Shown piece after piece: positions 1 through 64,000 of a stretch of 64,000 bases of DNA (its first letter is position 1; the number at the start of each line of letters is the position of its first letter). The stretch comes from Pseudomonadota bacterium (lineage in GTDB: Bacteria; Pseudomonadota; Alphaproteobacteria; Rhodobacterales; Rhodobacteraceae): positions 248,001-312,000 of the forward strand of contig JAIUPC010000012.1 in the NCBI GenBank assembly GCA_020161655.1, written 5' to 3'. The notes beneath the pieces are model-generated. The model did not search any database. It was not told the DNA's origin and saw only the letters and a list, made by a program, of their open reading frames with translations. A program made the translations under genes and the position numbers.

Positions 1-104
1 TGCGTCCGCTTCGCCGCCGGCTTGATCCGCTCCACCAGCGCATTGCCGGCGTCGATATCGACCCCCGCCTCAGCATAGGTCAGCCCATTCTTTCCGTCCG
101 TCAT
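1..104 (-). CDS. purM: Phosphoribosylformylglycinamidine cyclo-ligase (AIR synthetase), N-terminal fragment
   Basis: Only the first 34 or so codons are inside the window; the gene runs off the left edge. Reading leftward from the ATG at 104 gives a protein starting [20 protein letters not shown], which is the conserved N-terminus of PurM (the GLTY.AGVDI.AGN signature). PurM makes aminoimidazole ribotide, the fifth step of de novo purine synthesis, in the cytosol. The identification rests on this short signature alone, but it is very characteristic. The region 105-267 upstream, shared with the tRNA gene, should hold its promoter; I see no clear motif there. Confidence 0.85.
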
Positions 105-267
105 CGTCGTCCCCCCGGGGGCCACCAGCCATTTCGGCGCGGCATACAGGATTGCACCGCCCCCGGCAACGCCGCCCGGCGTCACGGCCTGAGGAATCTC
201 ACCCGCCCTTTCGCTTGCCCTTCTGCTTGACCGTCAGGCGCAATCTGCTAGCAAGTCCCCCGTGGCC

Positions 268-343
268 GGGCCTGTAGCTCAATGGTTAGAGCAGGGCGCT
301 CATAACGCCTTGGTTGGGGGTTCAAGTCCCTCCGGGCCTACCA
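268..343 (+). tRNA. tRNA-Ile2 (anticodon CAT, lysidine-modified)
   Basis: A 76-base cloverleaf with encoded CCA. The acceptor strand GGGCCTG pairs with CGGGCCT (two G-U pairs), the D-stem is GCTC/GAGC, the anticodon loop is CTCATAA (anticodon CAT), and the T-arm is GGGGG-TTCAAGT-CCCTC. CAT could mean elongator Met, initiator Met or the AUA-reading Ile tRNA. The C4-G69 and C5-G68 pairs, known recognition elements for the lysidine synthetase TilS, and the resemblance of the anticodon and T-arm region to bacterial Ile2 favour Ile2. The type call is an inference; that this is a tRNA is certain. Confidence 0.9.
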
Positions 344-409
344 CTCATGTCCAGCCAGTCATGGTCATTGCGCTCGCAGTCCTGCAAGGACCAGCGGAGG
401 GCCGTCCCG

Positions 410-880
410 TCACCAGAAGTCCTTGTGACCGCTGACGATCTCCTGTTCGAGGTCCGGGAACGGCCCCCGGACCTCGACCCGGCGCCGCCCTGCCGCGAAA
501 ACCTGATGGCAGCTCAGATCGAGGGTCAGATTTTCGGGATTCTCCCCGGTCAGTTCCGCGAGACGCCTCTCGCTCAGCCCGTAGACCACGGCACCGATGC
601 CGGCCCAGTAGCAGGCCCCGGCGCACATGCAGCAGGGCTCTACCGAGGTCACAAGCGTGCATCGTTCGAGAAAGGCCGGATCGTAGAGTTGCGCGGCGGC
701 GCGGGCGACGTTCGCCTCGGCGTGGCCGACGCCGCGATCCTGCGCGTAGGTGTTGCCCGACGAAAGGAGCACGTCACCCTCCGGCCCGACGAGAAGCGCC
801 CCGAAGGGATGGTTGCCACTGGCCCGGCTCTTGGCGGCAATTTCAACGGCAAGACGCAGATACCTGGTATCGTTGCTCAT
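410..880 (-). CDS. Nucleoside/cytidine deaminase family protein (zinc-dependent)
   Basis: A 156-residue protein of the cytidine deaminase-like fold. Residues 53-55 (HAE) give the zinc-binding His and the proton-shuttling Glu, and P82-C83-x-x-C86 gives the two cysteine zinc ligands. The length fits guanine deaminase, tRNA adenosine deaminase and related free-base deaminases. It lacks the obvious tRNA-binding features of TadA, so a free base or nucleoside substrate is more likely. It ends a minus-strand operon with an aminobutyraldehyde-type dehydrogenase and a polyamine-type ABC transporter, so it may act on an imported amine or N-heterocycle. The exact substrate cannot be read from sequence. 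Confidence 0.85.
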   Translation of the reverse strand: MSNDTRYLRLAVEIAAKSRASGNHPFGALLVGPEGDVLLSSGNTYAQDRGVGHAEANVARAAAQLYDPAFLERCTLVTSVEPCCMCAGACYWAGIGAVVYGLSERRLAELTGENPENLTLDLSCHQVFAAGRRRVEVRGPFPDLEQEIVSGHKDFW

Positions 881-928
881 GGCCGCCCCCCTCGGATGCC
901 CAATAGCAGTTACAGGAGCAACGCCCCC

Positions 929-2362
929 TCACCCGTGCTTCACCATCACATGCCGCACGACAGTATAGTCCTCCAGCGCGTACATCGACATGTCCTTGCC
1001 GTAGCCCGATTGCTTCAGCCCGCCATGCGGCATCTCGTTGACCAGCATGAAGTGGGTGTTGATCCAGGTGCAGCCGTAGCGGAGCCTTGCCGCGGTCGCC
1101 ATCGCCCGGCCAACATCCCTGGTCCAGACCGAGGACGCGAGGCCGTAGTCGCTGTCATTGGCCCAGCCCACGGCCTCATCCACGTCCGAGAAGGGCGTGA
1201 TGGAGACCACCGGGCCGAAGACCTCGCGCCGGACGATCTCGTCGTCCTGCCTTGCGCCGGCGATGACCGTCGGGCGGTAGTAGAAGCCCTGATCCATCAC
1301 CTGGCCGCCGGTCGTGACCTCGACATGGTTGAGTTCCCGCGCCCGGTTGACGAAGGAGGCGACGCGGTCGCGCTGGCGGAGGCTGATGAGCGGGCCGATC
1401 TCGTTCAAGCTGTCATCGGCATTGGCAAGGCCGATGGTGGAAACGGCGGCGGTCAAGTCGGCGACAAGCTTGTCGTAGACCTTCCTGCCGGCATAGATCC
1501 GGCAGGCGGCGGTGCAGTCCTGCCCGGCGTTGTAATAGCCGAAGGCGCGCAGCCCCTCGACCACCTCACCGACATCGGCATCGTCGAAGACCACGACCGG
1601 GGCCTTGCCGCCCAGCTCCAGATGCGTGCGCTTCACCGTCTTCGCGGCGGCATCGAGCATCTTCCGCCCCGTGGCCACATCGCCGGTCAGGGAAATCATG
1701 TCGACGCCGGGATGGTTGATGAGATAGCTGCCGACCGTCTGGCCGCGCCCGGCGATGACGCTGACGACGCCTTCGGGGAGTTCCTCGGCCAGGATATGCG
1801 CCATCTTGAGCGCGGTCAGCGGCGTCTGTTCGGACGGCTTGAAGACGACCGTGTTGCCGCCGCCGATGGCCGGGGCGAGCTTCCAGGCCATCATCATCAG
1901 GGGATAGTTCCAGGGGGCGATGGAAGCGATGACGCCGATCGCGTCGCGGCGGATCATCGAGGTATGGCCGGCAAGGTATTCGCCGGCAAGCTGACCATGC
2001 TGGGTCCGGACCGCGCCGGCGAAGAAGCGGTAGCAATCGACGATGGCGGGGATCTCATCGTTCCGGGCAGCGCCGAGGGGCTTGCCGCAGTTCAAAGCCT
2101 CAAGGGCGGCGAAGGCATCCGCTTCGGCCTCAACCCGGTCGGCGATCCTGAGAAGCGCGGCCGAACGCTCGCCGGGGGTCGTCCGCGACCATGTCTCGAA
2201 CGCCTTCCGCGCGGCGGCCACGGCCTTGTCGACCTGCGCGGTCGACGCCTCGGGCACGTCGAGGATCAGGGCGCCGGTGCGCGGGTTCAGGACAGGCTCA
2301 GGCGTTTCCTGCCCCGCCTGGAACTCGGCGCCGATCAGAAGCGCGGTGTTGAACTTGGTCAT
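929..2362 (-). CDS. patD: Gamma-aminobutyraldehyde dehydrogenase-type aldehyde dehydrogenase
   Basis: A 477-residue NAD(P)-dependent aldehyde dehydrogenase. The catalytic pair is visible: E249 in LELGGK and C283 in the [11 protein letters not shown] motif. The [15 protein letters not shown] variant is typical of gamma-aminobutyraldehyde (PatD/YdcW) and related aminoaldehyde dehydrogenases, which oxidise the aldehyde made from putrescine to GABA. A good ribosome site (GAGGGAG) precedes the ATG, and the gene starts 12 bases after the permease stop. Its place behind a YdcSTUV-like transporter supports polyamine catabolism. Betaine or other aminoaldehyde substrates remain possible. Confidence 0.88.
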
Positions 2363-2373
2363 GGGTTACTCCC

Positions 2374-3180
2374 TCATTTTCCGCCGCCGGCGGTCTGGTC
2401 GCCGTCGCGGGTCAGGTAATAGGCGCAAAGGATGGGCAGGAACGTCACCATGAAGACCACGATGGCCACGACATTGGTGACGGGCCGCTGGCGCGGGCGT
2501 ACAAGTTCCTGCAGCATCCAGATCGGCAGGGTGGACTGCTGGCCCGCCGTGAAGGTGGTCACGATCACCTCGTCGAAGCTCAGGGCGAAGGCGAGCATTC
2601 CGCCGGCCAGAAGCGCGGAGCCGAGGTTGGGTAGAAGCACATGGCGGAAGGTCTGGAAGCCGTTGGCGCCAAGGTCGGAGGACGCCTCCAGAATGCCGCC
2701 CGAGATGCGGCGGAAGCGGGCGACGGCGTTGTTGTAGACGATGACGATGCAGAAGGTCGCGTGGCCGAGGATGATGGTCCAGACCGAATAGGGAATGTCC
2801 ATCACCGAGAAGGCCGAGCGGAGCGCCATGCCGGTGATGACGCCGGGAAGTGCTATGGGCAGCAGGATCAGGAGCGAGATCTGCTCGCGCCCGAAGAACT
2901 TCGTCCGTGACATGGCGGCGGAAACGAGCGTGCCGAGGATGATGGCGACCACGGTGGCGATGGCCGCAACCTCCAGCGACAGGATCAGCGGCGGCCAGAT
3001 GTCGTCCCGGCCCCAGGCGACGCCGAACCATTTCAGCGTCAGGCCCGGCGGCGGGAACTGGTAGCTCTTTTCCTCGGTGGTGAAGGCATAGAGGAAGATC
3101 AGGAGGATCGGCAGGTGCAGGAACAGCAAGCCGGTGATCGCGGCGATCTTCAGGCCTAGCGAGGCGCGGTCAGAGTGCAT
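2374..3180 (-). CDS. ABC transporter permease, polyamine type (PotC/YdcV-like)
   Basis: A 268-residue inner membrane permease with about six hydrophobic segments and the cytoplasmic EAA loop ([20 protein letters not shown]) that docks onto the ATPase. I place the start at the ATG at 3180 (MHSDRASLG). This ATG lies inside an 11-base sequence, ATGCACTCTGA, that also ends the other permease gene at 3777-3787, so it was probably the original overlapping start before a foreign gene was inserted upstream. An in-frame ATG at 3195 exists but falls inside the inserted DNA. The permease works with the upstream permease, the ATPase and the binding protein for putrescine- or spermidine-like uptake. Confidence 0.87.
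3170..3180. repeat. 11-base direct repeat, copy 2 (right junction of inserted gene)
   Basis: The plus strand reads TCAGAGTGCAT (ATGCACTCTGA on the coding strand), identical to 3777-3787. This copy holds the TGA stop of the inserted gene (AAT GCA CTC TGA) and, in another frame, the ATG start of the downstream permease (ATG CAC TCT GAC). Bases on either side of the two copies differ, so the repeat is exactly 11 bases. Confidence 0.9.
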
Positions 3181-3787
3181 TCTTAAGCCATCCAACTTCT
3201 GCGTTTCCTTCTGCCAAGCGTCTCTTCGTGCTCTCTCTCATTTCCTCCGCTACTAGGTCGACATCTTCTTGTTTTAACTCTGGCAAGCCAATGCTACGCA
3301 GGAAGCTATGCGTAGCTGCTTCAACCAAACTTTCTGTTTCCCTTATTTGGTGTCTAGCTTTCTGCAGTCGATGCATTAGCAGAGCGCAACCGCGCCTGTC
3401 GGAAAACAAATCGGCATCAACGCGCATAAAATGGTGCGCGAAGTAGTCTCGGAGTTTCTTGACCTCTTCAAGCGGACCACCTAGATTGCGAAATCTCGTG
3501 TGCTCTAGTATCGCTTTCTTCAAATTTCCAAAGGTTTGCTGTGTTGCATACTCAAAATTGCTGTCAATCAAGTCACTCCAGGTCGAAGCGTCTCTAACTT
3601 TCTGTTTTTTGAACTGTCGCGCAGATCTTGTAAGCATAACCAGATTAATCATCCCGTGCTCTAGAAGCGCTATTCCCATAAAGGTAAGGCCGAAGTGCGC
3701 GAATACTTCCTTTTCATAGACAATCCCCTCACCATCTAACTCCGGAAACTCTTCCAGGAGTTCTTTCAGATATGCCTCAGAGTGCAT
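3170..3787 (-). CDS. Inserted low-GC gene, hypothetical protein with HEPN-like R-x4-H motif
   Basis: A 205-residue predicted soluble helical protein, clearly foreign in base composition: AT-rich codons such as AGA, TTA and CTA amid very GC-rich neighbours. It sits between the two permease genes of the polyamine-type operon. It starts at the ATG of one copy of the 11-base repeat ATGCACTCTGA (3777-3787) and stops at the TGA of the second copy (3170-3180). R113 and H118 in [10 protein letters not shown] form an R-x4-H motif like that of HEPN-domain RNases, which are common in toxins and defence proteins. The motif match is by eye, and the rest of the protein is not recognised. No transposase or terminal inverted repeat is visible in the insert. 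Real gene: likely. Function: unknown. Confidence 0.75.
3777..3787. repeat. 11-base direct repeat, copy 1 (left junction of inserted gene)
   Basis: The plus strand reads TCAGAGTGCAT. On the coding strand it contains the stop of the upstream permease (GAT GCA CTC TGA) and, in another frame, the ATG start of the inserted gene (ATG CAC TCT GAG). With the copy at 3170-3180 it brackets the low-GC insert like a target-site duplication or a recombination scar. Confidence 0.9.
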
Positions 3788-4721
3788 CGAAGGCCCCCAT
3801 GCGCTTGGCGATGGTCAGGTAGATGAGCATGATGATGATGGGCACGACCGCGAAGGCGGCGGCCAAGGGGATGTTCCCCGCCGTCCCCTGCAACTGGTAG
3901 ACCGCAAGCCCGATGAAGCGGGCCGAGGTGCCGATGATCTGCGGGATGATGTAGTCGCCCAAGGTGAGCGAGAAGGTGAAGATCGACCCGGCGATGACAC
4001 CCGGCAGGGCCAAGGGCAGGATCACGGTGCGGAAGGTCTGCCCCCCGCTCGCGCCAAGGTCGGCCGCCGCCTCCAGCATCGACCCCGGCACGCGTTCCAG
4101 CGAGGCCTGCATAGGCAGGATCATGTAAGGCAGCCAGATATAGACGAAGACGATGAAGGTCCCCATCGGCGAGGTCGACAGGGAATTGCCCCCGACCCCC
4201 GGCAGCGCCAGCACGGCATCAAGGAAGAACCCCATGCCGGCGCCCTCGGCCGCCCAGGTCACGATGCCTTCCTTCGCGAGGATCAGCTTCCAGGCGTAGA
4301 CCTTGACGAGGTAGGAGGACCAGAGGGGCAGCATGACGCCGAGGTAGAAAAGCGCCTTCCAGCGGCCCTTCGCATAGCGGGCGGCGAAATAGGCGATCGG
4401 GAAGGCGATCACCGCGCAGGCGAGCGTCACCAGCGCCGACATGAGAAGCGTCCTGACGATGATGTCGAGGTTCTGCGCCCGGAACAGTTCGGCATAGGTC
4501 TTGAGGGTGAATTCCTCTTTCACCACGCCGGAAAACTCGTCGATGGAATAGAAGCTTTGCAGGAGAAGCGCCGCGAGCGAACCGAGGTAGACCACGCCAA
4601 GCCAGAGGAGCGGCAGGGCGAGCAAGAGCCCGAGAAAAGCTTTGGGATGGCGCCAGAGCGCGGCGCTGATCCGGTCGGCAAGGCCCCTGTCGGGCAGGAT
4701 GGCGGGGGCGTCGCGCATCAC
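3777..4721 (-). CDS. ABC transporter permease, polyamine type (PotB/YdcU-like)
   Basis: A 314-residue inner membrane permease with multiple hydrophobic segments and an EAA loop ([20 protein letters not shown]). It pairs with the permease at 2374-3180 to form the membrane channel of a binding-protein-dependent importer. Its ATG overlaps the ATPase stop codon by four bases, so the genes are translationally coupled. Its last codons (GAT GCA CTC TGA) fall in the 11-base repeat described above, so the downstream insertion left this gene intact. Family placement (spermidine/putrescine type) is firm; the exact substrate is inferred from the adjacent dehydrogenase. Confidence 0.88.
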
Positions 4722-5701
4722 GCCTCCATCACGTGAAGGGCGGTGGGGTCGAAGGCGATGGCGGCTTCGGCGCCCTCACCCGGCAGCGGTTGGCCGGCAG
4801 GCACAAGTGCCGCAACTTCCGTCCCGCCGATGTCGAGCACGACGCGGGAGCCGGCGCCAAGGTAGCGGATCGCCGTCACCCTGCCTCGGCCCTGCCCCTC
4901 AGCGCTCAGCCGCACGGCTTCCGGCCTGAGGCTCGCCCATTTCGCCGGGCCACCAAGGGCGCGGGTCAGGCCGGGCGGCAGGACGTTCGACGATCCGACG
5001 AAATCCGCGACGAAGCGGCTTTGCGGGCGGGCGTAGACATCCTCGGGCGTGCCGATCTGCGCGATCTTGCCGTCCGAAAACACCGCGAGCCGGTCGGCCA
5101 TGCTCAAGGCCTCATGCTGGTCGTGGGTGACGAAGACGAAGGTGATGCCAAGCCGTTTTTGCAGCGCCTTCAGCTCATCCTGCATCGCCTCGCGGAGTTT
5201 CAGGTCCAAGGCGCCAAGGGGTTCGTCGAGCAAGAGCACGCGCGGCTCATTCACCAACGCGCGGGCCAGCGCCACCCGTTGCCGCTGGCCGCCCGAAAGC
5301 TGGCCGGGCTTGCGGTCGCCGTAGCCCGGCAGCTTGACGAGGCCGAGCATTTCCTCGGCTTTCGCAAGCCGTTCCGCCTTGCCGATGCCCTTGACCATCA
5401 GCCCGTAGGCGACATTGTCGCGCACCGTCATATGCGGGAAAAGCGCGTAATCCTGAAAGACCGTGTTCACGTTGCGCTTGTTGGGCGGCACGTTGCTCAC
5501 GTCCTGCCCGAAAATGCTGATGGCGCCGCCGCTTGGTTGTTCAAACCCCGAGATGAGCCGCAGGCAGGTGGTCTTGCCCGACCCGGACGGCCCGAGCATG
5601 GCGAAGAACTCGCCCTCGGCAATGGCAAGGTTCACGCCATCGACGGCGCGGACATTGCCGAAGTGCCGGGTGACGTTCTGGAATTCGACGGCTGCGGTCA
5701 T
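4718..5701 (-). CDS. ABC transporter ATPase, polyamine type (PotA/YdcT-like)
   Basis: A 327-residue ATPase that powers the importer at the inner membrane. It shows Walker A (GPSGSGKTT, about residues 37-45), signature [15 protein letters not shown], Walker [12 protein letters not shown] and the switch histidine in [10 protein letters not shown], followed by a C-terminal TOBE-like domain. I chose the ATG at 5701 ([10 protein letters not shown]), where family homology begins. A more upstream ATG at 5779 would start inside the perfect palindrome at 5757-5784 and add 26 residues unlike the family. It overlaps the next permease gene by four bases. Confidence 0.92.
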
Positions 5702-5756
5702 GGGAAAATCCGGTAAAGGGTACCCAAGCCGGCGAAACGTGTCCGCCGGCTGGAAG

Positions 5757-5784
5757 GTAGGATGGGCAATATTGCCCATCCTAC
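5757..5784. repeat. Perfect 28-base palindrome (REP-like; possible attenuator)
   Basis: The left arm GTAGGATGGGCAAT is followed directly by its exact reverse complement, giving a 14-base stem with no spacer. It lies in the 96-base gap between the binding-protein gene and the ATPase gene. Similar GTAGGxTGGGCA palindromes are, as I recall, dispersed repeats in many proteobacteria. In mRNA it would make a strong hairpin that could lower expression of the ATPase and permeases relative to the binding protein, or protect the upstream transcript 3' end. There is no T-tract typical of a terminator. Confidence 0.8.
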
Positions 5785-5797
5785 GGGGTCAGAGGGT

Positions 5798-6964
5798 TCA
5801 GCGCCCGCCGATCACGCCGATGTAGTCAGAGACCCAGCGGTAGTAGGGCACGCAGGCGCCCTCGCCTTGCGCGCAATTGGCAGTCGGCGTGGTCCAGAAG
5901 CGGATGCGGTCGAAGTCCTTCAACCCGTTCGCGTCACAGCCTTCCTGGGTCTGCATGCCGCGCTTGTCGGTGCAGGCGGCGGGGACCGAAGGCACCGCGC
6001 CGAACCAGACCGAAAGGTCGGATTGCAGGTTCGAGGACAGCTGGTGGTCGAACCACATGTAGGCGCAGTTCGGGTTCTTGCTGTCGGTGTGCAGCATCGT
6101 CGTGTCGGCCCAGCCGGTGGCGCCCTCTTCCGGAATCGTGCTGGCGACGGGCTGCTTGTCGCCCTGGAGAAGGTTGACCTGGAAGGGCCAGGAGCCGGAG
6201 GCCACGACGCCTTCGTTCTTGAAGTCGTCGATCTGGATGAAGGCATCGTGCCAGTAGCGCCCGACAAGCGTGCGCTGGACGCGCAGCAGGTCAAGCGCCG
6301 CCTTGTACTGATCCTCGTTCAGTTCATAGGGGCTGGTGATGCCAAGCTCGGGCTTGTGCGCCATCAGGTATTGCGCCGCGTCGGCGATGTGGATCGGCCC
6401 GTCATAGGCCTGCACCCTTCCGGCGTTGGGCTTGCCGTCGGGCAGGTCCATCGCCTCGAAGACCACGTTCCAGGACTTCGGCGCTTCCTTGAACACCTCG
6501 GTGTTGTACATGAGGACGTTCGGCCCCCACATGTAGGGTACGCCGTAATGCTTGCCGTCGACCGTATGCCAGGGCGCGTCCTGCAGGCGCGGGTCTACGG
6601 TGCCCCAGGACGGGATCAGCGCGGTGTTGATCTCCTGCACCTTGCCGCCGGCGATCAGCCTGAGCGAGGCGTCGCCGGATGCGGTCACCAGGTCGAAGCC
6701 GCCCTCGTTCATCAGCGCCACCATCTCGTCCGAGGTGTTGGCGGTCTTGACGCTGACCTTGCAGCCGGTCTTTTCCTCGAACTTCGTCACCCAGTCGAAG
6801 GCCGGGTCGGACTCGCCGCGCTCGACGTAGCCTGCCCAGGCCACGATCGACAGCGCCCCTTCGCCTGCGCCGATCTCGGTCATCTGCGCCAAGGCCGGGG
6901 TCATGCCGGTGGTGAGCGCCAGTGTCGCCGCTCCGGCAAATCTCATCCCGTTTCTAATCGTCAT
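5798..6964 (-). CDS. Extracellular substrate-binding protein of polyamine-type ABC transporter
   Basis: A 388-residue periplasmic binding protein. The ATG at 6964 (MTIRNGMRFAGAATLAL) has a strong ribosome site (AGGGGG) and starts a Sec signal peptide that ends near ALAQ. The mature part resembles the PotD/YdcS spermidine/putrescine-binding group (IVAWAGYVERG, GFDLVTASGDASLRL, YGVPYMWGPNVLMYN). It is the first transporter gene of the minus-strand operon and captures the substrate for the two permeases and ATPase. It probably needs the highest expression, consistent with the palindrome just downstream. Confidence 0.9.
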   Translation of the reverse strand: MTIRNGMRFAGAATLALTTGMTPALAQMTEIGAGEGALSIVAWAGYVERGESDPAFDWVTKFEEKTGCKVSVKTANTSDEMVALMNEGGFDLVTASGDASLRLIAGGKVQEINTALIPSWGTVDPRLQDAPWHTVDGKHYGVPYMWGPNVLMYNTEVFKEAPKSWNVVFEAMDLPDGKPNAGRVQAYDGPIHIADAAQYLMAHKPELGITSPYELNEDQYKAALDLLRVQRTLVGRYWHDAFIQIDDFKNEGVVASGSWPFQVNLLQGDKQPVASTIPEEGATGWADTTMLHTDSKNPNCAYMWFDHQLSSNLQSDLSVWFGAVPSVPAACTDKRGMQTQEGCDANGLKDFDRIRFWTTPTANCAQGEGACVPYYRWVSDYIGVIGGR

Positions 6965-7065
6965 GCTGAAGCCCCCTGTCTGGATTGCGCCATGCCGCAC
7001 GGGCGGCAGGCGGTGCCGGTCTTCCGGTCGCTGACATGCTGATCCGGGCGAGAAGCTTTCGCAAA

Positions 7066-7077
7066 CACAAAAATGTG
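7066..7077. promoter_or_regulatory. Candidate operator: CACA-AAAA-TGTG dyad upstream of binding-protein gene
   Basis: A 12-base interrupted dyad in the AT-richer gap between the LysR-type regulator gene and the binding-protein gene. LysR-type regulators usually bind T-N11-A dyads just upstream of their targets, so this is a reasonable place for an operator. The dyad is short and could be chance. Confidence 0.25.
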
Positions 7078-7104
7078 ATTGCATGTATCGGTTTTTCCGA
7101 AAGG

Positions 7105-8007
7105 TCAGCCTTCCGCGAGGCCGGCCTGCGCCGAGCGCACGAAATTCAATGCCGGGCCTGAGAGCGGCGCCCCCTTCCGCCAGGCGAGGCCGACCTGCAC
7201 CGAAGGGAGGTCGCCCGACACGTCGCGGATGTCGATGCGGTCGCCTTCCAGCGACCAGGGCCGGTAGACGAGGCTCGGCAGGATGGCGAGGCCGGCGCCG
7301 GTCGCCACCAGCGAGCGGACGGCCTCGACGCTCCGCGTCCGAAAGGCGATGGTCGGCTTAACCGGCAGCGCATTCGTCAGCCGTTTCATGCTTTCCTCGA
7401 TCTCGTCGACCATCAACTGGATCATCGGCCGCCCGGAAAGCTCCTCAAGCGCGATGGCCTCCTGCTGCGCCAGAGGATCTCCCAAGGGCAGCCAGAGCCG
7501 GTAGGGCGAGACCACCAGCGTCTCCACATGCAGCGCCATCCGGTCGCGGACGGAGGAAGTGAGCATCACCGCCACATCAAGCTCGCCACCGATGAGGAGA
7601 TGCTGGAGATAGTCGCCGGTATCCTCGATCACATTGAGCTCGATCCGGGGGAAGGCGCGGCGGAAGCGTTGCAGGATGTCGGACAGGACATAGCCCGCGA
7701 CAAGCGAGGTGACGCCCAGCGACAGCCGCCCCGCCACCTCCTCCGCCTCATCGCGGAAGGCGGTCCGCGCGGCAGAGACATCGGCGAGGATCTGGCGGGC
7801 ATGACGCAGGAAGGCAGACCCCTTGTGGGTGATGAGCAGCCCGCGCGGCTGGCGGTCGAAGAGGACGACACCGAGATCGCCCTCTAGCGCCTGGATCGCC
7901 TCTGTCACCGAGCTTTGCGAGATCGACAACGCCTTGGCCGCGCCCGACACGCTTCCGGCCTCGGCGGCGGCGATGAAGAACTGAAGCTGGCGGAGGGTGA
8001 AGGCCAT
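7105..8007 (-). CDS. LysR-family transcriptional regulator
   Basis: A 300-residue DNA-binding regulator. The N-terminal winged helix-turn-helix is clear (LRQLQFFIAAAEAGSVSGAA, then ALSISQSSVTEAIQALEGDLGVVLFDR), followed by a periplasmic-binding-like effector domain. The start at 8007 (MAFTLRQLQFF) matches the family N-terminus; a start at 8058 would add 17 unrelated residues. It lies directly upstream of, and in the same direction as, the polyamine-type transport operon, so it probably controls that operon in response to the transported compound. The target is inferred from position only. Confidence 0.9.
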   Translation of the reverse strand: MAFTLRQLQFFIAAAEAGSVSGAAKALSISQSSVTEAIQALEGDLGVVLFDRQPRGLLITHKGSAFLRHARQILADVSAARTAFRDEAEEVAGRLSLGVTSLVAGYVLSDILQRFRRAFPRIELNVIEDTGDYLQHLLIGGELDVAVMLTSSVRDRMALHVETLVVSPYRLWLPLGDPLAQQEAIALEELSGRPMIQLMVDEIEESMKRLTNALPVKPTIAFRTRSVEAVRSLVATGAGLAILPSLVYRPWSLEGDRIDIRDVSGDLPSVQVGLAWRKGAPLSGPALNFVRSAQAGLAEG

Positions 8008-8190
8008 CGGCGTCCGGCTGACAGGGTTTGCGCAGCTTTCACAAGTTGCGGGCGACAATCAACGCCGGAATCGCCGCCCGCCCGTCTGCCAGGCCCGCCG
8101 GGACCGGAGCCTGCCCGGTTGTTGTATTTCCCGCAGTGAAATGAGAACATCCTCGACAGTCGGCTGGCGTTCACTGAGGGGGGTGTCGTC

Positions 8191-9456
8191 ATGAACTACC
8201 CGGTTCCCGACAATGAGGCGGATCGACTGGCCGCCCTTCAGTCCTACAATGTCTACGGGACCGAGCCGGAGGACAGCTTCGACGACCTGACCGACCTCGC
8301 CGCCCAGCTGACCGGGGCGCCGATCAGTCTTGTCAGCATCGTCGGGGATGCGAATGTCTGGATGAAGTCGCATCACGGCACGCCGGACGGTCTGTCCGAG
8401 CTGCCGCGCGGCACAGTCTGCTGCGCCCATGCCATCTGCCGCAGCCACCTTCTGGTGGTCCCCGACACGCATGCCGATGACCGCTTCAAGTCGCTGCCAT
8501 TCATCAGCACGGAACCCTATGTGCGCTTCTACGCCGGAATGCCGCTCATCAACTCCAGCGGCTACGCGCTCGGAACGCTCTGCATCATGGACCTCGCGCC
8601 GCGGGATCTCAGCTTCGAGGTGACCGAGGGCATCCGGCGCATCGCGCGGCAGACCGTGGCCCAGCTCGAACTGCGGCGGAAACTCTCCGAGACGCTGCAC
8701 GCCCAAGAGGCGCTCGCAGCGGAAAAGGCGCGCGCGGACGCGCTGGTCCTGAACATCCTGCCGAAGGAAATCGCCGCCGAACTGGCCGAGAAGGGCACGG
8801 TCGAGCCACGCTTTCACCCTTCCGCCACGATCCTTTTCACCGATTTCGTCGGCTTCACGAGAGCCGCCGACACCCTGTCGCCGCGCGAACTGATCGACGA
8901 TCTGCACGGCTACTTTTCCGCATTCGACACCATCGTCGCGGAGCACGGGCTAGAGAAGATGAAGACGATCGGCGATGCCTACATGGCCGCCGGCGGGCTC
9001 AGCGGACGCTCAAAGGACCATCCGGTGAAGGCATGCCTCGCGGGGCTGGCCCTCAGGGAAACGATTTCACGCGCCAATGCGCGGCGGGAGGTCGCAGGGC
9101 TGGCGCGCTGGGACATCCGCATCGGCATCCATACGGGCAACGTGATTTCCGGGGTCGTCGGCAAAGCCAAGTTCACCTACGACGTATGGGGGGACGCGGT
9201 GAACGTCGCGGCGCGGATGGAAAGCGCCGGCGAGCCCGGCCATGTCAACGTCTCCGACCGCACCTGGCAGCATGTGAAGAGCTATTTCGAGGGCCGCCCT
9301 CGCGGCAGCGTCGAGGTCAAGCACAAGGGCCTGATCGAGATGCATTTCCTCGACCGGCTGAAGCCGGAGTTCTCGGCCGATGCCGAAGGCGTCCGGCCCA
9401 ACGACCGGTTCGCGGCTGCCATGTCGGGCAACGTGGCCACCTGGTCCCTGACCTAG
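8191..9456 (+). CDS. GAF-domain class III adenylate/guanylate cyclase
   Basis: A 421-residue signalling enzyme. Residues about 25-165 form a GAF sensor domain, followed by a helical linker and a class III cyclase domain (about 205-400). Metal-binding aspartates are D218 in ILFTDFVGFT and D262 in KTIGDAYMA; the substrate and transition-state segment GKAKFTYDVWGDAVNVAARM is intact. It probably makes cAMP in response to a ligand bound by the GAF domain; no membrane segment is visible. Several cysteines (CCAHAIC, about residues 77-83) in the GAF domain could be redox or metal ligands. It is divergent from the LysR-type gene. Confidence 0.9.
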   Translation: MNYPVPDNEADRLAALQSYNVYGTEPEDSFDDLTDLAAQLTGAPISLVSIVGDANVWMKSHHGTPDGLSELPRGTVCCAHAICRSHLLVVPDTHADDRFKSLPFISTEPYVRFYAGMPLINSSGYALGTLCIMDLAPRDLSFEVTEGIRRIARQTVAQLELRRKLSETLHAQEALAAEKARADALVLNILPKEIAAELAEKGTVEPRFHPSATILFTDFVGFTRAADTLSPRELIDDLHGYFSAFDTIVAEHGLEKMKTIGDAYMAAGGLSGRSKDHPVKACLAGLALRETISRANARREVAGLARWDIRIGIHTGNVISGVVGKAKFTYDVWGDAVNVAARMESAGEPGHVNVSDRTWQHVKSYFEGRPRGSVEVKHKGLIEMHFLDRLKPEFSADAEGVRPNDRFAAAMSGNVATWSLT

Positions 9457-9521
9457 GTTGCGCGCCTATCTGGCCGGAAGCGGTCGTGCTACGCTCCCCC
9501 TTGCGAACAAGGGAGAAAACC

Positions 9522-10682
9522 ATGGCTTCCAAGGATCTCACCATCCTCGTCGGCACCACCAAGGGCGCCTTCCTTGTGGACGGCGGCAAGGACCGTTCCG
9601 GCTGGACGGTGCGCGGCCCCTTCTGCGACGGCTGGCCGATCAACCATGTCATCGGCGATGCCGCGACCGGCACGATCTGGGCCGGTGGCGGCGGCGACTG
9701 GCATGGCGCGGGCGTCTGGCGGTCGGGCGATGGCGGCGAGACGTGGGAGGTCGCGCGCCTCAGCAAGGGCCAGATGGACGAATGGGCGGCGAACGATGCC
9801 GACTTCGCCGCGATGATCGGCTGGACGGAGGAGGCGCTGCCCTTCGAGGGTGTCTTTTCGCAGATCTGGTCGCTTGGGCAGGCGGGCGACACGCTGCTGG
9901 CCGGCACCAAGCCCGCGAACCTTCTAGCGAGCAAGGACGGCGGCAAGACCTGGGAACGGCTCGAAGGGCTGACCAATCACCCTTCGTCGGGAAGCTGGAG
10001 CCCCGGAGCGGCCGGCCTTGTCCTACACACGATCCTCTCCGATCCCGCCGATCCGAAGAAGCTCTGGATCGGCATTTCCGCCGCCGGGGTCTTTGCCTCG
10101 GAAGACGGCGGGCAAAGCTGGGAACGCCGCAACCGGCTTTCCAATGCCGAGTCCTGCGCCCATCACGATCACCCCGCCGCCCCGCGAGACGGCGAGACCG
10201 GGCACTGCGTCCACAACATGATGCGCGCGCCGGGGACCGAAGATGTGCTTTACCAGCAGAACCACCACGGCGTCTGGCGGTCGGCCAATGGCGGGCGAAG
10301 CTGGGACGACATCACCGAGGGGCTGCCCTCGACCTTCGGCTTCCCGATCCGCGTTCACCCGCATGATCCCGACACGCTCTGGACCCTGCCCCTGAACGGC
10401 GACAGCGCAGGCCGCTTTCCGCCCGGTGCTGCGGCGGCAGTCTGGCGGTCGCGCGATGCCGGGCGGAGCTGGCAGCCGATGCGCGCCGGGCTGCCGCAGA
10501 CGGGTTGTTTCTTCACGGTGCTGAGGCAAGCCATGGCCGGCGATGCGCGCGCCCCGGCGGGCGTCTATTTCGGCACCAACTCAGGTTCCGTCTTCGCCAG
10601 CCTCGATGAGGGCGATACCTGGCAGGAAGTTGCCCGCCACCTGCCGACGATCCTTGCCGTCGAGGTTCTCGACCGGGGTTGA
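9522..10682 (+). CDS. Asp-box (BNR) repeat beta-propeller protein
   Basis: A 386-residue protein with at least six Asp-box repeats of the S-x-D-x-G-x-T/S-W type: SGDGGETWE, SKDGGKTWE, SEDGGQSWE, SANGGRSWD, SRDAGRSWQ and SLDEGDTWQ. These mark the blades of a sialidase- or VPS10-like propeller. No signal peptide is obvious, and the catalytic residues of sialidases cannot be assigned, so this is probably a propeller scaffold or an enzyme of unknown substrate, not a proven glycosidase. The ATG at 9522 is preceded by AAGGGAGAAAACC, a good ribosome site. It follows the cyclase gene by 65 bases. Confidence 0.85.
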   Translation: MASKDLTILVGTTKGAFLVDGGKDRSGWTVRGPFCDGWPINHVIGDAATGTIWAGGGGDWHGAGVWRSGDGGETWEVARLSKGQMDEWAANDADFAAMIGWTEEALPFEGVFSQIWSLGQAGDTLLAGTKPANLLASKDGGKTWERLEGLTNHPSSGSWSPGAAGLVLHTILSDPADPKKLWIGISAAGVFASEDGGQSWERRNRLSNAESCAHHDHPAAPRDGETGHCVHNMMRAPGTEDVLYQQNHHGVWRSANGGRSWDDITEGLPSTFGFPIRVHPHDPDTLWTLPLNGDSAGRFPPGAAAAVWRSRDAGRSWQPMRAGLPQTGCFFTVLRQAMAGDARAPAGVYFGTNSGSVFASLDEGDTWQEVARHLPTILAVEVLDRG

Positions 10683-10847
10683 GCCCGCATCCGACCGACA
10701 ATCCGCGATCTGCCGTTTTCAGGCCGAGAACCGTCGCTTCTGCGGCACAATGCCACCTTAGCGCGAATTCACGTTGATATTTCCCTCGCCCGGCAGAAAA
10801 TGCCGGTGCGCGCGGACATTACCAATAATAAGAAGGTTCAGAACGCC

Positions 10848-12446
10848 ATGTCTAAATACCCAATCATTTCCAGTCTGTCGGGGAAGGCCCGTATCGCAAC
10901 ATCCGTCATTGCCACGGCTTCGGCGCTGGCCGGGCCCGCCATTGCCCAGACGGCCGAAGGCACCGCTGAGAAGCCGAACATCCTCATCATCTATCCCGAT
11001 GATGTCGGCTGGACGAACGTCAGCGCCTACGGGCTTGGCGTCATGGGCTACACCACGCCCAACATCGACCGGCTTGCGCGGGAAGGCATAATGTTCACCG
11101 AACATTATTCCCAGCCGTCCTCGACGGCGGGTCGCGCATCGCTCATCACCGGGCAGTATCCGATCCGCTCGGGCATGACGTCGGTCGGGCTTCCCGGTTC
11201 TCCCCTTGGACTTATGGCAGAATCGCCGACACTGGCCGAAGTCCTGAAGAAACAGGGCTATGCTACCGGCCAGTTCGGCAAGAACCACCTGGGCGACACC
11301 AACTCGGCCCTGCCGACGGTGCACGGCTTCGACGAATTCTATGGCAATCTTTACCACCTCAATGCCGAAGAAACGCCCGAGCAGCGGGACTATCCGCAGG
11401 ATCCGGCGTTCAAAGAAAAATACGGGCCGCGCGGCGTGCTGCGCACCTGGGCCACAGATGTCGATGACGAGACGGTCGATCCGCGCTTTGGCAAGGTCGG
11501 GAAGCAGCGGATCGAGGATACCGGTCCGCTGACCATCGAACGGATGAAGACGATCGACCAGACCTTCATCGACGCCAGCCTCGATTTCGTGAAGCGCGCG
11601 GACGAGGCCGACAAGCCCTGGTTCGTCTGGCTGAACCCAAGCCGGATGCACCTTTTCCAGCACCTTACGGACGAGAACCAGTATCTCGCGCAGGAAGCGA
11701 CCATGTCGGATGACGTCTATGGCTCGGGCCTGATCGAGCATGACATGCAGGTGGGTGACATGCTGGCGAAACTGAAGGAGATGGGGCAGCTCGAAAACAC
11801 CATCGTCATCTGGTCCACCGACAACGGGCCGTCGCACAATGCGCGCATCTACGGCGGCACCACCCCCTTCCGGGGCGAAAAGATGACGACCTATGAAGGC
11901 GGTGTGCGCGTGCCCTTCATTGTCTGGTGGCCGGGTCAAATTCCGGGAGGGCGGGTGATGCAGGGGATCCAGGCGAACATGGATGTCTTCACCACGCTGG
12001 CCGCAGCGGCCGGGGTCGAGGATGTGGCGGCCGACGTGCTGGCGGAAAAGAACCAGGTGATCGATGGCGTCAACAATCTCGACTGGTGGCAAGGCAAGTC
12101 CGATCGCTCGAACCGCAACGATTACATCTATTACGAAGGAAATGATGTTCGGGCGGTCCGCCTGGGGAAATGGAAGATGCATTTCGCCACCTCGGAAGGC
12201 TTTTATGACTCGTGGAAGGAGCTGAAGTTCCCGATGGTCATGAACCTCCACTTCGATCCCGCCGAGTCCTTCGACACCGTCACCGACCTGACCTATGGCA
12301 ATGAACGCAAGCAGTGGCTGATGGGGCCGATCCAGGATCTTCTGGCCGCGCATGTCAAGTCGCTGATCGAACATCCGCCGCTACAGGTCTCGCCGTCCTT
12401 CGACCTGTCGAAGTCCATCCCGGAGCCTAAGTCAGGCGCCAACTGA
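10848..12446 (+). CDS. Ser-type sulfatase (arylsulfatase family)
   Basis: A 532-residue secreted sulfatase. A Sec-type signal peptide (about residues 1-34, ending AIAQ) precedes the alkaline-phosphatase-fold domain: metal-binding IIYPDDVGW, then SSTAGRASLITG. In S92-T93-A94-G95-R96 the serine replaces the more common cysteine; it must be converted to formylglycine for activity. Ser-type sites are processed only by the anaerobic radical SAM maturase, whose gene follows directly. The AWSTDNGPSHN-type metal site is present as IVIWSTDNGP. I chose the ATG at 10848; one at 10800 would lengthen the signal region. The natural sulfate ester is unknown. Confidence 0.9.
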   Translation: MSKYPIISSLSGKARIATSVIATASALAGPAIAQTAEGTAEKPNILIIYPDDVGWTNVSAYGLGVMGYTTPNIDRLAREGIMFTEHYSQPSSTAGRASLITGQYPIRSGMTSVGLPGSPLGLMAESPTLAEVLKKQGYATGQFGKNHLGDTNSALPTVHGFDEFYGNLYHLNAEETPEQRDYPQDPAFKEKYGPRGVLRTWATDVDDETVDPRFGKVGKQRIEDTGPLTIERMKTIDQTFIDASLDFVKRADEADKPWFVWLNPSRMHLFQHLTDENQYLAQEATMSDDVYGSGLIEHDMQVGDMLAKLKEMGQLENTIVIWSTDNGPSHNARIYGGTTPFRGEKMTTYEGGVRVPFIVWWPGQIPGGRVMQGIQANMDVFTTLAAAAGVEDVAADVLAEKNQVIDGVNNLDWWQGKSDRSNRNDYIYYEGNDVRAVRLGKWKMHFATSEGFYDSWKELKFPMVMNLHFDPAESFDTVTDLTYGNERKQWLMGPIQDLLAAHVKSLIEHPPLQVSPSFDLSKSIPEPKSGAN

Positions 12447-12453
12447 TGCAACG

Positions 12454-12477
12454 GGGCGTCACCTTCGGGTGGCGCCC
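12454..12477 (+). other. Stable UUCG-loop hairpin between sulfatase and maturase genes
   Basis: GGGCGTCACC pairs with GGTGGCGCCC (one G-U pair) around a TTCG tetraloop, within the 55-base gap between the sulfatase stop and the maturase start. No T-run follows, so simple rho-independent termination is unlikely. It may stabilise the sulfatase mRNA end and allow lower maturase expression. Confidence 0.55.
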
Positions 12478-12501
12478 GCCCTGCCCGATCAGGACCATCA
12501 C

Positions 12502-13743
12502 ATGACCGTTCCCGCCCTCGACAAAGCCAGCCTCATCAAGGGCCGGACCTACCGTTTTCACGCCATGGTCAAGCCGACGGGGGCGGAATGCAACATCGAC
12601 TGCACCTATTGCTTCTATCTCCACAAGTCCGGCCTGCTGCACCACCCCGCCCATTCGCGGATGAACGAGGAGGCGCTGGAGCAGCACATCCGCCAGTACA
12701 TCGAAGGCCAGACCGGCGAGGAGGTCGTCTTCTCATGGCAGGGTGGCGAGCCGACGCTGATGGGCCTGCCCTTCTTTGAAAAGGTCGTGGCGATTCAGGC
12801 GAAGCATGCCCGGCCCGGCCAGCGGATCGAGAATGACCTTCAGACCAACGGCCTCTTGCTCGACGCCCGCTGGATCAGCTTCCTGAAAGAGCATCGCTTC
12901 CATGTCGGCCTGTCCATCGACGGCCCGCGCGACCTTCACGACCGCTTCCGCGTCACCAGGAACGGCAAGCCGACCTTCGACCTCGTCATGGCCGCGGCGA
13001 AAATGCTGCGCGAGGCGGACATTCCCTTTGCCGCGCTCTGCGTGGTCAACCGCGAAAACGCGCGTTCCCCGCGCGAGGTCTACCGTTTCCTCGTCGATGA
13101 GGTCGGGACCTGGCGCATCCAGTTCACCCCCGCCGTGGAGCCGCGCCAGTTCGAGACCGACGCGCCGGCGCTGATGAAGGACCAGCCGCGCGAGGGCGAT
13201 CCCCGCGCCCGCCCCGGACGCGAGGATTCCATCGTCACCGATTGGTCGGTCGATCCGGTCGACTACGGCACGTTCCTGTCGGAAGTCTGGGACGAATGGC
13301 TGGCCAGGGACATCGGCCGCGTCCATGTGAACCTTTTCGAGACCGCCGTGGCCCAGGCCGCCGGGTTGCCGGCGCAGATGTGTACCCAGGCCGAGTTCTG
13401 CGGCAAGGCGCTGGCCGTGGAGCACGACGGCGAGGTCTATTCCTGTGACCATTTCGTCTATCCCGAATACCGGATCGGCAATATCGCGGAAACCCATCTC
13501 GGCAACCTCGCCTTCTCGCCGCGCCAGCAGGATTTCGGCCGCGCGAAAAGCGCCACCCTGCCGGGGAAATGCCGTTCCTGCGCCTATCTCAAGCTTTGCT
13601 ACGGCGAATGCCCGAAGAACCGCCTGATCCGCACCCGCACCGGCGAGCCGGGCCTCAACTACCTCTGCGCCGGGCTTTACGCCTTCTATGACCACATCGG
13701 CCCGGATGTGGTGCGCATCCTGCAGTCAATGCGGAAGATCTGA
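12502..13743 (+). CDS. Anaerobic sulfatase maturase (radical SAM, SPASM domain)
   Basis: A 413-residue radical SAM enzyme that oxidises the sulfatase active-site Ser or Cys to C-alpha-formylglycine in the cytoplasm. The radical SAM iron-sulfur ligands are C30-x3-C34-x2-C37 (ECNIDCTYCFY). The C-terminal SPASM domain shows CGKALAVEHDGEVYSCDH and CRSCAYLKLCYGECPKNR, which bind two auxiliary clusters. SWQGGEPTLMG is a conserved SAM-binding segment. It follows the Ser-type sulfatase directly, the classic arrangement. It may also serve the Cys-type sulfatase downstream, since some maturases accept both residues. Confidence 0.93.
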   Translation: MTVPALDKASLIKGRTYRFHAMVKPTGAECNIDCTYCFYLHKSGLLHHPAHSRMNEEALEQHIRQYIEGQTGEEVVFSWQGGEPTLMGLPFFEKVVAIQAKHARPGQRIENDLQTNGLLLDARWISFLKEHRFHVGLSIDGPRDLHDRFRVTRNGKPTFDLVMAAAKMLREADIPFAALCVVNRENARSPREVYRFLVDEVGTWRIQFTPAVEPRQFETDAPALMKDQPREGDPRARPGREDSIVTDWSVDPVDYGTFLSEVWDEWLARDIGRVHVNLFETAVAQAAGLPAQMCTQAEFCGKALAVEHDGEVYSCDHFVYPEYRIGNIAETHLGNLAFSPRQQDFGRAKSATLPGKCRSCAYLKLCYGECPKNRLIRTRTGEPGLNYLCAGLYAFYDHIGPDVVRILQSMRKI

Positions 13744-14176
13744 GCAGCTCGGGCGCGCGAGGCCCCTCCTCCGGGCCGCGCCCGCTGATTTTCCTTCTCT
13801 CAAAGGCACTTATGCGCTAAGCTGCATCCGTCCACGACATTGTCACGAGTGCCCGTGCATGGTTGCGCCAATCGCTCACCGGCACCCTTCGCACGTCTGA
13901 AACAGACGGCGGCGGCGGTCCGGCAGGGGGACGGAATGCAGAACGGTCCTTGGGGGAGGCCCTCTGTCGCCGGATGCCTGAAAGGCATCTTCCGGTCTCT
14001 TCCTCTATTCTCTCATCCCGGCACTTTCCCGTTCGCGCTTTGCCAGGGCGGTCAGCCGCCTCGGTGCGGTCAACCGCGCGCGAGCGGTATCGGCCCCCGT
14101 AACTCCGGGTCCGTGCCCAGTTGCCCAGTTGGTTCCTCGTACCTTCACCCGCGCCACGCGCTCCAAAGAGGATGAC
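13744..14176 (+). other. 433-base gap between maturase and second sulfatase
   Basis: No convincing gene is seen in either strand. The stretch holds an imperfect hairpin around 13971-13995 (GATGCCT-GAA-AGGCATC within CCGG arms) followed by a pyrimidine-rich run, and a short tandem TGCCCAGT-TGCCCAGT near 14115-14130. The hairpin could end transcription of the sulfatase-maturase pair, and the rest is likely the promoter of the second sulfatase transcript. Both are inferences. Confidence 0.4.
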
Positions 14177-15658
14177 ATGACAGAAAAGACCAACTTTGAC
14201 GCCCCGGCCTGCAGCGCCGAAATCAGCCGGCGCGATATGCTTGCAGGTTCGACCGGCTTGCTTGCCGCCATCGCCGGATTCGCGGCCTTGAGCCGGGGGG
14301 CAGAGGCGGCCGACATCCAGCGCCCGCATATCGTCTACATCGTCGCCGACGATCTCGGCTATGCGGATGTGGGCTTCCACGGCTCGGACATAAAGACCCC
14401 CAACATCGACGCGCTGGCCACGGAAGGCGCGCGCCTCGGCCAGTTCTACACCCAGCCGCTCTGCACCCCGACAAGGGCCGCGCTGATGACCGGGCGTTAC
14501 CCTATGCGCTACGGGCTTCAGACAGGCGTGATCCCCTCGGGGGCCAGCTACGGCCTGAACACCGACGAAGTCCTGCTGCCGCAGGTCCTGAAGAGCGCGG
14601 GCTACCGCACGGCGCTGGTGGGCAAATGGCATCTCGGCCATGCCGACCAGAAATTCTGGCCGCGCCAGCGGGGATTTGACAGCTTCTACGGCCCGCTGGT
14701 CGGAGAGATCGACCATTTCAAACACGAGGCGCATGGCGTCACCGACTGGTACCGCGACAACGACCTCGTGGTCGAGCCGGGCTATGACACCGAGCTTTTC
14801 GGCGCCGATGCCGTCCGGTTGATCGAAGGCCATGACATTGCCACGCCGCTTTATCTCTACCTCGCCTTCACCTCGCCCCATACGCCCTATCAGGCGCCCG
14901 AGGCCTATCTCGACCGCTACCCGGACATCGCCGATCCGGGCCGAAAGGCCTATGCGGCGATGATCTCCTGCATGGACGACCAGATCGGGCTTGTGGTGAA
15001 GGCGCTTGAGGCGCGCGGAATGCGGGAAAACACGCTCATCGTCTTCCACAGCGACAATGGCGGCACGCGGTCGAAGATGTTCGCCGGGGAATCCGCCGTG
15101 GCGGGCGACCTGCCGCCGCGCAACGATCCTTTCCGCGAAGGCAAGGGCACGCTTTACGAAGGCGGCACCCGAGTCGTCGCTCTGGCCAACTGGCCCGGCC
15201 ATGTCGCCGCGGGGGATGCAGACGGCGTGATGCACGTCACCGACATGCTGCCGACGCTTTCAACCCTTGCCGGGGCTGACACGTCCGGGACGAAACCGCT
15301 CGACGGGCTCAATGTATGGCAGGCCATCTCCGCAGGCCAACCCTCCCCGCGCGAGGAGATGGTCTACAACATCGAACCGACGCAGGGCGCGCTGCGCTCC
15401 GGGGACTGGAAGCTTTACTGGCAGCCGATCCTGCCGCCGAAGGCGGAACTTTTCAACCTCGCGGCGGACCCCGGAGAAGCGACGAACCTCGCCGAGACCG
15501 AACCGGCGAGAGTGGCGGAAATGCAGGCGCGCATGGTGGAACTCGCCCGCGAAATGGCGCCGCCGCTCTTTTACGCAAGCGCCCTTCAGGCAACCCTGTC
15601 TGCCCCGCTGAAGACACCCGGCGACGCCGTTCAAGCCATGACACAGGGAGATGACTGA
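14177..15658 (+). CDS. Cys-type sulfatase, Tat-exported
   Basis: A 493-residue sulfatase. The N-terminus carries a twin-arginine signal (ISRRDMLAGSTGLLAAIAG, about residues 17-35), so the folded, already modified enzyme would be exported by Tat. The active site is C96-T97-P98-T99-R100, the standard Cys-type formylglycine motif, followed by AALMTGRYPMRYG. Metal ligands lie in IVADDLGYADVG and HSDNGGTRS. The ATG at 14177 has the site AAAGAGGA upstream. Its last bases TGATG overlap the start of the next gene, so the two are coupled. It resembles arylsulfatase/N-acetylgalactosamine-sulfatase groups; the substrate is not determined. Confidence 0.92.
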   Translation: MTEKTNFDAPACSAEISRRDMLAGSTGLLAAIAGFAALSRGAEAADIQRPHIVYIVADDLGYADVGFHGSDIKTPNIDALATEGARLGQFYTQPLCTPTRAALMTGRYPMRYGLQTGVIPSGASYGLNTDEVLLPQVLKSAGYRTALVGKWHLGHADQKFWPRQRGFDSFYGPLVGEIDHFKHEAHGVTDWYRDNDLVVEPGYDTELFGADAVRLIEGHDIATPLYLYLAFTSPHTPYQAPEAYLDRYPDIADPGRKAYAAMISCMDDQIGLVVKALEARGMRENTLIVFHSDNGGTRSKMFAGESAVAGDLPPRNDPFREGKGTLYEGGTRVVALANWPGHVAAGDADGVMHVTDMLPTLSTLAGADTSGTKPLDGLNVWQAISAGQPSPREEMVYNIEPTQGALRSGDWKLYWQPILPPKAELFNLAADPGEATNLAETEPARVAEMQARMVELAREMAPPLFYASALQATLSAPLKTPGDAVQAMTQGDD

Positions 15659-16425
15659 TGCTTTCCCGAGCGAGAGTTCTCATAGCGGCGGGCCTTGCCG
15701 CTACGATTGGATCGGCGGCTTTCGGGCAAGGCCTCGCCATGAACGACGACGAGCGGCAGTGGTTCCTCAGCGGCTATATCTTCGCCAGCGGCATCACCGG
15801 TGATGTCTCGACCGTCGGTCCCTTGCCGGACGCGAGTATCGACCTGAAGTTCAGCGACCTGATCCAGGATCTTGAGGGCGGCGTGATGGCCATGGTGGAG
15901 TACCGGAGCGGGCCGTGGAGCCTGATCGGCGACCTCATGCACAGCTACACCCGGCCCAGCGGCAATCTGCCCGGGTCGCTGATCGACGATGTCGAACTCA
16001 AGCAGCGGCAGACGACGCTGCAGGGCAATGTGCTTTACCGTGCCTATGCGACACCCGACATGCGCGTCGATGTCGGGGGCGGTCTGCGCTACTGGAACCT
16101 CAACAACCAGATCACGGTGACCTCGCCCGTCGCTCCTACCGTCACCGGAACGCAAGAGAAGGACTGGATCGACCCGGTGGTCGCGGTGCGGTTCCAGACC
16201 CGGATCAACGACAAGTGGCGCGCGACCTTCTTCGCCGATTACGGCGGCTTCGGCGCAGGTTCCGACGAGACATGGCAGATCGTCGGCACGTTCGACTACA
16301 GCCTGAACGAAAAGCTTCTGCTGCGCGCCGGCTACCGCGTGCTTTCGACGGACTACCGGGACGGCAACTTCAGGTATGACGTGAGGATGCATGGCCCGCT
16401 GATCGGGCTGACCTACCGGTTCTGA
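15658..16425 (+). CDS. Outer membrane beta-barrel protein
   Basis: A 255-residue protein with a Sec signal peptide (to about AAFGQ) and a C-terminal phenylalanine after alternating aromatic/hydrophobic residues (LIGLTYRF), the hallmark of outer membrane barrels handled by the BAM complex. Strand-like segments include MAMVEYRSGPWSLIGDLMH and VRFQTRINDKWRATFFADY. It overlaps the Cys-type sulfatase gene (TGATG), so it is co-translated with it and may help pass or bind the sulfated substrate. The specific family is not recognised beyond OmpA/OmpW-like small barrels. Confidence 0.8.
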   Translation: MLSRARVLIAAGLAATIGSAAFGQGLAMNDDERQWFLSGYIFASGITGDVSTVGPLPDASIDLKFSDLIQDLEGGVMAMVEYRSGPWSLIGDLMHSYTRPSGNLPGSLIDDVELKQRQTTLQGNVLYRAYATPDMRVDVGGGLRYWNLNNQITVTSPVAPTVTGTQEKDWIDPVVAVRFQTRINDKWRATFFADYGGFGAGSDETWQIVGTFDYSLNEKLLLRAGYRVLSTDYRDGNFRYDVRMHGPLIGLTYRF

Positions 16426-16441
16426 CCGGCGGCGCGTGACC

Positions 16442-17698
16442 TCAGAACTGGGTCTGGAGCCTCAGACCAAGCACGACCGCCTCGTCCATGCCGGGATTTG
16501 CGGGGCGGACCCATTGCACATCGGCCGAGAGCCGCAGCCACGGCGTCAGCGCCGCGTTGTAATAGGCCTCGATCCCATATTCGTCCTGCAGGCCGATCCC
16601 GAGCGTGGACAGGCCCGAAACCAGATCGTCGCTGATCCCGTTGCGGAAATAGGCCACGCCCCAGCGGTCATGCGGATCGCGCGCGGTGCCGGTGCCGCCG
16701 ACCCCAAGGACGGCATGCCAGCCGATCGGGTTGGGATTGCCGTCCGAAATGCCGAAATCGCCGAAGAGGCCCCAGCCGTTGCCGGGAAGCGACGGGTCCT
16801 CCGCCAGGTAGTGCTGAAAGCTCACCGAGGCATAGCGGTACCCGTCCTTGCGAAGGATGCCCGCGGCCTGACCGGGCAAGAGGAGGTCCGGGACGCTGTC
16901 GAGGTCAAGCCCGTTGGCGCTGCTGTAAACCCCGCGCAAGGTGACGAAGGTGGTCCGCCCGGCGAGTTTCGTAGGGATGGTTGCCGAGAGGCTGTAGCTC
17001 ACGCCATCGGCGAAAGGATCGGAGATGACGTCCCAGTCCTGCGCACTGCGCGGATCGTAGATCATCAGCGAGTAGATTGCCGGCGCCGTCTTCCAGGTGC
17101 TGACCGCACCAAAGACATAGGGCGGCGTCACCCCGTCTATGGGCGCCGCGATCGACGTGTTCATGAAGGTCTCAAGCCCGCCGCCACCGACAAGCGGCGT
17201 CTGGGCGGCGATGTCGAGCATGTTGAACTTGCCGAAGCTCAGGCTGAACTCGTCGCTGAAGGTCTGGTTGAAGACCCAGGAGACTTCGGCATCGTGCTTG
17301 CCAAGCCTCGGGAAGGCGAGAAGGGTGTTCGTCGGCACCAGAAGCCCGGCGCCGGTCCGGTTGGTGCTGCGCCCGAAGACCAACTCCGGGTGGATCGACA
17401 CCGAAAACCCGTCCCAGAGGCCAAGCTTCTCGCCATCCAGCCCGATCCAGATGTCGGCCCTGCCGCCATCCCGCCAGTCCTTGGCGCCGTCGCCAGAGAC
17501 AAGGCCGCCGTAGGTCAGGGCGAGGCTGCCCTTGATGTCGATACCGGCGCTCTTCAGCCCGTCGAAAGGGCTGCCTGGATAGCTCAGAAGCCGCGTGCGC
17601 TCGACCGGGGCCGGGGCCACTCCGGGGGGCGCATCCTGCGCGCTGGCTTCAATCCCGAGACTTGCGGCAAGAACGGCGAGTGCGGCGGGCGCTTTCAT
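16442..17698 (-). CDS. Carbohydrate-selective porin, OprB family
   Basis: A 418-residue outer membrane porin on the opposite strand, converging on the small barrel gene with a 16-base gap. The signal peptide (MKAPAALAVLAASLGIEASAQ) is followed by OprB features: ADIWIGLDGEKLGLWDGFSV, FNQTFSDEFSLSFGKFNMLD, PNPIGWHAVLGVGGTGT and the terminal LGLRLQTQF. OprB-type porins admit monosaccharides and small sugars. Next to two sulfatases it may import desulfated sugar products, an inference from proximity. The start at 17698 fits the signal peptide; 17713 is an alternative ATG in frame. Confidence 0.87.
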   Translation of the reverse strand: MKAPAALAVLAASLGIEASAQDAPPGVAPAPVERTRLLSYPGSPFDGLKSAGIDIKGSLALTYGGLVSGDGAKDWRDGGRADIWIGLDGEKLGLWDGFSVSIHPELVFGRSTNRTGAGLLVPTNTLLAFPRLGKHDAEVSWVFNQTFSDEFSLSFGKFNMLDIAAQTPLVGGGGLETFMNTSIAAPIDGVTPPYVFGAVSTWKTAPAIYSLMIYDPRSAQDWDVISDPFADGVSYSLSATIPTKLAGRTTFVTLRGVYSSANGLDLDSVPDLLLPGQAAGILRKDGYRYASVSFQHYLAEDPSLPGNGWGLFGDFGISDGNPNPIGWHAVLGVGGTGTARDPHDRWGVAYFRNGISDDLVSGLSTLGIGLQDEYGIEAYYNAALTPWLRLSADVQWVRPANPGMDEAVVLGLRLQTQF

Positions 17699-17836
17699 GG
17701 CGATGCAACCCATGGGTGTTTCGTTCAGACACCGATCCCGCAACTCGGGCATCTAGGCAATGTGACAAACTCGACCGGCCATGCGAACGCAGGGCCAGAA
17801 ACCGGCGCGTGCTGCCACGGGTGAAACAGGAATGGC

Positions 17837-17913
17837 TGGCGCACCCAGCACGATTCGAACGTGCGACCTTTGCCTTCGGAGGGCAACGCTCTATCCAGCT
17901 GAGCTATGGGTGC
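17837..17913 (-). tRNA. tRNA-Arg (anticodon CCG)
   Basis: A 77-base cloverleaf on the minus strand with encoded CCA. The acceptor GCACCCA pairs with TGGGTGC, the D-stem is GCTC/GAGC, the anticodon loop is CTCCGAA (anticodon CCG), and the T-loop is TTCGAAT. It decodes CGG arginine codons, common in this GC-rich genome. Confidence 0.96.
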
Positions 17914-18019
17914 CTGTGGCGGTCTATAGCCGGACCACCGGGTCTTCGCAAGCGGGCAGCGGCAGCGGGATGGGGAACTTTCCGGATGCCGAGGGGTTTC
18001 ACCAGGGTCCCCCGCCCCC

Positions 18020-19126
18020 ATGCGAACTTTGATGGGTCTGAGCCGCGCCATGACCGTAACGATCACCATCTTTTCCTTGCTCCTGATCGCTGCGACCGTG
18101 CTGCCGCAAGTGCAGATCAGTCATGGCGCGTTCCGCTATCTCGATTTTCCGCGCGCGCAATTCCTGTTCCTGATCCTCGCGACCCTGCCCTTCGCCGTCA
18201 TCGCCGTCGCACCACCCTGGGGGTTTCTCATCGGCGTGGCTCTGGCCGGCGCGGCCGTCGATCAGGCCCGGCACATTGTCCGCTTCACCCCGCTCTGGCG
18301 ACCGCAGTCGATCAGGGCAGAGGAAACCCGCGAAGAGGCGCAGGTCTCGATTCTCGTCGTGAACGTGAAGCAGTCGAACCGCGCCTATGACCGCCTTCTC
18401 CGGCTGGTCGACGACATCGGCCCCGACATCTTCGTCGCGCTCGAGGTGGACGCGGACTGGGTGGCGGGTCTTCACCCTCTGACCGAGGGCTTCCCGGAGC
18501 GGATCGACCGGCCGCAGGACAATGGCTACGGCCTTGTCCTCTGGTCGAAACTGCCGCTTGAGGACACGAAGGTGCGCGAACTTCTGGTTCGTGACGTCCT
18601 CTCCGTCCGCACCACGGTGCGCCTGCGCGACGGGCGGCCTTTCGCGCTTTTCGTCCTGCATCCAGAGCCGCCGGTGCCAAGCCACGACACCGACGGACGG
18701 GATGCCGAGATCGGACTGGTGGGGATCGAGACAACGGAGACGCCTCTCCCCTCCGTCGTGACCGGCGATCTCAACGATGTCGCCTGGAGCGGAACGACCC
18801 GTCGTTTCCAGCGGCTGTCGGGGCTTCTGGACCCCCGGGTCGGGCGCGGGCTTTACGCCAGCTTCGACGCACGGTTTGCCTTCCTGCGCTGGCCGCTCGA
18901 TCATATGTTCCACGACCCACGCTTTCGTCTTGTCAGCATGGCGCGGCTGCCTGACGTCGGTTCGGACCATTTCCCGATGACCTTCACGCTGCAACTCGCC
19001 GAAGCGGAGGCGCAGGGCGAGAAGATCGAGGAGGAAAGGCCCGAGGACAAGGCCGAGATCCGCGAGATGGCCGCGAAGGAGGCGCGCGAGGACCGCAATC
19101 CCATCGGCGGCGACTGGGAGGTTTAG
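18020..19126 (+). CDS. Endonuclease/exonuclease/phosphatase family membrane protein
   Basis: A 368-residue protein. The N-terminus has three hydrophobic segments (about residues 10-85), followed by an EEP-type catalytic domain (about 105-340): NVKQSN, the glutamate in VALEVDADW, the VVTGDLND metal site and the final GSDHFPM catalytic histidine motif. Such proteins are membrane-anchored phosphodiesterases or nucleases of mostly unknown substrate. The C-terminal tail is rich in Glu and Lys. The start is uncertain: ATGs at 18020, 18032 and 18050 are all in frame and none has a strong ribosome site. It converges on sufS. Confidence 0.85.
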   Translation: MRTLMGLSRAMTVTITIFSLLLIAATVLPQVQISHGAFRYLDFPRAQFLFLILATLPFAVIAVAPPWGFLIGVALAGAAVDQARHIVRFTPLWRPQSIRAEETREEAQVSILVVNVKQSNRAYDRLLRLVDDIGPDIFVALEVDADWVAGLHPLTEGFPERIDRPQDNGYGLVLWSKLPLEDTKVRELLVRDVLSVRTTVRLRDGRPFALFVLHPEPPVPSHDTDGRDAEIGLVGIETTETPLPSVVTGDLNDVAWSGTTRRFQRLSGLLDPRVGRGLYASFDARFAFLRWPLDHMFHDPRFRLVSMARLPDVGSDHFPMTFTLQLAEAEAQGEKIEEERPEDKAEIREMAAKEAREDRNPIGGDWEV

Positions 19127-19133
19127 CCGCCCG

Positions 19134-20354
19134 TCAGGCAAAAAGCTCGTGGCAAAGCTCAAGGCCCGAGATCAGCGCATCGACCTCGGCTTCGGTGTTG
19201 TAAAGTCCGAAGGAGGCGCGGCAGGTCGCGGTGAGGCCGTAATGCGCCAGAAGCGGCATTGCGCAATGGGTGCCGGCCCTGACGGCGATGCCCCGCTGGT
19301 CAAGGACGGTGGAGATGTCATGCGCATGGGCCGGTCCGTCGAGCGTGAAGGAAAAGATCGCCCCCTTGCCCGGCGCGTCGCCCTGAAGGTTCAGCCAGTT
19401 GAGGCCCCTCAGCCTTTGGCGGGCATAGTCGCGCAACGCCGCCTCATGGCCCGCGACATTCTCCATGCCAAGCGCCATCAGGTATTCGAGCGCCACGCCC
19501 ATGCCGATCTGCTGGACGATGCCCGGTGTTCCCGCTTCGAACTTCATCGGCGGGTCGGCATAGGTGACACTGTCGCGGTGGACCTCGCGGATCATGTCAC
19601 CGCCGCCCATGAACGGGCGCATCTCGCGCATCCTGTCCTTCGAAATCCAGATCGCGCCGGAGCCCGAAGGGCCGTAGAGCTTGTGGCCGGTGATGGCGTA
19701 GAAATCGCAGCCGATCTCGGCGATTGACACCGGCCGATGGACCGAGCCTTGCGAGCCGTCGACGAGCACGGGCACACCCTTGGCCCTCGCCCCCCGGCAG
19801 ATCGCCGCCACATCGACGAGGGTGCCGGTGACGTTCGACATATGCGTCACGGCGACTAGCTTGGACTTCGGCCCGATGGCGTCGATCACCTTCCCAGGGT
19901 CAAGCGCGCCGTCCGCCTCCGGCTCCACCCATTTCAGGACCACGCCCTGCCGTTCGCGCAGGAAATGCCAGGGTACGATATTGGCGTGATGCTCCAGAAG
20001 GCTGAGCACGATCTCATCCCCGGCCTGAAGGCGCGGCGCGGCCCAGCCGTAGGACACAAGGTTGATGCCCTCGGTCGTGCCGGTGGTGAAGACGATCTCT
20101 TCGGGGTCGGGCGCGCCAAGGAAGCGGGCGACGATGCCGCGCACCGCCTCGTATTTCTCGGTGGCGATGGTCGAGAGAAAATGCAGGCCCCGGTGGACGT
20201 TGGCATATTCCTCCTCATAGGCCTTGTTCATCGCGTCGATGACCACGCGCGGCTTCTGGGCCGAGGCGCCGTTGTCGAGATAGACCAAGGGCTTGCCGTT
20301 GACCTTGCGCGAGAGGATCGGGAAGTCGTCCCGGATTTTCGCCACGTCATACAT
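19134..20354 (-). CDS. sufS: Cysteine desulfurase SufS
   Basis: A 406-residue PLP enzyme that takes sulfur from cysteine for iron-sulfur cluster assembly. The PLP lysine is K225 (ITGHKLYGPSG) and the active cysteine is C364 in RAGTHCAMPL, the class II (SufS) arrangement. The start at 20354 (MYDVAKIRDDFPIL) matches the family. It is the last gene of the minus-strand isc-suf operon. No sufE, sufT or sufA follows; the next gene is on the other strand. A second, class I-like desulfurase is encoded earlier in the same operon. Confidence 0.95.
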   Translation of the reverse strand: MYDVAKIRDDFPILSRKVNGKPLVYLDNGASAQKPRVVIDAMNKAYEEEYANVHRGLHFLSTIATEKYEAVRGIVARFLGAPDPEEIVFTTGTTEGINLVSYGWAAPRLQAGDEIVLSLLEHHANIVPWHFLRERQGVVLKWVEPEADGALDPGKVIDAIGPKSKLVAVTHMSNVTGTLVDVAAICRGARAKGVPVLVDGSQGSVHRPVSIAEIGCDFYAITGHKLYGPSGSGAIWISKDRMREMRPFMGGGDMIREVHRDSVTYADPPMKFEAGTPGIVQQIGMGVALEYLMALGMENVAGHEAALRDYARQRLRGLNWLNLQGDAPGKGAIFSFTLDGPAHAHDISTVLDQRGIAVRAGTHCAMPLLAHYGLTATCRASFGLYNTEAEVDALISGLELCHELFA

Positions 20355-20356
20355 CT

Positions 20357-20947
20357 TCAGACCCCTGCCGTTTGCGGCGTTATGCCGAGGACAGCCAGCA
20401 CCACCGCCGCGAGGACGACCACAACCACAAAGCCGACGATGAGCGCAAGCACCACCTGCCCGAGGTTCTTCAGACCATGCAGCGCCGCGGTGAAATGGAC
20501 CATCAGCCAGACGAAAAGCACCAGCGAGGTGATGGAGACGAGAAGCGATAGCGGCGGCAGGACCAGCATCGAGACGATCTGCACCGCCTGCGCCACCACC
20601 ATCACGAACTCGATCCAGGTCACCAGCGTCAGCGCGTCGGCATAGCCCCCGCTGCCGCCAAGAGGGCGGCCCGCGCCCGTCATCACCCCTGCGAGGATGA
20701 GGATGGAGACCACCTGCAGCGGCAGCCCGAGCCAGGGGTTCGCCAGCACCGAAAAGATCGAAGGCTCCGTCTCCGGCACCATCCAGAGCGCGACTTGAAG
20801 ACTGATGACCGCAAGCACCGCGACCAGAAGGACCGCGATCCAGCGCGCCTCGACCGGAATATCGAGCGCGAGGAGCCGCCGCGCGGCTTCCTGCGGGTCG
20901 CGCAATGTCCTGAGAAGAAGCGACTGGCCGTCGTCGGCAGGCGTCAT
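20357..20947 (-). CDS. YIP1-family membrane protein
   Basis: A 196-residue protein with about five hydrophobic segments across its length, consistent with the YIP1 family (inner membrane, function unknown). Its ATG overlaps the stop of the previous YIP1-like gene by four bases, and it lies only two bases before sufS. The pair of YIP1-like genes between sufD and sufS is co-transcribed with the Suf genes; a role in iron-sulfur assembly is not shown by sequence. Confidence 0.75.
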   Translation of the reverse strand: MTPADDGQSLLLRTLRDPQEAARRLLALDIPVEARWIAVLLVAVLAVISLQVALWMVPETEPSIFSVLANPWLGLPLQVVSILILAGVMTGAGRPLGGSGGYADALTLVTWIEFVMVVAQAVQIVSMLVLPPLSLLVSITSLVLFVWLMVHFTAALHGLKNLGQVVLALIVGFVVVVVLAAVVLAVLGITPQTAGV

Positions 20948-21432
20948 CGCGCGCCTCCGAATTCGGCGATCCTGAGGCCGGTGATCCAGAACCAGAGGAA
21001 GACGGCAAAGACCAGCACCCCCGTCAGGGTCAGCGCCGCCCCCGGCCCGGAGAAGGCTGCCACCAGCCCCTGAAAGAGCATCAGCGGCGTAGTGGCGAGA
21101 AGCGCCCAGAAAAGGACGATGCGCGCGGCGAAATAGCTGCCCGTGCCGCCGAAGGCGCGCGAGACAAGATGCGACAGCCCGGCAAGGCCGTAAAAGACCG
21201 GAACCGCCGCCAGCACGGCAAGGAAGGCCGCGAACATGCGCTGCGCCAAGGGGACATCGGGTTCAAGGAAGGCCGCGCGCGACATGCCGGGCCATTGCGC
21301 GATGTGGATCACCAGCACGGCGGCCAGAAGATAGGCCAGCGCCCGCGCCTCGTGCCGCTCGCCCTCAAGGACCGAGCGCATCACCCGGGCAGGCGACCGG
21401 TAGGTCGCCAGTATATCGTCGGTCACGGCCAT
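20944..21432 (-). CDS. YIP1-family membrane protein
   Basis: A 162-residue protein with four or five hydrophobic segments (for example LAYLLAAVLVIHIAQW, VLFWALLATTPLMLFQGLVA, LVFAVFLWFWITGLRI). The start MAVTDDILATYRSPARVMRSVL is typical of short YIP1-type proteins in Rhodobacterales. It directly abuts the sufD stop and overlaps the next gene by four bases. Function unknown; membrane location is clear. Confidence 0.72.
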   Translation of the reverse strand: MAVTDDILATYRSPARVMRSVLEGERHEARALAYLLAAVLVIHIAQWPGMSRAAFLEPDVPLAQRMFAAFLAVLAAVPVFYGLAGLSHLVSRAFGGTGSYFAARIVLFWALLATTPLMLFQGLVAAFSGPGAALTLTGVLVFAVFLWFWITGLRIAEFGGAR

Positions 21433-22733
21433 TCAGTGCTTCCTGCGCGCGAGCCAGTCTTCGATCCGCGCCTCGATGTCGGCGGCGAACTCCGCGTTCT
21501 CGATCTCGGCAATGGCATCGGCGACGAAGGAAAGGACCAGAAGCGCCTCGGCATCCGCGCGCGGCACCCCACGCGAGCGGAGGTAGAAAAGCGCCGTCTC
21601 GTCGATCGCCCCCGTGGTGGAGCCATGCGAGCATTTCACGTCGTCGGCATAGATCTCCAGCTCCGGCTTGGCGAGGAACTGGCTGTCCTCATCCAGAAGC
21701 AGCGATTGGCTGATCTGGTAGCCATCGGTCCTTTGCGCGCCCGGACGGACGAGGATCTTGCCCTGGAAGATACCATGCGCGCCGTTCTTCAGGACCTTCT
21801 TGAAGACCTGACGGCTTTCGCAGTCCTCGGCCCCGTGGTCGATGAAGATGGTGTCGTCATGGTGATAGGGCCCGTCCACCCCGTCGCCAAGGGCGGCGCC
21901 GGCGATATGGGCGACGGCCCCGTCACCGGCAATGCGGATCACCGCTTCGTTCCTTGTCATGCGGCCATTCGCCGTCAACGTGAAGGACTTGAAGAGCGCG
22001 CCTTCGGCGACACGGGCGAAAAGATGGGTGATCATGGCGCGGTCAAGCGCCCTGCCCTGCGGCCGGAGGTGGTGGAAGCGCGCGGCTTCGCCGACCTCGA
22101 CCTCCATCACCACATTCGACCGCGCGCCGGGCGTGCCGGTCTCCAGAAGCGTAAGCTCCGCCCCCTTCTCCAGCCGCACGACATGGTGGAGCACGACGTC
22201 GGAATTGGTGGCACTCTGCCGGTAGGAGATATGAAGCGGCCGCGCCGCCTTGCCAGTGACGCGGATCAAAAGGCCTTCGGTCGCGGTGGCAGTATTCAGC
22301 GCCGCGAAGGGTCGCTCGACGGGGACCTGCCCATCGGCCTCAAGCGCGCCGTAGAGCGCCTTGGCCCAGTGGATGTCGGCGCGGTCGGCTTCGGCCAGCC
22401 GCGCAATCTCCACCCCGGCAATCGCCGGATCGTCGGAGGCTGCGGCATCATAGACGCCATCGACGAAGACCAGCCGCACCTTGTCGCGACCCTCGAAGAT
22501 CGGCTTGTCGACGCGGAAGGCATCGCCAAGCTGCGGTTCGACGCCAGCGAAAAGCGCCGGATCGGTCCAGCGCCAGTATTCATCGCGCCGCCCCGGCAGG
22601 CCCATCTCGCGGAATCGCGCCAGCGCCGCCGCCCGTGCTGGCGCCGTGAACCCGCCCTTCGGCAGGTCCAGCGCCGCGATCCGGGCCTCCGTCGCCTCAA
22701 GCCGCGCCGCGTCGTTGCGTTTCGGAGCCGCCA

Positions 22734-22737
<4 letters not shown>
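21433..22737 (-). CDS. sufD: Fe-S cluster assembly protein SufD
   Basis: A 434-residue subunit of the SufBCD scaffold complex. The family's right-handed beta-helix is represented by segments such as ELEIYADDVKCSHGSTTGAID followed by LFYLRSRGVPRADAEALL; the SHGST motif is the SufD signature. It partners SufB and the SufC ATPase in the cytosol. Its start overlaps the sufC stop by four bases, so translation is coupled. Length and order fit alphaproteobacterial suf operons. Confidence 0.94.
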
Positions 22738-23489
<752 letters not shown>

Positions 23490-23566
23490 GGCTTACCTCG
23501 CAAAATGATTCTGGCGGCCTCTGGGCACATGGCCCGGGCCGCCGGTCGGTCGGATGATCGGATGGG

Positions 23567-24082
23567 TCAGCCTTGCGGCGTGACGCGGTAGTCCTTGCCC
23601 TCTTCGGCCATCAGGGCGGCATAGTCCGCCGAGAACATGCTCGACCAAAGCTCCGGCGCGTTCGACGCAACGGCCGCCTCGCCGTAATGCATGACCAGGC
23701 TGCCGATGAGCAGCGCCGAAAAGCGCTGTTTGGAAAAGAGGTGCAGAAGCGCCATCATCGTTCCCGCAAGGACGAGCGCAAAGAGCATCATCCCCCGATC
23801 TTCGAGCTTGTAGAACGCCTCCGGGAAGCCCTGCATCTTCGACATCTTGAAATAGATCAAGCGCCCCAGAAGCACGGCCGACATGCCGGAAAGAAAGGCG
23901 ATCAGAACCATCAGGTTGTCGGCAAAGGTCCGCTTCGGCTTTCGCGGCTTGGTGCCGAACTGGCGCTTGAAGGCCTTGTGAGTCGACTTGCCCGCGACGT
24001 CGGCATGTTCGAACTGCTGGCCCTTGTTGATACGGTTCAGCCGCGCATGAAACGCCGATTTCTGATCCGCCGCCACAATCAT
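23567..24082 (-). CDS. Hypothetical membrane protein in isc-suf operon
   Basis: A 171-residue protein. A basic, soluble N-terminal part (HARLNRINKGQQFEHADVAGK, KPRKPKR) is followed by two or three hydrophobic segments (ADNLMVLIAFLSGMSAVLLG, GMMLFALVLAGTMMALLHL, FSALLIGSLVMHYG). No known catalytic motif is seen. The likely start is MIVAADQKSAFHARL at 24082; an ATG at 24106 adds eight residues. It lies between the YbjQ-like gene and sufC on the same strand, but a 210-base gap upstream could hold an extra promoter. Confidence 0.7.
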   Translation of the reverse strand: MIVAADQKSAFHARLNRINKGQQFEHADVAGKSTHKAFKRQFGTKPRKPKRTFADNLMVLIAFLSGMSAVLLGRLIYFKMSKMQGFPEAFYKLEDRGMMLFALVLAGTMMALLHLFSKQRFSALLIGSLVMHYGEAAVASNAPELWSSMFSADYAALMAEEGKDYRVTPQG

Positions 24083-24292
24083 CCGCACGCCCCGAGAAGT
24101 TCTCATTCCACGCCCGTTGTTGTGACGGCGCTTTGGGGCAAAATTGCGGTTCGGATTCAGGGGATTTCAAGGCTTGGCCGCCACCCTCATGCCGCAGTTC
24201 GCGACGTGGCGTCACAACTTTCGGTTGCGCATCACAGCACGAGATGCCGCGCAACCTGCCGCCGGACACCATAGATGTAGCAATGCCGGCCA

Positions 24293-24610
24293 TCATCCCT
24301 GTCCGAACGTCACCGCGGTGCCGGAGGCCGTCACCATCAGCATGTTGTTGATGACCTCGTAGTCGAGGTCGACGCCGACGATGGCATCGGCGCCGAAACC
24401 CTGCGCCGCGGCCTCCATCTCGGCCAGCGCTGTCGCCCGCGCACGGCCGAGTTCCTTCTCGTAGGCGGCCGAACGCCCGCCGACCACGTCGCGCACGGCG
24501 GCGAAAAGATCGCGGAAGATGTTGGCGCCAAGGATCGCCTCACCGGTCACGATACCGTGGTACCGGGCGATGCGGCGGCCCTCGACGGAAGGGGTGGTGG
24601 TGACGATCAT
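24293..24610 (-). CDS. YbjQ-family (UPF0145) protein
   Basis: A 105-residue protein with the complete UPF0145/YbjQ pattern: [54 protein letters not shown] and a final [10 protein letters not shown]. Members are small oligomeric proteins sometimes described as heavy-metal-binding; the real function is not established. It lies inside the isc-suf operon, nine bases after the preceding small gene. The placement could hint at a role in metal handling, but this is inference. Confidence 0.88.
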
Positions 24611-24619
24611 CGCGCGCCT

Positions 24620-24934
24620 TCAGTTCAGCAGCATCGCCGTGGCCACCCGGCGCACGAATTCCGCCATGCCTTCCGGCCCCGAGGTCCGATCCTTGAGATG
24701 GATCGACACATCCGGGCGGATCGCGGCGATGACGCCGACGAGATCGCCCCTGATGCCGTCGTCAAGGCTCGCGCCCATGATGACCAGTGCTATTCCCGGC
24801 TCCTTCTCAAGCTGGTGGACGACCTCGCCATGGTCATGCGCGCCGAGCCAGCGGATCGGCAGATCCTCAAGCTGGTCGGCCAGATGCCCGACGATCCCCG
24901 GCAGCTTGCCGATCAGCAGGACGACAGGTTTCAT
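24620..24934 (-). CDS. Small hypothetical protein in isc-suf operon (Rossmann-like)
   Basis: A 104-residue protein with alternating hydrophobic strands and amphipathic helices (KPVVLLIGKLPGIVGHLADQL, IALVIMGASLDDGI, LVGVIAAIRPDVSIHLKD), giving the look of a small flavodoxin- or receiver-like fold. No phosphoacceptor or nucleotide-binding motif is convincing. The ATG at 24934 overlaps the sufB stop (TGATG), so it is translationally coupled to sufB; a GTG at 24937 is also in frame. Function unknown. Confidence 0.7.
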   Translation of the reverse strand: MKPVVLLIGKLPGIVGHLADQLEDLPIRWLGAHDHGEVVHQLEKEPGIALVIMGASLDDGIRGDLVGVIAAIRPDVSIHLKDRTSGPEGMAEFVRRVATAMLLN

Positions 24935-26466
24935 CACCCGACACTCCCCTCCAGTGAAATCGCGACGAGGCTCTGCGCCTCCATGGCAAACTCCATGGGC
25001 AGCGCCTGCAACACCTCGCGGCAGAAGCCGTTGACGACCAGCGCCACCGCCTCTTCCTCGTCCATCCCCCGCGACCGGCAGTAGAAAAGCTGGTCGTCAT
25101 CGACCTTCGATGTCGTCGCCTCATGCTCCACGCGGGAGGAGTTGTTCTTGACCTCGATATAGGGAACCGTATGCGCCCCGCACCTGTCGCCGATGAGAAG
25201 GCTGTCGCACTGGGTATAGTTGCGGCTGTCCTTGGCCTTCGGGTGCATCGAGACAAGGCCACGATAGGTATTCTGCGCCTTGCCGGCAGAAATCCCTTTC
25301 GAAACAATGCGTGAGCGGGTGTTCCTGCCAAGATGGATCATCTTGGTCCCAGTATCCGCCTGCTGCATGTTGTTGGCGATGGCGATGGAATAGAACTCAC
25401 CCTGCGCGCCCTCGCCCCGAAGGATGCAGGACGGGTACTTCCAGGTGATCGCCGATCCGGTCTCCACTTGCGTCCACATCACCTTGGCCCGGTCGCCCCG
25501 GCAATCGGCGCGCTTGGTGACAAAGTTGTAGATGCCGCCCCGGCCTTCCTCGTCGCCCGGATACCAGTTCTGCACGGTGGAATACTTCACCTCGGCATCG
25601 TCGAGGATCACGATCTCCACCACCGCCGCGTGCAGCTGCGCGGTGTCACGCTTCGGCGCGGTGCAGCCCTCTAGGTAGCTGACGTACGATCCCTTGTCGG
25701 CGATGATGAGCGTCCGCTCGAACTGGCCGGTATTCTCGGCATTGATGCGGAAATAGGTCGACAGCTCCATCGGGCAGCGGGTGTTCGGCGGGATGTAGAC
25801 GAAGGACCCGTCGGAAAAGACCGCCGAGTTCAGCGTCGCGAAGAAGTTGTCGGACTGCGGCACGACAGAGCCGAGATACTTCTTCACCAGTTCCGGATGC
25901 TCGCGGATCGCTTCCGAGATCGAGCAGAAGATGACCCCGGCCTTCCTGAGTTCGTCCTTGAACGTGGTCCCGACGGAAACCGAGTCAAAGACCGCATCGA
26001 CCGCCACCCGCCGCGCATCGGCAGGCGCATCTTCCGCCCCCTCGACCCCGGCCAGGATCATCTGTTCCCTCAACGGGATGCCAAGCTTTTCGTAAGTGGC
26101 GAGAAGCTTCGGATCGACCTCATCCAGAGACTTCGGCTTTTCGGCCATGCTCTTCGGCTTGGCATAGTAATACTGCGACTGGTAGTCGATCGCCGGGTAA
26201 TGGAGCATCGCCCAATGCGGCTCCTCCATCTCCTGCCAGCGGCGGAAGGCCTGAAGCCGCCAGTCGGTCATCCACTCCGGCTCGCCGTTCTTGGACGAGA
26301 TCAGCCGGACGATATCCTCGTTGACACCGATCGGCGCATATTCCGTCTCGATCTCGGTTTCCCAGCCGTATTTGTAGGCGCCCATGTTCTGGACGGTTTC
26401 CACCGTCTCGCGGTCGACGCCGTCGCGTACCTCGATCTCAGCGGTCTCGTTCTTGTCCAAAGCCAT
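24934..26466 (-). CDS. sufB: Fe-S cluster assembly protein SufB
   Basis: A 510-residue scaffold protein on which Suf clusters are assembled. Family signatures include [50 protein letters not shown] and [20 protein letters not shown], which carries the conserved cysteine near the SufB-SufD interface. I prefer the ATG at 26466 ([10 protein letters not shown]) because AGAAGG lies just before it; an ATG at 26502, nearer the iscS stop, would add 12 residues. It is co-transcribed with iscR and iscS and coupled to the next gene. Confidence 0.95.
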
Positions 26467-26505
26467 CGCCTTCTTCTCACTTCTATCCATCGTCGTCGTC
26501 ATCGC

Positions 26506-27519
26506 TCAGGCGGCCCGTGCCCGGTGCCGCCCCAACGCCGAAAGCCAGGCGCCCGCGAAGCGGTCAAGCTCGGCTTGCGTCGTCGCCGGGCCGATCGAAA
26601 CGCGGATCGCCGAACCGGCGCCCTGCTCGTCATATCCCATCGCGCCAAGCACCCGGCTGGCCCGGACCTTCCCCGAGGAACAGGCCGACCCGGCCGAGAT
26701 CGCGAAGCCCTGCAGATCCATCTGCATCACCTGCGTCTCACCCTTCCAGCCCGAGGTCATCAGGCAGGAGGTATTGGGCAGACGCGCGGCCCCCTTCCCC
26801 ACAAAGATGGTGTCGGGCGCGCCTGCTGCAATACGCGCTTCGAGCGCATCACGCAATTCCGCCACCTGGGTCCAGATACCATTGGCCAGATCGGCCACCG
26901 CCGCCTCTGCCGCAGCGCCGAAACCGGCGATGCCGGCGACATTCTCGGTCCCCGAGCGCCGCCCCTGCTCCTGCCCGCCGCCGGGCCGCAGGCTGGCGAT
27001 GTCGACGCCCTCGCGGATGATGAGCGCGCCCACCCCCTTCGGCCCGCCAAGCTTGTGCGCCGAGAGGATAGCAAAATCCACACCCGACCAGCCAAAGGCA
27101 AAAGGCACCCGGCCCACCGCCTGCACCACATCCAGCAGAACCGGCCCGTCCCATTCGGGCACCTCTGACAGAAGCCCGGTCTCGCCATTGGCGAGCCCAA
27201 GCGCCAGCACGCCGCCCTCGCCGCGCCGATGCGCCCAGAGGCAGTCATGCGCCGTCCGCTCCACCGTCACCGCGCCGAAGCCGGCCAGCACCCCCGCCGC
27301 CTCTGTGGCACCCGAGGTGAAGACCACTTCCCGCGCCTTGCAACCGACCGCCGCCGCCACCTGCTCCCGCGCCCGCTCGACAATGGCCTTCGCCGCCCGC
27401 CCCTCGGCATGAACCGAGGACGGATTGCCCGACACCTCAAGCGCCGCAACCATCGCCGCCCGCGCCTCGGGCCTCAATGGCGCCGTCGCATTCCAGTCGA
27501 GATAGATCCGGCCCGTCAC
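26506..27519 (-). CDS. iscS: Cysteine desulfurase, class I (IscS/NifS-like)
   Basis: A 337-residue PLP enzyme that supplies sulfur for iron-sulfur clusters. The PLP-lysine motif is AILSAHKLGGPKGVGAL and the active cysteine lies in the flexible loop AISAGSACSSGKV, which marks class I desulfurases, unlike SufS at the operon's other end. RSGTENVAGIAGF is also family-typical. The start is probably the GTG at 27519 (read MTGRIYLDWNATAPLRPEAR); an ATG at 27564 adds 15 residues without homology. It follows iscR. It is somewhat shorter than E. coli IscS. Confidence 0.9.
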   Translation of the reverse strand: MTGRIYLDWNATAPLRPEARAAMVAALEVSGNPSSVHAEGRAAKAIVERAREQVAAAVGCKAREVVFTSGATEAAGVLAGFGAVTVERTAHDCLWAHRRGEGGVLALGLANGETGLLSEVPEWDGPVLLDVVQAVGRVPFAFGWSGVDFAILSAHKLGGPKGVGALIIREGVDIASLRPGGGQEQGRRSGTENVAGIAGFGAAAEAAVADLANGIWTQVAELRDALEARIAAGAPDTIFVGKGAARLPNTSCLMTSGWKGETQVMQMDLQGFAISAGSACSSGKVRASRVLGAMGYDEQGAGSAIRVSIGPATTQAELDRFAGAWLSALGRHRARAA

Positions 27520-27637
27520 GCCTTCCCCACTTTCTGTCCAAAAAAACTCCCGCCGGAGGCACATCGAGCCGAAGCCGCAAGGCGGAGGCGAGAGGAATGG
27601 AATGGCGCGGAACGCGCCGCACTATGCAACGCTGCCG

Positions 27638-28096
27638 TCATTCGTCGACCACATGCAAAAGCACCGGCACCGCCGGGCAGGGTTTCAGCCCGTTGCCGAT
27701 CACATCGGCGAGCGTGGTCTGGTGCAAAAACACATAGACCTGCGCCGACAGCCCCTCCCAAAGCCGGTTGGTCAGCGACTGCGCCCGGCTCCCCGACACG
27801 CCGCCGGAAGCGCCGGCGCCGGTGTGAAGCGCACTCACCGTCTCGTCCACCGCCTCAAGGATCTCGCTCACCCGGATCACCTCGGGCTCGCGCGCGAGCT
27901 TGTAGCCACCCCCCGGCCCCCGCACCGATTCGACGAGGCCCGCACGGCGAAGCTTGACGAAAAGCTGCTCGAGATAGGGAAGCGATATGTCCTGCCGGCG
28001 CGACACTTCGGCGAGCGAGGTCAGCTGATCGGCGCGCGCTGTCGCCAGATCGGCCAGCGCCACCATCGCATAACGTCCCTTCGTGGACAGTTTCAT
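27638..28096 (-). CDS. iscR: Rrf2-family regulator IscR, lacking the canonical cysteine cluster
   Basis: A 152-residue winged-helix regulator. The N-terminus MKLSTKGRYAMVALADLA and the recognition part VSRRQDISLPYLEQLFVKLRRAGLVESVRGPGGGY are typical IscR. The region that in E. coli holds C92, C98 and C104 reads HTGAGASGGVSGSR here and has no cysteine; the only Cys is C140 (LKPCPAV). A comparable IscR has been described in Rhodobacter sphaeroides. It leads the isc-suf operon and probably represses it when iron is sufficient. The ATG at 28096 is preferred; 28120 is an upstream alternative. Confidence 0.9.
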   Translation of the reverse strand: MKLSTKGRYAMVALADLATARADQLTSLAEVSRRQDISLPYLEQLFVKLRRAGLVESVRGPGGGYKLAREPEVIRVSEILEAVDETVSALHTGAGASGGVSGSRAQSLTNRLWEGLSAQVYVFLHQTTLADVIGNGLKPCPAVPVLLHVVDE

Positions 28097-28180
28097 CGCG
28101 TCAAGACTCCGCAAAAACATTGACGCCGGGGGCGCGGCTGCTTAACTCCAACCCACCCGGTCACCGGCCCGCCGCCGGTA

Positions 28181-28197
28181 TTTAGAACTGTTCTAGG
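28181..28197. promoter_or_regulatory. Candidate Irr box (iron control element) upstream of iscR
   Basis: The sequence TTTAGAACTGTTCTAGG is a 17-base dyad: TTTAGAA, three-base spacer, TTCTAgg. It matches the alphaproteobacterial Irr/ICE pattern TTTAGAA-N3-TTCTAAA at 12 of 14 arm positions. It lies 84 bases upstream of iscR and about 79 bases before the divergent hydrolase gene, a good position for iron-responsive control of isc-suf. The match is by eye, and other iron regulators could use it. Confidence 0.55.
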
Positions 28198-28275
28198 GTG
28201 TCTGAGCAAATCAGTCAAGAATGGCCGCGCCATTTTACCGCTGAAGCCGCCCCCCTTGACGAGAGAAGGCAGACG

Positions 28276-28935
28276 ATGCCCGAAGTGATATTCTCCGGCC
28301 CCGAGGGTCGTCTCGAAGGCCGTTACCACCCGCAGAAACAGCCCGACGCCCCGATCGCCATCGTGCTGCATCCGCATCCGCAGTTTGGCGGCACGATGAA
28401 CAACCGCGTCGTGCACCGGCTGCACTATGCCTTCCACGAGCTTGGTTTCACCGTGCTCAGGTTCAACTTCCGTGGCGTCGGCCGCAGCCAGGGCGAATAC
28501 GACCAGGGCATCGGCGAACTTTCCGACGCCGCCTCGGCGCTCGACTACCTCCAGGCGATGAACCCCAATTCCAAGCATTGCTGGGTCGCGGGCTTTTCCT
28601 TCGGCGCCTGGATCGGCATGCAGCTTCTGATGCGGCGGCCCGAGATCACCGGCTTCATCTCGGTCTCGCCGCCGGCGAACATGTACGACTTTTCCTTCCT
28701 CGCCCCTTGCCCCTCCTCCGGTCTCATCATCAACGGCACCGCCGACCGGGTGGCGCCGCCGAAGGACACGCTCAGCCTTGTCGGCAAGCTGCGTGAGCAG
28801 AAGGGCATCACCATCACCCATGACCAGGTCGAGGGTGCGGGGCATTTCTTCGAGAACGAGGAAAAGCACATGCAGCCGATGATCGGGACGGTGCAGGACT
28901 ATGTCCGCCGCCGACTCGGCGAACAGACGCGGTGA
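28276..28935 (+). CDS. Alpha/beta hydrolase
   Basis: A 219-residue soluble hydrolase. The nucleophile elbow is G-F-S108-F-G, the oxyanion segment is LHPHPQFGGTMNNRVV, and the terminal GAGHFF carries the catalytic His; the Asp is probably in NGTADRVAPP. The HPHPQFGG form is typical of short dienelactone-hydrolase-like proteins annotated simply as alpha/beta hydrolases. The ATG at 28276 has GAGAGAAGGC upstream; a GTG at 28198 would read through the iron-box region and is unlikely. It is divergent from iscR. Confidence 0.88.
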   Translation: MPEVIFSGPEGRLEGRYHPQKQPDAPIAIVLHPHPQFGGTMNNRVVHRLHYAFHELGFTVLRFNFRGVGRSQGEYDQGIGELSDAASALDYLQAMNPNSKHCWVAGFSFGAWIGMQLLMRRPEITGFISVSPPANMYDFSFLAPCPSSGLIINGTADRVAPPKDTLSLVGKLREQKGITITHDQVEGAGHFFENEEKHMQPMIGTVQDYVRRRLGEQTR

Positions 28936-28939
28936 CGCC

Positions 28940-29197
28940 ATGCCCACGACCGAGGAACTTGGAAACCGACTGGCCGAGGACGTGCTGAAAGCCGTGGCCG
29001 AAACCGGGGACGATGGCCTTGTCAACGAGGTCAACAAGATCGTCGAGGCTGCCTCCTCGGCCTTGCAGGAGGCCTATATGGCCGCCGTCCGCGCCCAACG
29101 GGCCGAGGCCAAGGCGCGCGCCTTCCTGAACGCCCGGCTGAAGCAGGTGCGGGCCGCCCACGCCACCGCCCGCCCGGCCGCCCCCAAGATCGGATGA
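28940..29197 (+). CDS. Small conserved-looking helical protein
   Basis: An 85-residue protein, mostly helical and Ala/Glu-rich (LAEDVLKAVAETGDD, EAASSALQEAYMAAVRAQRAE), with a positively charged tail. No domain is recognised. It starts five bases after the hydrolase stop and overlaps the HD-hydrolase gene by four bases (ATGA), so it is part of a short operon and probably real. Confidence 0.65.
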   Translation: MPTTEELGNRLAEDVLKAVAETGDDGLVNEVNKIVEAASSALQEAYMAAVRAQRAEAKARAFLNARLKQVRAAHATARPAAPKIG

Positions 29198-29781
29198 GCG
29201 GGCGGCTCGCCGCCCAGATCGCCTTCCTGAATGAGGCCGACCGGCTGAAGCAGGTCCTGCGCGCCACGCCGCTTTGCGATGGCTCCCGGAGCGAAAACTC
29301 GGGCGAGCATTCCTGGCATCTGGCGCTTTACGCCCTTGTCCTCGCCGATCAGGCAATTCCTGGCGTCAGCATCGACCGGGTGATCCGGATGCTCCTGATC
29401 CATGACCTCGTCGAGATCGACGTGGGCGACGTGCCGATCCATTCCGCGAACGGCACCGCGCATGGCTCGGACGCGACCCGCGCCGCCGAGGCCGTCGCTG
29501 CGGACCGCATCTTCGGTATTCTTCCCAATGATATAGGAGACGATCTTCGAGCGATCTGGGAAGAGTTCGAGGCCGCAGAAACTCCTGATGCCGTCTTTGC
29601 CAAGTCGCTCGACCGGGTACAGCCGGTCCTTCAGAACATCGAAAGCGGTGGCGGCAGTTGGATCGAGTACAATGTCACCCTCGATCAGGTGGAAGCCCGA
29701 GTCGGCACCAAGGTCGCGAGGGGCGCCCCCGCGCTCTGGGATCATGTCCGCGGCAGGATGCAGTCCTTTTTCGGGAGGTAG
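29194..29781 (+). CDS. HD-domain phosphohydrolase (YfbR/HDDC2-like)
   Basis: A 195-residue metal-dependent phosphohydrolase. H39 in GEHSWHLALYA and H70-D71 in LLIHDLVEIDVGDVP give the HD metal site; the later D139 region (KSLDRVQP) supplies the last ligand. The pattern matches 5'-deoxynucleotidases of the YfbR/HDDC2 group, which remove phosphate from deoxynucleoside monophosphates. It begins inside the stop of the upstream small gene and ends four bases before the next gene. The substrate is inferred from family only. Confidence 0.85.
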   Translation: MSGRLAAQIAFLNEADRLKQVLRATPLCDGSRSENSGEHSWHLALYALVLADQAIPGVSIDRVIRMLLIHDLVEIDVGDVPIHSANGTAHGSDATRAAEAVAADRIFGILPNDIGDDLRAIWEEFEAAETPDAVFAKSLDRVQPVLQNIESGGGSWIEYNVTLDQVEARVGTKVARGAPALWDHVRGRMQSFFGR

Positions 29782-29784
29782 TCG

Positions 29785-30099
29785 ATGCGCCGCGCCTTGC
29801 TGACGGCCATGCTCCTTCTTTCCTCGACCGCGATGGCCGGGGCGCAGTCCTGCGCCGGCGGCATCTGCATCGGCACCCTGAACCCCGGCGCCGGCCTGCC
29901 CCGCGCCATCGCCGGCGGCGCGCTCGGCTCGCCAAGGGGATCTCTTGGACAGTACGCCTATGATTTCCGCACCGATGCGCTGGGCGTCACCCGTGATCCC
30001 TCTGGCAATGTCCTGCCAAAGGACGGACTTGGGTTGAAGAGAACGCGGGACGGCAGGGTCTGCATTGCCGATGCGAACGGGATGCTGAACTGCCGCTGA
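29785..30099 (+). CDS. Small secreted hypothetical protein
   Basis: A 104-residue protein with a clear signal peptide (MRRALLTAMLLLSSTAMAGAQ) and a short mature part with four cysteines (SCAGGICIG near the start, VCIADANGMLNC at the end) that could form disulfides in the periplasm. It is glycine-rich, without a recognised domain. It follows the HD-hydrolase gene after three bases, so it is probably in the same transcript. Confidence 0.65.
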   Translation: MRRALLTAMLLLSSTAMAGAQSCAGGICIGTLNPGAGLPRAIAGGALGSPRGSLGQYAYDFRTDALGVTRDPSGNVLPKDGLGLKRTRDGRVCIADANGMLNCR

Positions 30100-30112
30100 A
30101 GACCCGCGATGG

Positions 30113-31306
30113 CTAGACGGTGCGAAACTGGCTGTAATCCCTGATGCTCGCCAGATCGAACCGGCCAAGATCGCGGTCGAGCGGCGAAAGCGTCTTTGGC
30201 CTGTAGGCCTTGCCCTGCCAGTCCGCCGGAAAGCGCTCCGCGCGCCAGCGTCCGACGGCGGGGTGCGAGACCATGCCGATCTCGCCCGGCCCCTCGCGGG
30301 CGGCGCCGGCGAGGCCAAGTATCTTTTCGCCGGCGGACCTGCCGCCCGACTGGTTGTAGAGCGGCCCGAGAAGGTTGCAGCCCTTCTGCGTCTCCTTCAG
30401 CGCCCCGGCATCGAAGGCCAGCCCCTCGGCCATCGCCCCGTCGGCGATCCAGAGAAGCGCCAGCGCCGACAGCGCCACGATGTCGCCACCGCCACCGACC
30501 GACCCGTGAACCCCGGCGAACCATTCCTGCCTATAGTCGCCCTCGGGGTTTTCCACGCGGAGCTTGGCAAGATTGGTCCAGAGCGTCGGCACGAAGGTCC
30601 GCCTCTCCTCGTCGATGGCGACGGCATGGCGCGCGGAGCGGACGCTGCGCGACAGCTCGGTGTCGTGGAAGCGGTATTTCTGGTTCATCACCCGCGCCGG
30701 CAGGCCCCAGTGCGACGGGATGCCGAGCGCGCCCACCGTGTCCCAGACCCCCATATAGGTGATGCGGAAGGGATGGCCCGCCGGAAGACCCTTTGCCGCC
30801 CGCCAGGCGACTTCCTCGTCGCCGGTGGTGACCTCGGGCGACACACGGTAGCGGAAGGCCATGCTCGCCTCGCTCGCGGGCGATGTCGCGTCGGTGCGGT
30901 CGCGGTAATGGCCGAAACAGGCGCGGACAAGATCGGGCGACGGGTTCCGCGGCAGGCCGGCGTTGCGGATCAGACCGGCGAGCGACCGCGCGGTATAGGC
31001 GCCCCGCGAAAAGCCGAAGATGTAGACCTCATCCCCCGGCTCGTAGTTGCGGCCGAGATGGAGGTAGGCGACCGCGATCTTGTTGTCGAGACCCACCCCC
31101 ATCGCCCCGCCGGAGAGCTTCTCGTCCAGCCTTTGCAGCCAGGTCCCGCTTTCCGGGACGCCAACGCCCTGAAAGTAGAGCGTGACCTGTTTCACCCCGT
31201 CACGCCCCGCAGGCGGGACCATCATCGCCAGACGCCGCACATTCGTCGGATGGGGTTGATCGGCCTTGTTCCAGGTTCCGTCGCAGAAGACCGCGATACG
31301 CTTCAT
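30113..31306 (-). CDS. DUF2235-family alpha/beta hydrolase (Tle1-like)
   Basis: A 397-residue protein of the DUF2235 family, related to type VI secretion lipase effectors of the Tle1 group. The opening KRIAVFCDGTWNKADQPHPTN and the nucleophile G-F-S100-R-G in IFGFSRGAYTARSLAGLIRN are diagnostic. WAGVHGSVGGGGD near the C-terminal half includes the predicted catalytic His. No T6SS gene (VgrG, PAAR, immunity protein) is nearby, and no signal peptide is seen, so a housekeeping hydrolase is as likely as an effector. It converges on the small secreted gene. Confidence 0.88.
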   Translation of the reverse strand: MKRIAVFCDGTWNKADQPHPTNVRRLAMMVPPAGRDGVKQVTLYFQGVGVPESGTWLQRLDEKLSGGAMGVGLDNKIAVAYLHLGRNYEPGDEVYIFGFSRGAYTARSLAGLIRNAGLPRNPSPDLVRACFGHYRDRTDATSPASEASMAFRYRVSPEVTTGDEEVAWRAAKGLPAGHPFRITYMGVWDTVGALGIPSHWGLPARVMNQKYRFHDTELSRSVRSARHAVAIDEERRTFVPTLWTNLAKLRVENPEGDYRQEWFAGVHGSVGGGGDIVALSALALLWIADGAMAEGLAFDAGALKETQKGCNLLGPLYNQSGGRSAGEKILGLAGAAREGPGEIGMVSHPAVGRWRAERFPADWQGKAYRPKTLSPLDRDLGRFDLASIRDYSQFRTV

Positions 31307-31477
31307 GGGAATGCCTCGCTGAAACTCGCGTAAAGAATGTGGTGATTGTCCGCTCTCCCTGACCGTCTGGCAACGCCCAAGGTTGCGGCATTTTTGTATA
31401 CCACCGCATACCGGCTTCCCTGCCCGCCGGATTTCGGCTATGTGACCGGCAACGAGTCACCTTACGCGGAGTGGAAG

Positions 31478-32689
31478 ATGTCGAAGATCAAGGTAGCCAA
31501 CCCCGTCGTCGAGCTCGACGGCGACGAGATGACCCGGATCATCTGGGACTTCATCAAGAAGAAGCTGATCCTGCCCTATCTCGACATCGACCTGAAGTAT
31601 TACGACCTCGGCATCGAGGAGCGTGACCGCACCAATGACCAGATCACCGTCGATGCGGCCAATGCCATCAAGCAATACGGCGTCGGCGTGAAATGCGCGA
31701 CCATCACCCCCGATGAGCAGCGCGTCGAGGAATTCAACCTCAAGGAAATGTGGAAATCGCCGAACGGCACCATCCGCAACATCCTTGGCGGCGTGATCTT
31801 CCGCGAGCCGATCATCTGCAAGAACGTGCCGCGTCTGGTGCCGGGCTGGACCAAGCCGATCGTCGTCGGCCGCCATGCCTTCGGCGACCAGTACCGCGCC
31901 ACCGACTTCCGCTTCCCCGGCAAGGGCAAGCTGACGATCAAGTTCGTGGGCGATGACGGCACGGTGATCGAGAAGCCGGTCTTCGACGCGCCCGGTTCGG
32001 GCGTGACCATGGCGATGTACAACCTCGACCAGTCGATCATCGACTTCGCCCGGTCCTCGTTCAACTACGGTCTGGTGAAGAACTGGCCGGTGTATCTTTC
32101 GACCAAGAACACCATCCTCAAGGCCTATGACGGCCGCTTCAAGGATCTCTTCCAGGAGGTCTTCGACGCCGAGTTCGCCGAGGAATACAAGAAGCGCGGC
32201 ATCACTTACGAACACCGTCTGATTGACGACATGGTGGCTTCGGCGCTGAAATGGTCGGGCGGATATATCTGGGCCTGCAAGAACTATGACGGCGACGTGC
32301 AGTCTGACACCGTGGCCCAAGGGTTCGGCTCCCTCGGCCTGATGACCTCGGTCCTGATGACGCCCGATGGCAAGGTGGTGGAGGCCGAGGCCGCCCACGG
32401 CACGGTGACGCGCCACTACCGCGAGCACCAGAAGGGCAAGGCGACCTCGACCAACTCCGTCGCCTCGATCTACGCCTGGACCGGGGGTCTGAAGCACCGC
32501 GCCAAGCTCGACGGCAACGCCGCCCTCCTGAAATTCGCCGAGACGCTGGAAAAGGTAACGGTCCAGACCGTCGAGGACGGCCACATGACCAAGGACCTCG
32601 CCCTTCTTGTCGGGCCGGACCAGAAATGGCTGACCACGATGGGCTATCTCGAAAAGGTCGACGAGTATCTGAACAAGGCGCTGGCCTGA
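31478..32689 (+). CDS. icd: NADP-dependent isocitrate dehydrogenase
   Basis: A 403-residue TCA-cycle enzyme converting isocitrate to 2-oxoglutarate with NADP. It is the eukaryote-like homodimeric type (start [20 protein letters not shown], length about 400), common in alphaproteobacteria, not the E. coli type. Isocitrate and metal residues lie in [19 protein letters not shown] and [39 protein letters not shown] is also typical. The ATG at 31478 is the family start. A strong terminator follows. Confidence 0.97.
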
Positions 32690-32697
32690 CGGGTTTC

Positions 32698-32728
32698 GCC
32701 CCGGACCATCGGTCCGGGGCTTTCTTGT
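32698..32728 (+). terminator. Rho-independent terminator of icd
   Basis: GCCCCGGACC pairs perfectly with GGTCCGGGGC around an ATC loop (32698-32720), followed by the T-rich run TTTCTTGT. It begins nine bases after the icd stop. Confidence 0.9.
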
Positions 32729-32795
32729 CTCGGGGCCAGAGAGAACCCCCGATCCGGCCCAATCCCGCCGCATTTTCGGGCGAGCTTGGCGCCCG

Positions 32796-33959
32796 ATGAC
32801 CTTGAGCGAACCTTCCCTGCCGCCCCTTGACCGCGCCGATGACGGCACGCGGTCCGGGTCCTTATGGCTGACAGGCTTCTCGGTCGCCATGCTTCTTGCG
32901 CTCGCATTGCAGTTGTCGGTTCTCTTGGCGACGGCCGGAGCGGGCGGCCATGACTGGATTCACGGCGACTGGCTTATCAATCTCGCGGGCGGCCCGATCC
33001 GGCGCGGTGCCTTGGGCAGCACGATCCTTGCTCTCAGTGACGTGACCGGGCTTTCCCCGCTCGACATCGTCATGGCGATGCAGGTTGCGCTGGCATCCGC
33101 GTTTTTCCTCGGCATCGCCTTTCTGCTTTTCGCGCAGACCTCGTCCGGCATGTCGCTGGCGGTGATGAGCCCCGGCATCTTCGCCCTGGTCTGGACGCTT
33201 GCCCCGATGGCGGCGGGCCGGAAGGAGCTTTTCGGCCTCGTCGCGCTCCTCCTTCTCGCGCTGCCGGGCGGCAGGTCCGGCCGGATGATCCTGTCGGCGC
33301 TGCTCCTTGCACTGGGAGGCATCGGCCATGAGGTAAACCTGCTCCTCTTTCCGGCCTGGGTTGCGTTTCTCTTTCTCTTTCCCCGGCCCGTCAGCGTGGC
33401 GGGCCAGCGGGTGATCATCGTCGCCCTTGGAGGGGTCGTCGCCTGGGCCGCGGCCTATGCCCTCATCCATGCGCGACTGGCCTCCAGTGACGCGATCTGC
33501 GCCGCCCTCACCGACCGCGGGCTAGACGGGTCTCGCCTTTGCAGCGGCGCCATCGCCTGGCTGTCCGAACCCGCGAACGGCATGGCCAGCGTCGGTGAGG
33601 CTCTGGCGAAGGTAAGGAACCCCGGCCTGCTTCCGATCTACTGGCTCTGCTGCGCCCTGCCGCTTCTTCGGCTCTGGCTGGTCAGCAAGCCGCCACGCCT
33701 TGCGCTCATGGTGCTGGCTGTCGGGATCGGGCCGATCTTCCTTCTCTATCCCGTCGCACTCGACTGGGGCCGCTGGGTTGCGATCCAGACCACGGTCGCG
33801 GGGCTGATCCTTCTTGGCCTTGGCGCACGCGGCCGCGTTCAGCCGGTGCGCCCGATCTCCCTGCCCGAGCGCATCCTCTGGCTTGCCAACACCCTGGCCT
33901 GGACACCGCTTCACGTGATCGGCGTCGCCTTCGGCGGTCTCTTCGCGCTCGCCATCTGA
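32796..33959 (+). CDS. Hypothetical polytopic membrane protein
   Basis: A 387-residue protein with roughly nine or ten hydrophobic segments from about residue 25 to the end. The first loop has the pattern [19 protein letters not shown], which resembles loops in polysaccharide-polymerase or glycosyl-transfer membrane proteins, but I cannot assign a family. A conserved-looking charged segment [10 protein letters not shown] lies between segments. It is followed closely by a YitT-like gene on the same strand. Function unknown; an inner membrane location is clear. Confidence 0.75.
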
Positions 33960-34023
33960 GATGCGGCGGAGCGCCGCAGCCGGCGGGCTGGACGCCGCCC
34001 CCGGTTCGCGGCATGTCCAGCCC

Positions 34024-34626
34024 ATGACCGATCCGAAAAAGCACAGCCTTGTCGAAGATGCCCAGGGCATCGCCTATGGCGCCGGGATGGCGGCCTTTGC
34101 CATCACCATCCTGACGCATCTGGGGCTGGTGACTGGGCAGACGGCGGGGCTTGCCGTCCTCATCTCCTACGCGACCGGCTGGGGCTTTGGCCCGGTCTTC
34201 TTCGCCGTCAACCTGCCCTTCTACTGGCTGGGGTACCAGCGGATCGGCGCGGCTTTTGTCCTCAAGACCTTCCTTGCGGTCGGGCTGATGTCGGGCCTGG
34301 TCATGCTCTTCCCGCGCTGGGTGGACTTTGCCCATCTCGATCCGATCGTCGGCGCCGTGCTTTTCGGCGCCATCTCCGGCTCGGCGCTTCTGGCACTTTT
34401 CCGGCATGGGGCGAGCCTTGGCGGCGTCGGGATCGTGGCGCTTTACCTGCAGGACAAGACCGGATTCCGCGCCGGCTGGACCCAGCTTCTCTTCGATCTT
34501 CTGATCTTTGCCCTGGCGCTGACCCTGAAGGACGCGGCGACGGTGGCGATCTCGGCCCTTGGCGCCTTGATCGTCAACCTGACCATTGCCGTCAATCATC
34601 GCCGCGACCGTTACGTCGCGACCTGA
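34024..34626 (+). CDS. YitT-family membrane protein
   Basis: A 200-residue inner membrane protein with five hydrophobic segments, of the YitT (DUF161) family: [54 protein letters not shown] and [22 protein letters not shown]. The ATG at 34024 ([15 protein letters not shown]) is preferred to an upstream frame extension at 33961. Substrate unknown; sometimes annotated as a putative transporter. Confidence 0.85.
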
Positions 34627-34690
34627 TTGGCACTGGTCTTTGGGGCCGATTTCCTCTATCCCGCCGCCAACCTCAGGAATTGGCGGACCC

Positions 34691-36508
34691 ATGGACCTTC
34701 GCAATATCGCGATCATCGCGCACGTTGACCACGGCAAGACGACGCTCGTCGACGAACTTCTCAAGCAATCCGGCGCGTTCCGGGAAAACCAGCAGGTTTC
34801 CGAACGCGCCATGGATTCCAACGACATCGAGCGTGAGCGCGGCATCACCATCCTTGCCAAGGCGACCTCGGTCGAATGGAAGGGCACGCGGATCAACATC
34901 GTCGACACCCCCGGCCACGCCGATTTCGGCGGCGAGGTGGAGCGTATCCTGAACATGGTGGACGGGGTCGTCCTTCTCGTCGATGCCGCCGAAGGGCCGA
35001 TGCCGCAGACGAAATTCGTGACCTCGAAGGCGCTGGCGCTTGGGCTTCGCCCCATCGTGGTGCTGAACAAGGTAGACAAGCCCGACGCCGAGCCTGACCG
35101 CGCGCTGAACGAGGTCTTCGACCTTTTCGCCAACCTCGGCGCCGATGACGACCAGCTCGACTTCCCGCATCTTTACGCCTCGGGCCGCGCCGGTTGGGCG
35201 GATACGGAGCTTGACGGGCCGCGGAAGGACCTCTCCGCGCTCTTCGATCTCGTCGTGAAGCACGTCCCCGCGCCGCGCCAGATCGCCGATGCGGAGAAGC
35301 CCTTTCGCATGCTGGCGACGACGCTTTCTGCCGATCCCTTCATCGGCCGCATCCTGACTGGCCGCGTCGAAAGCGGCACGCTGAAAGTGGGCGAGCAGGT
35401 CAAGGCGCTGAACCGCAAGGGCGAGCGGCTGGAACAGTTCCGCGTGACCAAGATCCTCGCCTTCCGTGGCCTTGCCCAGCAATCCATCGACGAGGCTTCG
35501 GCGGGTGACATCGTCACCATCGCCGGCATGACCAAGGCCACCGTCGCCGACACGCTCTGCGATCTGTCGATCGACGTGCCACTGCCGGCGCAGCCGATCG
35601 ACCCGCCGACGATCTCTGTCACCTTCGGCATCAACGACAGCCCGCTGGCCGGCAAGGACGGCAACAAGGTGCAGTCCCGCGTCATCCGCGAGCGGCTGAT
35701 GAAAGAGGCCGAATCCAACGTCGCCATCAAGGTCGAGGATACGCCCGGCGGCGATGCCTTCATCGTCTCGGGGCGCGGCGAATTGCAGATGGGCGTTCTG
35801 ATCGAGAACATGCGCCGCGAAGGGTTCGAGCTTTCGATCTCCCGCCCGCGCGTCATCTTCCGCGATGAGGGTGGCGAACGGATGGAACCGATCGAGGAAG
35901 TCATCGTCGATGTGGATGACGACTATTCCGGCGTGGTCATCGACAAGCTGACCGGCCAGCGCAAGGGCGAGTTGGTCGAGATGCGCCCCGCCGGCGTCGG
36001 CAAGACAAGGATCGTCGCCCATGTGCCCTCGCGCGGCCTGATCGGCTATCACGGCCAGTTCCTGACCGACACCCGCGGCACCGGCGTCCTCAACCGCATC
36101 TTCCACGGCTGGGCGCCGCACAAGGGCGCCATCGAGGGGCGGCGCGTCGGCGTCCTCATCTCGATGGAGAACGGGGTTTCGGTCGCCTATGCGCTCTGGA
36201 ACCTCGAAGAGCGCGGCAAGCTTTTCATCGGCGCGCAGGAGCAGATCTACGAGGGCATGATCATCGGCGAGCATAGCCGTGACAATGACCTTGAGGTGAA
36301 CCCCCTCAAAGGCAAAAAGCTGACCAACGTCCGCGCTTCCGGTACGGACGAGGCAGTGCGCCTGACACCGCCCGTGCGGATGAGCCTTGAAGAGGCCATC
36401 GCCTATGTCGAGAATGACGAGCTTGTGGAGGTGACGCCGAAGATCGTGCGGCTCCGCAAGCGCCATCTCGATCCGCATGAGCGCAAGCGGCAGGCGAAGG
36501 CAAGCTGA
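34691..36508 (+). CDS. typA: Translational GTPase TypA/BipA
   Basis: A 605-residue ribosome-associated GTPase needed for 50S assembly and stress growth. G-domain motifs: [10 protein letters not shown] (G1), RGITI (G2), [12 protein letters not shown] (G3) and NKVDKP (G4). The elongation-factor-like domains and the BipA-specific C-terminal part ([38 protein letters not shown]) are complete. The ATG at 34691 begins the family sequence [12 protein letters not shown] hairpin terminator follows. Confidence 0.96.
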
Positions 36509-36518
36509 GGCGGCGACA

Positions 36519-36546
36519 GCGATAGCCCAACTGGGCTATTGCTTTG
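36519..36546 (+). terminator. Rho-independent terminator of typA
   Basis: GCGATAGCCC pairs with GGGCTATTGC (one G-U) around an AACT loop at 36519-36542, followed by TTTG. It starts 10 bases past the typA stop and lies before the first LuxR-type gene. Confidence 0.75.
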
Positions 36547-36586
36547 TCACAGCGCCGTGCCATGCTCCCTGATCGGGGGGTATGGC

Positions 36587-37738
36587 ATGGCGCAAAGTCT
36601 GGCAGCCGACGCGGCTTTCGACCAGATCGCCTTGGCGGTGTCGCGCGCCGCGCTTGATCCCTCGGGCTGGCTATCGGTTGTTCGAGAATTCGGGCAACTG
36701 TTTCCCGGTCTTCGGTCCCAGATGATCGGCTGGGACATCACCCAGGAAAACAGCATCCCACAGTATCACGACGGCTACCCCGAAGAGTTCGCCACCTCCT
36801 ACGTGGCACATTTCCAGTATCGGAACCCCTGGATATCGGGATGGTCGAGGGCGCCGGTCGGCATCGTCATCAGCGATACGCAAGTCCTGAGCGAGGCTGA
36901 CCTGATCCGGACCGAGTTTTACAACGACTGGATAAAGCCGCAGGAAGACATGCGCGCCTGCGCCGGCGTAGTTCTGTTTGCCGATGCAAGCCGGAATTTC
37001 CTGCTGGGTGGCAACATCCCGAAGAAGTATCAGGAACGCTATCAGGATGATTTCCGGCAGCTCGTCATGCGCGCGACACCGCTGATGCAGCAGGCGCTGG
37101 AGGTCAACCGCGCGCTGCTCGGACTCAGGCTCGATGCGTTCGCGCTGCGCATGGGGATCGAACCTGCGGGTTCGGCGGTTCTGGTTCTGGGCGAAGGGCG
37201 CACCCTCATCCATGCCAGCGACCTTGCGCAGGAACTGCTCGCGAAGGGCGAGGTTCTGCGGCTTTCCCCGCGCGGCCGGGTCGAATTCACCGAACCTGCG
37301 GCGCAAGCGCAGCTTGAACGTGCGGCGCGAAGCCCGGCAGACTCTGGACCGGTGACTTTTGCGGCAGGCGATCTGGCCCCCGCACCGTTGGTCCGGGCAG
37401 TGCGGCTCTCAGGACAAGCCGCCGAAGGGCTGAACCTCGGCGCGATCGCGCTGTCGCAACGCCCTTCGCTGGTGCTGATCCTCCAGTTCCCGTCCGAGAA
37501 CCGGGACAGCCTTTCCGCGCATCTGCGGCAGACGGCGGGCCTGAGCCGATCCGAGGCGGAAATCGCCGTCGCCCTCGGTGACGGCCTGACCCTGTCCGAA
37601 ATCTCCGAGATGCGGCGGGCCAGCATCCACACCGTCCGCAATCAGGTGAAGTCGGCCCTGTCGAAGACCGGATCGCGGCGGCAGGCCGATCTGGTGCGGC
37701 TGGTAGAAAGACTGCGGCAGGGTGGTGCTGCGCGCTGA
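36587..37738 (+). CDS. LuxR-type transcriptional regulator (tandem paralog 1)
   Basis: A 383-residue regulator. The C-terminal LuxR/FixJ helix-turn-helix is clear (LSRSEAEIAVALGDGLTLSE, then MRRASIHTVRNQVKSALSKTG). The N-terminal part is not an acyl-homoserine-lactone domain or a receiver; it carries the motif EFYNDWIKPQEDM (residues 110-122), also found in the neighbouring paralog, and probably forms a sensory domain followed by a PAS-like middle (about 165-250). The ATG at 36587 has GGGGGG a few bases upstream. Target genes unknown. Confidence 0.85.
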   Translation: MAQSLAADAAFDQIALAVSRAALDPSGWLSVVREFGQLFPGLRSQMIGWDITQENSIPQYHDGYPEEFATSYVAHFQYRNPWISGWSRAPVGIVISDTQVLSEADLIRTEFYNDWIKPQEDMRACAGVVLFADASRNFLLGGNIPKKYQERYQDDFRQLVMRATPLMQQALEVNRALLGLRLDAFALRMGIEPAGSAVLVLGEGRTLIHASDLAQELLAKGEVLRLSPRGRVEFTEPAAQAQLERAARSPADSGPVTFAAGDLAPAPLVRAVRLSGQAAEGLNLGAIALSQRPSLVLILQFPSENRDSLSAHLRQTAGLSRSEAEIAVALGDGLTLSEISEMRRASIHTVRNQVKSALSKTGSRRQADLVRLVERLRQGGAAR

Positions 37739-37875
37739 TCCGGGAGACAATCGGGACACCTCCAGAAATCCCTCAAGGATGTGGCGGATGGGCATAGCTC
37801 ATTTGCGTCATTGCCTGATGATACCGGCAGTGCAAAGCTGACATGGTAGATTGCATCCGGTGACAGGGTTTGCCC

Positions 37876-39027
37876 ATGTGCGCGTCGGTTACGGTCGAGG
37901 AGCTCAATCGGCTCACAACGCAAGTATACGCCGCATGCCTTGACTGGCACCGATGGTCCGACCTGTTGACGTCGGTACACGGGCTTTCAGGCGGTGCGCG
38001 CTGCGCGTTGTTCGGCTTCGACATGCAGACGGGAACGCCATTCAACGTTCTTCACACCAATTTTGCCCCGGAGTATGCCGACAGCTATTTTGAATATTAC
38101 GGCGGTATATGCCCCTGGCCTGCCGCCCTGGGCTTGGTGCCGGTCGGCGCCACGATGTCTGCTGGTAGCCTCGTTCCCGATCCGGTCCTCCGGCAATCGG
38201 AGTTCTACAACGATTGGGTCAGGCCGCAGGACGACATCGCCTGCGGCGGCGGCGTGACGCTGGCACGCGACACCGACCGTGTTGTGGTGTTCACCGGAAA
38301 TATCCGGCGCAAGGACGCCGACCAGCTTGAGAAGGACTTCCTGCGCCTGATCGGATTGCTGACTCCACATCTGCAACAGGCGCTCGACATCGGCCGGTTG
38401 CTTGCGGGTCGCTCGTTCGAAGACGCGGCGAAGGCTGAGGTGGACTCCGGCGCGGCTTTGCTGGTTCTGTCCGCGAGCGGCAGGATAATTTTCGCCAACA
38501 GGCAGGCCGAAGCGCTGATCGAAAGCGGGACGATTGTCGGACGGGATCTGCGCGGAAGGATCCTCTTGCCCGCAATTCTTCATCGGGCCGTCACTCAGTC
38601 ACTGGCGGAATTGTCAGGCGAGAAGATGCCTGCGCCAAGATCGGCGCTACTGACCGACGCCCATAGCCGCGATTGGCAAGTCAAGATCGCAGCCCTCGAC
38701 CCGCGCGGACAGGACCACTCGCCCTTCGGTGTCCTTTGTGGCTTTGCCGGCCGTTGTCTTCTCCTGACACTGGCGTCGCGGACTTTCGATCCGGAATTTG
38801 GCAAAAGACTGGTGCAGGAACTTGCGCTGACCGAAGCCGAGGCCGCAGTGGCGCTCGCCATGTGTGAGGGCCTTTCCCTCACCGAAATCGCCGATGCGCG
38901 GCGGGTCAGCATTCACACAATTCGCAATCAGGTGAAGTCGGCGCTGTCGAAGACCGGTTCGCGGCGGCAGGTCGATCTGGTTCGGCTGGTCGAGCGGTTG
39001 CGACGGGGTGGCGGGTTTGGAAAGTAA
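37876..39027 (+). CDS. LuxR-type transcriptional regulator (tandem paralog 2)
   Basis: A 383-residue protein, the same length as the preceding paralog. It shares EFYNDWVRPQDDI (residues 109-121) and a nearly identical helix-turn-helix (VSIHTIRNQVKSALSKTGSRRQVDLVRLVERL). The middle region includes a PAS-like piece (ALLVLSASGRIIFANRQAEALI). The ATG at 37876 follows GACAGGG; a TTG at 37870 is an alternative. It arose by tandem duplication with later divergence of the sensory half. A convergent VPLPA-CTERM gene lies just downstream. Confidence 0.85.
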   Translation: MCASVTVEELNRLTTQVYAACLDWHRWSDLLTSVHGLSGGARCALFGFDMQTGTPFNVLHTNFAPEYADSYFEYYGGICPWPAALGLVPVGATMSAGSLVPDPVLRQSEFYNDWVRPQDDIACGGGVTLARDTDRVVVFTGNIRRKDADQLEKDFLRLIGLLTPHLQQALDIGRLLAGRSFEDAAKAEVDSGAALLVLSASGRIIFANRQAEALIESGTIVGRDLRGRILLPAILHRAVTQSLAELSGEKMPAPRSALLTDAHSRDWQVKIAALDPRGQDHSPFGVLCGFAGRCLLLTLASRTFDPEFGKRLVQELALTEAEAAVALAMCEGLSLTEIADARRVSIHTIRNQVKSALSKTGSRRQVDLVRLVERLRRGGGFGK

Positions 39028-39042
39028 AGCCGCGACAGAATA

Positions 39043-39067
39043 CCCCGCCCGGCTGTGCCGCGCGGGG
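39043..39067. terminator. Candidate bidirectional hairpin between regulator and VPLPA-CTERM genes
   Basis: CCCCGC-c-CGGC pairs with GCCG-c-GCGGGG around a TGT loop, with one C-C mismatch, in the 66-base gap between two convergent genes. No clear T-run follows on either side, so this is only a possible terminator. Confidence 0.35.
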
Positions 39068-39093
39068 CAGGAAGGGTTCTCAAATGCTCGCCG

Positions 39094-39828
39094 TTAAACT
39101 TCGCTGATCCGCTTCGATTTCCGCCGCTTCAACAGGTCCAGCCCGCCGAGCGCCGCAATGAGGAGACCCGCACCCGCCGGCAGCGGCACAGGGGCGATGC
39201 CGACGGCGGAGACGGAGAAGGACGCGATTTGCAGGGCACCCGCTGTGTAACTCGTATAGCCGAGCAGAGGGTCGTAGTCGTAAAACTGAAAGTAACCGCT
39301 TGAGCCCGGATTGGACCCGGTCGAGTAAGGCGCATCCAGATTGGCCGGGATCGCGCCAGCGACATCCTGAATTGACGCTTGGAAATAAGAGAGATTCTGA
39401 GTTACGCGAGTCTGCGGATCATAGACATAGTCGTTGAGAAACTGGTTGAACTGGCTGTAGCCCTGCGTCGCATCATCGGTTGCATACATGGAGGAATAGA
39501 TTGCCGAACCGATGGTCCGGCTGATGCCATTGATGGTCAGCACGGCGGACAAATAGGGATCTGCGGCACCAATTGCACTGCCGCCCTGCAGCGAGTCGAT
39601 GGTTTGCGTTCCCTGGACCCCGGTGAAGCGCGTCCCCACCGACGTGTCATAGGTCGTGGTCATCGTGAAACTTAAGCCGTCCAGCGACGAATTCGCCCCG
39701 AGCCCGAACATGCCGGTCATGTCCGAACTGCCGAAGACCGTTCCGGTATAGATCGTCTGCATCGTCGCGGCACCTGCCGTGACCGGGCCGAGGCAAAGCG
39801 CCACCGCGACCGCATATTCCTTCCACAT
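39094..39828 (-). CDS. VPLPA-CTERM sorting-domain protein
   Basis: A 244-residue exported protein. The N-terminal signal peptide (MWKEYAVAVALCLGPVTAGAA) leads into a Gly/Ser/Thr/Tyr-rich beta-type mature region. The C-terminus shows the tripartite sorting signal VPLPAGAGLL, a hydrophobic helix and a basic tail LKRRKSKR. This is the VPLPA variant of PEP-CTERM, processed by an exosortase and common in Rhodobacterales. The ATG at 39828 has the near-perfect site AAGGAGGGG. No exosortase gene is in this window. It may be surface or matrix protein linked to exopolysaccharide; its role is unknown. Confidence 0.88.
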   Translation of the reverse strand: MWKEYAVAVALCLGPVTAGAATMQTIYTGTVFGSSDMTGMFGLGANSSLDGLSFTMTTTYDTSVGTRFTGVQGTQTIDSLQGGSAIGAADPYLSAVLTINGISRTIGSAIYSSMYATDDATQGYSQFNQFLNDYVYDPQTRVTQNLSYFQASIQDVAGAIPANLDAPYSTGSNPGSSGYFQFYDYDPLLGYTSYTAGALQIASFSVSAVGIAPVPLPAGAGLLIAALGGLDLLKRRKSKRISEV

Positions 39829-40116
39829 TTCCACCCCTCCTTCGCGCAAGCTTCACGCCAGCATGGCATTGCCGGGCGTCCAGCGCATGATCCAGTCGGG
39901 CTATGGCCGTCCGAAGTCTCGACGCCTCCTTGGAAACAATGGTTACGCCAAATGGCACCAATAGCGCTTGCCTGCCCCCGAAACTCGCCTTGTCTAAGGC
40001 CGCACCGCGCTACGATGCCCGAGGATAGGCCAAGGCGAGCTGAGGGGGCGGAATAGCTTCCCCTGCCTTCGCGATGTGCTAGTCTCAGCTGGACGCACAA
40101 CGCGAAGGAGCACCTG

Positions 40117-40371
40117 ATGGAACCTGTCGGACTTATCGCCATGCTGCTGATCGGCGCCATTGCCGGATGGCTCGCCGGGCAGATCATGAAGGGCTACGGG
40201 TTCGGGCTTGTCGGCAATATCGTCGTCGGGATCGTCGGTGCCTTCGTGGCAGGCCTGATCCTGCCACGGATCGGCTTCGCGCTTGGCGGCGGTACGCTGG
40301 CGGCGATCATCCACGCCACCATCGGCGCGGTGATCTTCCTCTTCCTGCTGCGCCTGCTGAAGTCAGCCTGA
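40117..40371 (+). CDS. GlsB/YeaQ/YmgE-family small membrane protein
   Basis: An 84-residue inner membrane protein of the transglycosylase-associated family. Three glycine-rich hydrophobic segments with the signature GAIAGWLAGQIMKGYGFGLVGNIVVGIVGA (here spread over residues 13-42) are diagnostic. Often stress-induced; function unclear. It has the site GAAGGAG upstream. Its end overlaps the convergent OsmC gene by nine bases. Confidence 0.9.
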   Translation: MEPVGLIAMLLIGAIAGWLAGQIMKGYGFGLVGNIVVGIVGAFVAGLILPRIGFALGGGTLAAIIHATIGAVIFLFLLRLLKSA

Positions 40372-40788
40372 CGCGCCGGTATCCACCACCTCGAACCCGT
40401 GCGTGACCTCTGCCACCGCCGCCATCATGGCGGAGGCGGAGCAGTACTTCTCTGCCGAAAGCTGGACCGCGCGCTCCACCTTCTTCGGATCAAGCCCCCG
40501 GCCCTTCACGGTGAACTGCATGTGGATCTTGGTGAAGACCTTGGGGTCGGTTTCGGCGCGCTCGGCGCTGAGGTCACAGATGCAGTCCTCCACCGGCTCG
40601 CGCCCCTTTTCAAGGATATGGACCACGTCATAGGCCGAACAGCCCCCCGTGCCGATCAGCATCAGCTCCATCGGGCTCGGGCCCGGCTTCGGGCTGTCGC
40701 CATGGGCATTGCCGAAGGCGATGGTGTGGCCGGCCTCCACCGATCCCAGAAACGTCCGGTCGCCGGCCCAGGTCACGCGCGCTTTCAT
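40363..40788 (-). CDS. OsmC-family protein
   Basis: A 141-residue protein of the OsmC/Ohr fold (YhfA-like branch). The two reactive cysteines are in LIGTGGCSAYDVVHIL and KYCSASAMMAAV, the family positions for reducing organic peroxides. Opening MKARVTWAGDRTFLGSVEAGH is typical. It acts in the cytosol in peroxide or electrophile defence. It converges on and overlaps the YeaQ-type gene by nine bases. Confidence 0.88.
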   Translation of the reverse strand: MKARVTWAGDRTFLGSVEAGHTIAFGNAHGDSPKPGPSPMELMLIGTGGCSAYDVVHILEKGREPVEDCICDLSAERAETDPKVFTKIHMQFTVKGRGLDPKKVERAVQLSAEKYCSASAMMAAVAEVTHGFEVVDTGASG

Positions 40789-40860
40789 CTCAACTTCCCC
40801 TTGTTCGTGCCACCCGCATCATTGCCGCCTTGCGCCGGCGGCTTCAAGGCAGGCGCGCCG

Positions 40861-40898
40861 CAAAATGAAACGGCCCCCGGAGTTTCCCCCGAGGGCCG
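40861..40898 (-). terminator. Rho-independent terminator of the cox-like operon
   Basis: On the minus strand, CGGCCCTCGG pairs with CCGGGGGCCG (one T-G) around an eight-base loop, followed by TTTCATTTTG. It begins 21 bases beyond the coxM-like stop, ending the coxG-S-L-M transcript. Confidence 0.85.
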
Positions 40899-40918
40899 CT
40901 TGCCTTGAGTGCGAAGGG

Positions 40919-41701
40919 TCAGGCCGCCGAGACGGCGCGGCCGGTCAGGACCTTCACCAGATGGGCGCGGTAGGCGGGCGTTCCGTGGAGATCGCCGATC
41001 ATGCCGTCGTCCGAGACCTTCAGCCCGGCGATGGCGCCGGCCGCGAAGTTCGACGACAGCGCCTGTTCTGCGTCGGTCCAGCGGAAGACGCCATCCTCGG
41101 AGGCGCCCGTCACCGCGACCCTAACCCCGCCCGCCGTCTTGGCGACAAAGACCCCGGTGAGGGCAAAGCGCGAGGCCGGCTGCTGGAACTTCTGGTAGTT
41201 GGCCTTCCCGGGGATCGGGAAGCGGATCTCGGTGATGATCTCGCCGGCTTCCAGCGCCGTGGTGAAGAGGCCCTGGAAGAAGTCATCCGCCGCGATCTGC
41301 CGGGCGTTCGTCACCACGGTCGCGCCCGAGGCAAGGACCGCCGCCGGGTAATCCGCCGCCGGGTCGTCGTTGGCGACGCTGCCGCCGATGGTGCCACGGT
41401 TCCTGACCGCCGGATCGCCGATGGCCCCGGCAAGGGCCGCGAGCGCCGGATAGGCCCCCGCCTCTTTCGCGACCACGGCATGGGGCGTCGCCCCGCCGAT
41501 GATGAGCGTGTCGCCTTCCTTGCGGACGCCGATCATCTCCTTGATGCCATTCAGGCTGACAAGGACCGAAGGCGAGGCAAGGCGCTGTTTCAGCGTCGGG
41601 ATCAGCGTCTGCCCGCCGCCCAGCGCCTGCGCGTCCTCACGCCCCAAAGCCTTGACCGCCTCGGCGATTGTCTTGGGCCTTTCGAAATCGAATGCGTACA
41701 T
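40919..41701 (-). CDS. coxM: CoxM-like FAD-binding subunit of xanthine dehydrogenase-family enzyme
   Basis: A 260-residue FAD subunit that carries electrons between the [2Fe-2S] subunit and an acceptor. FAD-binding motifs: ALGGGQTLIPTLKQRL and the TIGGSVANDDPAADYPA segment. It is the third structural subunit of a molybdenum hydroxylase whose large and small subunits lie upstream on the same strand. The size (usually 260-290) is normal. Called CoxM by homology; the physiological substrate of form II enzymes is uncertain. Confidence 0.88.
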   Translation of the reverse strand: MYAFDFERPKTIAEAVKALGREDAQALGGGQTLIPTLKQRLASPSVLVSLNGIKEMIGVRKEGDTLIIGGATPHAVVAKEAGAYPALAALAGAIGDPAVRNRGTIGGSVANDDPAADYPAAVLASGATVVTNARQIAADDFFQGLFTTALEAGEIITEIRFPIPGKANYQKFQQPASRFALTGVFVAKTAGGVRVAVTGASEDGVFRWTDAEQALSSNFAAGAIAGLKVSDDGMIGDLHGTPAYRAHLVKVLTGRAVSAA

Positions 41702-41711
41702 CTTTTCCTCC

Positions 41712-44090
41712 TCAGCCCTGAATTGCCGACCAGACCCGCGACGGCGAGACCGGCATGTCGATATGTTTGACTTGCGTGTGACCGCCGCGATGAAGCGCGT
41801 CGATCACCGCGTTGACGACCGCTGGTGGCGAGCCGATGGCTCCGGCCTCGCCGCAGCCCTTCACCCCGAGCGGGTTGTGGGTGCAGGGCGTCTGGCAGGA
41901 ATAGTCGACCTGGTAGAAGGGCACGTCCTCGGCCCTGGGCATCGCGTAGTCCATGAAGGACCCGGTCAGGAGCTGGCCGTTTTCGTCATAGGTCGTGTTT
42001 TCCAGAAGCGCCTGGCCGATGCCCTGCCCGACCCCGCCATGCACCTGACCATCGACGATCATCGGGTTCATGATGTTGCCGAAGTCATCGGCGCAGACGA
42101 AGGACAGGATATCCACCTTGCCGGTGTCGGGATCGACATCGACCTCGCAGATATAGGCCCCCGCCGGATAGGTGAAGTTGTTCGGGTCGTAGAAGGCGGT
42201 TTCCTCAAGCCCCGGTTCCAGCGTCTCCAGTGGGTAGTTGTGCGGTACATAGGCCGAAAAGGCGATTTCCCCGAAGGTCTTGGCCTTGTCGGTGCCGGCA
42301 ACCGCGAACTTGCCGTCCTCGAAGGAGATGTCCTCCTCCGCCGCCTCGAGCATGTGGGCCGCGATCTTCTTGCCCTTGGCGACGATCTTGTCGATCGCCT
42401 TGGTCATCGCCACCCCGCAGACCGCGAGCGAGCGCGAGCCGTAGGAGCCCATGCCGAAGGGGATCTTCGAGGTGTCGCCATGGACGATCTCGACCGAGCT
42501 TTCGGGAATGCCGAGCTTGTCCGCCACGATCTGGGCGAAGACCGTCTCATGCCCCTGCCCGTGGCTATGCGCCCCGACCATGACCGAGATATTGCCGGTC
42601 GCGTTCACCCTGACCGTCGCCGCGTCATAAAGGCCGACGCGGGAACCGAGGACACCGACGAGGTGCGAGGGCGCGATGCCGCAGGCCTCGATCCAGGTCG
42701 AAAGACCCATGCCCCTGAGCTTGCCTTTGGCCGCCGAAGCCGCCCGGCGCTTTTCAAAGCCGGACACATTGGCGATCTCCATCGCCTTGTCGAGGGTCGC
42801 ATGGTAGTTGCCGGTGTCGTAGGGCAGGCCCACCGGGGTCGTGTAGGGGAACATGTCGGTGGTGATGAAGTTCTTCCGCCTGACCTCGAACGGGTCGAGG
42901 TTCAGTTCCCGGCACATCTTGTCAACCACACGCTCAAGGCTGAAGGTCGCCTCGGGCCGACCGGCGCCGCGGTAGGCATCGACCGGGGCGGTATTGGTGA
43001 AGACCGTCTTCACGTTCACATAGACGTTCGGCACCTTGTAGGGACCGGCCATCAGTGTGCCGTGGAGGAATGTCGGCGTCGCGGTCGAGAAGTTCGACAG
43101 ATACGCACCGACATTGGCCAGCGTCTCGGTCCGGAAGGCGATGAAGGTGCCGTCCTTTTCGCAGGCCAGTTCGATCTTCGTCACATGGTCGCGGCCGTGT
43201 GCGTCGGAGAGGAAGCTTTCCGTCCGCTCCGCCGTCCAGCGCACCGGGCGCTTCAGCTTCTTGGCGGCGGCAAGAACCAGCGCCTCTTCGCCGTAGTGAT
43301 AGATCTTCGAACCGAAGCCGCCGCCCACGTCGGGTGCCACGACCGTCAGCTTGTTTTCCGGGATGCCCATCACGAAGGCCGCGACCAGCAGCCGGGTCAG
43401 GTGCGGGTTCTGGCTTGTCGTCGTCAGCTTGTAGTCGCCGGTGCCGGGGAAATACTCGCCAATGGACGCGCGCGGTTCCATGGCGTTCGGAACGAGGCGG
43501 TTGTTGATAAGCTCAAGCGTCGTGACATGGGGCGCGTTCCGGATCGCCTCATCGACCTTGGCGCGGTTGTCCTCGATCCAGCCCCAGTCGAAGCAGAGGT
43601 TGTCGGGGATCTCGTCATGGACGCGGTTCGATGCGTCGGCGACGGCGGCGGCCATGTCGACGATGGCCGGCAGGTCCTTGATCTCGGTATCGGCCGCAAG
43701 TTGTTCCGCCGCGTCCTTGGCTTGCGCATGGGTTTCCGCCACCACGGCGGCATAGGCGTCGCCGACATGGCGGACCTTGCCATGGGCCAGAACCGGGCGC
43801 TTCGGTTCGCGCATCGGCGTGCCGTCGCGCGAATTGATGAGCCAGCCGGCGGGGTTGCCGCCAACGTCCTTGAAATCCTCGCCGGTGAAAACGGCCAAAA
43901 CGCCGGGCATGCCGGCGGCGTTCGACGTGTTGATCGACTTGATTTTCCCATGCGCCACGGTTGAGCGCACGATGACCGCATAGGCCTGACCGTGCAGGTT
44001 CAGGTCGTCGGTATAGACGCCCTGGCCGGTCAGAAAGCGGATATCCTCGCGCCGCTTCGAGCTGGCGCCAATTCCATGATCCTTAGGCAT
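41712..44090 (-). CDS. coxL: Form II CoxL-like molybdopterin-binding subunit (aerobic CO dehydrogenase-like)
   Basis: A 792-residue catalytic subunit of the xanthine dehydrogenase superfamily, binding molybdopterin cytosine dinucleotide. The active-site loop is [10 protein letters not shown], the form II (AYRGAGR) variant; true form I CO dehydrogenases have AYx[23 protein letters not shown] and the C-terminal [20 protein letters not shown] are family motifs. It probably oxidises an unidentified small molecule, not necessarily CO. It sits between the coxS- and coxM-like genes. Confidence 0.9.
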
Positions 44091-44102
44091 CGTGTCCCCC
44101 CC

Positions 44103-44588
<486 letters not shown>

Positions 44589-44616
44589 CCTTCGTCCTCC
44601 CTTGTTGTCTCTGGGT

Positions 44617-45153
44617 TCAGCCGCCGACGAGGCGCTTGAACCATCCTTTTTTCGGCTCTGCCCCGTCTTCGGCCACGGCGTCCGCCGCATCGGCAACCAC
44701 GGTCTCGGCCTCGGCGGGTTCGAGCGCCGCCTTGAAATTCTCGAAGAACTGGTCGGCCATCTTCTTGGCGAAACCGTCGATGATCCGGCTGCCAAGCTGG
44801 GCGATCTTGCCGCCCACATTGGCCTCGACCGTGTAGGTCAGCCGGGTGCCGTTGCCTTCAGGCGCAAGTTCGACCCGCGCGCCACCCTTGGCAAAGCCCG
44901 CCGGGCCGCCCTTGCCCTCGCCGGTGATGTTGACGCTTTTGCCCGGCACCATGTCGGAAAGCTTGACCGCCCCGGTGAAGCGGGCCTTCACCGGCCCGAC
45001 CTTCTGCACGACGACCGCCTCGAAGCCCTCTTCGGGCGTTCCGGTCATGCTTTCGCAACCGGGCACGCAGGCTTTCAGAACCTCGGGGTTGAGAATGGCC
45101 GCCCAGACGGTGGCGGGGTCGGCGGCGATGTCGCGGTGATCGGTGAGCTGCAT
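44617..45153 (-). CDS. coxG: CoxG-like SRPBCC-family protein
   Basis: A 178-residue protein with a START/SRPBCC ligand-binding fold: residues 1-145 ([47 protein letters not shown]) match CoxG, and the C-terminus is an acidic linker plus a basic amphipathic tail ([10 protein letters not shown]) that may attach it to the membrane. CoxG is thought to anchor or recruit CO dehydrogenase-type enzymes to the membrane. It is the first gene of the minus-strand operon, divergent from a NarL-type regulator. Confidence 0.88.
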
Positions 45154-45351
45154 GAAACCTCCCTACGAATTGGCCGGAAGCTTAAGGTGCACATCCGGGC
45201 CGCGCTATCTGACCTTGGTCGTACTTTACCCGGCATGGCCTCTGGCTTTGGTCCGGAAGACATGCGACTTTCCGGCAAGAGACTGGCCGGCCTTGGTTTG
45301 CTAGCTTTGTCCTCACCCGATTTTCAGGCCCCACCGGAGCAGGCCAACCCG

Positions 45352-46059
45352 ATGCCCACCATTCCCTTTCCGGCCCCCGAACCGCAGATGCGCAAGGCGC
45401 TCGTCATCGACGATCATCCGCTGTTTTGCGATGCCCTGTCCATGACTTTGCGCACCTTCGTCGGGATTGCCGAGGTGGAGACTGCCGACCGGCTGTCGGT
45501 GGCGCTGGACCGGATCGACGCGGGTGCCCGGCCCGACGTGATCCTTCTCGACCTCAACCTGCCGGACGTGGACGGGATGGACGGGCTGGTGCAGCTTCGG
45601 CAGGCGACAAAGCCGGTGCCGATCCTCGTCGTCTCCTCTCTCGCCGATGCCCGCGTCATCAGTGCCGCCCTGAGGGCCGGGGCGGATGGCTTCATCCCGA
45701 AGCACAGCCCGCGCGAGATGTTCCGCGCCGCCTTCGATGCCTTGGCTGCCGGGCGACGTTATATTCCGGAAAGCTATGTCCTGCCCGAAGACAGCGGCGC
45801 CCCGGCCAGCCCGCAGGAAGATGCAGTGGCGCGGCTCTCGCTTCTGACCCGGCAGCAGACGCGCATTCTGCAACTGATCTGCGAGGGGCGGCTCAACAAG
45901 CAGATCGCCTATGACCTTTCCATCGCCGAGACGACGGTCAAGGCGCATGTCACCGCGATCATGCGCAAGCTTGGCGTTCAAAGCCGGACGCAGGCGGTTC
46001 TTCTGGCCAAGCAGGCAAGCTTCGCCAGCCTCTTGCCAGAGAACACGAACCCCGCATAG
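45352..46059 (+). CDS. NarL/FixJ-type response regulator
   Basis: A 235-residue two-component regulator. The receiver has D20-D21, phosphoacceptor D67 (ILLDLNLPD), S95 and K117 (FIPKHSP); the C-terminal LuxR-type helix-turn-helix is [20 protein letters not shown] followed by [18 protein letters not shown]. The ATG at 45352 has GGAGCAGG upstream; 45388 is an alternative. It is followed by a FIST-domain protein and a histidine kinase on the same strand, and is divergent from the coxG-like gene across a 198-base gap. Confidence 0.9.
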
Positions 46060-46082
46060 TTTTCCCGAAGGGGAGGAACGCG

Positions 46083-47231
46083 ATGGCTGTGCCGATCACA
46101 GCGCCGGAGATCTTGCGCCGGGCTCATGCCAGCGCGCGGGATCCTGAGGCCTTGGTGCGGCTGGCCGAGGCGCTCGGTCCCGGCCCCTTCGCACTGGTCA
46201 TCCTCTTTCTGTCACCGGATGCCGTCCTTGCAGGGCTTGCCGAACGCGCCGGCGCGGCCTTCGGCGACAACCCGGTCGTCGGCTGCACCACGGCGGGCGA
46301 GATCAGCCCCGACGGCTATTCCGAAGGCGGCATCGTCGCCCTTGGCCTCCCCGCCAGCCACTTCGCGGCTGAGACGATGCTGGTCCCCGACCTTCAGGCC
46401 ATAGACGGTCATGCGCTGATCGGCGACACCATCCGCACAAGGCAGCGGCTCGCCCGCGCCTGCCCCGACTGGGAAAACGAGTTCGCCTTCCTGATGGTCG
46501 ACGGCCTTTCGGTGCGCGAGGATGAGCTTGCGGCCAGCCTCGCCTCCGGCCTTGGTCCGGTGCCGCTTTTCGGCGGCTCCGCCGGCGACGGCACCCGCTT
46601 TGCCGCAACCTATGTGCTCCATGACGGCAAGCTCGCCCAGAACATCGCCAGCCTCAGCGTCATCCGCACCCGCTGCCCGATCCGGGTCTTCAGCCTTGAC
46701 CACCTCAGCCCCTCCGAAGAGCGCATGGTCGTGACCGAGGCCGATCCGGCGCGGCGCCTCGTCCGCCAGATCAATGCCGAACCGGCAGCGCAGGAATATG
46801 CAAGGCTTCTGGGCAAAGACCCCGGCCAGCTCACCACCTTCACCTTTGCCGCCCATCCCCTCGTCGTCCGCATCGGCGGGCGCCACCATGTCCGCGCTAT
46901 CCAGCGAGTGGCGCCGAACGGCGATCTCGTATTCTTCTCGGCCATCGACGAGGGGATGGTGCTGACGCTGGCCGAGGCGCAGAACATGGCGAACCATCTT
47001 GAGGGCGAGCTTTCCCGCCTTGCCGGCGACGGCGAGCCTGCGGCGATCCTTGCCTGCGACTGCGTGCTGAGGCGGATCGAGGCCGAGGAAAAGCAGATGT
47101 TCGGCCAGATCTCCGACATCCTCCGCCGCCACCACGTCACCGGGTTTTCGACCTACGGCGAACAGCTTGGCTCCGTCCACGTCAACCAGACCATGACCGG
47201 CGTTGCGATCTATCCGCCGAAGGACGGCTGA
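46083..47231 (+). CDS. FIST-domain sensory protein (NosP-like)
   Basis: A 382-residue cytosolic protein of the FIST family (FIST-N about residues 30-220, FIST-C about 225-360). Diagnostic pieces are NPVVGCTTAGEISPDGYSEGGIVALGLP, split here at residues about 64-91, and the C-terminal GFSTYGEQLGSVHVNQTMTGVAIY. FIST proteins next to PAS histidine kinases include NosP, a heme-based nitric oxide sensor that controls the kinase NahK. Heme binding here is not proven by sequence. GAAGGGGAGG gives an excellent ribosome site. It sits between its likely regulator and kinase. Confidence 0.87.
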   Translation: MAVPITAPEILRRAHASARDPEALVRLAEALGPGPFALVILFLSPDAVLAGLAERAGAAFGDNPVVGCTTAGEISPDGYSEGGIVALGLPASHFAAETMLVPDLQAIDGHALIGDTIRTRQRLARACPDWENEFAFLMVDGLSVREDELAASLASGLGPVPLFGGSAGDGTRFAATYVLHDGKLAQNIASLSVIRTRCPIRVFSLDHLSPSEERMVVTEADPARRLVRQINAEPAAQEYARLLGKDPGQLTTFTFAAHPLVVRIGGRHHVRAIQRVAPNGDLVFFSAIDEGMVLTLAEAQNMANHLEGELSRLAGDGEPAAILACDCVLRRIEAEEKQMFGQISDILRRHHVTGFSTYGEQLGSVHVNQTMTGVAIYPPKDG

Positions 47232-47232
47232 G

Positions 47233-49029
47233 ATGATGCCGAATACCATCGTCAACCCCGCCGACACGCCCGAACGCCAGCACGAAAAGCTTCTGACCAT
47301 CGTCGCGGCGCTGATGAAGCGGGTGGAACAGGCTACCGACGACAGTGGTGCCGCCTATGCCCAGTTCCAGCGCGCGGTGCTCTTGGAGGATCAGGTCCGC
47401 GACCGCACCCGCGACCTTGAACATGCGCTCGATCTTCTGAACCAGTCGAACGCCCAGCTTGAGCTTGCCATGGGTGCCGCCGAGGCAGCGCGGCGCAACC
47501 TTGCCGACGCGATCGAGACCATCCAGGAAGGCTTCGGACTTTTCGGCCCGGACGATGTTCTCGTCCTCTGCAACTCGCGCTTCGGGATGCACATGCCCGA
47601 TGTCCGGGTCCAGCTTATCCCCGGCATGACCTTCGGCAACTACATCGACGTGGTCAGCCGCTCCACCCACCTCGTGCTGCCGCTGCATGAGACGCGCGAG
47701 GACTGGGTCGCGCGGCGGCTCCGGCGCCATGCCGACCGCCATGTGATGTTCAACGCCGAGATGATCTGGGACCGCTGGGTGCAGGTCTCCGAACACCGTA
47801 CCGCCGATGGCGGCACCGTGGTCCTGCAGACCGACCTTACGGACGTGATGCGCTTTGAACGCGAAGAACGTGACCGGCTGCTGGACGATCAGGCCCGCCT
47901 CGTGCGCGCCACGCTTGACCATATCAGCCAGGGCGTCTGCATCTTTGACCGCGAGGGGCGGATGGTCGGCTGGAACCGCCGACTGGCCGAACTTCTGTCG
48001 ATCCCGGTGGCGGGAGCGCGGCGCGGCGTCACCTTCTCGACGCTCCTCGGGATGTTGCAGGGCCGGGCGTCAATCGGGCCCGGCATGACGGTGGCGGCTC
48101 TTGAGGAATGGGCGCAGAGCCGGGATCGCCGTCCGCCCCTGACCTTCGACCTCCGTTCCGGCGCCGACATCATGCTGTCGGCCTTCGCGCAGGAAATGCC
48201 CGACGGCGGTTTCGTGATGAGCTTCACTGACGTCACCGCCGAACGCGCCGCAGCCGAGGCGATGGAGATGGCGAACGAGTCGCTCGAACGACGGGTGCTT
48301 GAGCGGACGCTGGAGCTTGAGGATGCGCTGACGCAGGCGGAGCGGGCCAACAGTGCGCGGTCGCGCTTTGTCGCTGCGGCGAGCCATGACCTTCTGCAAC
48401 CGCTGTCGGCGGCCAAGCTTTTCATGGCCTCCCTGTCCGACGGCGGGCTTGGCACCGATGCCGAGATCACGCTTGCCAAGGCGCAGAACGCGCTCGTCAG
48501 CGTCGAGGGCATTCTCGGCGACCTTCTCGACATCTCGAAACTGGAAGCCGGCAAGGCGGCGCTGAATGTCGGCTCGGTGCGGCTCGGCCATATCCTGCGC
48601 CAGCTTCACGACGAGTTTTCTCCGGTGGCCACGGCCAAGGGCCTCAGGCTCAACCTGTTGCCGACATCGGCCGTCGTGACTTCGGACACCACCTATCTCA
48701 GGCGCATTCTGCAGAACCTGATCGGCAACGCGATCCGCTATACCGAGGAAGGCCGGGTGCTGGTCGGCGTCCGCCGCAGCCGCAACCGGGTCCGCGTCGC
48801 GGTGATCGACACCGGCCCCGGCATACCCGAAGAGGAACAGGAAAACATCTTCCGCGAGTTCCACCGCCTCAATGCCCGCGCCTCGGCGGCGGAGGGCATG
48901 GGCCTTGGCCTCGCCATCGTCGAACGCGCCTGCGCCCTCCTCGGCCATCCCCTTCTGCTGACCTCGGAGCCGGGGCGCGGCACTTCCTTCGTGCTGACCC
49001 TGCCCCTTGCGGCGCAGACCGGGCATTAG
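47233..49029 (+). CDS. PAS-domain sensor histidine kinase (NahK-like)
   Basis: A 598-residue soluble kinase. An N-terminal coiled coil (about 35-95) is followed by two PAS-like regions (about 93-205 and 225-340), a second coiled coil, then the kinase core: H385 in FVAAASHDLLQPLSAAKLF, the N-box LQNLIGNAIRYTEEGRVLVG and G-boxes DTGPGIPEEEQ and GMGLGLAIVER. The SHDLLQPL H-box is typical of NahK and related kinases paired with FIST proteins. No membrane segment is present, so the signal is intracellular. Its ATG follows the FIST gene stop by one base; the partner regulator is 45352-46059. Confidence 0.92.
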   Translation: MMPNTIVNPADTPERQHEKLLTIVAALMKRVEQATDDSGAAYAQFQRAVLLEDQVRDRTRDLEHALDLLNQSNAQLELAMGAAEAARRNLADAIETIQEGFGLFGPDDVLVLCNSRFGMHMPDVRVQLIPGMTFGNYIDVVSRSTHLVLPLHETREDWVARRLRRHADRHVMFNAEMIWDRWVQVSEHRTADGGTVVLQTDLTDVMRFEREERDRLLDDQARLVRATLDHISQGVCIFDREGRMVGWNRRLAELLSIPVAGARRGVTFSTLLGMLQGRASIGPGMTVAALEEWAQSRDRRPPLTFDLRSGADIMLSAFAQEMPDGGFVMSFTDVTAERAAAEAMEMANESLERRVLERTLELEDALTQAERANSARSRFVAAASHDLLQPLSAAKLFMASLSDGGLGTDAEITLAKAQNALVSVEGILGDLLDISKLEAGKAALNVGSVRLGHILRQLHDEFSPVATAKGLRLNLLPTSAVVTSDTTYLRRILQNLIGNAIRYTEEGRVLVGVRRSRNRVRVAVIDTGPGIPEEEQENIFREFHRLNARASAAEGMGLGLAIVERACALLGHPLLLTSEPGRGTSFVLTLPLAAQTGH

Positions 49030-49131
49030 CCGCCCGTCGCGAACACCACCTTACCCGCGAAATTCCCTTCCCCCGCCGCAATCCCGCCCGCATTGGCCGC
49101 GACAGTGATCGCACAAAGGGGATGTACCATT

Positions 49132-49281
49132 ATGTCTTTTCTGAATCTTGTTTCGTTTGATGAAATTGCCGCCAGCCTCCTGCTGTGCCTCGTCGCGCGG
49201 GAACTGATGATCCTCGCCCTGCCCGATCACATCGCCGGCCCCGGCGGCTGGCTGATCGACACCGGCGAAGAAGAAGCCTGA
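49132..49281 (+). CDS. Small hypothetical protein (49 residues)
   Basis: A short frame with a strong ribosome site (AAAGGGG, eight bases before the ATG). It begins [20 protein letters not shown], contains one weak hydrophobic stretch (residues about 13-30) and an acidic end (DTGEEEA). Codon use is normal for this genome. It stands between the kinase and flavin reductase genes. Probably expressed; function unknown. Confidence 0.5.
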
Positions 49282-49351
49282 CGAAACCGGCCCGCCGACC
49301 GTCGCGATTGACGGTTCCCCTCGCCCGCCGAAGCGTCATATATCGGGGGCG

Positions 49352-49879
49352 ATGATCAAGCATGACAACATCGGGACATCCGAGATCTGGACCGAGGCCG
49401 AGGGCGCCGATGGCGCGCGGCGGCTGAGGACGGCGCTTGGCCGGTATGCGACCGGCGTGACGGTGGTCACGACCGAAGGCTCCTCCGGGCCGCTCGGGAT
49501 GACGGCCAACAGCTTCACCTCGGTCTCGCTCGACCCGCCGCTCATCCTCTGGTGCCCGGCGCGCGCCTCGACCCGGTTCCCCGATTTCATGGCGGCCGAT
49601 CACTATGCCGTCCATATCCTCTCATCCCACCAGCTTGCGCTGGCCCGCCGCTTTTCGGCCAGCGGCAACGACTTTGCCGGGATCGACCTTGGCCTGACGC
49701 CGGAAGGGCTGCCGGTGATCCCCGGTTGCGTCGCCCGCTTCGACTGCCGGGCCGAGGCGCGGCATGACGGCGGCGATCACGCCATCCTCGTCGGCCGGGT
49801 CCTGCGGGCCGAGACGCGCGCCGGCGATCCGCTTCTCTTCTGGAACGGCCGCTACGGCGATTTCCTGCATCACGGATAA
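49352..49879 (+). CDS. Flavin reductase-family protein
   Basis: A 175-residue FMN-binding split-barrel protein (flavin reductase-like domain). [20 protein letters not shown] and the [19 protein letters not shown] motif are characteristic. Such proteins reduce FMN/FAD with NAD(P)H to feed two-component monooxygenases, or act as stand-alone oxidoreductases. No monooxygenase gene is adjacent. The ATG follows GGGGGCG. Confidence 0.87.
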
Positions 49880-49926
49880 GGCCCGGCCCGACGCCGTTGC
49901 CCGTGAAACCGCCAGCAAGGAACGGA

Positions 49927-50002
<76 letters not shown>

Positions 50003-50325
50003 GCTGGCGGGCGGGATAGCCGGTCTTGGCGCGCAAGGCAAGCGTCGCAGAGACTGGCGGGCGCTGCTCGATTGATGAGTTCGCAAGGCGATGGCCAAGC
50101 GCGCCCCTGTGCCTTGAGTTGGACCGAAAGCGGCGCAAGTCGGCGGTCCCCCCGCCCGGCACGATGCCCGAAAATGCGTAAAAGACAGTTGAAACAGACA
50201 GTTTCCGTTTTCGCTTCCGTGCAGTGCCATGAAATTGCCACAATTGACGCCCCCTCGCGGCCCTGGGATCGGTTTCGGTTTGTAAACAGTCTGGCTGCTT
50301 CGCTCCCCCCCTCGACCATGCAACT

Positions 50326-50339
50326 TGTCCATTTGGACA
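50326..50339. promoter_or_regulatory. Candidate operator dyad TGTCC-ATTT-GGACA
   Basis: A 5-base inverted repeat with a 4-base AT spacer; the dyad extends imperfectly to CTTGTCC/GGACAGG. It lies in the AT-richer leader and has the look of a regulator site. No partner protein is known. Confidence 0.3.
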
Positions 50340-50574
50340 GGTTTTGTTTCGATCCTTCAGTGGAGGATTGGACCACTCGCCCCTAAGTGTAGTGTTTGCC
50401 TTGCGGAGTCGCGCACAATATCCGGATAAACCGGACATAAACCAGCCAGATTTCGGGAACATCCATAGTCTCAGCCGGGTCGTGTTCGGGTCTGGCGGTG
50501 TAGTTGGTTATGGTTTGCTTGGGTGTACGAGTGAGTATGGTTTTGGATGCGGCATTGCTGCCGCGTCGGTGCGC

Positions 50575-50604
50575 TGACCGGGGCTTGCAGCTTTGCCCCG
50601 GTCA
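50575..50604 (+). terminator. Perfect 10-base-pair hairpin before Hint-domain gene
   Basis: TGACCGGGGC pairs perfectly with GCCCCGGTCA around a 10-base loop (TTGCAGCTTT). It is 40 bases upstream of the Hint-domain start. No T-run follows, so it could be an attenuator or RNA structure in the leader, or the end of an unrecognised transcript. Confidence 0.45.
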
Positions 50605-50644
50605 CGCAGCCGATGAACTGTGTTGAATGTGACTGGAGTAACGA

Positions 50645-51175
50645 TTGCATCGCGAAGTGATTTTCGAATGTCGTGACGGCGCCCATTCTGGTGTCACGGC
50701 GGTGGCCCCTGTCGGGAGGGGCCGCCGCCCTACCCCCCAGGCGATTGCCTGGACCCTTCCGGGCTTTGGCGAGAATGCGCGGGTCACCACCTCCTTCGGC
50801 GACCTGCCGCTGCAGGCGCTGAGAAAGCGCGACCCGCTCAGAACCGCCGAAGGCGCCAACCGGCTTGTCCACTGGTGCGACCGGCTCCGGCTCGACAACG
50901 GGTTCCTGACCGCCAATCCTGATGCCCAGCCGATCCTGATCCCTGCCAATGCGCTTGGCAACGGCATGCCCCGCGCCGACATCCTGGTGTCGCCGCATCA
51001 GCGCATCGGCCTCCTCCCGCCGGGGTACCAGCAGGAATACCGGCTTGCGCGCGACCTTCTGGGCCGTCCCGGCATCCTGCGGCGCCCGCAAGAGACGATG
51101 GCCTATTGCCTCTTCCATTGCGAACAACCCGCAGTGGTGATCGTCGAAGGTGTCGCCGTCGCCGTCGCGCCCTGA
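50645..51175 (+). CDS. Hint-domain (hedgehog/intein-like) protein
   Basis: A 176-residue protein matching the Hint_2 type frequent in Rhodobacterales: GFGENARVTTSFGDLPLQAL, a RxGDxVxT-like turn (RKRDPLRTA), IPANALGNGMPRADILVSPHQRI and a final HCEQPAVVIVEG. These are usually the C-terminal autoprocessing or sorting domain of larger proteins; here it stands nearly alone. The likely start is TTG at 50645, because GGAG lies seven bases upstream; GTG at 50657 is an alternative. Secretion and catalytic ability are not evident. It is preceded by a long AT-richer leader. Confidence 0.75.
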   Translation: MHREVIFECRDGAHSGVTAVAPVGRGRRPTPQAIAWTLPGFGENARVTTSFGDLPLQALRKRDPLRTAEGANRLVHWCDRLRLDNGFLTANPDAQPILIPANALGNGMPRADILVSPHQRIGLLPPGYQQEYRLARDLLGRPGILRRPQETMAYCLFHCEQPAVVIVEGVAVAVAP

Positions 51176-51181
51176 GACCTG

Positions 51182-52642
51182 CTAGGCGAGCGTGTTCTTG
51201 TAGATCTTGCCCGCCTTCATGATGATCTTGAAGTTGGTCTCGGCATCGGCAACGAGGTCGAGGTTCTCGGTCGGATCGCCCTCGACCAGCAGCATGTCGG
51301 CATAGGCGCCCTTCTGGATCACGCCAAGCTTGCCCGGATAGGGGTTGCGCGGCCCCGACATGGCGAGGATCGCGGCATTGTCCGCCGTCGCCTGCTTCAG
51401 CGCCTGCGCCGGCGTGTACCAGCGCTTCATATAGGCCAGGACCTTGCCCTGCCGGGTCGCCGCCGGCGCGTCGAAAAGAACGTCGGTGCCGAAGCCGGTC
51501 AGGATCTTGTACTGCTGCGCCAGCTTGTAGGCCGTGTCGGTGCCTTCCCAGACGATCATCTGCTTGGCAAGCCGCACCGGATCATTGGTCGGGTTGGCGT
51601 TTTCCTGCACCAGGGGTTGCAGCGACCAGACTGTACCGGCATCGGCCATCATCTTCACCGCCTCTTCGTCGGCGATGTTGCCATGCTCGATCGACCGCAC
51701 GCCCGACCTTATGCAGCGCTTTATGCCTTCGGCGGTATAGACATGGGCGATGACATAGGTGCCCCAGTCCGCCGCCGCCAACACCGCCGCCTCGATCTCT
51801 TCCGGCAGGAACTGCATCACGTCGATCGGGTCATAGACCGAGGACGCCCCGCCACCGGCGACGATCTTGACCTGGCTCGCGCCGAGCATCAGCTGTTCCC
51901 GCGTGGCCTTCAGCACCGCATCGCGGCCATCGGCCAGCGCCGCCGCCCCGAGCACATCGGCCCGGCTCAGCTTGCCTTCATAGCCCGGAAGCTCCCAGAT
52001 GCTGCGGAAATCGCCGTGGCCGGAAGTCTGCGAAATCATCGCGCCGGAAGGAAATATTCGCGGCCCGTCGACGATTCCGCTGTCGATGGCGCGCTTCAGG
52101 GGAAAGGCCGGCCCGCCGGCGTCGCGCACCGTGGTGAAGCCGCGCATAAGGGTGCGGCGCGCCTCGGCGGTGGCCATCAGGTGGATGTCGCCTTCCGCCG
52201 CCGTCAGCATCACCGGCAAGGGCGTCGCGGCCAGCATCGCATGCCAATGCGCGTCGATGAGGCCGGGGATCAGCGTCCGCCCGCCCGCGTCGATGACTGT
52301 GGCGCCCTCGGGGGCCGCTATGGCGCCCTGCACCACATCGGCGATCATCCCGTCCTGCACCAGAACCGAAACACCCTCCCGCGTGTTCGGCTCCAGCCCG
52401 TCGAAAAGCCGCGCGTTCTGGAAGAGGATCGCCGGGTTTCCGCCTTCCTGCGCCTTCGCTGGATCGGCATAGGCGGCAAGGCCCAGCATGGTGACCGCAG
52501 AGGCTGCGCCCGACAGGAACCCTCGCCGCGAAAGGTCGGCATTCACCCTGTGGGTGATTGTGCGGATCTCCTGCGAACAGCAGGCACAACCGGGGCGCGC
52601 CACAATATGGCTGCACCTCGGATCGGACTGGTAACGAAACAT
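51182..52642 (-). CDS. Tat-exported amidohydrolase (imidazolonepropionase/prolidase-like)
   Basis: A 486-residue metal-dependent hydrolase. DAHWHAML gives the first HxH metal site and VIAHVYTAEGIKRC and SIEHGN further ligands; a C-terminal LGVIQKGAYADMLLVEGDP segment closes the composite beta domain. The enzyme family opens amide, lactam or peptide-like bonds. A twin-arginine motif SRRGFLSGAASAV lies at residues 38-50, preceded by an unusually long, cysteine-rich N-region (C10, C19, C21, C22). The ATG at 52642 has an excellent site (AAGGGGGG), so the long N-terminus is probably real. Substrate unknown. Confidence 0.87.
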   Translation of the reverse strand: MFRYQSDPRCSHIVARPGCACCSQEIRTITHRVNADLSRRGFLSGAASAVTMLGLAAYADPAKAQEGGNPAILFQNARLFDGLEPNTREGVSVLVQDGMIADVVQGAIAAPEGATVIDAGGRTLIPGLIDAHWHAMLAATPLPVMLTAAEGDIHLMATAEARRTLMRGFTTVRDAGGPAFPLKRAIDSGIVDGPRIFPSGAMISQTSGHGDFRSIWELPGYEGKLSRADVLGAAALADGRDAVLKATREQLMLGASQVKIVAGGGASSVYDPIDVMQFLPEEIEAAVLAAADWGTYVIAHVYTAEGIKRCIRSGVRSIEHGNIADEEAVKMMADAGTVWSLQPLVQENANPTNDPVRLAKQMIVWEGTDTAYKLAQQYKILTGFGTDVLFDAPAATRQGKVLAYMKRWYTPAQALKQATADNAAILAMSGPRNPYPGKLGVIQKGAYADMLLVEGDPTENLDLVADAETNFKIIMKAGKIYKNTLA

Positions 52643-52909
52643 CGCGAGCCCCCCTTTTTCCCGGCTGTTCCGGTTTTTGTGTTTTGAAGTCCGTCGCGCC
52701 GGGCCAAATCAGGGCCGCATGGCGCGGGTCGGGCACCAGAGCACTCGTCCTGCCACTGGCCCCGAGATTAAATCTAAATTACCGTTTTGGAAGGAGTTAC
52801 ATTGCGCGGCTCATGTGAAAGCCGCCGACGGCGACGGGAACCCCGCGCCACTCAATCGGCCTCACGCAGATGCCCCGCCCCGAGGCCGCATTTCAGGGCA
52901 GGCCGCGCC

Positions 52910-53665
52910 TCAGCCGAGGTCTTCCTCGTCCACCGCACCCGCCGCTCCGGGCCGCCCGCGAAAGCCCGTGGCCACGACGAACTTCTCGGAACTGTCCGAC
53001 CGGCTCGCCGGCGGTTTCACGTTCGCGACCTTGGTGAAGGCGCGCTTCAGGATCGCCTGCAATTCGTTCTCGGCACCCCCCGCCAGAACCTTGGCGACGA
53101 AGGTGCCGCCCTCTTCCAGCACATCGAAGGCAAATTCCGCCGCCGCCTCGCAAAGCGCCACGATGCGCAGGTGATCGGTGCCCTTGTGGCCAGAAGACGC
53201 CGCCGCCATGTCGGACATGACCACATCCGCCGGCCCGCCGAGCCAGTCCTTGACCTTCTGGTCGGCATCATCCTCCAGAAAGTCGAGCTGGTGCAGCTCC
53301 ACCCCCGCAATCGGATCCACCTCCTGCAGGTCGACGCCAAGGACGCGGCCCACTGCCTTCCCTGACTTCTCGCCAAGCGCATTGACCCGCTGAACCGCTA
53401 CCTGGCACCAGCCCCCCGGCGCGCAGCCAAGATCGACCACCCGCGCGCCCGGCACGAGGAACCGGTAGCGGTCATCAAGCTCAAGGATCTTGTAGGCCGC
53501 CCGCCCACGGTAGCCTTCCTTCCGCGCCCGCGCCACGTACGGGTCGTTGAGCTGCCGCTCAAGCCAGAGCGTCGAGGAAAGCTTGCGCCCCTTGGCGGTT
53601 TTGACCCGCACCTTCAGATCGCGCTGGCCGCGCCCCGATGTATTGCCAGACGGCGTCTTGGCCAT
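52910..53665 (-). CDS. rlmE: 23S rRNA (uridine-2'-O)-methyltransferase RlmE (FtsJ)
   Basis: A 251-residue methyltransferase that modifies U2552 in 23S rRNA. SAM-binding motif [15 protein letters not shown], the catalytic aspartate in [19 protein letters not shown], and the lysine in FVAKVLAGG give the K-D-K-E set. [17 protein letters not shown] is the family C-terminus. The ATG at 53665 ([20 protein letters not shown]) is preferred over an upstream frame extension to 53767. It follows the ppx/gppA gene, both on the minus strand. Confidence 0.95.
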
Positions 53666-53741
53666 CGCGCGCTCTCCTGCACATTCACCTTGCAGCAAAT
53701 ACCTAATGCCCGCCGCCACCGCAACCGCACGGGTCCGAAGC

Positions 53742-54857
53742 TCAGAACGGCCCTTCCTCAAGGACACCGTCCGCCGACATCTGCGCGTAGAGCAGCCCCT
53801 CGCGCAGCCCCCGGTCGGCGACAGAAAGACGATCCGTCGGCCAGATCCGCATCAGGGCTTGCAGGATTGCCGCGCCCGACATGATGAGCGAGTGGCGGTC
53901 GCGGCCGATGCGCGGATCATTCCGCCGCCCGTCGGGGCCAAGCTGCAGGTAGCCCTGGATCACCCGGTCGATCTGGTCCGAGGTCATCCGAAGCCCGTCA
54001 ACCTTGGTCCGGTCGTAGCGCTTGAGGCCCAGATGGCTCGCCGCCACCGTCGTCACCGTGCCCGAAGTGCCGATGATCTGGAAATTCTCGCGCGGCTGGC
54101 TGGCGTTATAGGGCGAGAAATCGGCGAGGTTTTCCTCGAAGAACCAGCTCATCAGCGCAAAGCGGGCACCATCATCCTCGACATCGCCGAACTGGTCCTT
54201 GAGCGTGGCGACGCCAAGCGGCACCGAGATCCAGTCGACCACCTTGGCCGCCGGGAACGGGCTTTCCGGCGGATGGAAGCCCGCATGCAGCCGCATGATC
54301 GCGCGCGGCCGGTCGGCGCGCGGCACCGCGGAAAGGTCGATCCAGACAAGCTCGGTCGAGCCGCCGCCGATATCGACGACCAGAAGCTGTTCGGTCCTGG
54401 TCGAAACCAGCGGCGCGCAGGAGACGACGGCAAGCCGCGCCTCTTCCTCGGGCTGGATGATCTCCAAGGGCAGGTCGGTCTCGCGCTGCACGAAGCGCAG
54501 GAACTCACCGGCGTTCTTCGCGCGCCGGCAGGCCTCAGTCGCGACAAGGCGCATCCGCTTCACGTCATGCTGTTCAATCTTGCGGCGGCAAATGTGCAGC
54601 GCCTGCGCCGCCCGCCCCATCGAGGCACGGCTGAGCCGCCCCGAGGCCTCAAGCCCGAGGCCAAGCTGCACCGATTTGGAGAAACTGTCGACGACATGGA
54701 ACTGACTGCCCTTCGGCTGGGCAATCAACATGCGACAACTGTTGGTCCCGAGATCCAGCGCCGCATAGAGCTGCGCCGGGTCGGGTTTTGGGGTGCCAAG
54801 CGGCTCGACCGGGATCGGGAACGCGCCGGCACCTCCGGGACGCCTGGGCGCCATCAT
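53742..54857 (-). CDS. ppx: Exopolyphosphatase/guanosine pentaphosphate phosphohydrolase (Ppx/GppA)
   Basis: A 371-residue ASKHA-fold phosphatase. [13 protein letters not shown] forms the first phosphate loop, [15 protein letters not shown] the second, and [10 protein letters not shown] the third; EEEARLAVV carries the catalytic glutamate. It hydrolyses polyphosphate and/or pppGpp in the cytosol. Two ATGs in tandem (54857, 54854) follow GGAGGGCGCG. It lies upstream of rlmE with a 76-base gap, on the same strand, a linkage seen in other Rhodobacterales. Confidence 0.93.
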
Positions 54858-55060
54858 CGCGCCCTCCGATTTGCTGTTGGGTTGAATGTAGTGGCGGAAA
54901 CCTGCCGAGGCAAGCGAGGGATCAGCCCGTGACCTGACAGCAACGACCATGACGCGGCGGTGAGGCAAAGTCGCTTCGGCGACAAGCCATGTCGAAAATC
55001 GTCACCGGCGGCGTCGTTTCCCGGCGTATTCAGGGCGGAAGGAACGCGAAGGGAATCGTC

Positions 55061-55357
55061 ATGGCGGAAGTCACCATCGTCTACTGGCGCGACATCCCGG
55101 CCCAGGTGATCGTGGGCAAGGGCCGCCGGGGCGCGAAACGGGCGCTGCCGGAGCGGTTCGAACAGGCCATCGACCGCTGCGCCATGAAGATCGGCGCGCG
55201 CGACACGGATGCCTATCTTGCCGAATGGCGGAAGGCAGCCCCGGTCACGGTCGAGGGCGAGGATGAGGCGGTCGCGACGGCGGAAGCCGCGCGGATCGAC
55301 CGCGACTATGACACCGAGCGCCTGAAAGCGCTCATCGCGAATGATGGCTGGGCGTGA
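55061..55357 (+). CDS. Virulence-factor family small protein
   Basis: A 98-residue protein with the conserved pattern MAEVTIVYWRDIPAQVIVGK, RRGAKRALPERFEQAIDRCAM and DTDAYLAEWRK, the small 'virulence factor' family of Pfam. Despite the name its function is not known. The ATG at 55061 follows GAAGGGA. It is the first gene of a one-carbon cluster and is separated from the reductase-like gene by 23 bases; in related organisms it travels with these folate genes, so a supporting role in methyl transfer is possible. Confidence 0.82.
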   Translation: MAEVTIVYWRDIPAQVIVGKGRRGAKRALPERFEQAIDRCAMKIGARDTDAYLAEWRKAAPVTVEGEDEAVATAEAARIDRDYDTERLKALIANDGWA

Positions 55358-55380
55358 CCCCCCCGTTTTGGAGTAAGGCA

Positions 55381-56310
55381 ATGGCGCTTCTGAACTTCCG
55401 CCGCAAGGACACCTCGGCCGCGAAAGCGCCGGTCACCGACCGCGCCGCCACCGAGGCCTTCCTCAAGGGCTATTCCATCGAGGTGATGCCCCGCACCGCC
55501 GAGAAGGTCGAGGATTTCCGCGCGCTCCTCCCCGCCGGCACCCGCGTCTATATCGCCCATATCGACGGCACGCCGATCGAGGAGATGGTGGCGACGGCGA
55601 AGCGGCTGAATGCCGAAGGCTTCCCGGTCATGCCGCACTTCCCGGCGCGGAGCATCCGCGACAAGGCCACGCTCACCGACTGGATTGCCCGTTATCAGGG
55701 CGAGGCCGACGTTCGCCAGGCCCTGCTCCTCGGCGGCGGCATCGCCACGCCCTCGGGCGATTTCGACAATTCGATGCAACTGATCGAGACGGGCTGTTTC
55801 GACGGGTTCGACAGGCTCCATGTCGCCGGCCACCCGGAAGGCAACAAGGACATCGACCCCGATGGCTCCGACCGCAACGTGCTTGAGGCGCTTCGCTGGA
55901 AGCAGGCCTTCAGCGAGCGGACCGATGCGAAGATGGCGATGGCTACCCAGTTCTGCTTTGAGGCTCAGCCGGTGATCGAATGGGTCAACCGCCTGAACGC
56001 CGAGGGCATCAATCTCCCCGTCCATATCGGCGTCGCCGGCCCGGCGAAGCTTCAGACCCTGATCAAGTTCGCCATCGCCTGCGGTGTCGGCCCCTCGCTG
56101 AAGGTGCTGCAGAAGCGCGCGATGGATGTGACGAAGCTCCTCCTGCCCTATGAGCCGAACGACTTTGTGGCCGAGCTTGCGGCGCACAAGGCCGCCAATC
56201 CTTCCTTCGGCATCGAGGCTGTGCATTTCTTCCCGCTCGGCGGCATCAAGACCAATGCCACCTGGGCGATCGAGAACGGCGGCGCCTCGGCCCGTCCGGC
56301 TGCCGCCTGA
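55381..56310 (+). CDS. Methylenetetrahydrofolate reductase-like protein
   Basis: A 309-residue protein of the MetF/MTHFR TIM-barrel family. Residues for folate and flavin binding are seen in IEVMPRTAEKVEDFRAL, VMPHFPARSIRDKATL, QALLLGGG and ATQFCFEAQPVIEWVN. It would make or use methyltetrahydrofolate. It is more divergent than standard MetF, so its exact reaction is less certain. The ATG at 55381 follows GGAGTAAGG. It is in a + strand operon with a HAD phosphatase and a pterin-binding methyltransferase, pointing to methyl supply for methionine synthesis or a demethylation pathway. Confidence 0.82.
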   Translation: MALLNFRRKDTSAAKAPVTDRAATEAFLKGYSIEVMPRTAEKVEDFRALLPAGTRVYIAHIDGTPIEEMVATAKRLNAEGFPVMPHFPARSIRDKATLTDWIARYQGEADVRQALLLGGGIATPSGDFDNSMQLIETGCFDGFDRLHVAGHPEGNKDIDPDGSDRNVLEALRWKQAFSERTDAKMAMATQFCFEAQPVIEWVNRLNAEGINLPVHIGVAGPAKLQTLIKFAIACGVGPSLKVLQKRAMDVTKLLLPYEPNDFVAELAAHKAANPSFGIEAVHFFPLGGIKTNATWAIENGGASARPAAA

Positions 56311-56342
56311 CAGCGCCCTTGACCGGAAGTGACGCGCAAGGC

Positions 56343-57020
56343 ATGAGCAAGGTCATGGCGGAAGCGGCACTTCTTTTCGATCTGGACGGCACCATGCTGA
56401 TGACCGATCCGATCCACATGGGCGTGTTCGCCGATCTTCTCGGGCCGCGCGGGTTTACCGTGGATGAGGCTTTCTACATGAAGCACATCCACGGCCGCCT
56501 GAACCTTGATTTCTTCGCCGAGTTCCTGCCCGACGAACCCGACCCCGAGGGCCTGTCGGACCTGAAGGAGTTCGAGTTCCGCCGCCGCCTGCCGCGCCCC
56601 TACCCGGCGATGCCAGGTGTGATGGCGGCCTTGCAGGATGCGCAGTCCCATGGCTGGGCGCTTGGCGTCGTGACCAATGCCAAGCGCGACAATGCCGAGG
56701 CGATGCTCGAAGCCATCGGCGCGCGGCATTTTTTTGACGTGATCGTCTCGGGCGAGGAATGCGAAAAGGGCAAGCCGCACCCGGCGCCCTACCGCGAGGC
56801 CCTGCGCCTCGTCGACATTCCCGCCCATCGCGCCATCGCCTTCGAGGACAGCCCCGCCGGCGTCCGCTCTGCCGCTGCGGCGGGCATCGTCACGGTCGGC
56901 ATCCGATCCTCGCTCGATGACGCAGCACTCCGCGCTTCGGGCGCCGACATGACCATCCAGGATTTCACCGACCCCGCGCTGGGGCCAATCCTCCAGCGCC
57001 TGACAGGAGTAGACGCATGA
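56343..57020 (+). CDS. HAD-superfamily phosphatase (beta-phosphoglucomutase-like)
   Basis: A 225-residue HAD hydrolase. Motif I is LLFDLDGTMLMTDP (nucleophile and acid Asp), motif II TNAKRDN, motif III KGKPHP and motif IV FEDSPAGVRSAAAAG. A helical cap lies between motifs I and II, as in subfamily IA. It dephosphorylates or isomerises a small sugar or organic phosphate. The ATG at 56343 is chosen; 56355 is an alternative. Its last bases overlap the next gene's start by four bases, so it is part of the folate operon even though its link to one-carbon metabolism is unclear. Confidence 0.85.
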   Translation: MSKVMAEAALLFDLDGTMLMTDPIHMGVFADLLGPRGFTVDEAFYMKHIHGRLNLDFFAEFLPDEPDPEGLSDLKEFEFRRRLPRPYPAMPGVMAALQDAQSHGWALGVVTNAKRDNAEAMLEAIGARHFFDVIVSGEECEKGKPHPAPYREALRLVDIPAHRAIAFEDSPAGVRSAAAAGIVTVGIRSSLDDAALRASGADMTIQDFTDPALGPILQRLTGVDA

Positions 57021-57976
57021 CCCGCACCGTCCTTGAATCGAAAACGAAAACCGTCGTCATCGGCTTTGACGAACCCTTCTGCGTGATCGGCGAGCGGATC
57101 AACCCGACCGGGCGCAAGAAGCTTGCCGCCGAGCTTGAGGCCGGCAACTTCTCCACCGTCGAGAGGGACGCGCTGGAGCAGGTTGCCTGCGGGGCCATGG
57201 TTCTCGATGTGAACGCCGGTGTCGTCTACAACTCCAACCCCAACCCGAACGAGACCGAGCCGCCCCTGATGCGGAAGATGATCGAGCTGGTGCAGGGGCT
57301 GGTCGAAGTGCCGCTTTGCATCGACTCCTCGGTCCCCGGCGCGCTGATGGCCGGGCTTGAGGCCTGCCAGGGCCGCCCGCTTTTGAACTCGGTCACGGGC
57401 GAGGAAGACCGGCTGGAACTGGTCCTGCCGCTGGTCAAGAAATACAACGTGCCGGTGGTGGCGATCTCGAACGACGACACCGGCATTTCCGAAGACCCCG
57501 ACGTGCGCTTCGAGGTTGCCCGCAAGATCGTCCAGCGCGCTGCCGATTTCGGCATTCCGGCGCATGACATCGTCGTCGACCCGCTGGTCATGCCCGTGGG
57601 CGCCATGGCGACGGCGGGGCGTCAGGTCTTCACGCTGGTGAAGCGCCTGCGTGAGGAACTGGGCTGCAACACCACCTGCGGCGCCTCCAACATCTCCTTC
57701 GGCCTGCCGCAGCGCCACGGCATCAACGCCGCCTTCCTGCCGATGGCCATTGGCGCCGGCATGACCTCGGCGATCATGAACCCGGTGCGCCAGGTCGAGA
57801 TGGAAGCGATCCGCGCCGCGAACTTCCTGATGAACCACGATGCGAACGGTGGCGAGTGGATCCGTTTCTCCAAGGTCATCGAGGCCGTCGAGGGCGGCAT
57901 GAGCTTCGCCGAAGCCTCGGCGAGCCAGACCGCCGCCGCCTCGGGCCGCCGTGGTGGCCGCCGCGCGCGGGCCTGA
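57017..57976 (+). CDS. Pterin-binding methyltransferase (split methionine synthase-type)
   Basis: A 319-residue dihydropteroate-synthase-fold protein. CVIGERINPTGRKKLAAELE, LDVNAGV, CIDSSVPGALMAGLEA and TTCGASNISFGLPQRH are the pterin-binding signatures of methyltetrahydrofolate:corrinoid methyltransferases. This matches the folate domain of methionine synthase as a free-standing protein; in some Rhodobacterales MetH is split into separate proteins and homologs of this gene supply the folate part. The partners (homocysteine and B12 modules) are not in the window. It overlaps the HAD gene by four bases and is followed by a terminator. Confidence 0.88.
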   Translation: MTRTVLESKTKTVVIGFDEPFCVIGERINPTGRKKLAAELEAGNFSTVERDALEQVACGAMVLDVNAGVVYNSNPNPNETEPPLMRKMIELVQGLVEVPLCIDSSVPGALMAGLEACQGRPLLNSVTGEEDRLELVLPLVKKYNVPVVAISNDDTGISEDPDVRFEVARKIVQRAADFGIPAHDIVVDPLVMPVGAMATAGRQVFTLVKRLREELGCNTTCGASNISFGLPQRHGINAAFLPMAIGAGMTSAIMNPVRQVEMEAIRAANFLMNHDANGGEWIRFSKVIEAVEGGMSFAEASASQTAAASGRRGGRRARA

Positions 57977-58007
57977 GCCGACCCCACGCCGGAACCCGCA
58001 AGACAGA

Positions 58008-58037
58008 GGCCGCACCCGAAAGGTGCGGCCTTTTCGT
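58008..58037 (+). terminator. Rho-independent terminator of folate operon
   Basis: GGCCGCACC pairs perfectly with GGTGCGGCC around a CGAAA loop (58008-58030), followed by TTTTCGTT. It lies 31 bases beyond the pterin-binding methyltransferase stop and separates that operon from the 67-residue protein gene. Confidence 0.9.
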
Positions 58038-58133
58038 TGCGGTCTGGAATCCCGGACTTTGGTGACGCTACTTCAGGTTGTATTCTCCCATTGCTCTCAA
58101 TTTCCGGGAGCACCCATTCCTTGGGAGAAATCC

Positions 58134-58337
58134 ATGAAAAAGCCCTTTGATCCCGTCATCGACAAGCAACTGATTTTCGATCCCGACTGGGTGTCCGACC
58201 CGGTTCCGCCGTGGCTTCGGAACCTTCTGGACGACAGGCAGCTCAGGCAGCTGTTCCAGGTCAAGCTCGACAAGATCGAGGCGAACCTGAAGACCGAACT
58301 CGAAACCGTTGCCAGCATTCGGAAAATCATCGGCTGA
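58134..58337 (+). CDS. 67-residue hypothetical protein next to B12-radical SAM enzyme
   Basis: A small protein with a strong ribosome site (TTGGGAG, seven bases before ATG). Sequence begins MKKPFDPVIDKQLIFDPDWV with a repeated FDP, then a proline-rich turn (DPVPPWLRNLL) and a charged helical tail (KLDKIEANLKTELETVASIRK). No cysteine, signal peptide or membrane helix. Only 83 bases separate it from the radical SAM gene on the same strand, and it has its own upstream terminator boundary, so the two form a likely transcription unit. It could be a substrate peptide or accessory protein of that enzyme; unproven. Confidence 0.75.
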   Translation: MKKPFDPVIDKQLIFDPDWVSDPVPPWLRNLLDDRQLRQLFQVKLDKIEANLKTELETVASIRKIIG

Positions 58338-58420
58338 TCGCCGGATGATCAGCGGGCACCGGCCGGGTTTTGCTCCTCCCCCCGGTCCGGTGCCCCCTGC
58401 TGCTTCACGCGGAGGCTTTC

Positions 58421-60067
58421 ATGAAGACCACCTTCACCGGGCCCGACGCCGCGCGATTTGCCGCGCGCGACCGGGCGACGGATCGTCCCGTCCTGCTTGT
58501 CGGCTTTCAGAAACAAAGCAATCTCGGCCTTGGCTACCTCGCCTCGGTGCTGCGCGCCTTCGGCTACCGGGTCATCATCGCCGATGTGACCGCAGCACCC
58601 GAGGATCTGGCGCGCATCGCCGCGACCGAACGGCCCCTGCTGATCGGCTTTTCGCTGATTTTCCAGTTCTACATCCGCCGCTACCGCGCGCAGGTCCGGG
58701 CGCTCAGGGCTGCGGGTTATGACGGTCACATTACCATGGGCGGCCATTTCCCGTCCCTCAACCCGCCGGCGGCGCTGGCCGAGGTGCCGGAACTGGACAG
58801 CGTCTGCCAATACGAAGGCGAGCTGACGTTGCTCGACCTTGCCGATGCGCTCTCGACCGGCGGCGATCCGCGATCGGTTGCGGGGCTGATCCATGCCGGC
58901 GAGGCAACCCCGTCCTGCGGCGACACAAGGTCGCTTCTCCATGACCTCGACGACCTGCCCTGGCCGGCGCGCGAGGTCGAACCGAGGGCGATTCTTGGCC
59001 AGCGCGCCGCCTCGCTTCTGGCAAGCCGGGGCTGCGCGCGGACCTGTTCCTTCTGCTCGATCCATACCTTCTACCGTTCCGCCCCCGGCAAGGTCGTGCG
59101 GCTCCGCGCGCCCGAGAAGGTGGTGGAGGAGATGGCCTATCTTCACCACGACGAAAAGATCAGCGTATTCCTGTTCCAGGACGACGATTTCCCGATCTTC
59201 GGACCGAACTGGAAGAAATGGGCGCGCCGGCTGATCGGCGAGATCAAGGCGGCGGGTCTTGCCGACCGCATCGCCTGGAAGATCAACTGCCGGGCCGATG
59301 CCGTCGATCCCGAACTGCTTCTTGAGATGAAGGCGGCGGGGCTTTTCCTCGTCTACATGGGCCTCGAATCCGGCGACAACGGCGGGCTTGACGTCCTGGG
59401 CAAGGGCATCACCGCCGAACAGAACCTCGCCGCCGTGCGGACGTTGAAACGGATCGGGCTCAGGTTCGAATACGGGTTCATGTTGCTTGACCCCTCGTCG
59501 AGCTTTGCCTCCATCCGCGCCAACCTCGACTTCCTGCGCAAGGTGACGGGCGACGGATCGGTCGCGGCGACCTTCTGCCGGATGCTCCCCTATGATGGCA
59601 CGCCGATCAAGGACCGGCTGGTGGCCGAGGGGCGCTTCCGCGGCGATGTCTGCGACCCCGACTATGCCTTCCTCGACGACCGGCTCGACGGGTTCAACGC
59701 CGACATGAACCGGCTTCTGAACGTCTCGGGCTGGATCCACGGGACGGCGGCGCTTTCGCCGTCTCTCAACTGGGCCTGGGATGAATTCGCGGTCCTCGCC
59801 CGGTTCTTCCCGGCGCTGACCGGGCTTGAGAGCTATCGCCGCGCGCTCGCCCGGCTGACGGCGGCGGCGAACCGGGTGGTGCTTGGCGCGATGGATACGC
59901 TCGCCAACCATCACGAGACCGGTGCCGCTGCTCCGGACGAAGCGCAACTGACCGAGACGGCGCGCGACCTCAACCAGCGGCTCCTGAACCTGCGCAACGC
60001 CTTCGTCTTCCGCCATCAGGAGAAGATCCTGGCGGGCGCCAGCCTTGCGGCGGCAGCACAGGCCTGA
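58421..60067 (+). CDS. B12-binding radical SAM protein
   Basis: A 548-residue enzyme. The N-terminal domain (about 20-165) has the cobalamin-binding Rossmann-type fold (LLVGFQKQSNLGLGYLASVL, IIADVT, HITMGGHFPSLNP). The radical SAM cluster ligands are C205-x3-C209-x2-C212 (GCARTCSFCS). The C-terminal region has no recognised domain. Class B (B12-dependent) radical SAM enzymes methylate or rearrange unactivated carbons in peptides and natural products. The ATG at 58421 follows GGAGGC. It follows a 67-residue protein gene that may be its substrate. Reaction unknown. Confidence 0.9.
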   Translation: MKTTFTGPDAARFAARDRATDRPVLLVGFQKQSNLGLGYLASVLRAFGYRVIIADVTAAPEDLARIAATERPLLIGFSLIFQFYIRRYRAQVRALRAAGYDGHITMGGHFPSLNPPAALAEVPELDSVCQYEGELTLLDLADALSTGGDPRSVAGLIHAGEATPSCGDTRSLLHDLDDLPWPAREVEPRAILGQRAASLLASRGCARTCSFCSIHTFYRSAPGKVVRLRAPEKVVEEMAYLHHDEKISVFLFQDDDFPIFGPNWKKWARRLIGEIKAAGLADRIAWKINCRADAVDPELLLEMKAAGLFLVYMGLESGDNGGLDVLGKGITAEQNLAAVRTLKRIGLRFEYGFMLLDPSSSFASIRANLDFLRKVTGDGSVAATFCRMLPYDGTPIKDRLVAEGRFRGDVCDPDYAFLDDRLDGFNADMNRLLNVSGWIHGTAALSPSLNWAWDEFAVLARFFPALTGLESYRRALARLTAAANRVVLGAMDTLANHHETGAAAPDEAQLTETARDLNQRLLNLRNAFVFRHQEKILAGASLAAAAQA

Positions 60068-60079
60068 AGATAGCGCCGG

Positions 60080-60111
60080 CGCCCCGGTCACGCCGGGGCG
60101 TCTTCTCTCTC
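60080..60111 (+). terminator. Rho-independent terminator after radical SAM gene
   Basis: CGCCCCGG pairs perfectly with CCGGGGCG around a TCACG loop (60080-60100), followed by the T/C run TCTTCTCTCTC. It lies between two convergent genes. Confidence 0.75.
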
Positions 60112-60112
60112 G

Positions 60113-60844
60113 CTACCCGGCGATCAGCCGCAGCGACCGCGCCCTTGCCGCCGGAACCCGGTCGACCTCCAGCGCGGTGAAGACATGCATCGTGTCCAGT
60201 TCGGCATCGACGACGGCATGGTCGCTGACCCAGCCCCCCATCGCCAGATAGCTCCTGAGCAAGGGCGGCATCTGCGCCTGCGCCGCCCTCGGATTGGCGG
60301 GCCGCCCTTCCGGACCCTGCCCGAACCGGATGACGCTTTGCGCCTTTGTACCGGGCAACCAGCGCCCCGGCCCGAGGTGGTTGGCACGCAACGTCGCGAA
60401 GGCATCGGGATAGGCCGAAGGATCGGTCCCCCGGAAGGAGACGCAGCCAAAGAGCATTCCGGCCTGCTCCTGATCCACGCAGGCGGTGATCGCACCCCAG
60501 GCGAGGCGCAGGATGTCGGGGTCGTGCCGGTCGGGGTGCAGGCAGAACCGGCCAAGTTCCACCATCGCGTCAGGAAAGCCTGAAAGTGGCGACAAATCAT
60601 AATATTGCGCGGCATAGCTCAGGTGAGTATCGGCCCCCGAACGGAACACCCTGAGCCGCAGGGTAGCGACCAGTCCACCCGCCGCCTCCTCGATCATCAA
60701 GTGGCGGCAGGCGGCATCATGGGCATCGGCATCAGCGCTGCCATCGCCCCGGAACGCCAGCCCCCTGAGCGCCTGCGCGCGGGCCACATCCTCCCCCGAG
60801 GAGGCGAAGCGCACCAGGTAGCGCCCCCTTTTCAGTTCCGGCAT
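60113..60844 (-). CDS. olsB: OlsB-like N-acyltransferase (ornithine lipid synthesis)
   Basis: A 243-residue GNAT-fold acyltransferase. RYLVRFASSGEDVARAQALRGLAF, the MVELGRFCLHPDRHDPDILRLAW acyl-binding segment and LFGCVSFRGTDP match the OlsB/hemolysin-like group that transfers a 3-hydroxyacyl chain from ACP to ornithine, the first step in ornithine lipid synthesis. The length is right. The OlsA partner is not beside it here. It converges on the radical SAM gene and is divergent from msrB. Confidence 0.85.
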   Translation of the reverse strand: MPELKRGRYLVRFASSGEDVARAQALRGLAFRGDGSADADAHDAACRHLMIEEAAGGLVATLRLRVFRSGADTHLSYAAQYYDLSPLSGFPDAMVELGRFCLHPDRHDPDILRLAWGAITACVDQEQAGMLFGCVSFRGTDPSAYPDAFATLRANHLGPGRWLPGTKAQSVIRFGQGPEGRPANPRAAQAQMPPLLRSYLAMGGWVSDHAVVDAELDTMHVFTALEVDRVPAARARSLRLIAG

Positions 60845-60961
60845 CTACGTCTTCTCCCACGGGCCGGGCTTGGCGTTCCGCGGCGCGCTCCCTACATTCC
60901 ATGACAACCGGTCAAGACACCAGAGACCGCGAGAAATGCAACGATCCGAGAAGGGGAAGCC

Positions 60962-61357
60962 ATGCCTGACAAAGTGACCAAGACCGATGAGGAATGGCGC
61001 GGCCAGTTGTCGGACCTCGCCTATCAGGTGACGCGCAAGCAGGCGACCGAACGCGCCTTCTCCCATGCCGAGTTTCCGAAAGGCCCCGCGACCTTCACCT
61101 GCACCTGCTGCGGCGCGCCGCTCTTCGATGCCGAACAGAAGTTCGATTCAGGCTGCGGCTGGCCAAGCTTCACCGCGCCGGTGAGCGAAACGGTGGTCGA
61201 GGAACAGGCCGACGACAGCTGGTTCATGCGGCGGACCGAGGTGCATTGCGCCGCCTGCGACGCCCATCTTGGCCATGTCTTCCCCGATGGGCCGGGGCCG
61301 ACGGGCCTGCGCTACTGCATCAACGGCGTCGCACTCGACCACAAGCCGAAAGAATGA
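60962..61357 (+). CDS. msrB: Peptide-methionine (R)-S-oxide reductase MsrB
   Basis: A 131-residue repair enzyme that reduces methionine-R-sulfoxide in proteins. The catalytic cysteine is C119 (LRYCINGVAL), zinc ligands are C47/C50 and C96/C99 (CTCC, CAAC), and SGCGWPSF is the family core. Full-length. It converges on bamE. Confidence 0.96.
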   Translation: MPDKVTKTDEEWRGQLSDLAYQVTRKQATERAFSHAEFPKGPATFTCTCCGAPLFDAEQKFDSGCGWPSFTAPVSETVVEEQADDSWFMRRTEVHCAACDAHLGHVFPDGPGPTGLRYCINGVALDHKPKE

Positions 61358-61392
61358 GACGGCGCCGGCCCGCGCGGCCGGCTCCGCTGGCG

Positions 61393-61857
61393 CTATTCCG
61401 GCGAGTCGATGAACTGGCCGGCGCTGAAGTTGCCGACGTTGGACAGAAGCTGGCGGACGATGCCCAGCCCCTTGACGCTGCTCTTTGTCACGCGGCGGGA
61501 AATCACGACGACTTCGCCACGCTCGAGGCCGAAGTATTCGACGTTCTCGACAACGCCCTGATCGTCGAAGCTGATCACCATGACCTGGCGTTCCACTTCC
61601 TTCGGGGCCCGCGCGCCGTAGTGGCGGAACTTGCTGCCGACGTAGTACCAGGCACCGCCGGTCAGAAGGCCGGTGGAGGTCGGGCGACCGACATCGCGGG
61701 CGACTTCGGCCTGGGTCGACTCCCCGACCGTGACCTTGGCGACGTCTTCCTTGTTCGGAATATAGCCGTGATTGCGGTAGATGGTCGTGCAAGCGGCAAG
61801 CACGATGAGGGCAGCAAGAATCGCCGCCCGCCTGATCCCGGAACCCACCCTAGTCAT
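61393..61857 (-). CDS. bamE: Outer membrane protein assembly factor BamE
   Basis: A 154-residue lipoprotein of the SmpA/OmlA/BamE family. The signal peptide ends at the lipobox LAAC (C23); YIPNKEDVAKVTVGESTQAEVARDVGRP and TGGAWYYVGSKF are the BamE core. It stabilises the BAM complex that inserts beta-barrel proteins. An in-frame GTG at 61860 is a possible alternative start. It lies divergent to yceD, which is common in Rhodobacterales. Confidence 0.93.
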   Translation of the reverse strand: MTRVGSGIRRAAILAALIVLAACTTIYRNHGYIPNKEDVAKVTVGESTQAEVARDVGRPTSTGLLTGGAWYYVGSKFRHYGARAPKEVERQVMVISFDDQGVVENVEYFGLERGEVVVISRRVTKSSVKGLGIVRQLLSNVGNFSAGQFIDSPE

Positions 61858-61975
61858 CACCGCCCCTTGCCTCGCCCTGCGCTGCCTTTTATCCGGCTTA
61901 TAACACGCACGGGGGTGCCATCAAGGCGGATGGTTCACCGGACCCCGCGACCTGAACCCGACAGGAGACCTGACG

Positions 61976-62521
61976 ATGACCGCGAACCAGTCCCAGACCT
62001 TGCGCCTTTCGGACCTTTCGGCGCGCAAGCCGACGCGCTTCGCCCTGACCCCCGGCGCGGAGGAGCGTGCGGCCATTGCCGCCGACCTTGGTATCCTCGG
62101 CATCGAGGGCTTGAGCTTTCGCGGCGCGCTGACCCCGCGCGGGCGGACGGACTGGGCGCTTGAGGCCGACCTCGCCGCCCGCGTCGTTCAGCCTTGCGTG
62201 GTGACCACCGATCCGGTGACGACCGACATCGCCGAGAAAGTGGCGCGTTCCTACGTCGCCGACCTGCCCGACGTCGATGCCGAAGAGGTGGAGATGCCGG
62301 AAGATGACAGCATCGAACCCCTGCCCGCCACGCTCGACCTTGCCGGCGTGATGGCCGAGGCGCTGGCCCTTGCGCTGCCGCTTTACCCCCGCGCCCCCGG
62401 GGCGGAGTTTGCCGCCATCGACCACGCCGCGCCGGGTGTCGATGCGTTGACGGACGAGAGCGTGAAGCCCTTTGCCGGGCTTTCGGACATTCTGAAGAAG
62501 GCCCCCGGCAAGGACGATTGA
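61976..62521 (+). CDS. yceD: YceD/DUF177-family protein
   Basis: A 181-residue soluble protein of the YceD (DUF177) family, recognised by QPCVVTTDPVTTDIAEKV and LPDVDAEEVEMPEDDSIEPL and by its place before rpmF and plsX. Homologs are linked to 23S rRNA or large-subunit biogenesis. Acidic, without membrane segments. Confidence 0.9.
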   Translation: MTANQSQTLRLSDLSARKPTRFALTPGAEERAAIAADLGILGIEGLSFRGALTPRGRTDWALEADLAARVVQPCVVTTDPVTTDIAEKVARSYVADLPDVDAEEVEMPEDDSIEPLPATLDLAGVMAEALALALPLYPRAPGAEFAAIDHAAPGVDALTDESVKPFAGLSDILKKAPGKDD

Positions 62522-62709
62522 AAGGCGCGGGATGCCCCGCCGTCACCCCCCGCGAGGGCCGCGAGAAAAGACTTGCGCCTGCCCGGAATCGCAGTATGTT
62601 CCCGGCCTCGCTTGAACGTTGGGTTCGCACCCGACCGGTCCCCGGTCGTCCCGTGTCGACATCCCAGGAAAACCGGGGCTATGCCCCCTGAATAACCCGA
62701 GGTTGAGAC

Positions 62710-62916
62710 ATGGCTGTCCCTCAGAACCGGACCACGAAGTCCCGCCGCAACATGCGGCGCGCCCACGATGCTCTGGTCGCTGCTAACCCGAACGAATGCC
62801 CGAACTGCGGCGAGCTGAAGCGCCCGCACCACGTTTGCGCTTCCTGCGGTCACTACGATGACCGTCAGGTCGTCGCGCAGGCCGCCGAGGTCGATCTGGA
62901 CGAAGACGCGGCCTAA
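62710..62916 (+). CDS. rpmF: 50S ribosomal protein L32
   Basis: A 68-residue ribosomal protein. [22 protein letters not shown] and the zinc ribbon [22 protein letters not shown] are diagnostic (CxxC...CxxC). It lies between yceD and plsX, the standard bacterial order. The 188-base gap upstream may carry a promoter, but I see no clear -35/-10 pair. Confidence 0.98.
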
Positions 62917-62939
62917 GGCCCGCGTCCCGTTCCTGGCAG

Positions 62940-64000
62940 ATGACGTCACGGACAGACATGCAGCCTGAAAGCCGCTCAACCGCGCTTTCGGGCCGCATTG
63001 TCATTTCCATCGATGCGATGGGCGGCGACCGTGGCCCGGTCGCCGTGATCGGCGGCCTTGCCGAAGCGGCGGGCCGCAACCCCGATGTCGAATTCATCCT
63101 GCACGGCCCCGAGGAAGAACTGACGCGCCTTCTGGCCAAGCGGCCCGAGGTTGCGGCGCGCTGCACCATCCGTCATGCCGCCGGCGTGGTGACGATGGAG
63201 GACAAGCCCGGCCAGGTCATGCGCCACGGCGAAGGCACCTCGATGTGGTCGGCCATCGAAAGCGTCCGGAACCGCGAGGCGACGGCGGCGGTCAGTTGCG
63301 GCAATACCGGCGCGCTGATGGCGCTGTCGGTGATCCGCCTCAGGAAGCTGCCGGGCGTCAATCGCCCCGCCATCGCCTGCCTCTGGCCGTCGCGCAACCC
63401 GGGCGGGTTCAACCTGATGCTCGACGTCGGCGCCGACATCAAGGCCGATGCACCCGACCTTCTGCAATTCGCGCTGATGGGCACCTCCTATGCCCGCAAC
63501 GGCCTTGGCCTTGCCCGTCCGCGCATCGGGCTTCTCAACGTCGGCACCGAGGAACACAAGGGCCGGGCGGAACTGAAGGCCGCGCATGAGCTGATCGCCG
63601 GCGCGACCGAGCTTGGCCAGTTCGACTACGTGGGCTTTGTCGAGGGCGGTGATCTGCCCTCCGACCGCGTCGATGTCATCGTCACCGACGGCTTCACCGG
63701 CAATGTCGCGCTGAAGACCGGCGAGGGCACCGCCCGGCTGGTCGGCGATTTTCTTCGCGAGGCCTTCAATGCGGGACTCCTGTCGCGCTTCGGGGGGCTC
63801 CTTGCCCTTGGCGCGCTGGAGCGCCTGCAACAGCGCATCGACCCGCGCCGGGTGAATGGCGGCGTGTTTCTCGGCCTCAACGGCACCGTGGTGAAATCGC
63901 ATGGCTCCGCCGATGCGACCGGCGTTGCTGCGGCCATCGACCTTGCCTTCCGCCTTGCGAAATCAGGCTTTCAGGAGCGTCTCGCGGCGCGGGTTGCCTC
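62940..64000 (+). CDS. plsX: Phosphate acyltransferase PlsX, 3' end beyond window
   Basis: About 353 codons are present and the frame is still open at the right edge. IVISIDAMGGDRGPVAVIGG, TMEDKPGQVMRHGEGTSMW, VSCGNTGALMALS and LLNVGTEEHKGRAELKAAHEL are the PlsX signatures. It makes acyl-phosphate from acyl-ACP for phospholipid synthesis at the membrane. ATG at 62940 (MTSRTDMQPES) or 62958 (MQPESRSTALSG) could start it; I give the longer. It is part of the yceD-rpmF-plsX(-fabH) cluster. Confidence 0.95.
   Translation, partial: MTSRTDMQPESRSTALSGRIVISIDAMGGDRGPVAVIGGLAEAAGRNPDVEFILHGPEEELTRLLAKRPEVAARCTIRHAAGVVTMEDKPGQVMRHGEGTSMWSAIESVRNREATAAVSCGNTGALMALSVIRLRKLPGVNRPAIACLWPSRNPGGFNLMLDVGADIKADAPDLLQFALMGTSYARNGLGLARPRIGLLNVGTEEHKGRAELKAAHELIAGATELGQFDYVGFVEGGDLPSDRVDVIVTDGFTGNVALKTGEGTARLVGDFLREAFNAGLLSRFGGLLALGALERLQQRIDPRRVNGGVFLGLNGTVVKSHGSADATGVAAAIDLAFRLAKSGFQERLAARVA

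Follow-up and report, generated by a model that had tools for sequence, protein, structure and literature searches.

Free-standing homing endonuclease genes occur between phage genes, and integrative elements use attachment sites in conserved gene ends; more generally, attachment sites often lie in conserved sequence. Ribonucleases of the HEPN superfamily, which include abortive infection, toxin-antitoxin and CRISPR effectors, are described as having an active site of the pattern Rx4-6H, in which the residue following the arginine is polar, mostly N, D or H (PMC3710099). Here, we describe gene X, a single gene that lies between two permease genes of a transporter operon in the window (the whole stretch of 64,000 nucleotides that was analysed), and whose two ends are formed by copies of an 11-base gene overlap. 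Our observations support this arrangement as real and unusual, and as site-exact in every carrier that we found.

Results

Anatomy of the locus

The window contains a predicted operon of the ydcSTUV-patD type with X between ydcU and ydcV, and the ydcS, ydcT, ydcU, X, ydcV and patD type genes all share one direction, being encoded on the minus strand (Table 1). The top NCBIfam match is PotB for the ydcU-like permease and PotC for the ydcV-like permease, each scoring under the cut-off of the respective model. After patD, a deaminase-like ORF (window 410-880, minus strand) shows a weak match to TadA, at 42.9 bits against a cut-off of 150.

Table 1. Features of the operon and of gene X, with positions in the window
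Feature	Position	Strand	Basis or role
ydcS-like substrate-binding protein	5798..7084	-	NCBIfam NF041888, 586 bits, E 2e-176, below the 725-bit cut-off
ydcT-like ABC ATPase	4718..5779	-	ORF and Pfam/NCBIfam profile searches
ydcU-like (PotB-type) ABC permease	3777..4721	-	Pfam BPD_transp_1; orthologues in relatives
Repeat copy 1, ATGCACTCTGA	3777..3787	-	End of ydcU and start codon of X
Gene X, 205 aa, putative HEPN-type ribonuclease	3170..3787	-	ORF; R113-D-Y-F-A-H118 motif
Unique insert, 596 bp, GC 0.465	3181..3776	-	Between the repeat copies
Repeat copy 2, ATGCACTCTGA	3170..3180	-	End of X and start codon of ydcV
ydcV-like (PotC-type) ABC permease, downstream of X	2374..3180	-	Pfam BPD_transp_1
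patD-like aminobutyraldehyde dehydrogenase, after ydcV	929..2362	-	NCBIfam NF010000, 784 bits, cut-off 615 exceeded

An earlier note on this DNA had described an 11-base duplication that frames X, and its coordinates proved right to the base: ATGCACTCTGA occurs only twice in the 64 kb, both times on the minus strand, and two copies appeared in none of 100 dinucleotide shuffles. Its account of what each copy does also holds when the codons are read directly. The upstream permease closes with GAT GCA CTC TGA at 3777, its last 11 bases being copy 1, which at the same time starts X; copy 2 ends X and opens the downstream permease (ATG CAC TCT GAC, at 3180). The repeat is confined to these 11 bp with no extension on either side, the starts of X and ydcV are spaced by 607 bp, and the 596 bp of unique insert contain neither the start codon nor the stop codon of X, both of which lie within the repeats. 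The insert is low in GC, as had been claimed (46.5%, against 65% in the flanks of the window). Three further families of short direct repeats (10-16 nt) were found within the same 651 bp (3150-3800); hence, a short repeat alone means little here, and it is the exact placement at both gene junctions that counts.

The reported lack of a transposase and of terminal inverted repeats was confirmed by profile and repeat searches. There are no inverted-repeat pairs in 3150-3800, no terminal inverted repeat was found (inverted matches between the 80-bp ends reach 6 bp at most in the window, and the longest ones range from 5 to 7 bp over the six carriers), no transposase was matched in Pfam or NCBIfam, and a single ORF occupies the whole insert. 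With inverted repeats and transposase both absent, we rejected a transposon; an RNA element was likewise rejected, as no Rfam match reached the gathering threshold over 2300-4900.

The empty site in relatives and in E. coli

The earlier note had reasoned that removal of one copy together with the insert restores an 11-base overlap, and precisely this empty junction can be read in close relatives. In 18 of 20 close orthologous loci (L003-L022), ydcU and ydcV overlap by 11 bp with nothing between them, the two others having a spacer of ~110 bp (L017) and a short non-overlapping junction (L022), and X is present in none of the 20. The junction is empty in the nearest relative (G008), the ydcU protein of which is 97% identical, and ATGCACTCTGA is the empty overlap in most relatives of the same genus. 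X was found in one of 22 genomes of the window's genus and in one of 394 genomes of its family, in each case the window's own, where it is a single copy; this distribution, along with the low GC, agrees with the earlier description of the gene as foreign.

In the type strain of E. coli, the ydcU/ydcV overlap is annotated as 11 nt and has the same ATGCACTCTGA (L150, 2221-2231). A stretch of 81 bp across the overlap was matched over at least 80% of its length, at one place, in 5348 of 5426 E. coli genomes, and the 20 matches listed were all single unbroken pieces. Since the 81-bp match would be broken up by an insert as long as X, such inserts are excluded in the 5348 genomes, and shorter ones only in the 20 listed. 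The ydcU/ydcV overlap is, to judge from these comparisons of sequence, old and deeply conserved. The sharing of ATGCACTCTGA by the E. coli type strain and the window is in itself an unusually deep conservation of an overlap at the DNA level.

Six carriers with one insertion site

Six carriers were found in total, and in all six X lies at the ydcU/ydcV junction with the overlap duplicated. Besides the window, a scan of genome contigs returned four homologues, all four at this junction, from a Rhizobiaceae MAG (L032), Shinella curvata (L033), a Rhizobiales isolate (L034) and Pararhizobium antarcticum (L035), whose X proteins are 35-37% identical to that of the window; the scan used peptides of the window protein only, and diverged carriers may therefore be missed. 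The remaining carrier, L137 (G1199), was found when 26 genomes from the genus of L035 were searched. In L032-L035, ATGCGCTCTGA stands at both ends of X, save for the first copy in L032, which is off by one base and makes L032 the exception to the exact identity of both copies seen in five of the six carriers. Both copies are of the A variant in the window, as in most of its relatives, and of the G variant in the Rhizobiaceae carriers; such a match to the local lineage type is expected if the target was duplicated or if the donor belonged to the same group. The body of X between the copies measures 593-597 bp, and its GC is 0.45-0.48 across carriers, against 0.61-0.68 in the flanks. In L137 as assembled, the stop codon of X is a TAA that directly abuts the second copy, a shift of one base relative to the other carriers. 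The ydcV of L137 is broken by frameshifts, and these, as well as the shifted 3' end of X, are possibly assembly errors.

Wider genome samples, which overlap with one another, were searched as well. One of seven genomes of the L034 genus has X and six are empty; in the genus of L032, a close ydcU was found in 11 of 57 genomes, one of these with X and ten with the overlap. The family of Shinella (394 genomes) yielded five profile matches, two of them of the junction type (L033, L034), and the order search (257 genomes) the X of L033 and one distant homologue. In the class search (385 genomes), the window's own X was the only one of the junction type, and four distant homologues were found besides. 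Altogether, eight distant homologues were obtained; the order search contributed one of them, and the searches of the class and of the Rhizobiaceae the other seven. The earlier note had asked whether homologues lie at overlapping junctions with duplications, which is true of the six carriers and untrue of the distant homologues L036-L039, whose ends share no repeat longer than 7-8 bp (these are the four covered by the end-repeat test, of the eight that also include L044-L046 and L149). Its wider suggestion of a cassette targeting overlapping junctions in general was not supported: all six carriers use one junction, ydcU/ydcV, and X as a general overlap-targeting gene was rejected on the ends of L036-L039. 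The two patterns that it had named as contrary to its reading, namely homologues at the same place in all relatives with vertical inheritance and normal GC, and absence of the repeat in close relatives carrying the gene, were not encountered in that form.

A tblastn search of phages with the L033 protein gave no match, and a profile scan of viral contigs gave 23 candidate stretches, none of them a relative; on these grounds, a phage-borne gene was rejected. Spread by plasmids was rejected as well, the matches being only partial and weak (11 records for the L033 protein, one for the window protein).

Other junction states and the flanks of carriers

We read 90 Rhizobiaceae loci (L047-L136), from 170 genomes with a close ydcU, and found 79 with the empty overlap, two with X and nine with spacers of ~150-216 bp (L087, L095, L096, L101, L112, L119, L121, L122 and L123); no other gene-sized insertion was present at the junction among the 90. 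The nine spacers are palindrome-rich, belong to several sequence types and have junction-like sequence at both ends: exact ATGCGCTCTGA occurs at the ydcV end in seven of the nine, and at the ydcU end in none, with a near-match there in all nine. Both ends have to remain wherever an insertion spares the two permeases, which in part forces the junction to be duplicated. Hence, duplicated junction-like ends are partly what selection would leave after any tolerated insertion, but the two copies are exactly alike in five of the six X carriers.

Identity between the window and G008, taken per 100 bp, was 95, 93 and 94% upstream and 91, 92 and 90% downstream. As a control for the flanks, 107 empty loci were analysed in 50-bp steps, with pairs of these loci as the baseline, which for the first 50 bp downstream had a mean of 67% over 2007 pairs. 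Over the same 50 bp, carriers were 70-94% identical to their nearest empty loci (L049 being taken for L033), so they lie at or above the baseline just downstream, and most do likewise upstream. For L032, ~72% was obtained in a first comparison, owing to comparison loci that were too distant and to a ydcV start that is variable in general, and 80% against its nearest empty locus; L137 was comparable downstream over ~100-150 bp only, because of its frameshifts. In L033, the bases directly after the second copy are those of the empty relative L049. At the 50-bp resolution used, nothing in the carrier flanks pointed to a donor tract of more than some tens of bases, and they look native up to the repeat.

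Divergence of X and of its neighbours

In a ydcU tree of 123 rows, from which L022 was left out, the six carriers amount to six state changes, a count that gives no estimate of frequency because carriers were added on purpose. The carriers L035 and L137 are congeneric, and ydcU groups them with 98/97 support. Their ydcU genes are 90.5% identical at the nucleotide level (last 666 bases), while their X genes are 54% identical (44% for the proteins), and fourfold sites are equal at 54 of 69 positions in ydcU and 6 of 16 in X. Correspondingly, dS is 2.9 for X and 0.32 for ydcU, values that are rough given that dS in X is near saturation and that GC-rich third positions may lower that of ydcU. The same trend was observed between L033 and L034 (dS of 1.4 for X and 0.44 for ydcU), where X has a dN/dS of ~0.08, indicating that it has been kept functional.

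Topology alone is less telling: tests against an L035+L137 clade in the X tree gave p values of 0.144 (C20 protein mixture), 0.041 (LG) and 0.044 (DNA), which makes them borderline as evidence against a joint X of the two. The contrast in distance between X and its flanks is the stronger evidence for an independent arrival. Given flanks so similar and X genes so different in L035 and L137, X probably arrived more than once at exactly the ydcU/ydcV overlap.

The X protein

No credible family match to X was found in Pfam (window, L033, L035), NCBIfam (window), PADLOC (window, L035) or PHROGs (window, L033, L035); none of these four libraries gave a HEPN profile match, and Pfam gave no homing-endonuclease domain for the X of the window, L033 or L035. 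The motif RDYFAH is invariant in all six carriers, and R-x4-H is retained in the distant homologues L036-L039 (RDHLAH, RDFLSH, RRFLVH and RNYLCH), so that carriers and these homologues fit the HEPN pattern Rx4-6H (PMC3710099). The residue after the arginine is D in the six carriers and D, D, R and N in L036-L039, that is, N or D in nine of ten, which agrees with the polar residue described for the superfamily (PMC3710099).

An AlphaFold2 model of X, built from five sequences, is all helical with a mean pLDDT of 82. A Foldseek search with this model returned nothing at an E value of 0.001 or better (best E 0.32), and a profile search of solved structures gave two matches at E near 1, which are not credible. 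Among the three of the eight distant homologues whose neighbours were profiled, L045 lies by BrxL, L036 by a GajB-like UvrD helicase and L149 by a phage portal. The proximity of distant relatives to defence or phage genes suggests an undescribed family of defence-associated HEPN-like proteins. Considering the HEPN-like motif and these neighbours, a role as a ribonuclease in phage defence seems the likeliest; we take the protein to be a probable HEPN-type ribonuclease that serves in defence or conflict, the HEPN assignment being based on the motif and the helical prediction.

Discussion

We herein show the anatomy of the X locus, the empty sites of its relatives, the single site shared by the six carriers found, their native-looking flanks and the divergence of X between congeners. 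On balance, we consider it rather probable that independent horizontal transfers have brought X, as a single-gene cassette, to the 11-bp ydcU/ydcV overlap on more than one occasion; its recurrence at this site is probable on the strength of six carriers only. The chemistry of insertion, the excision and the function of X we infer. Each arrival would leave the ydcU of the recipient, 11 bp, an X body of 593-597 bp, 11 bp and the ydcV of the recipient. The left copy would complete ydcU and supply the start codon of X, and the right copy would supply its stop (or adjoin it, given the TAA of L137 as assembled) and start ydcV. As the start and stop codons lie in the overlap copies, translation could pass through ydcU, X and ydcV by stop/start overlap.

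Most likely, DNA from an X-carrying genome would recombine at the 11 identical bases and the conserved end of ydcU, and selection would retain those products in which the operon is kept; we favour homology because no enzyme comes with X. An identity of only 11 bp recombines inefficiently, however, and a crossover in long flanks should leave a donor tract, so that its absence counts against this route, while the one-base mismatch of the L032 copies and the ends of the spacers count against the cassette reading as a whole. Neither a donor nor a circle was seen, nor any conversion of an empty into a full site. If the two copies recombined with each other, X would be lost and the exact empty overlap would return, and such deletions could explain the patchy distribution of X; for some carriers, long persistence with many losses may apply.

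A recombinase supplied in trans, for which X plus one 11-mer would be a minimal non-autonomous element and the overlap the attachment core, would account for the one and the same site in all six carriers, for native-looking flanks with sharp boundaries, for the conserved target and for repeat copies of the variant that is usual in each lineage (A for the window and G for the carriers in the Rhizobiaceae). Nevertheless, neither the insert nor the six neighbouring genes profiled encode a recombinase, terminal inverted repeats are absent and the window's own genome has a single copy of X, and we regard this explanation as possible but doubtful. We think it improbable that X entered only once, long ago, and has since been passed on vertically, with many losses through deletions between the 11-bp repeats. 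The identical site in every carrier and the native flanks would follow automatically, precise loss between direct repeats is mechanically easy, and in one of the three clade tests a shared ancestry of the L035 and L137 genes is not rejected; yet X is missing from 21 of the 22 genomes of the window's genus, from six of seven in that of L034 and from ten of the 11 ydcU-bearing genomes in that of L032, its synonymous divergence is far above that of the flanks, and its GC is still low in each carrier.

The spacers bear on a further possibility, that of unrelated illegitimate insertions kept only where both permeases survived, with no site preference beyond selection. Duplicated ends are forced whenever both genes are kept, and similar ends are found on palindrome-rich spacers in nine of 90 operons; but the same protein family occupies the same junction every time, none of the four distant homologues tested is flanked by such repeats, and the 90 surveyed loci have no other gene-sized insertion, which leaves this explanation quite improbable. 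An artefact of assembly or annotation, which the ydcV frameshifts of L137 might bring to mind, can practically be discounted in view of six genomes, including four with named records of their own, and of an open frame with dN/dS of ~0.08 between L033 and L034.

If X is indeed such a horizontally acquired cassette, a conserved stop/start overlap would be a place where a defence-type gene has landed repeatedly, and duplication of the overlap would be what allows the gene into an operon that stays intact. This would be a concrete case of the entry of single genes into operons, and other conserved overlaps may hold cassettes of the same anatomy. We only tentatively put forward that X is a minimal mobile element in its own right, a gene without a start, a stop or a recombinase of its own, which enters and duplicates one overlap and moves between alphaproteobacteria. 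Were this true, the element would borrow its start, its stop and its translational coupling from the target, and the host operon would stay working. We found no description of such a cassette in the open-access literature that we searched.

Among known systems, homing endonuclease genes resemble X as single genes, patchily distributed, that recur at one conserved junction and keep its neighbours, and recurrent insertion of X at one conserved site is what we found, to the extent that the borderline clade tests allow; unlike them, X has no such Pfam domain, resides in a bacterial operon and has its junction duplicated. X shares with integrative elements the entry into conserved sequence and a short direct repeat at both ends, and differs from them in being one gene of ~600 bp without an integrase. 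With insertion sequences, non-autonomous elements and mobile insertion cassettes, it has in common a short direct repeat resembling a target-site duplication, the 11 bp being duplicated at X and single in the empty site; in contrast to these, it has no terminal inverted repeats or transposase, always occupies one site and takes its start and stop codons from the duplicated target. The likeness to HEPN superfamily ribonucleases lies in R-x4-H and the polar residue after the arginine (PMC3710099), and in an all-helical prediction. Unlike these enzymes, X has no profile match in the libraries tried and no fold match, and unlike HEPN systems it occurs as a lone gene, no partner being visible, and is fixed within an operon for transport. 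The site-specific or homology-guided insertion of a defence-type gene is an already known kind of event, and we regard X as a variant of it.
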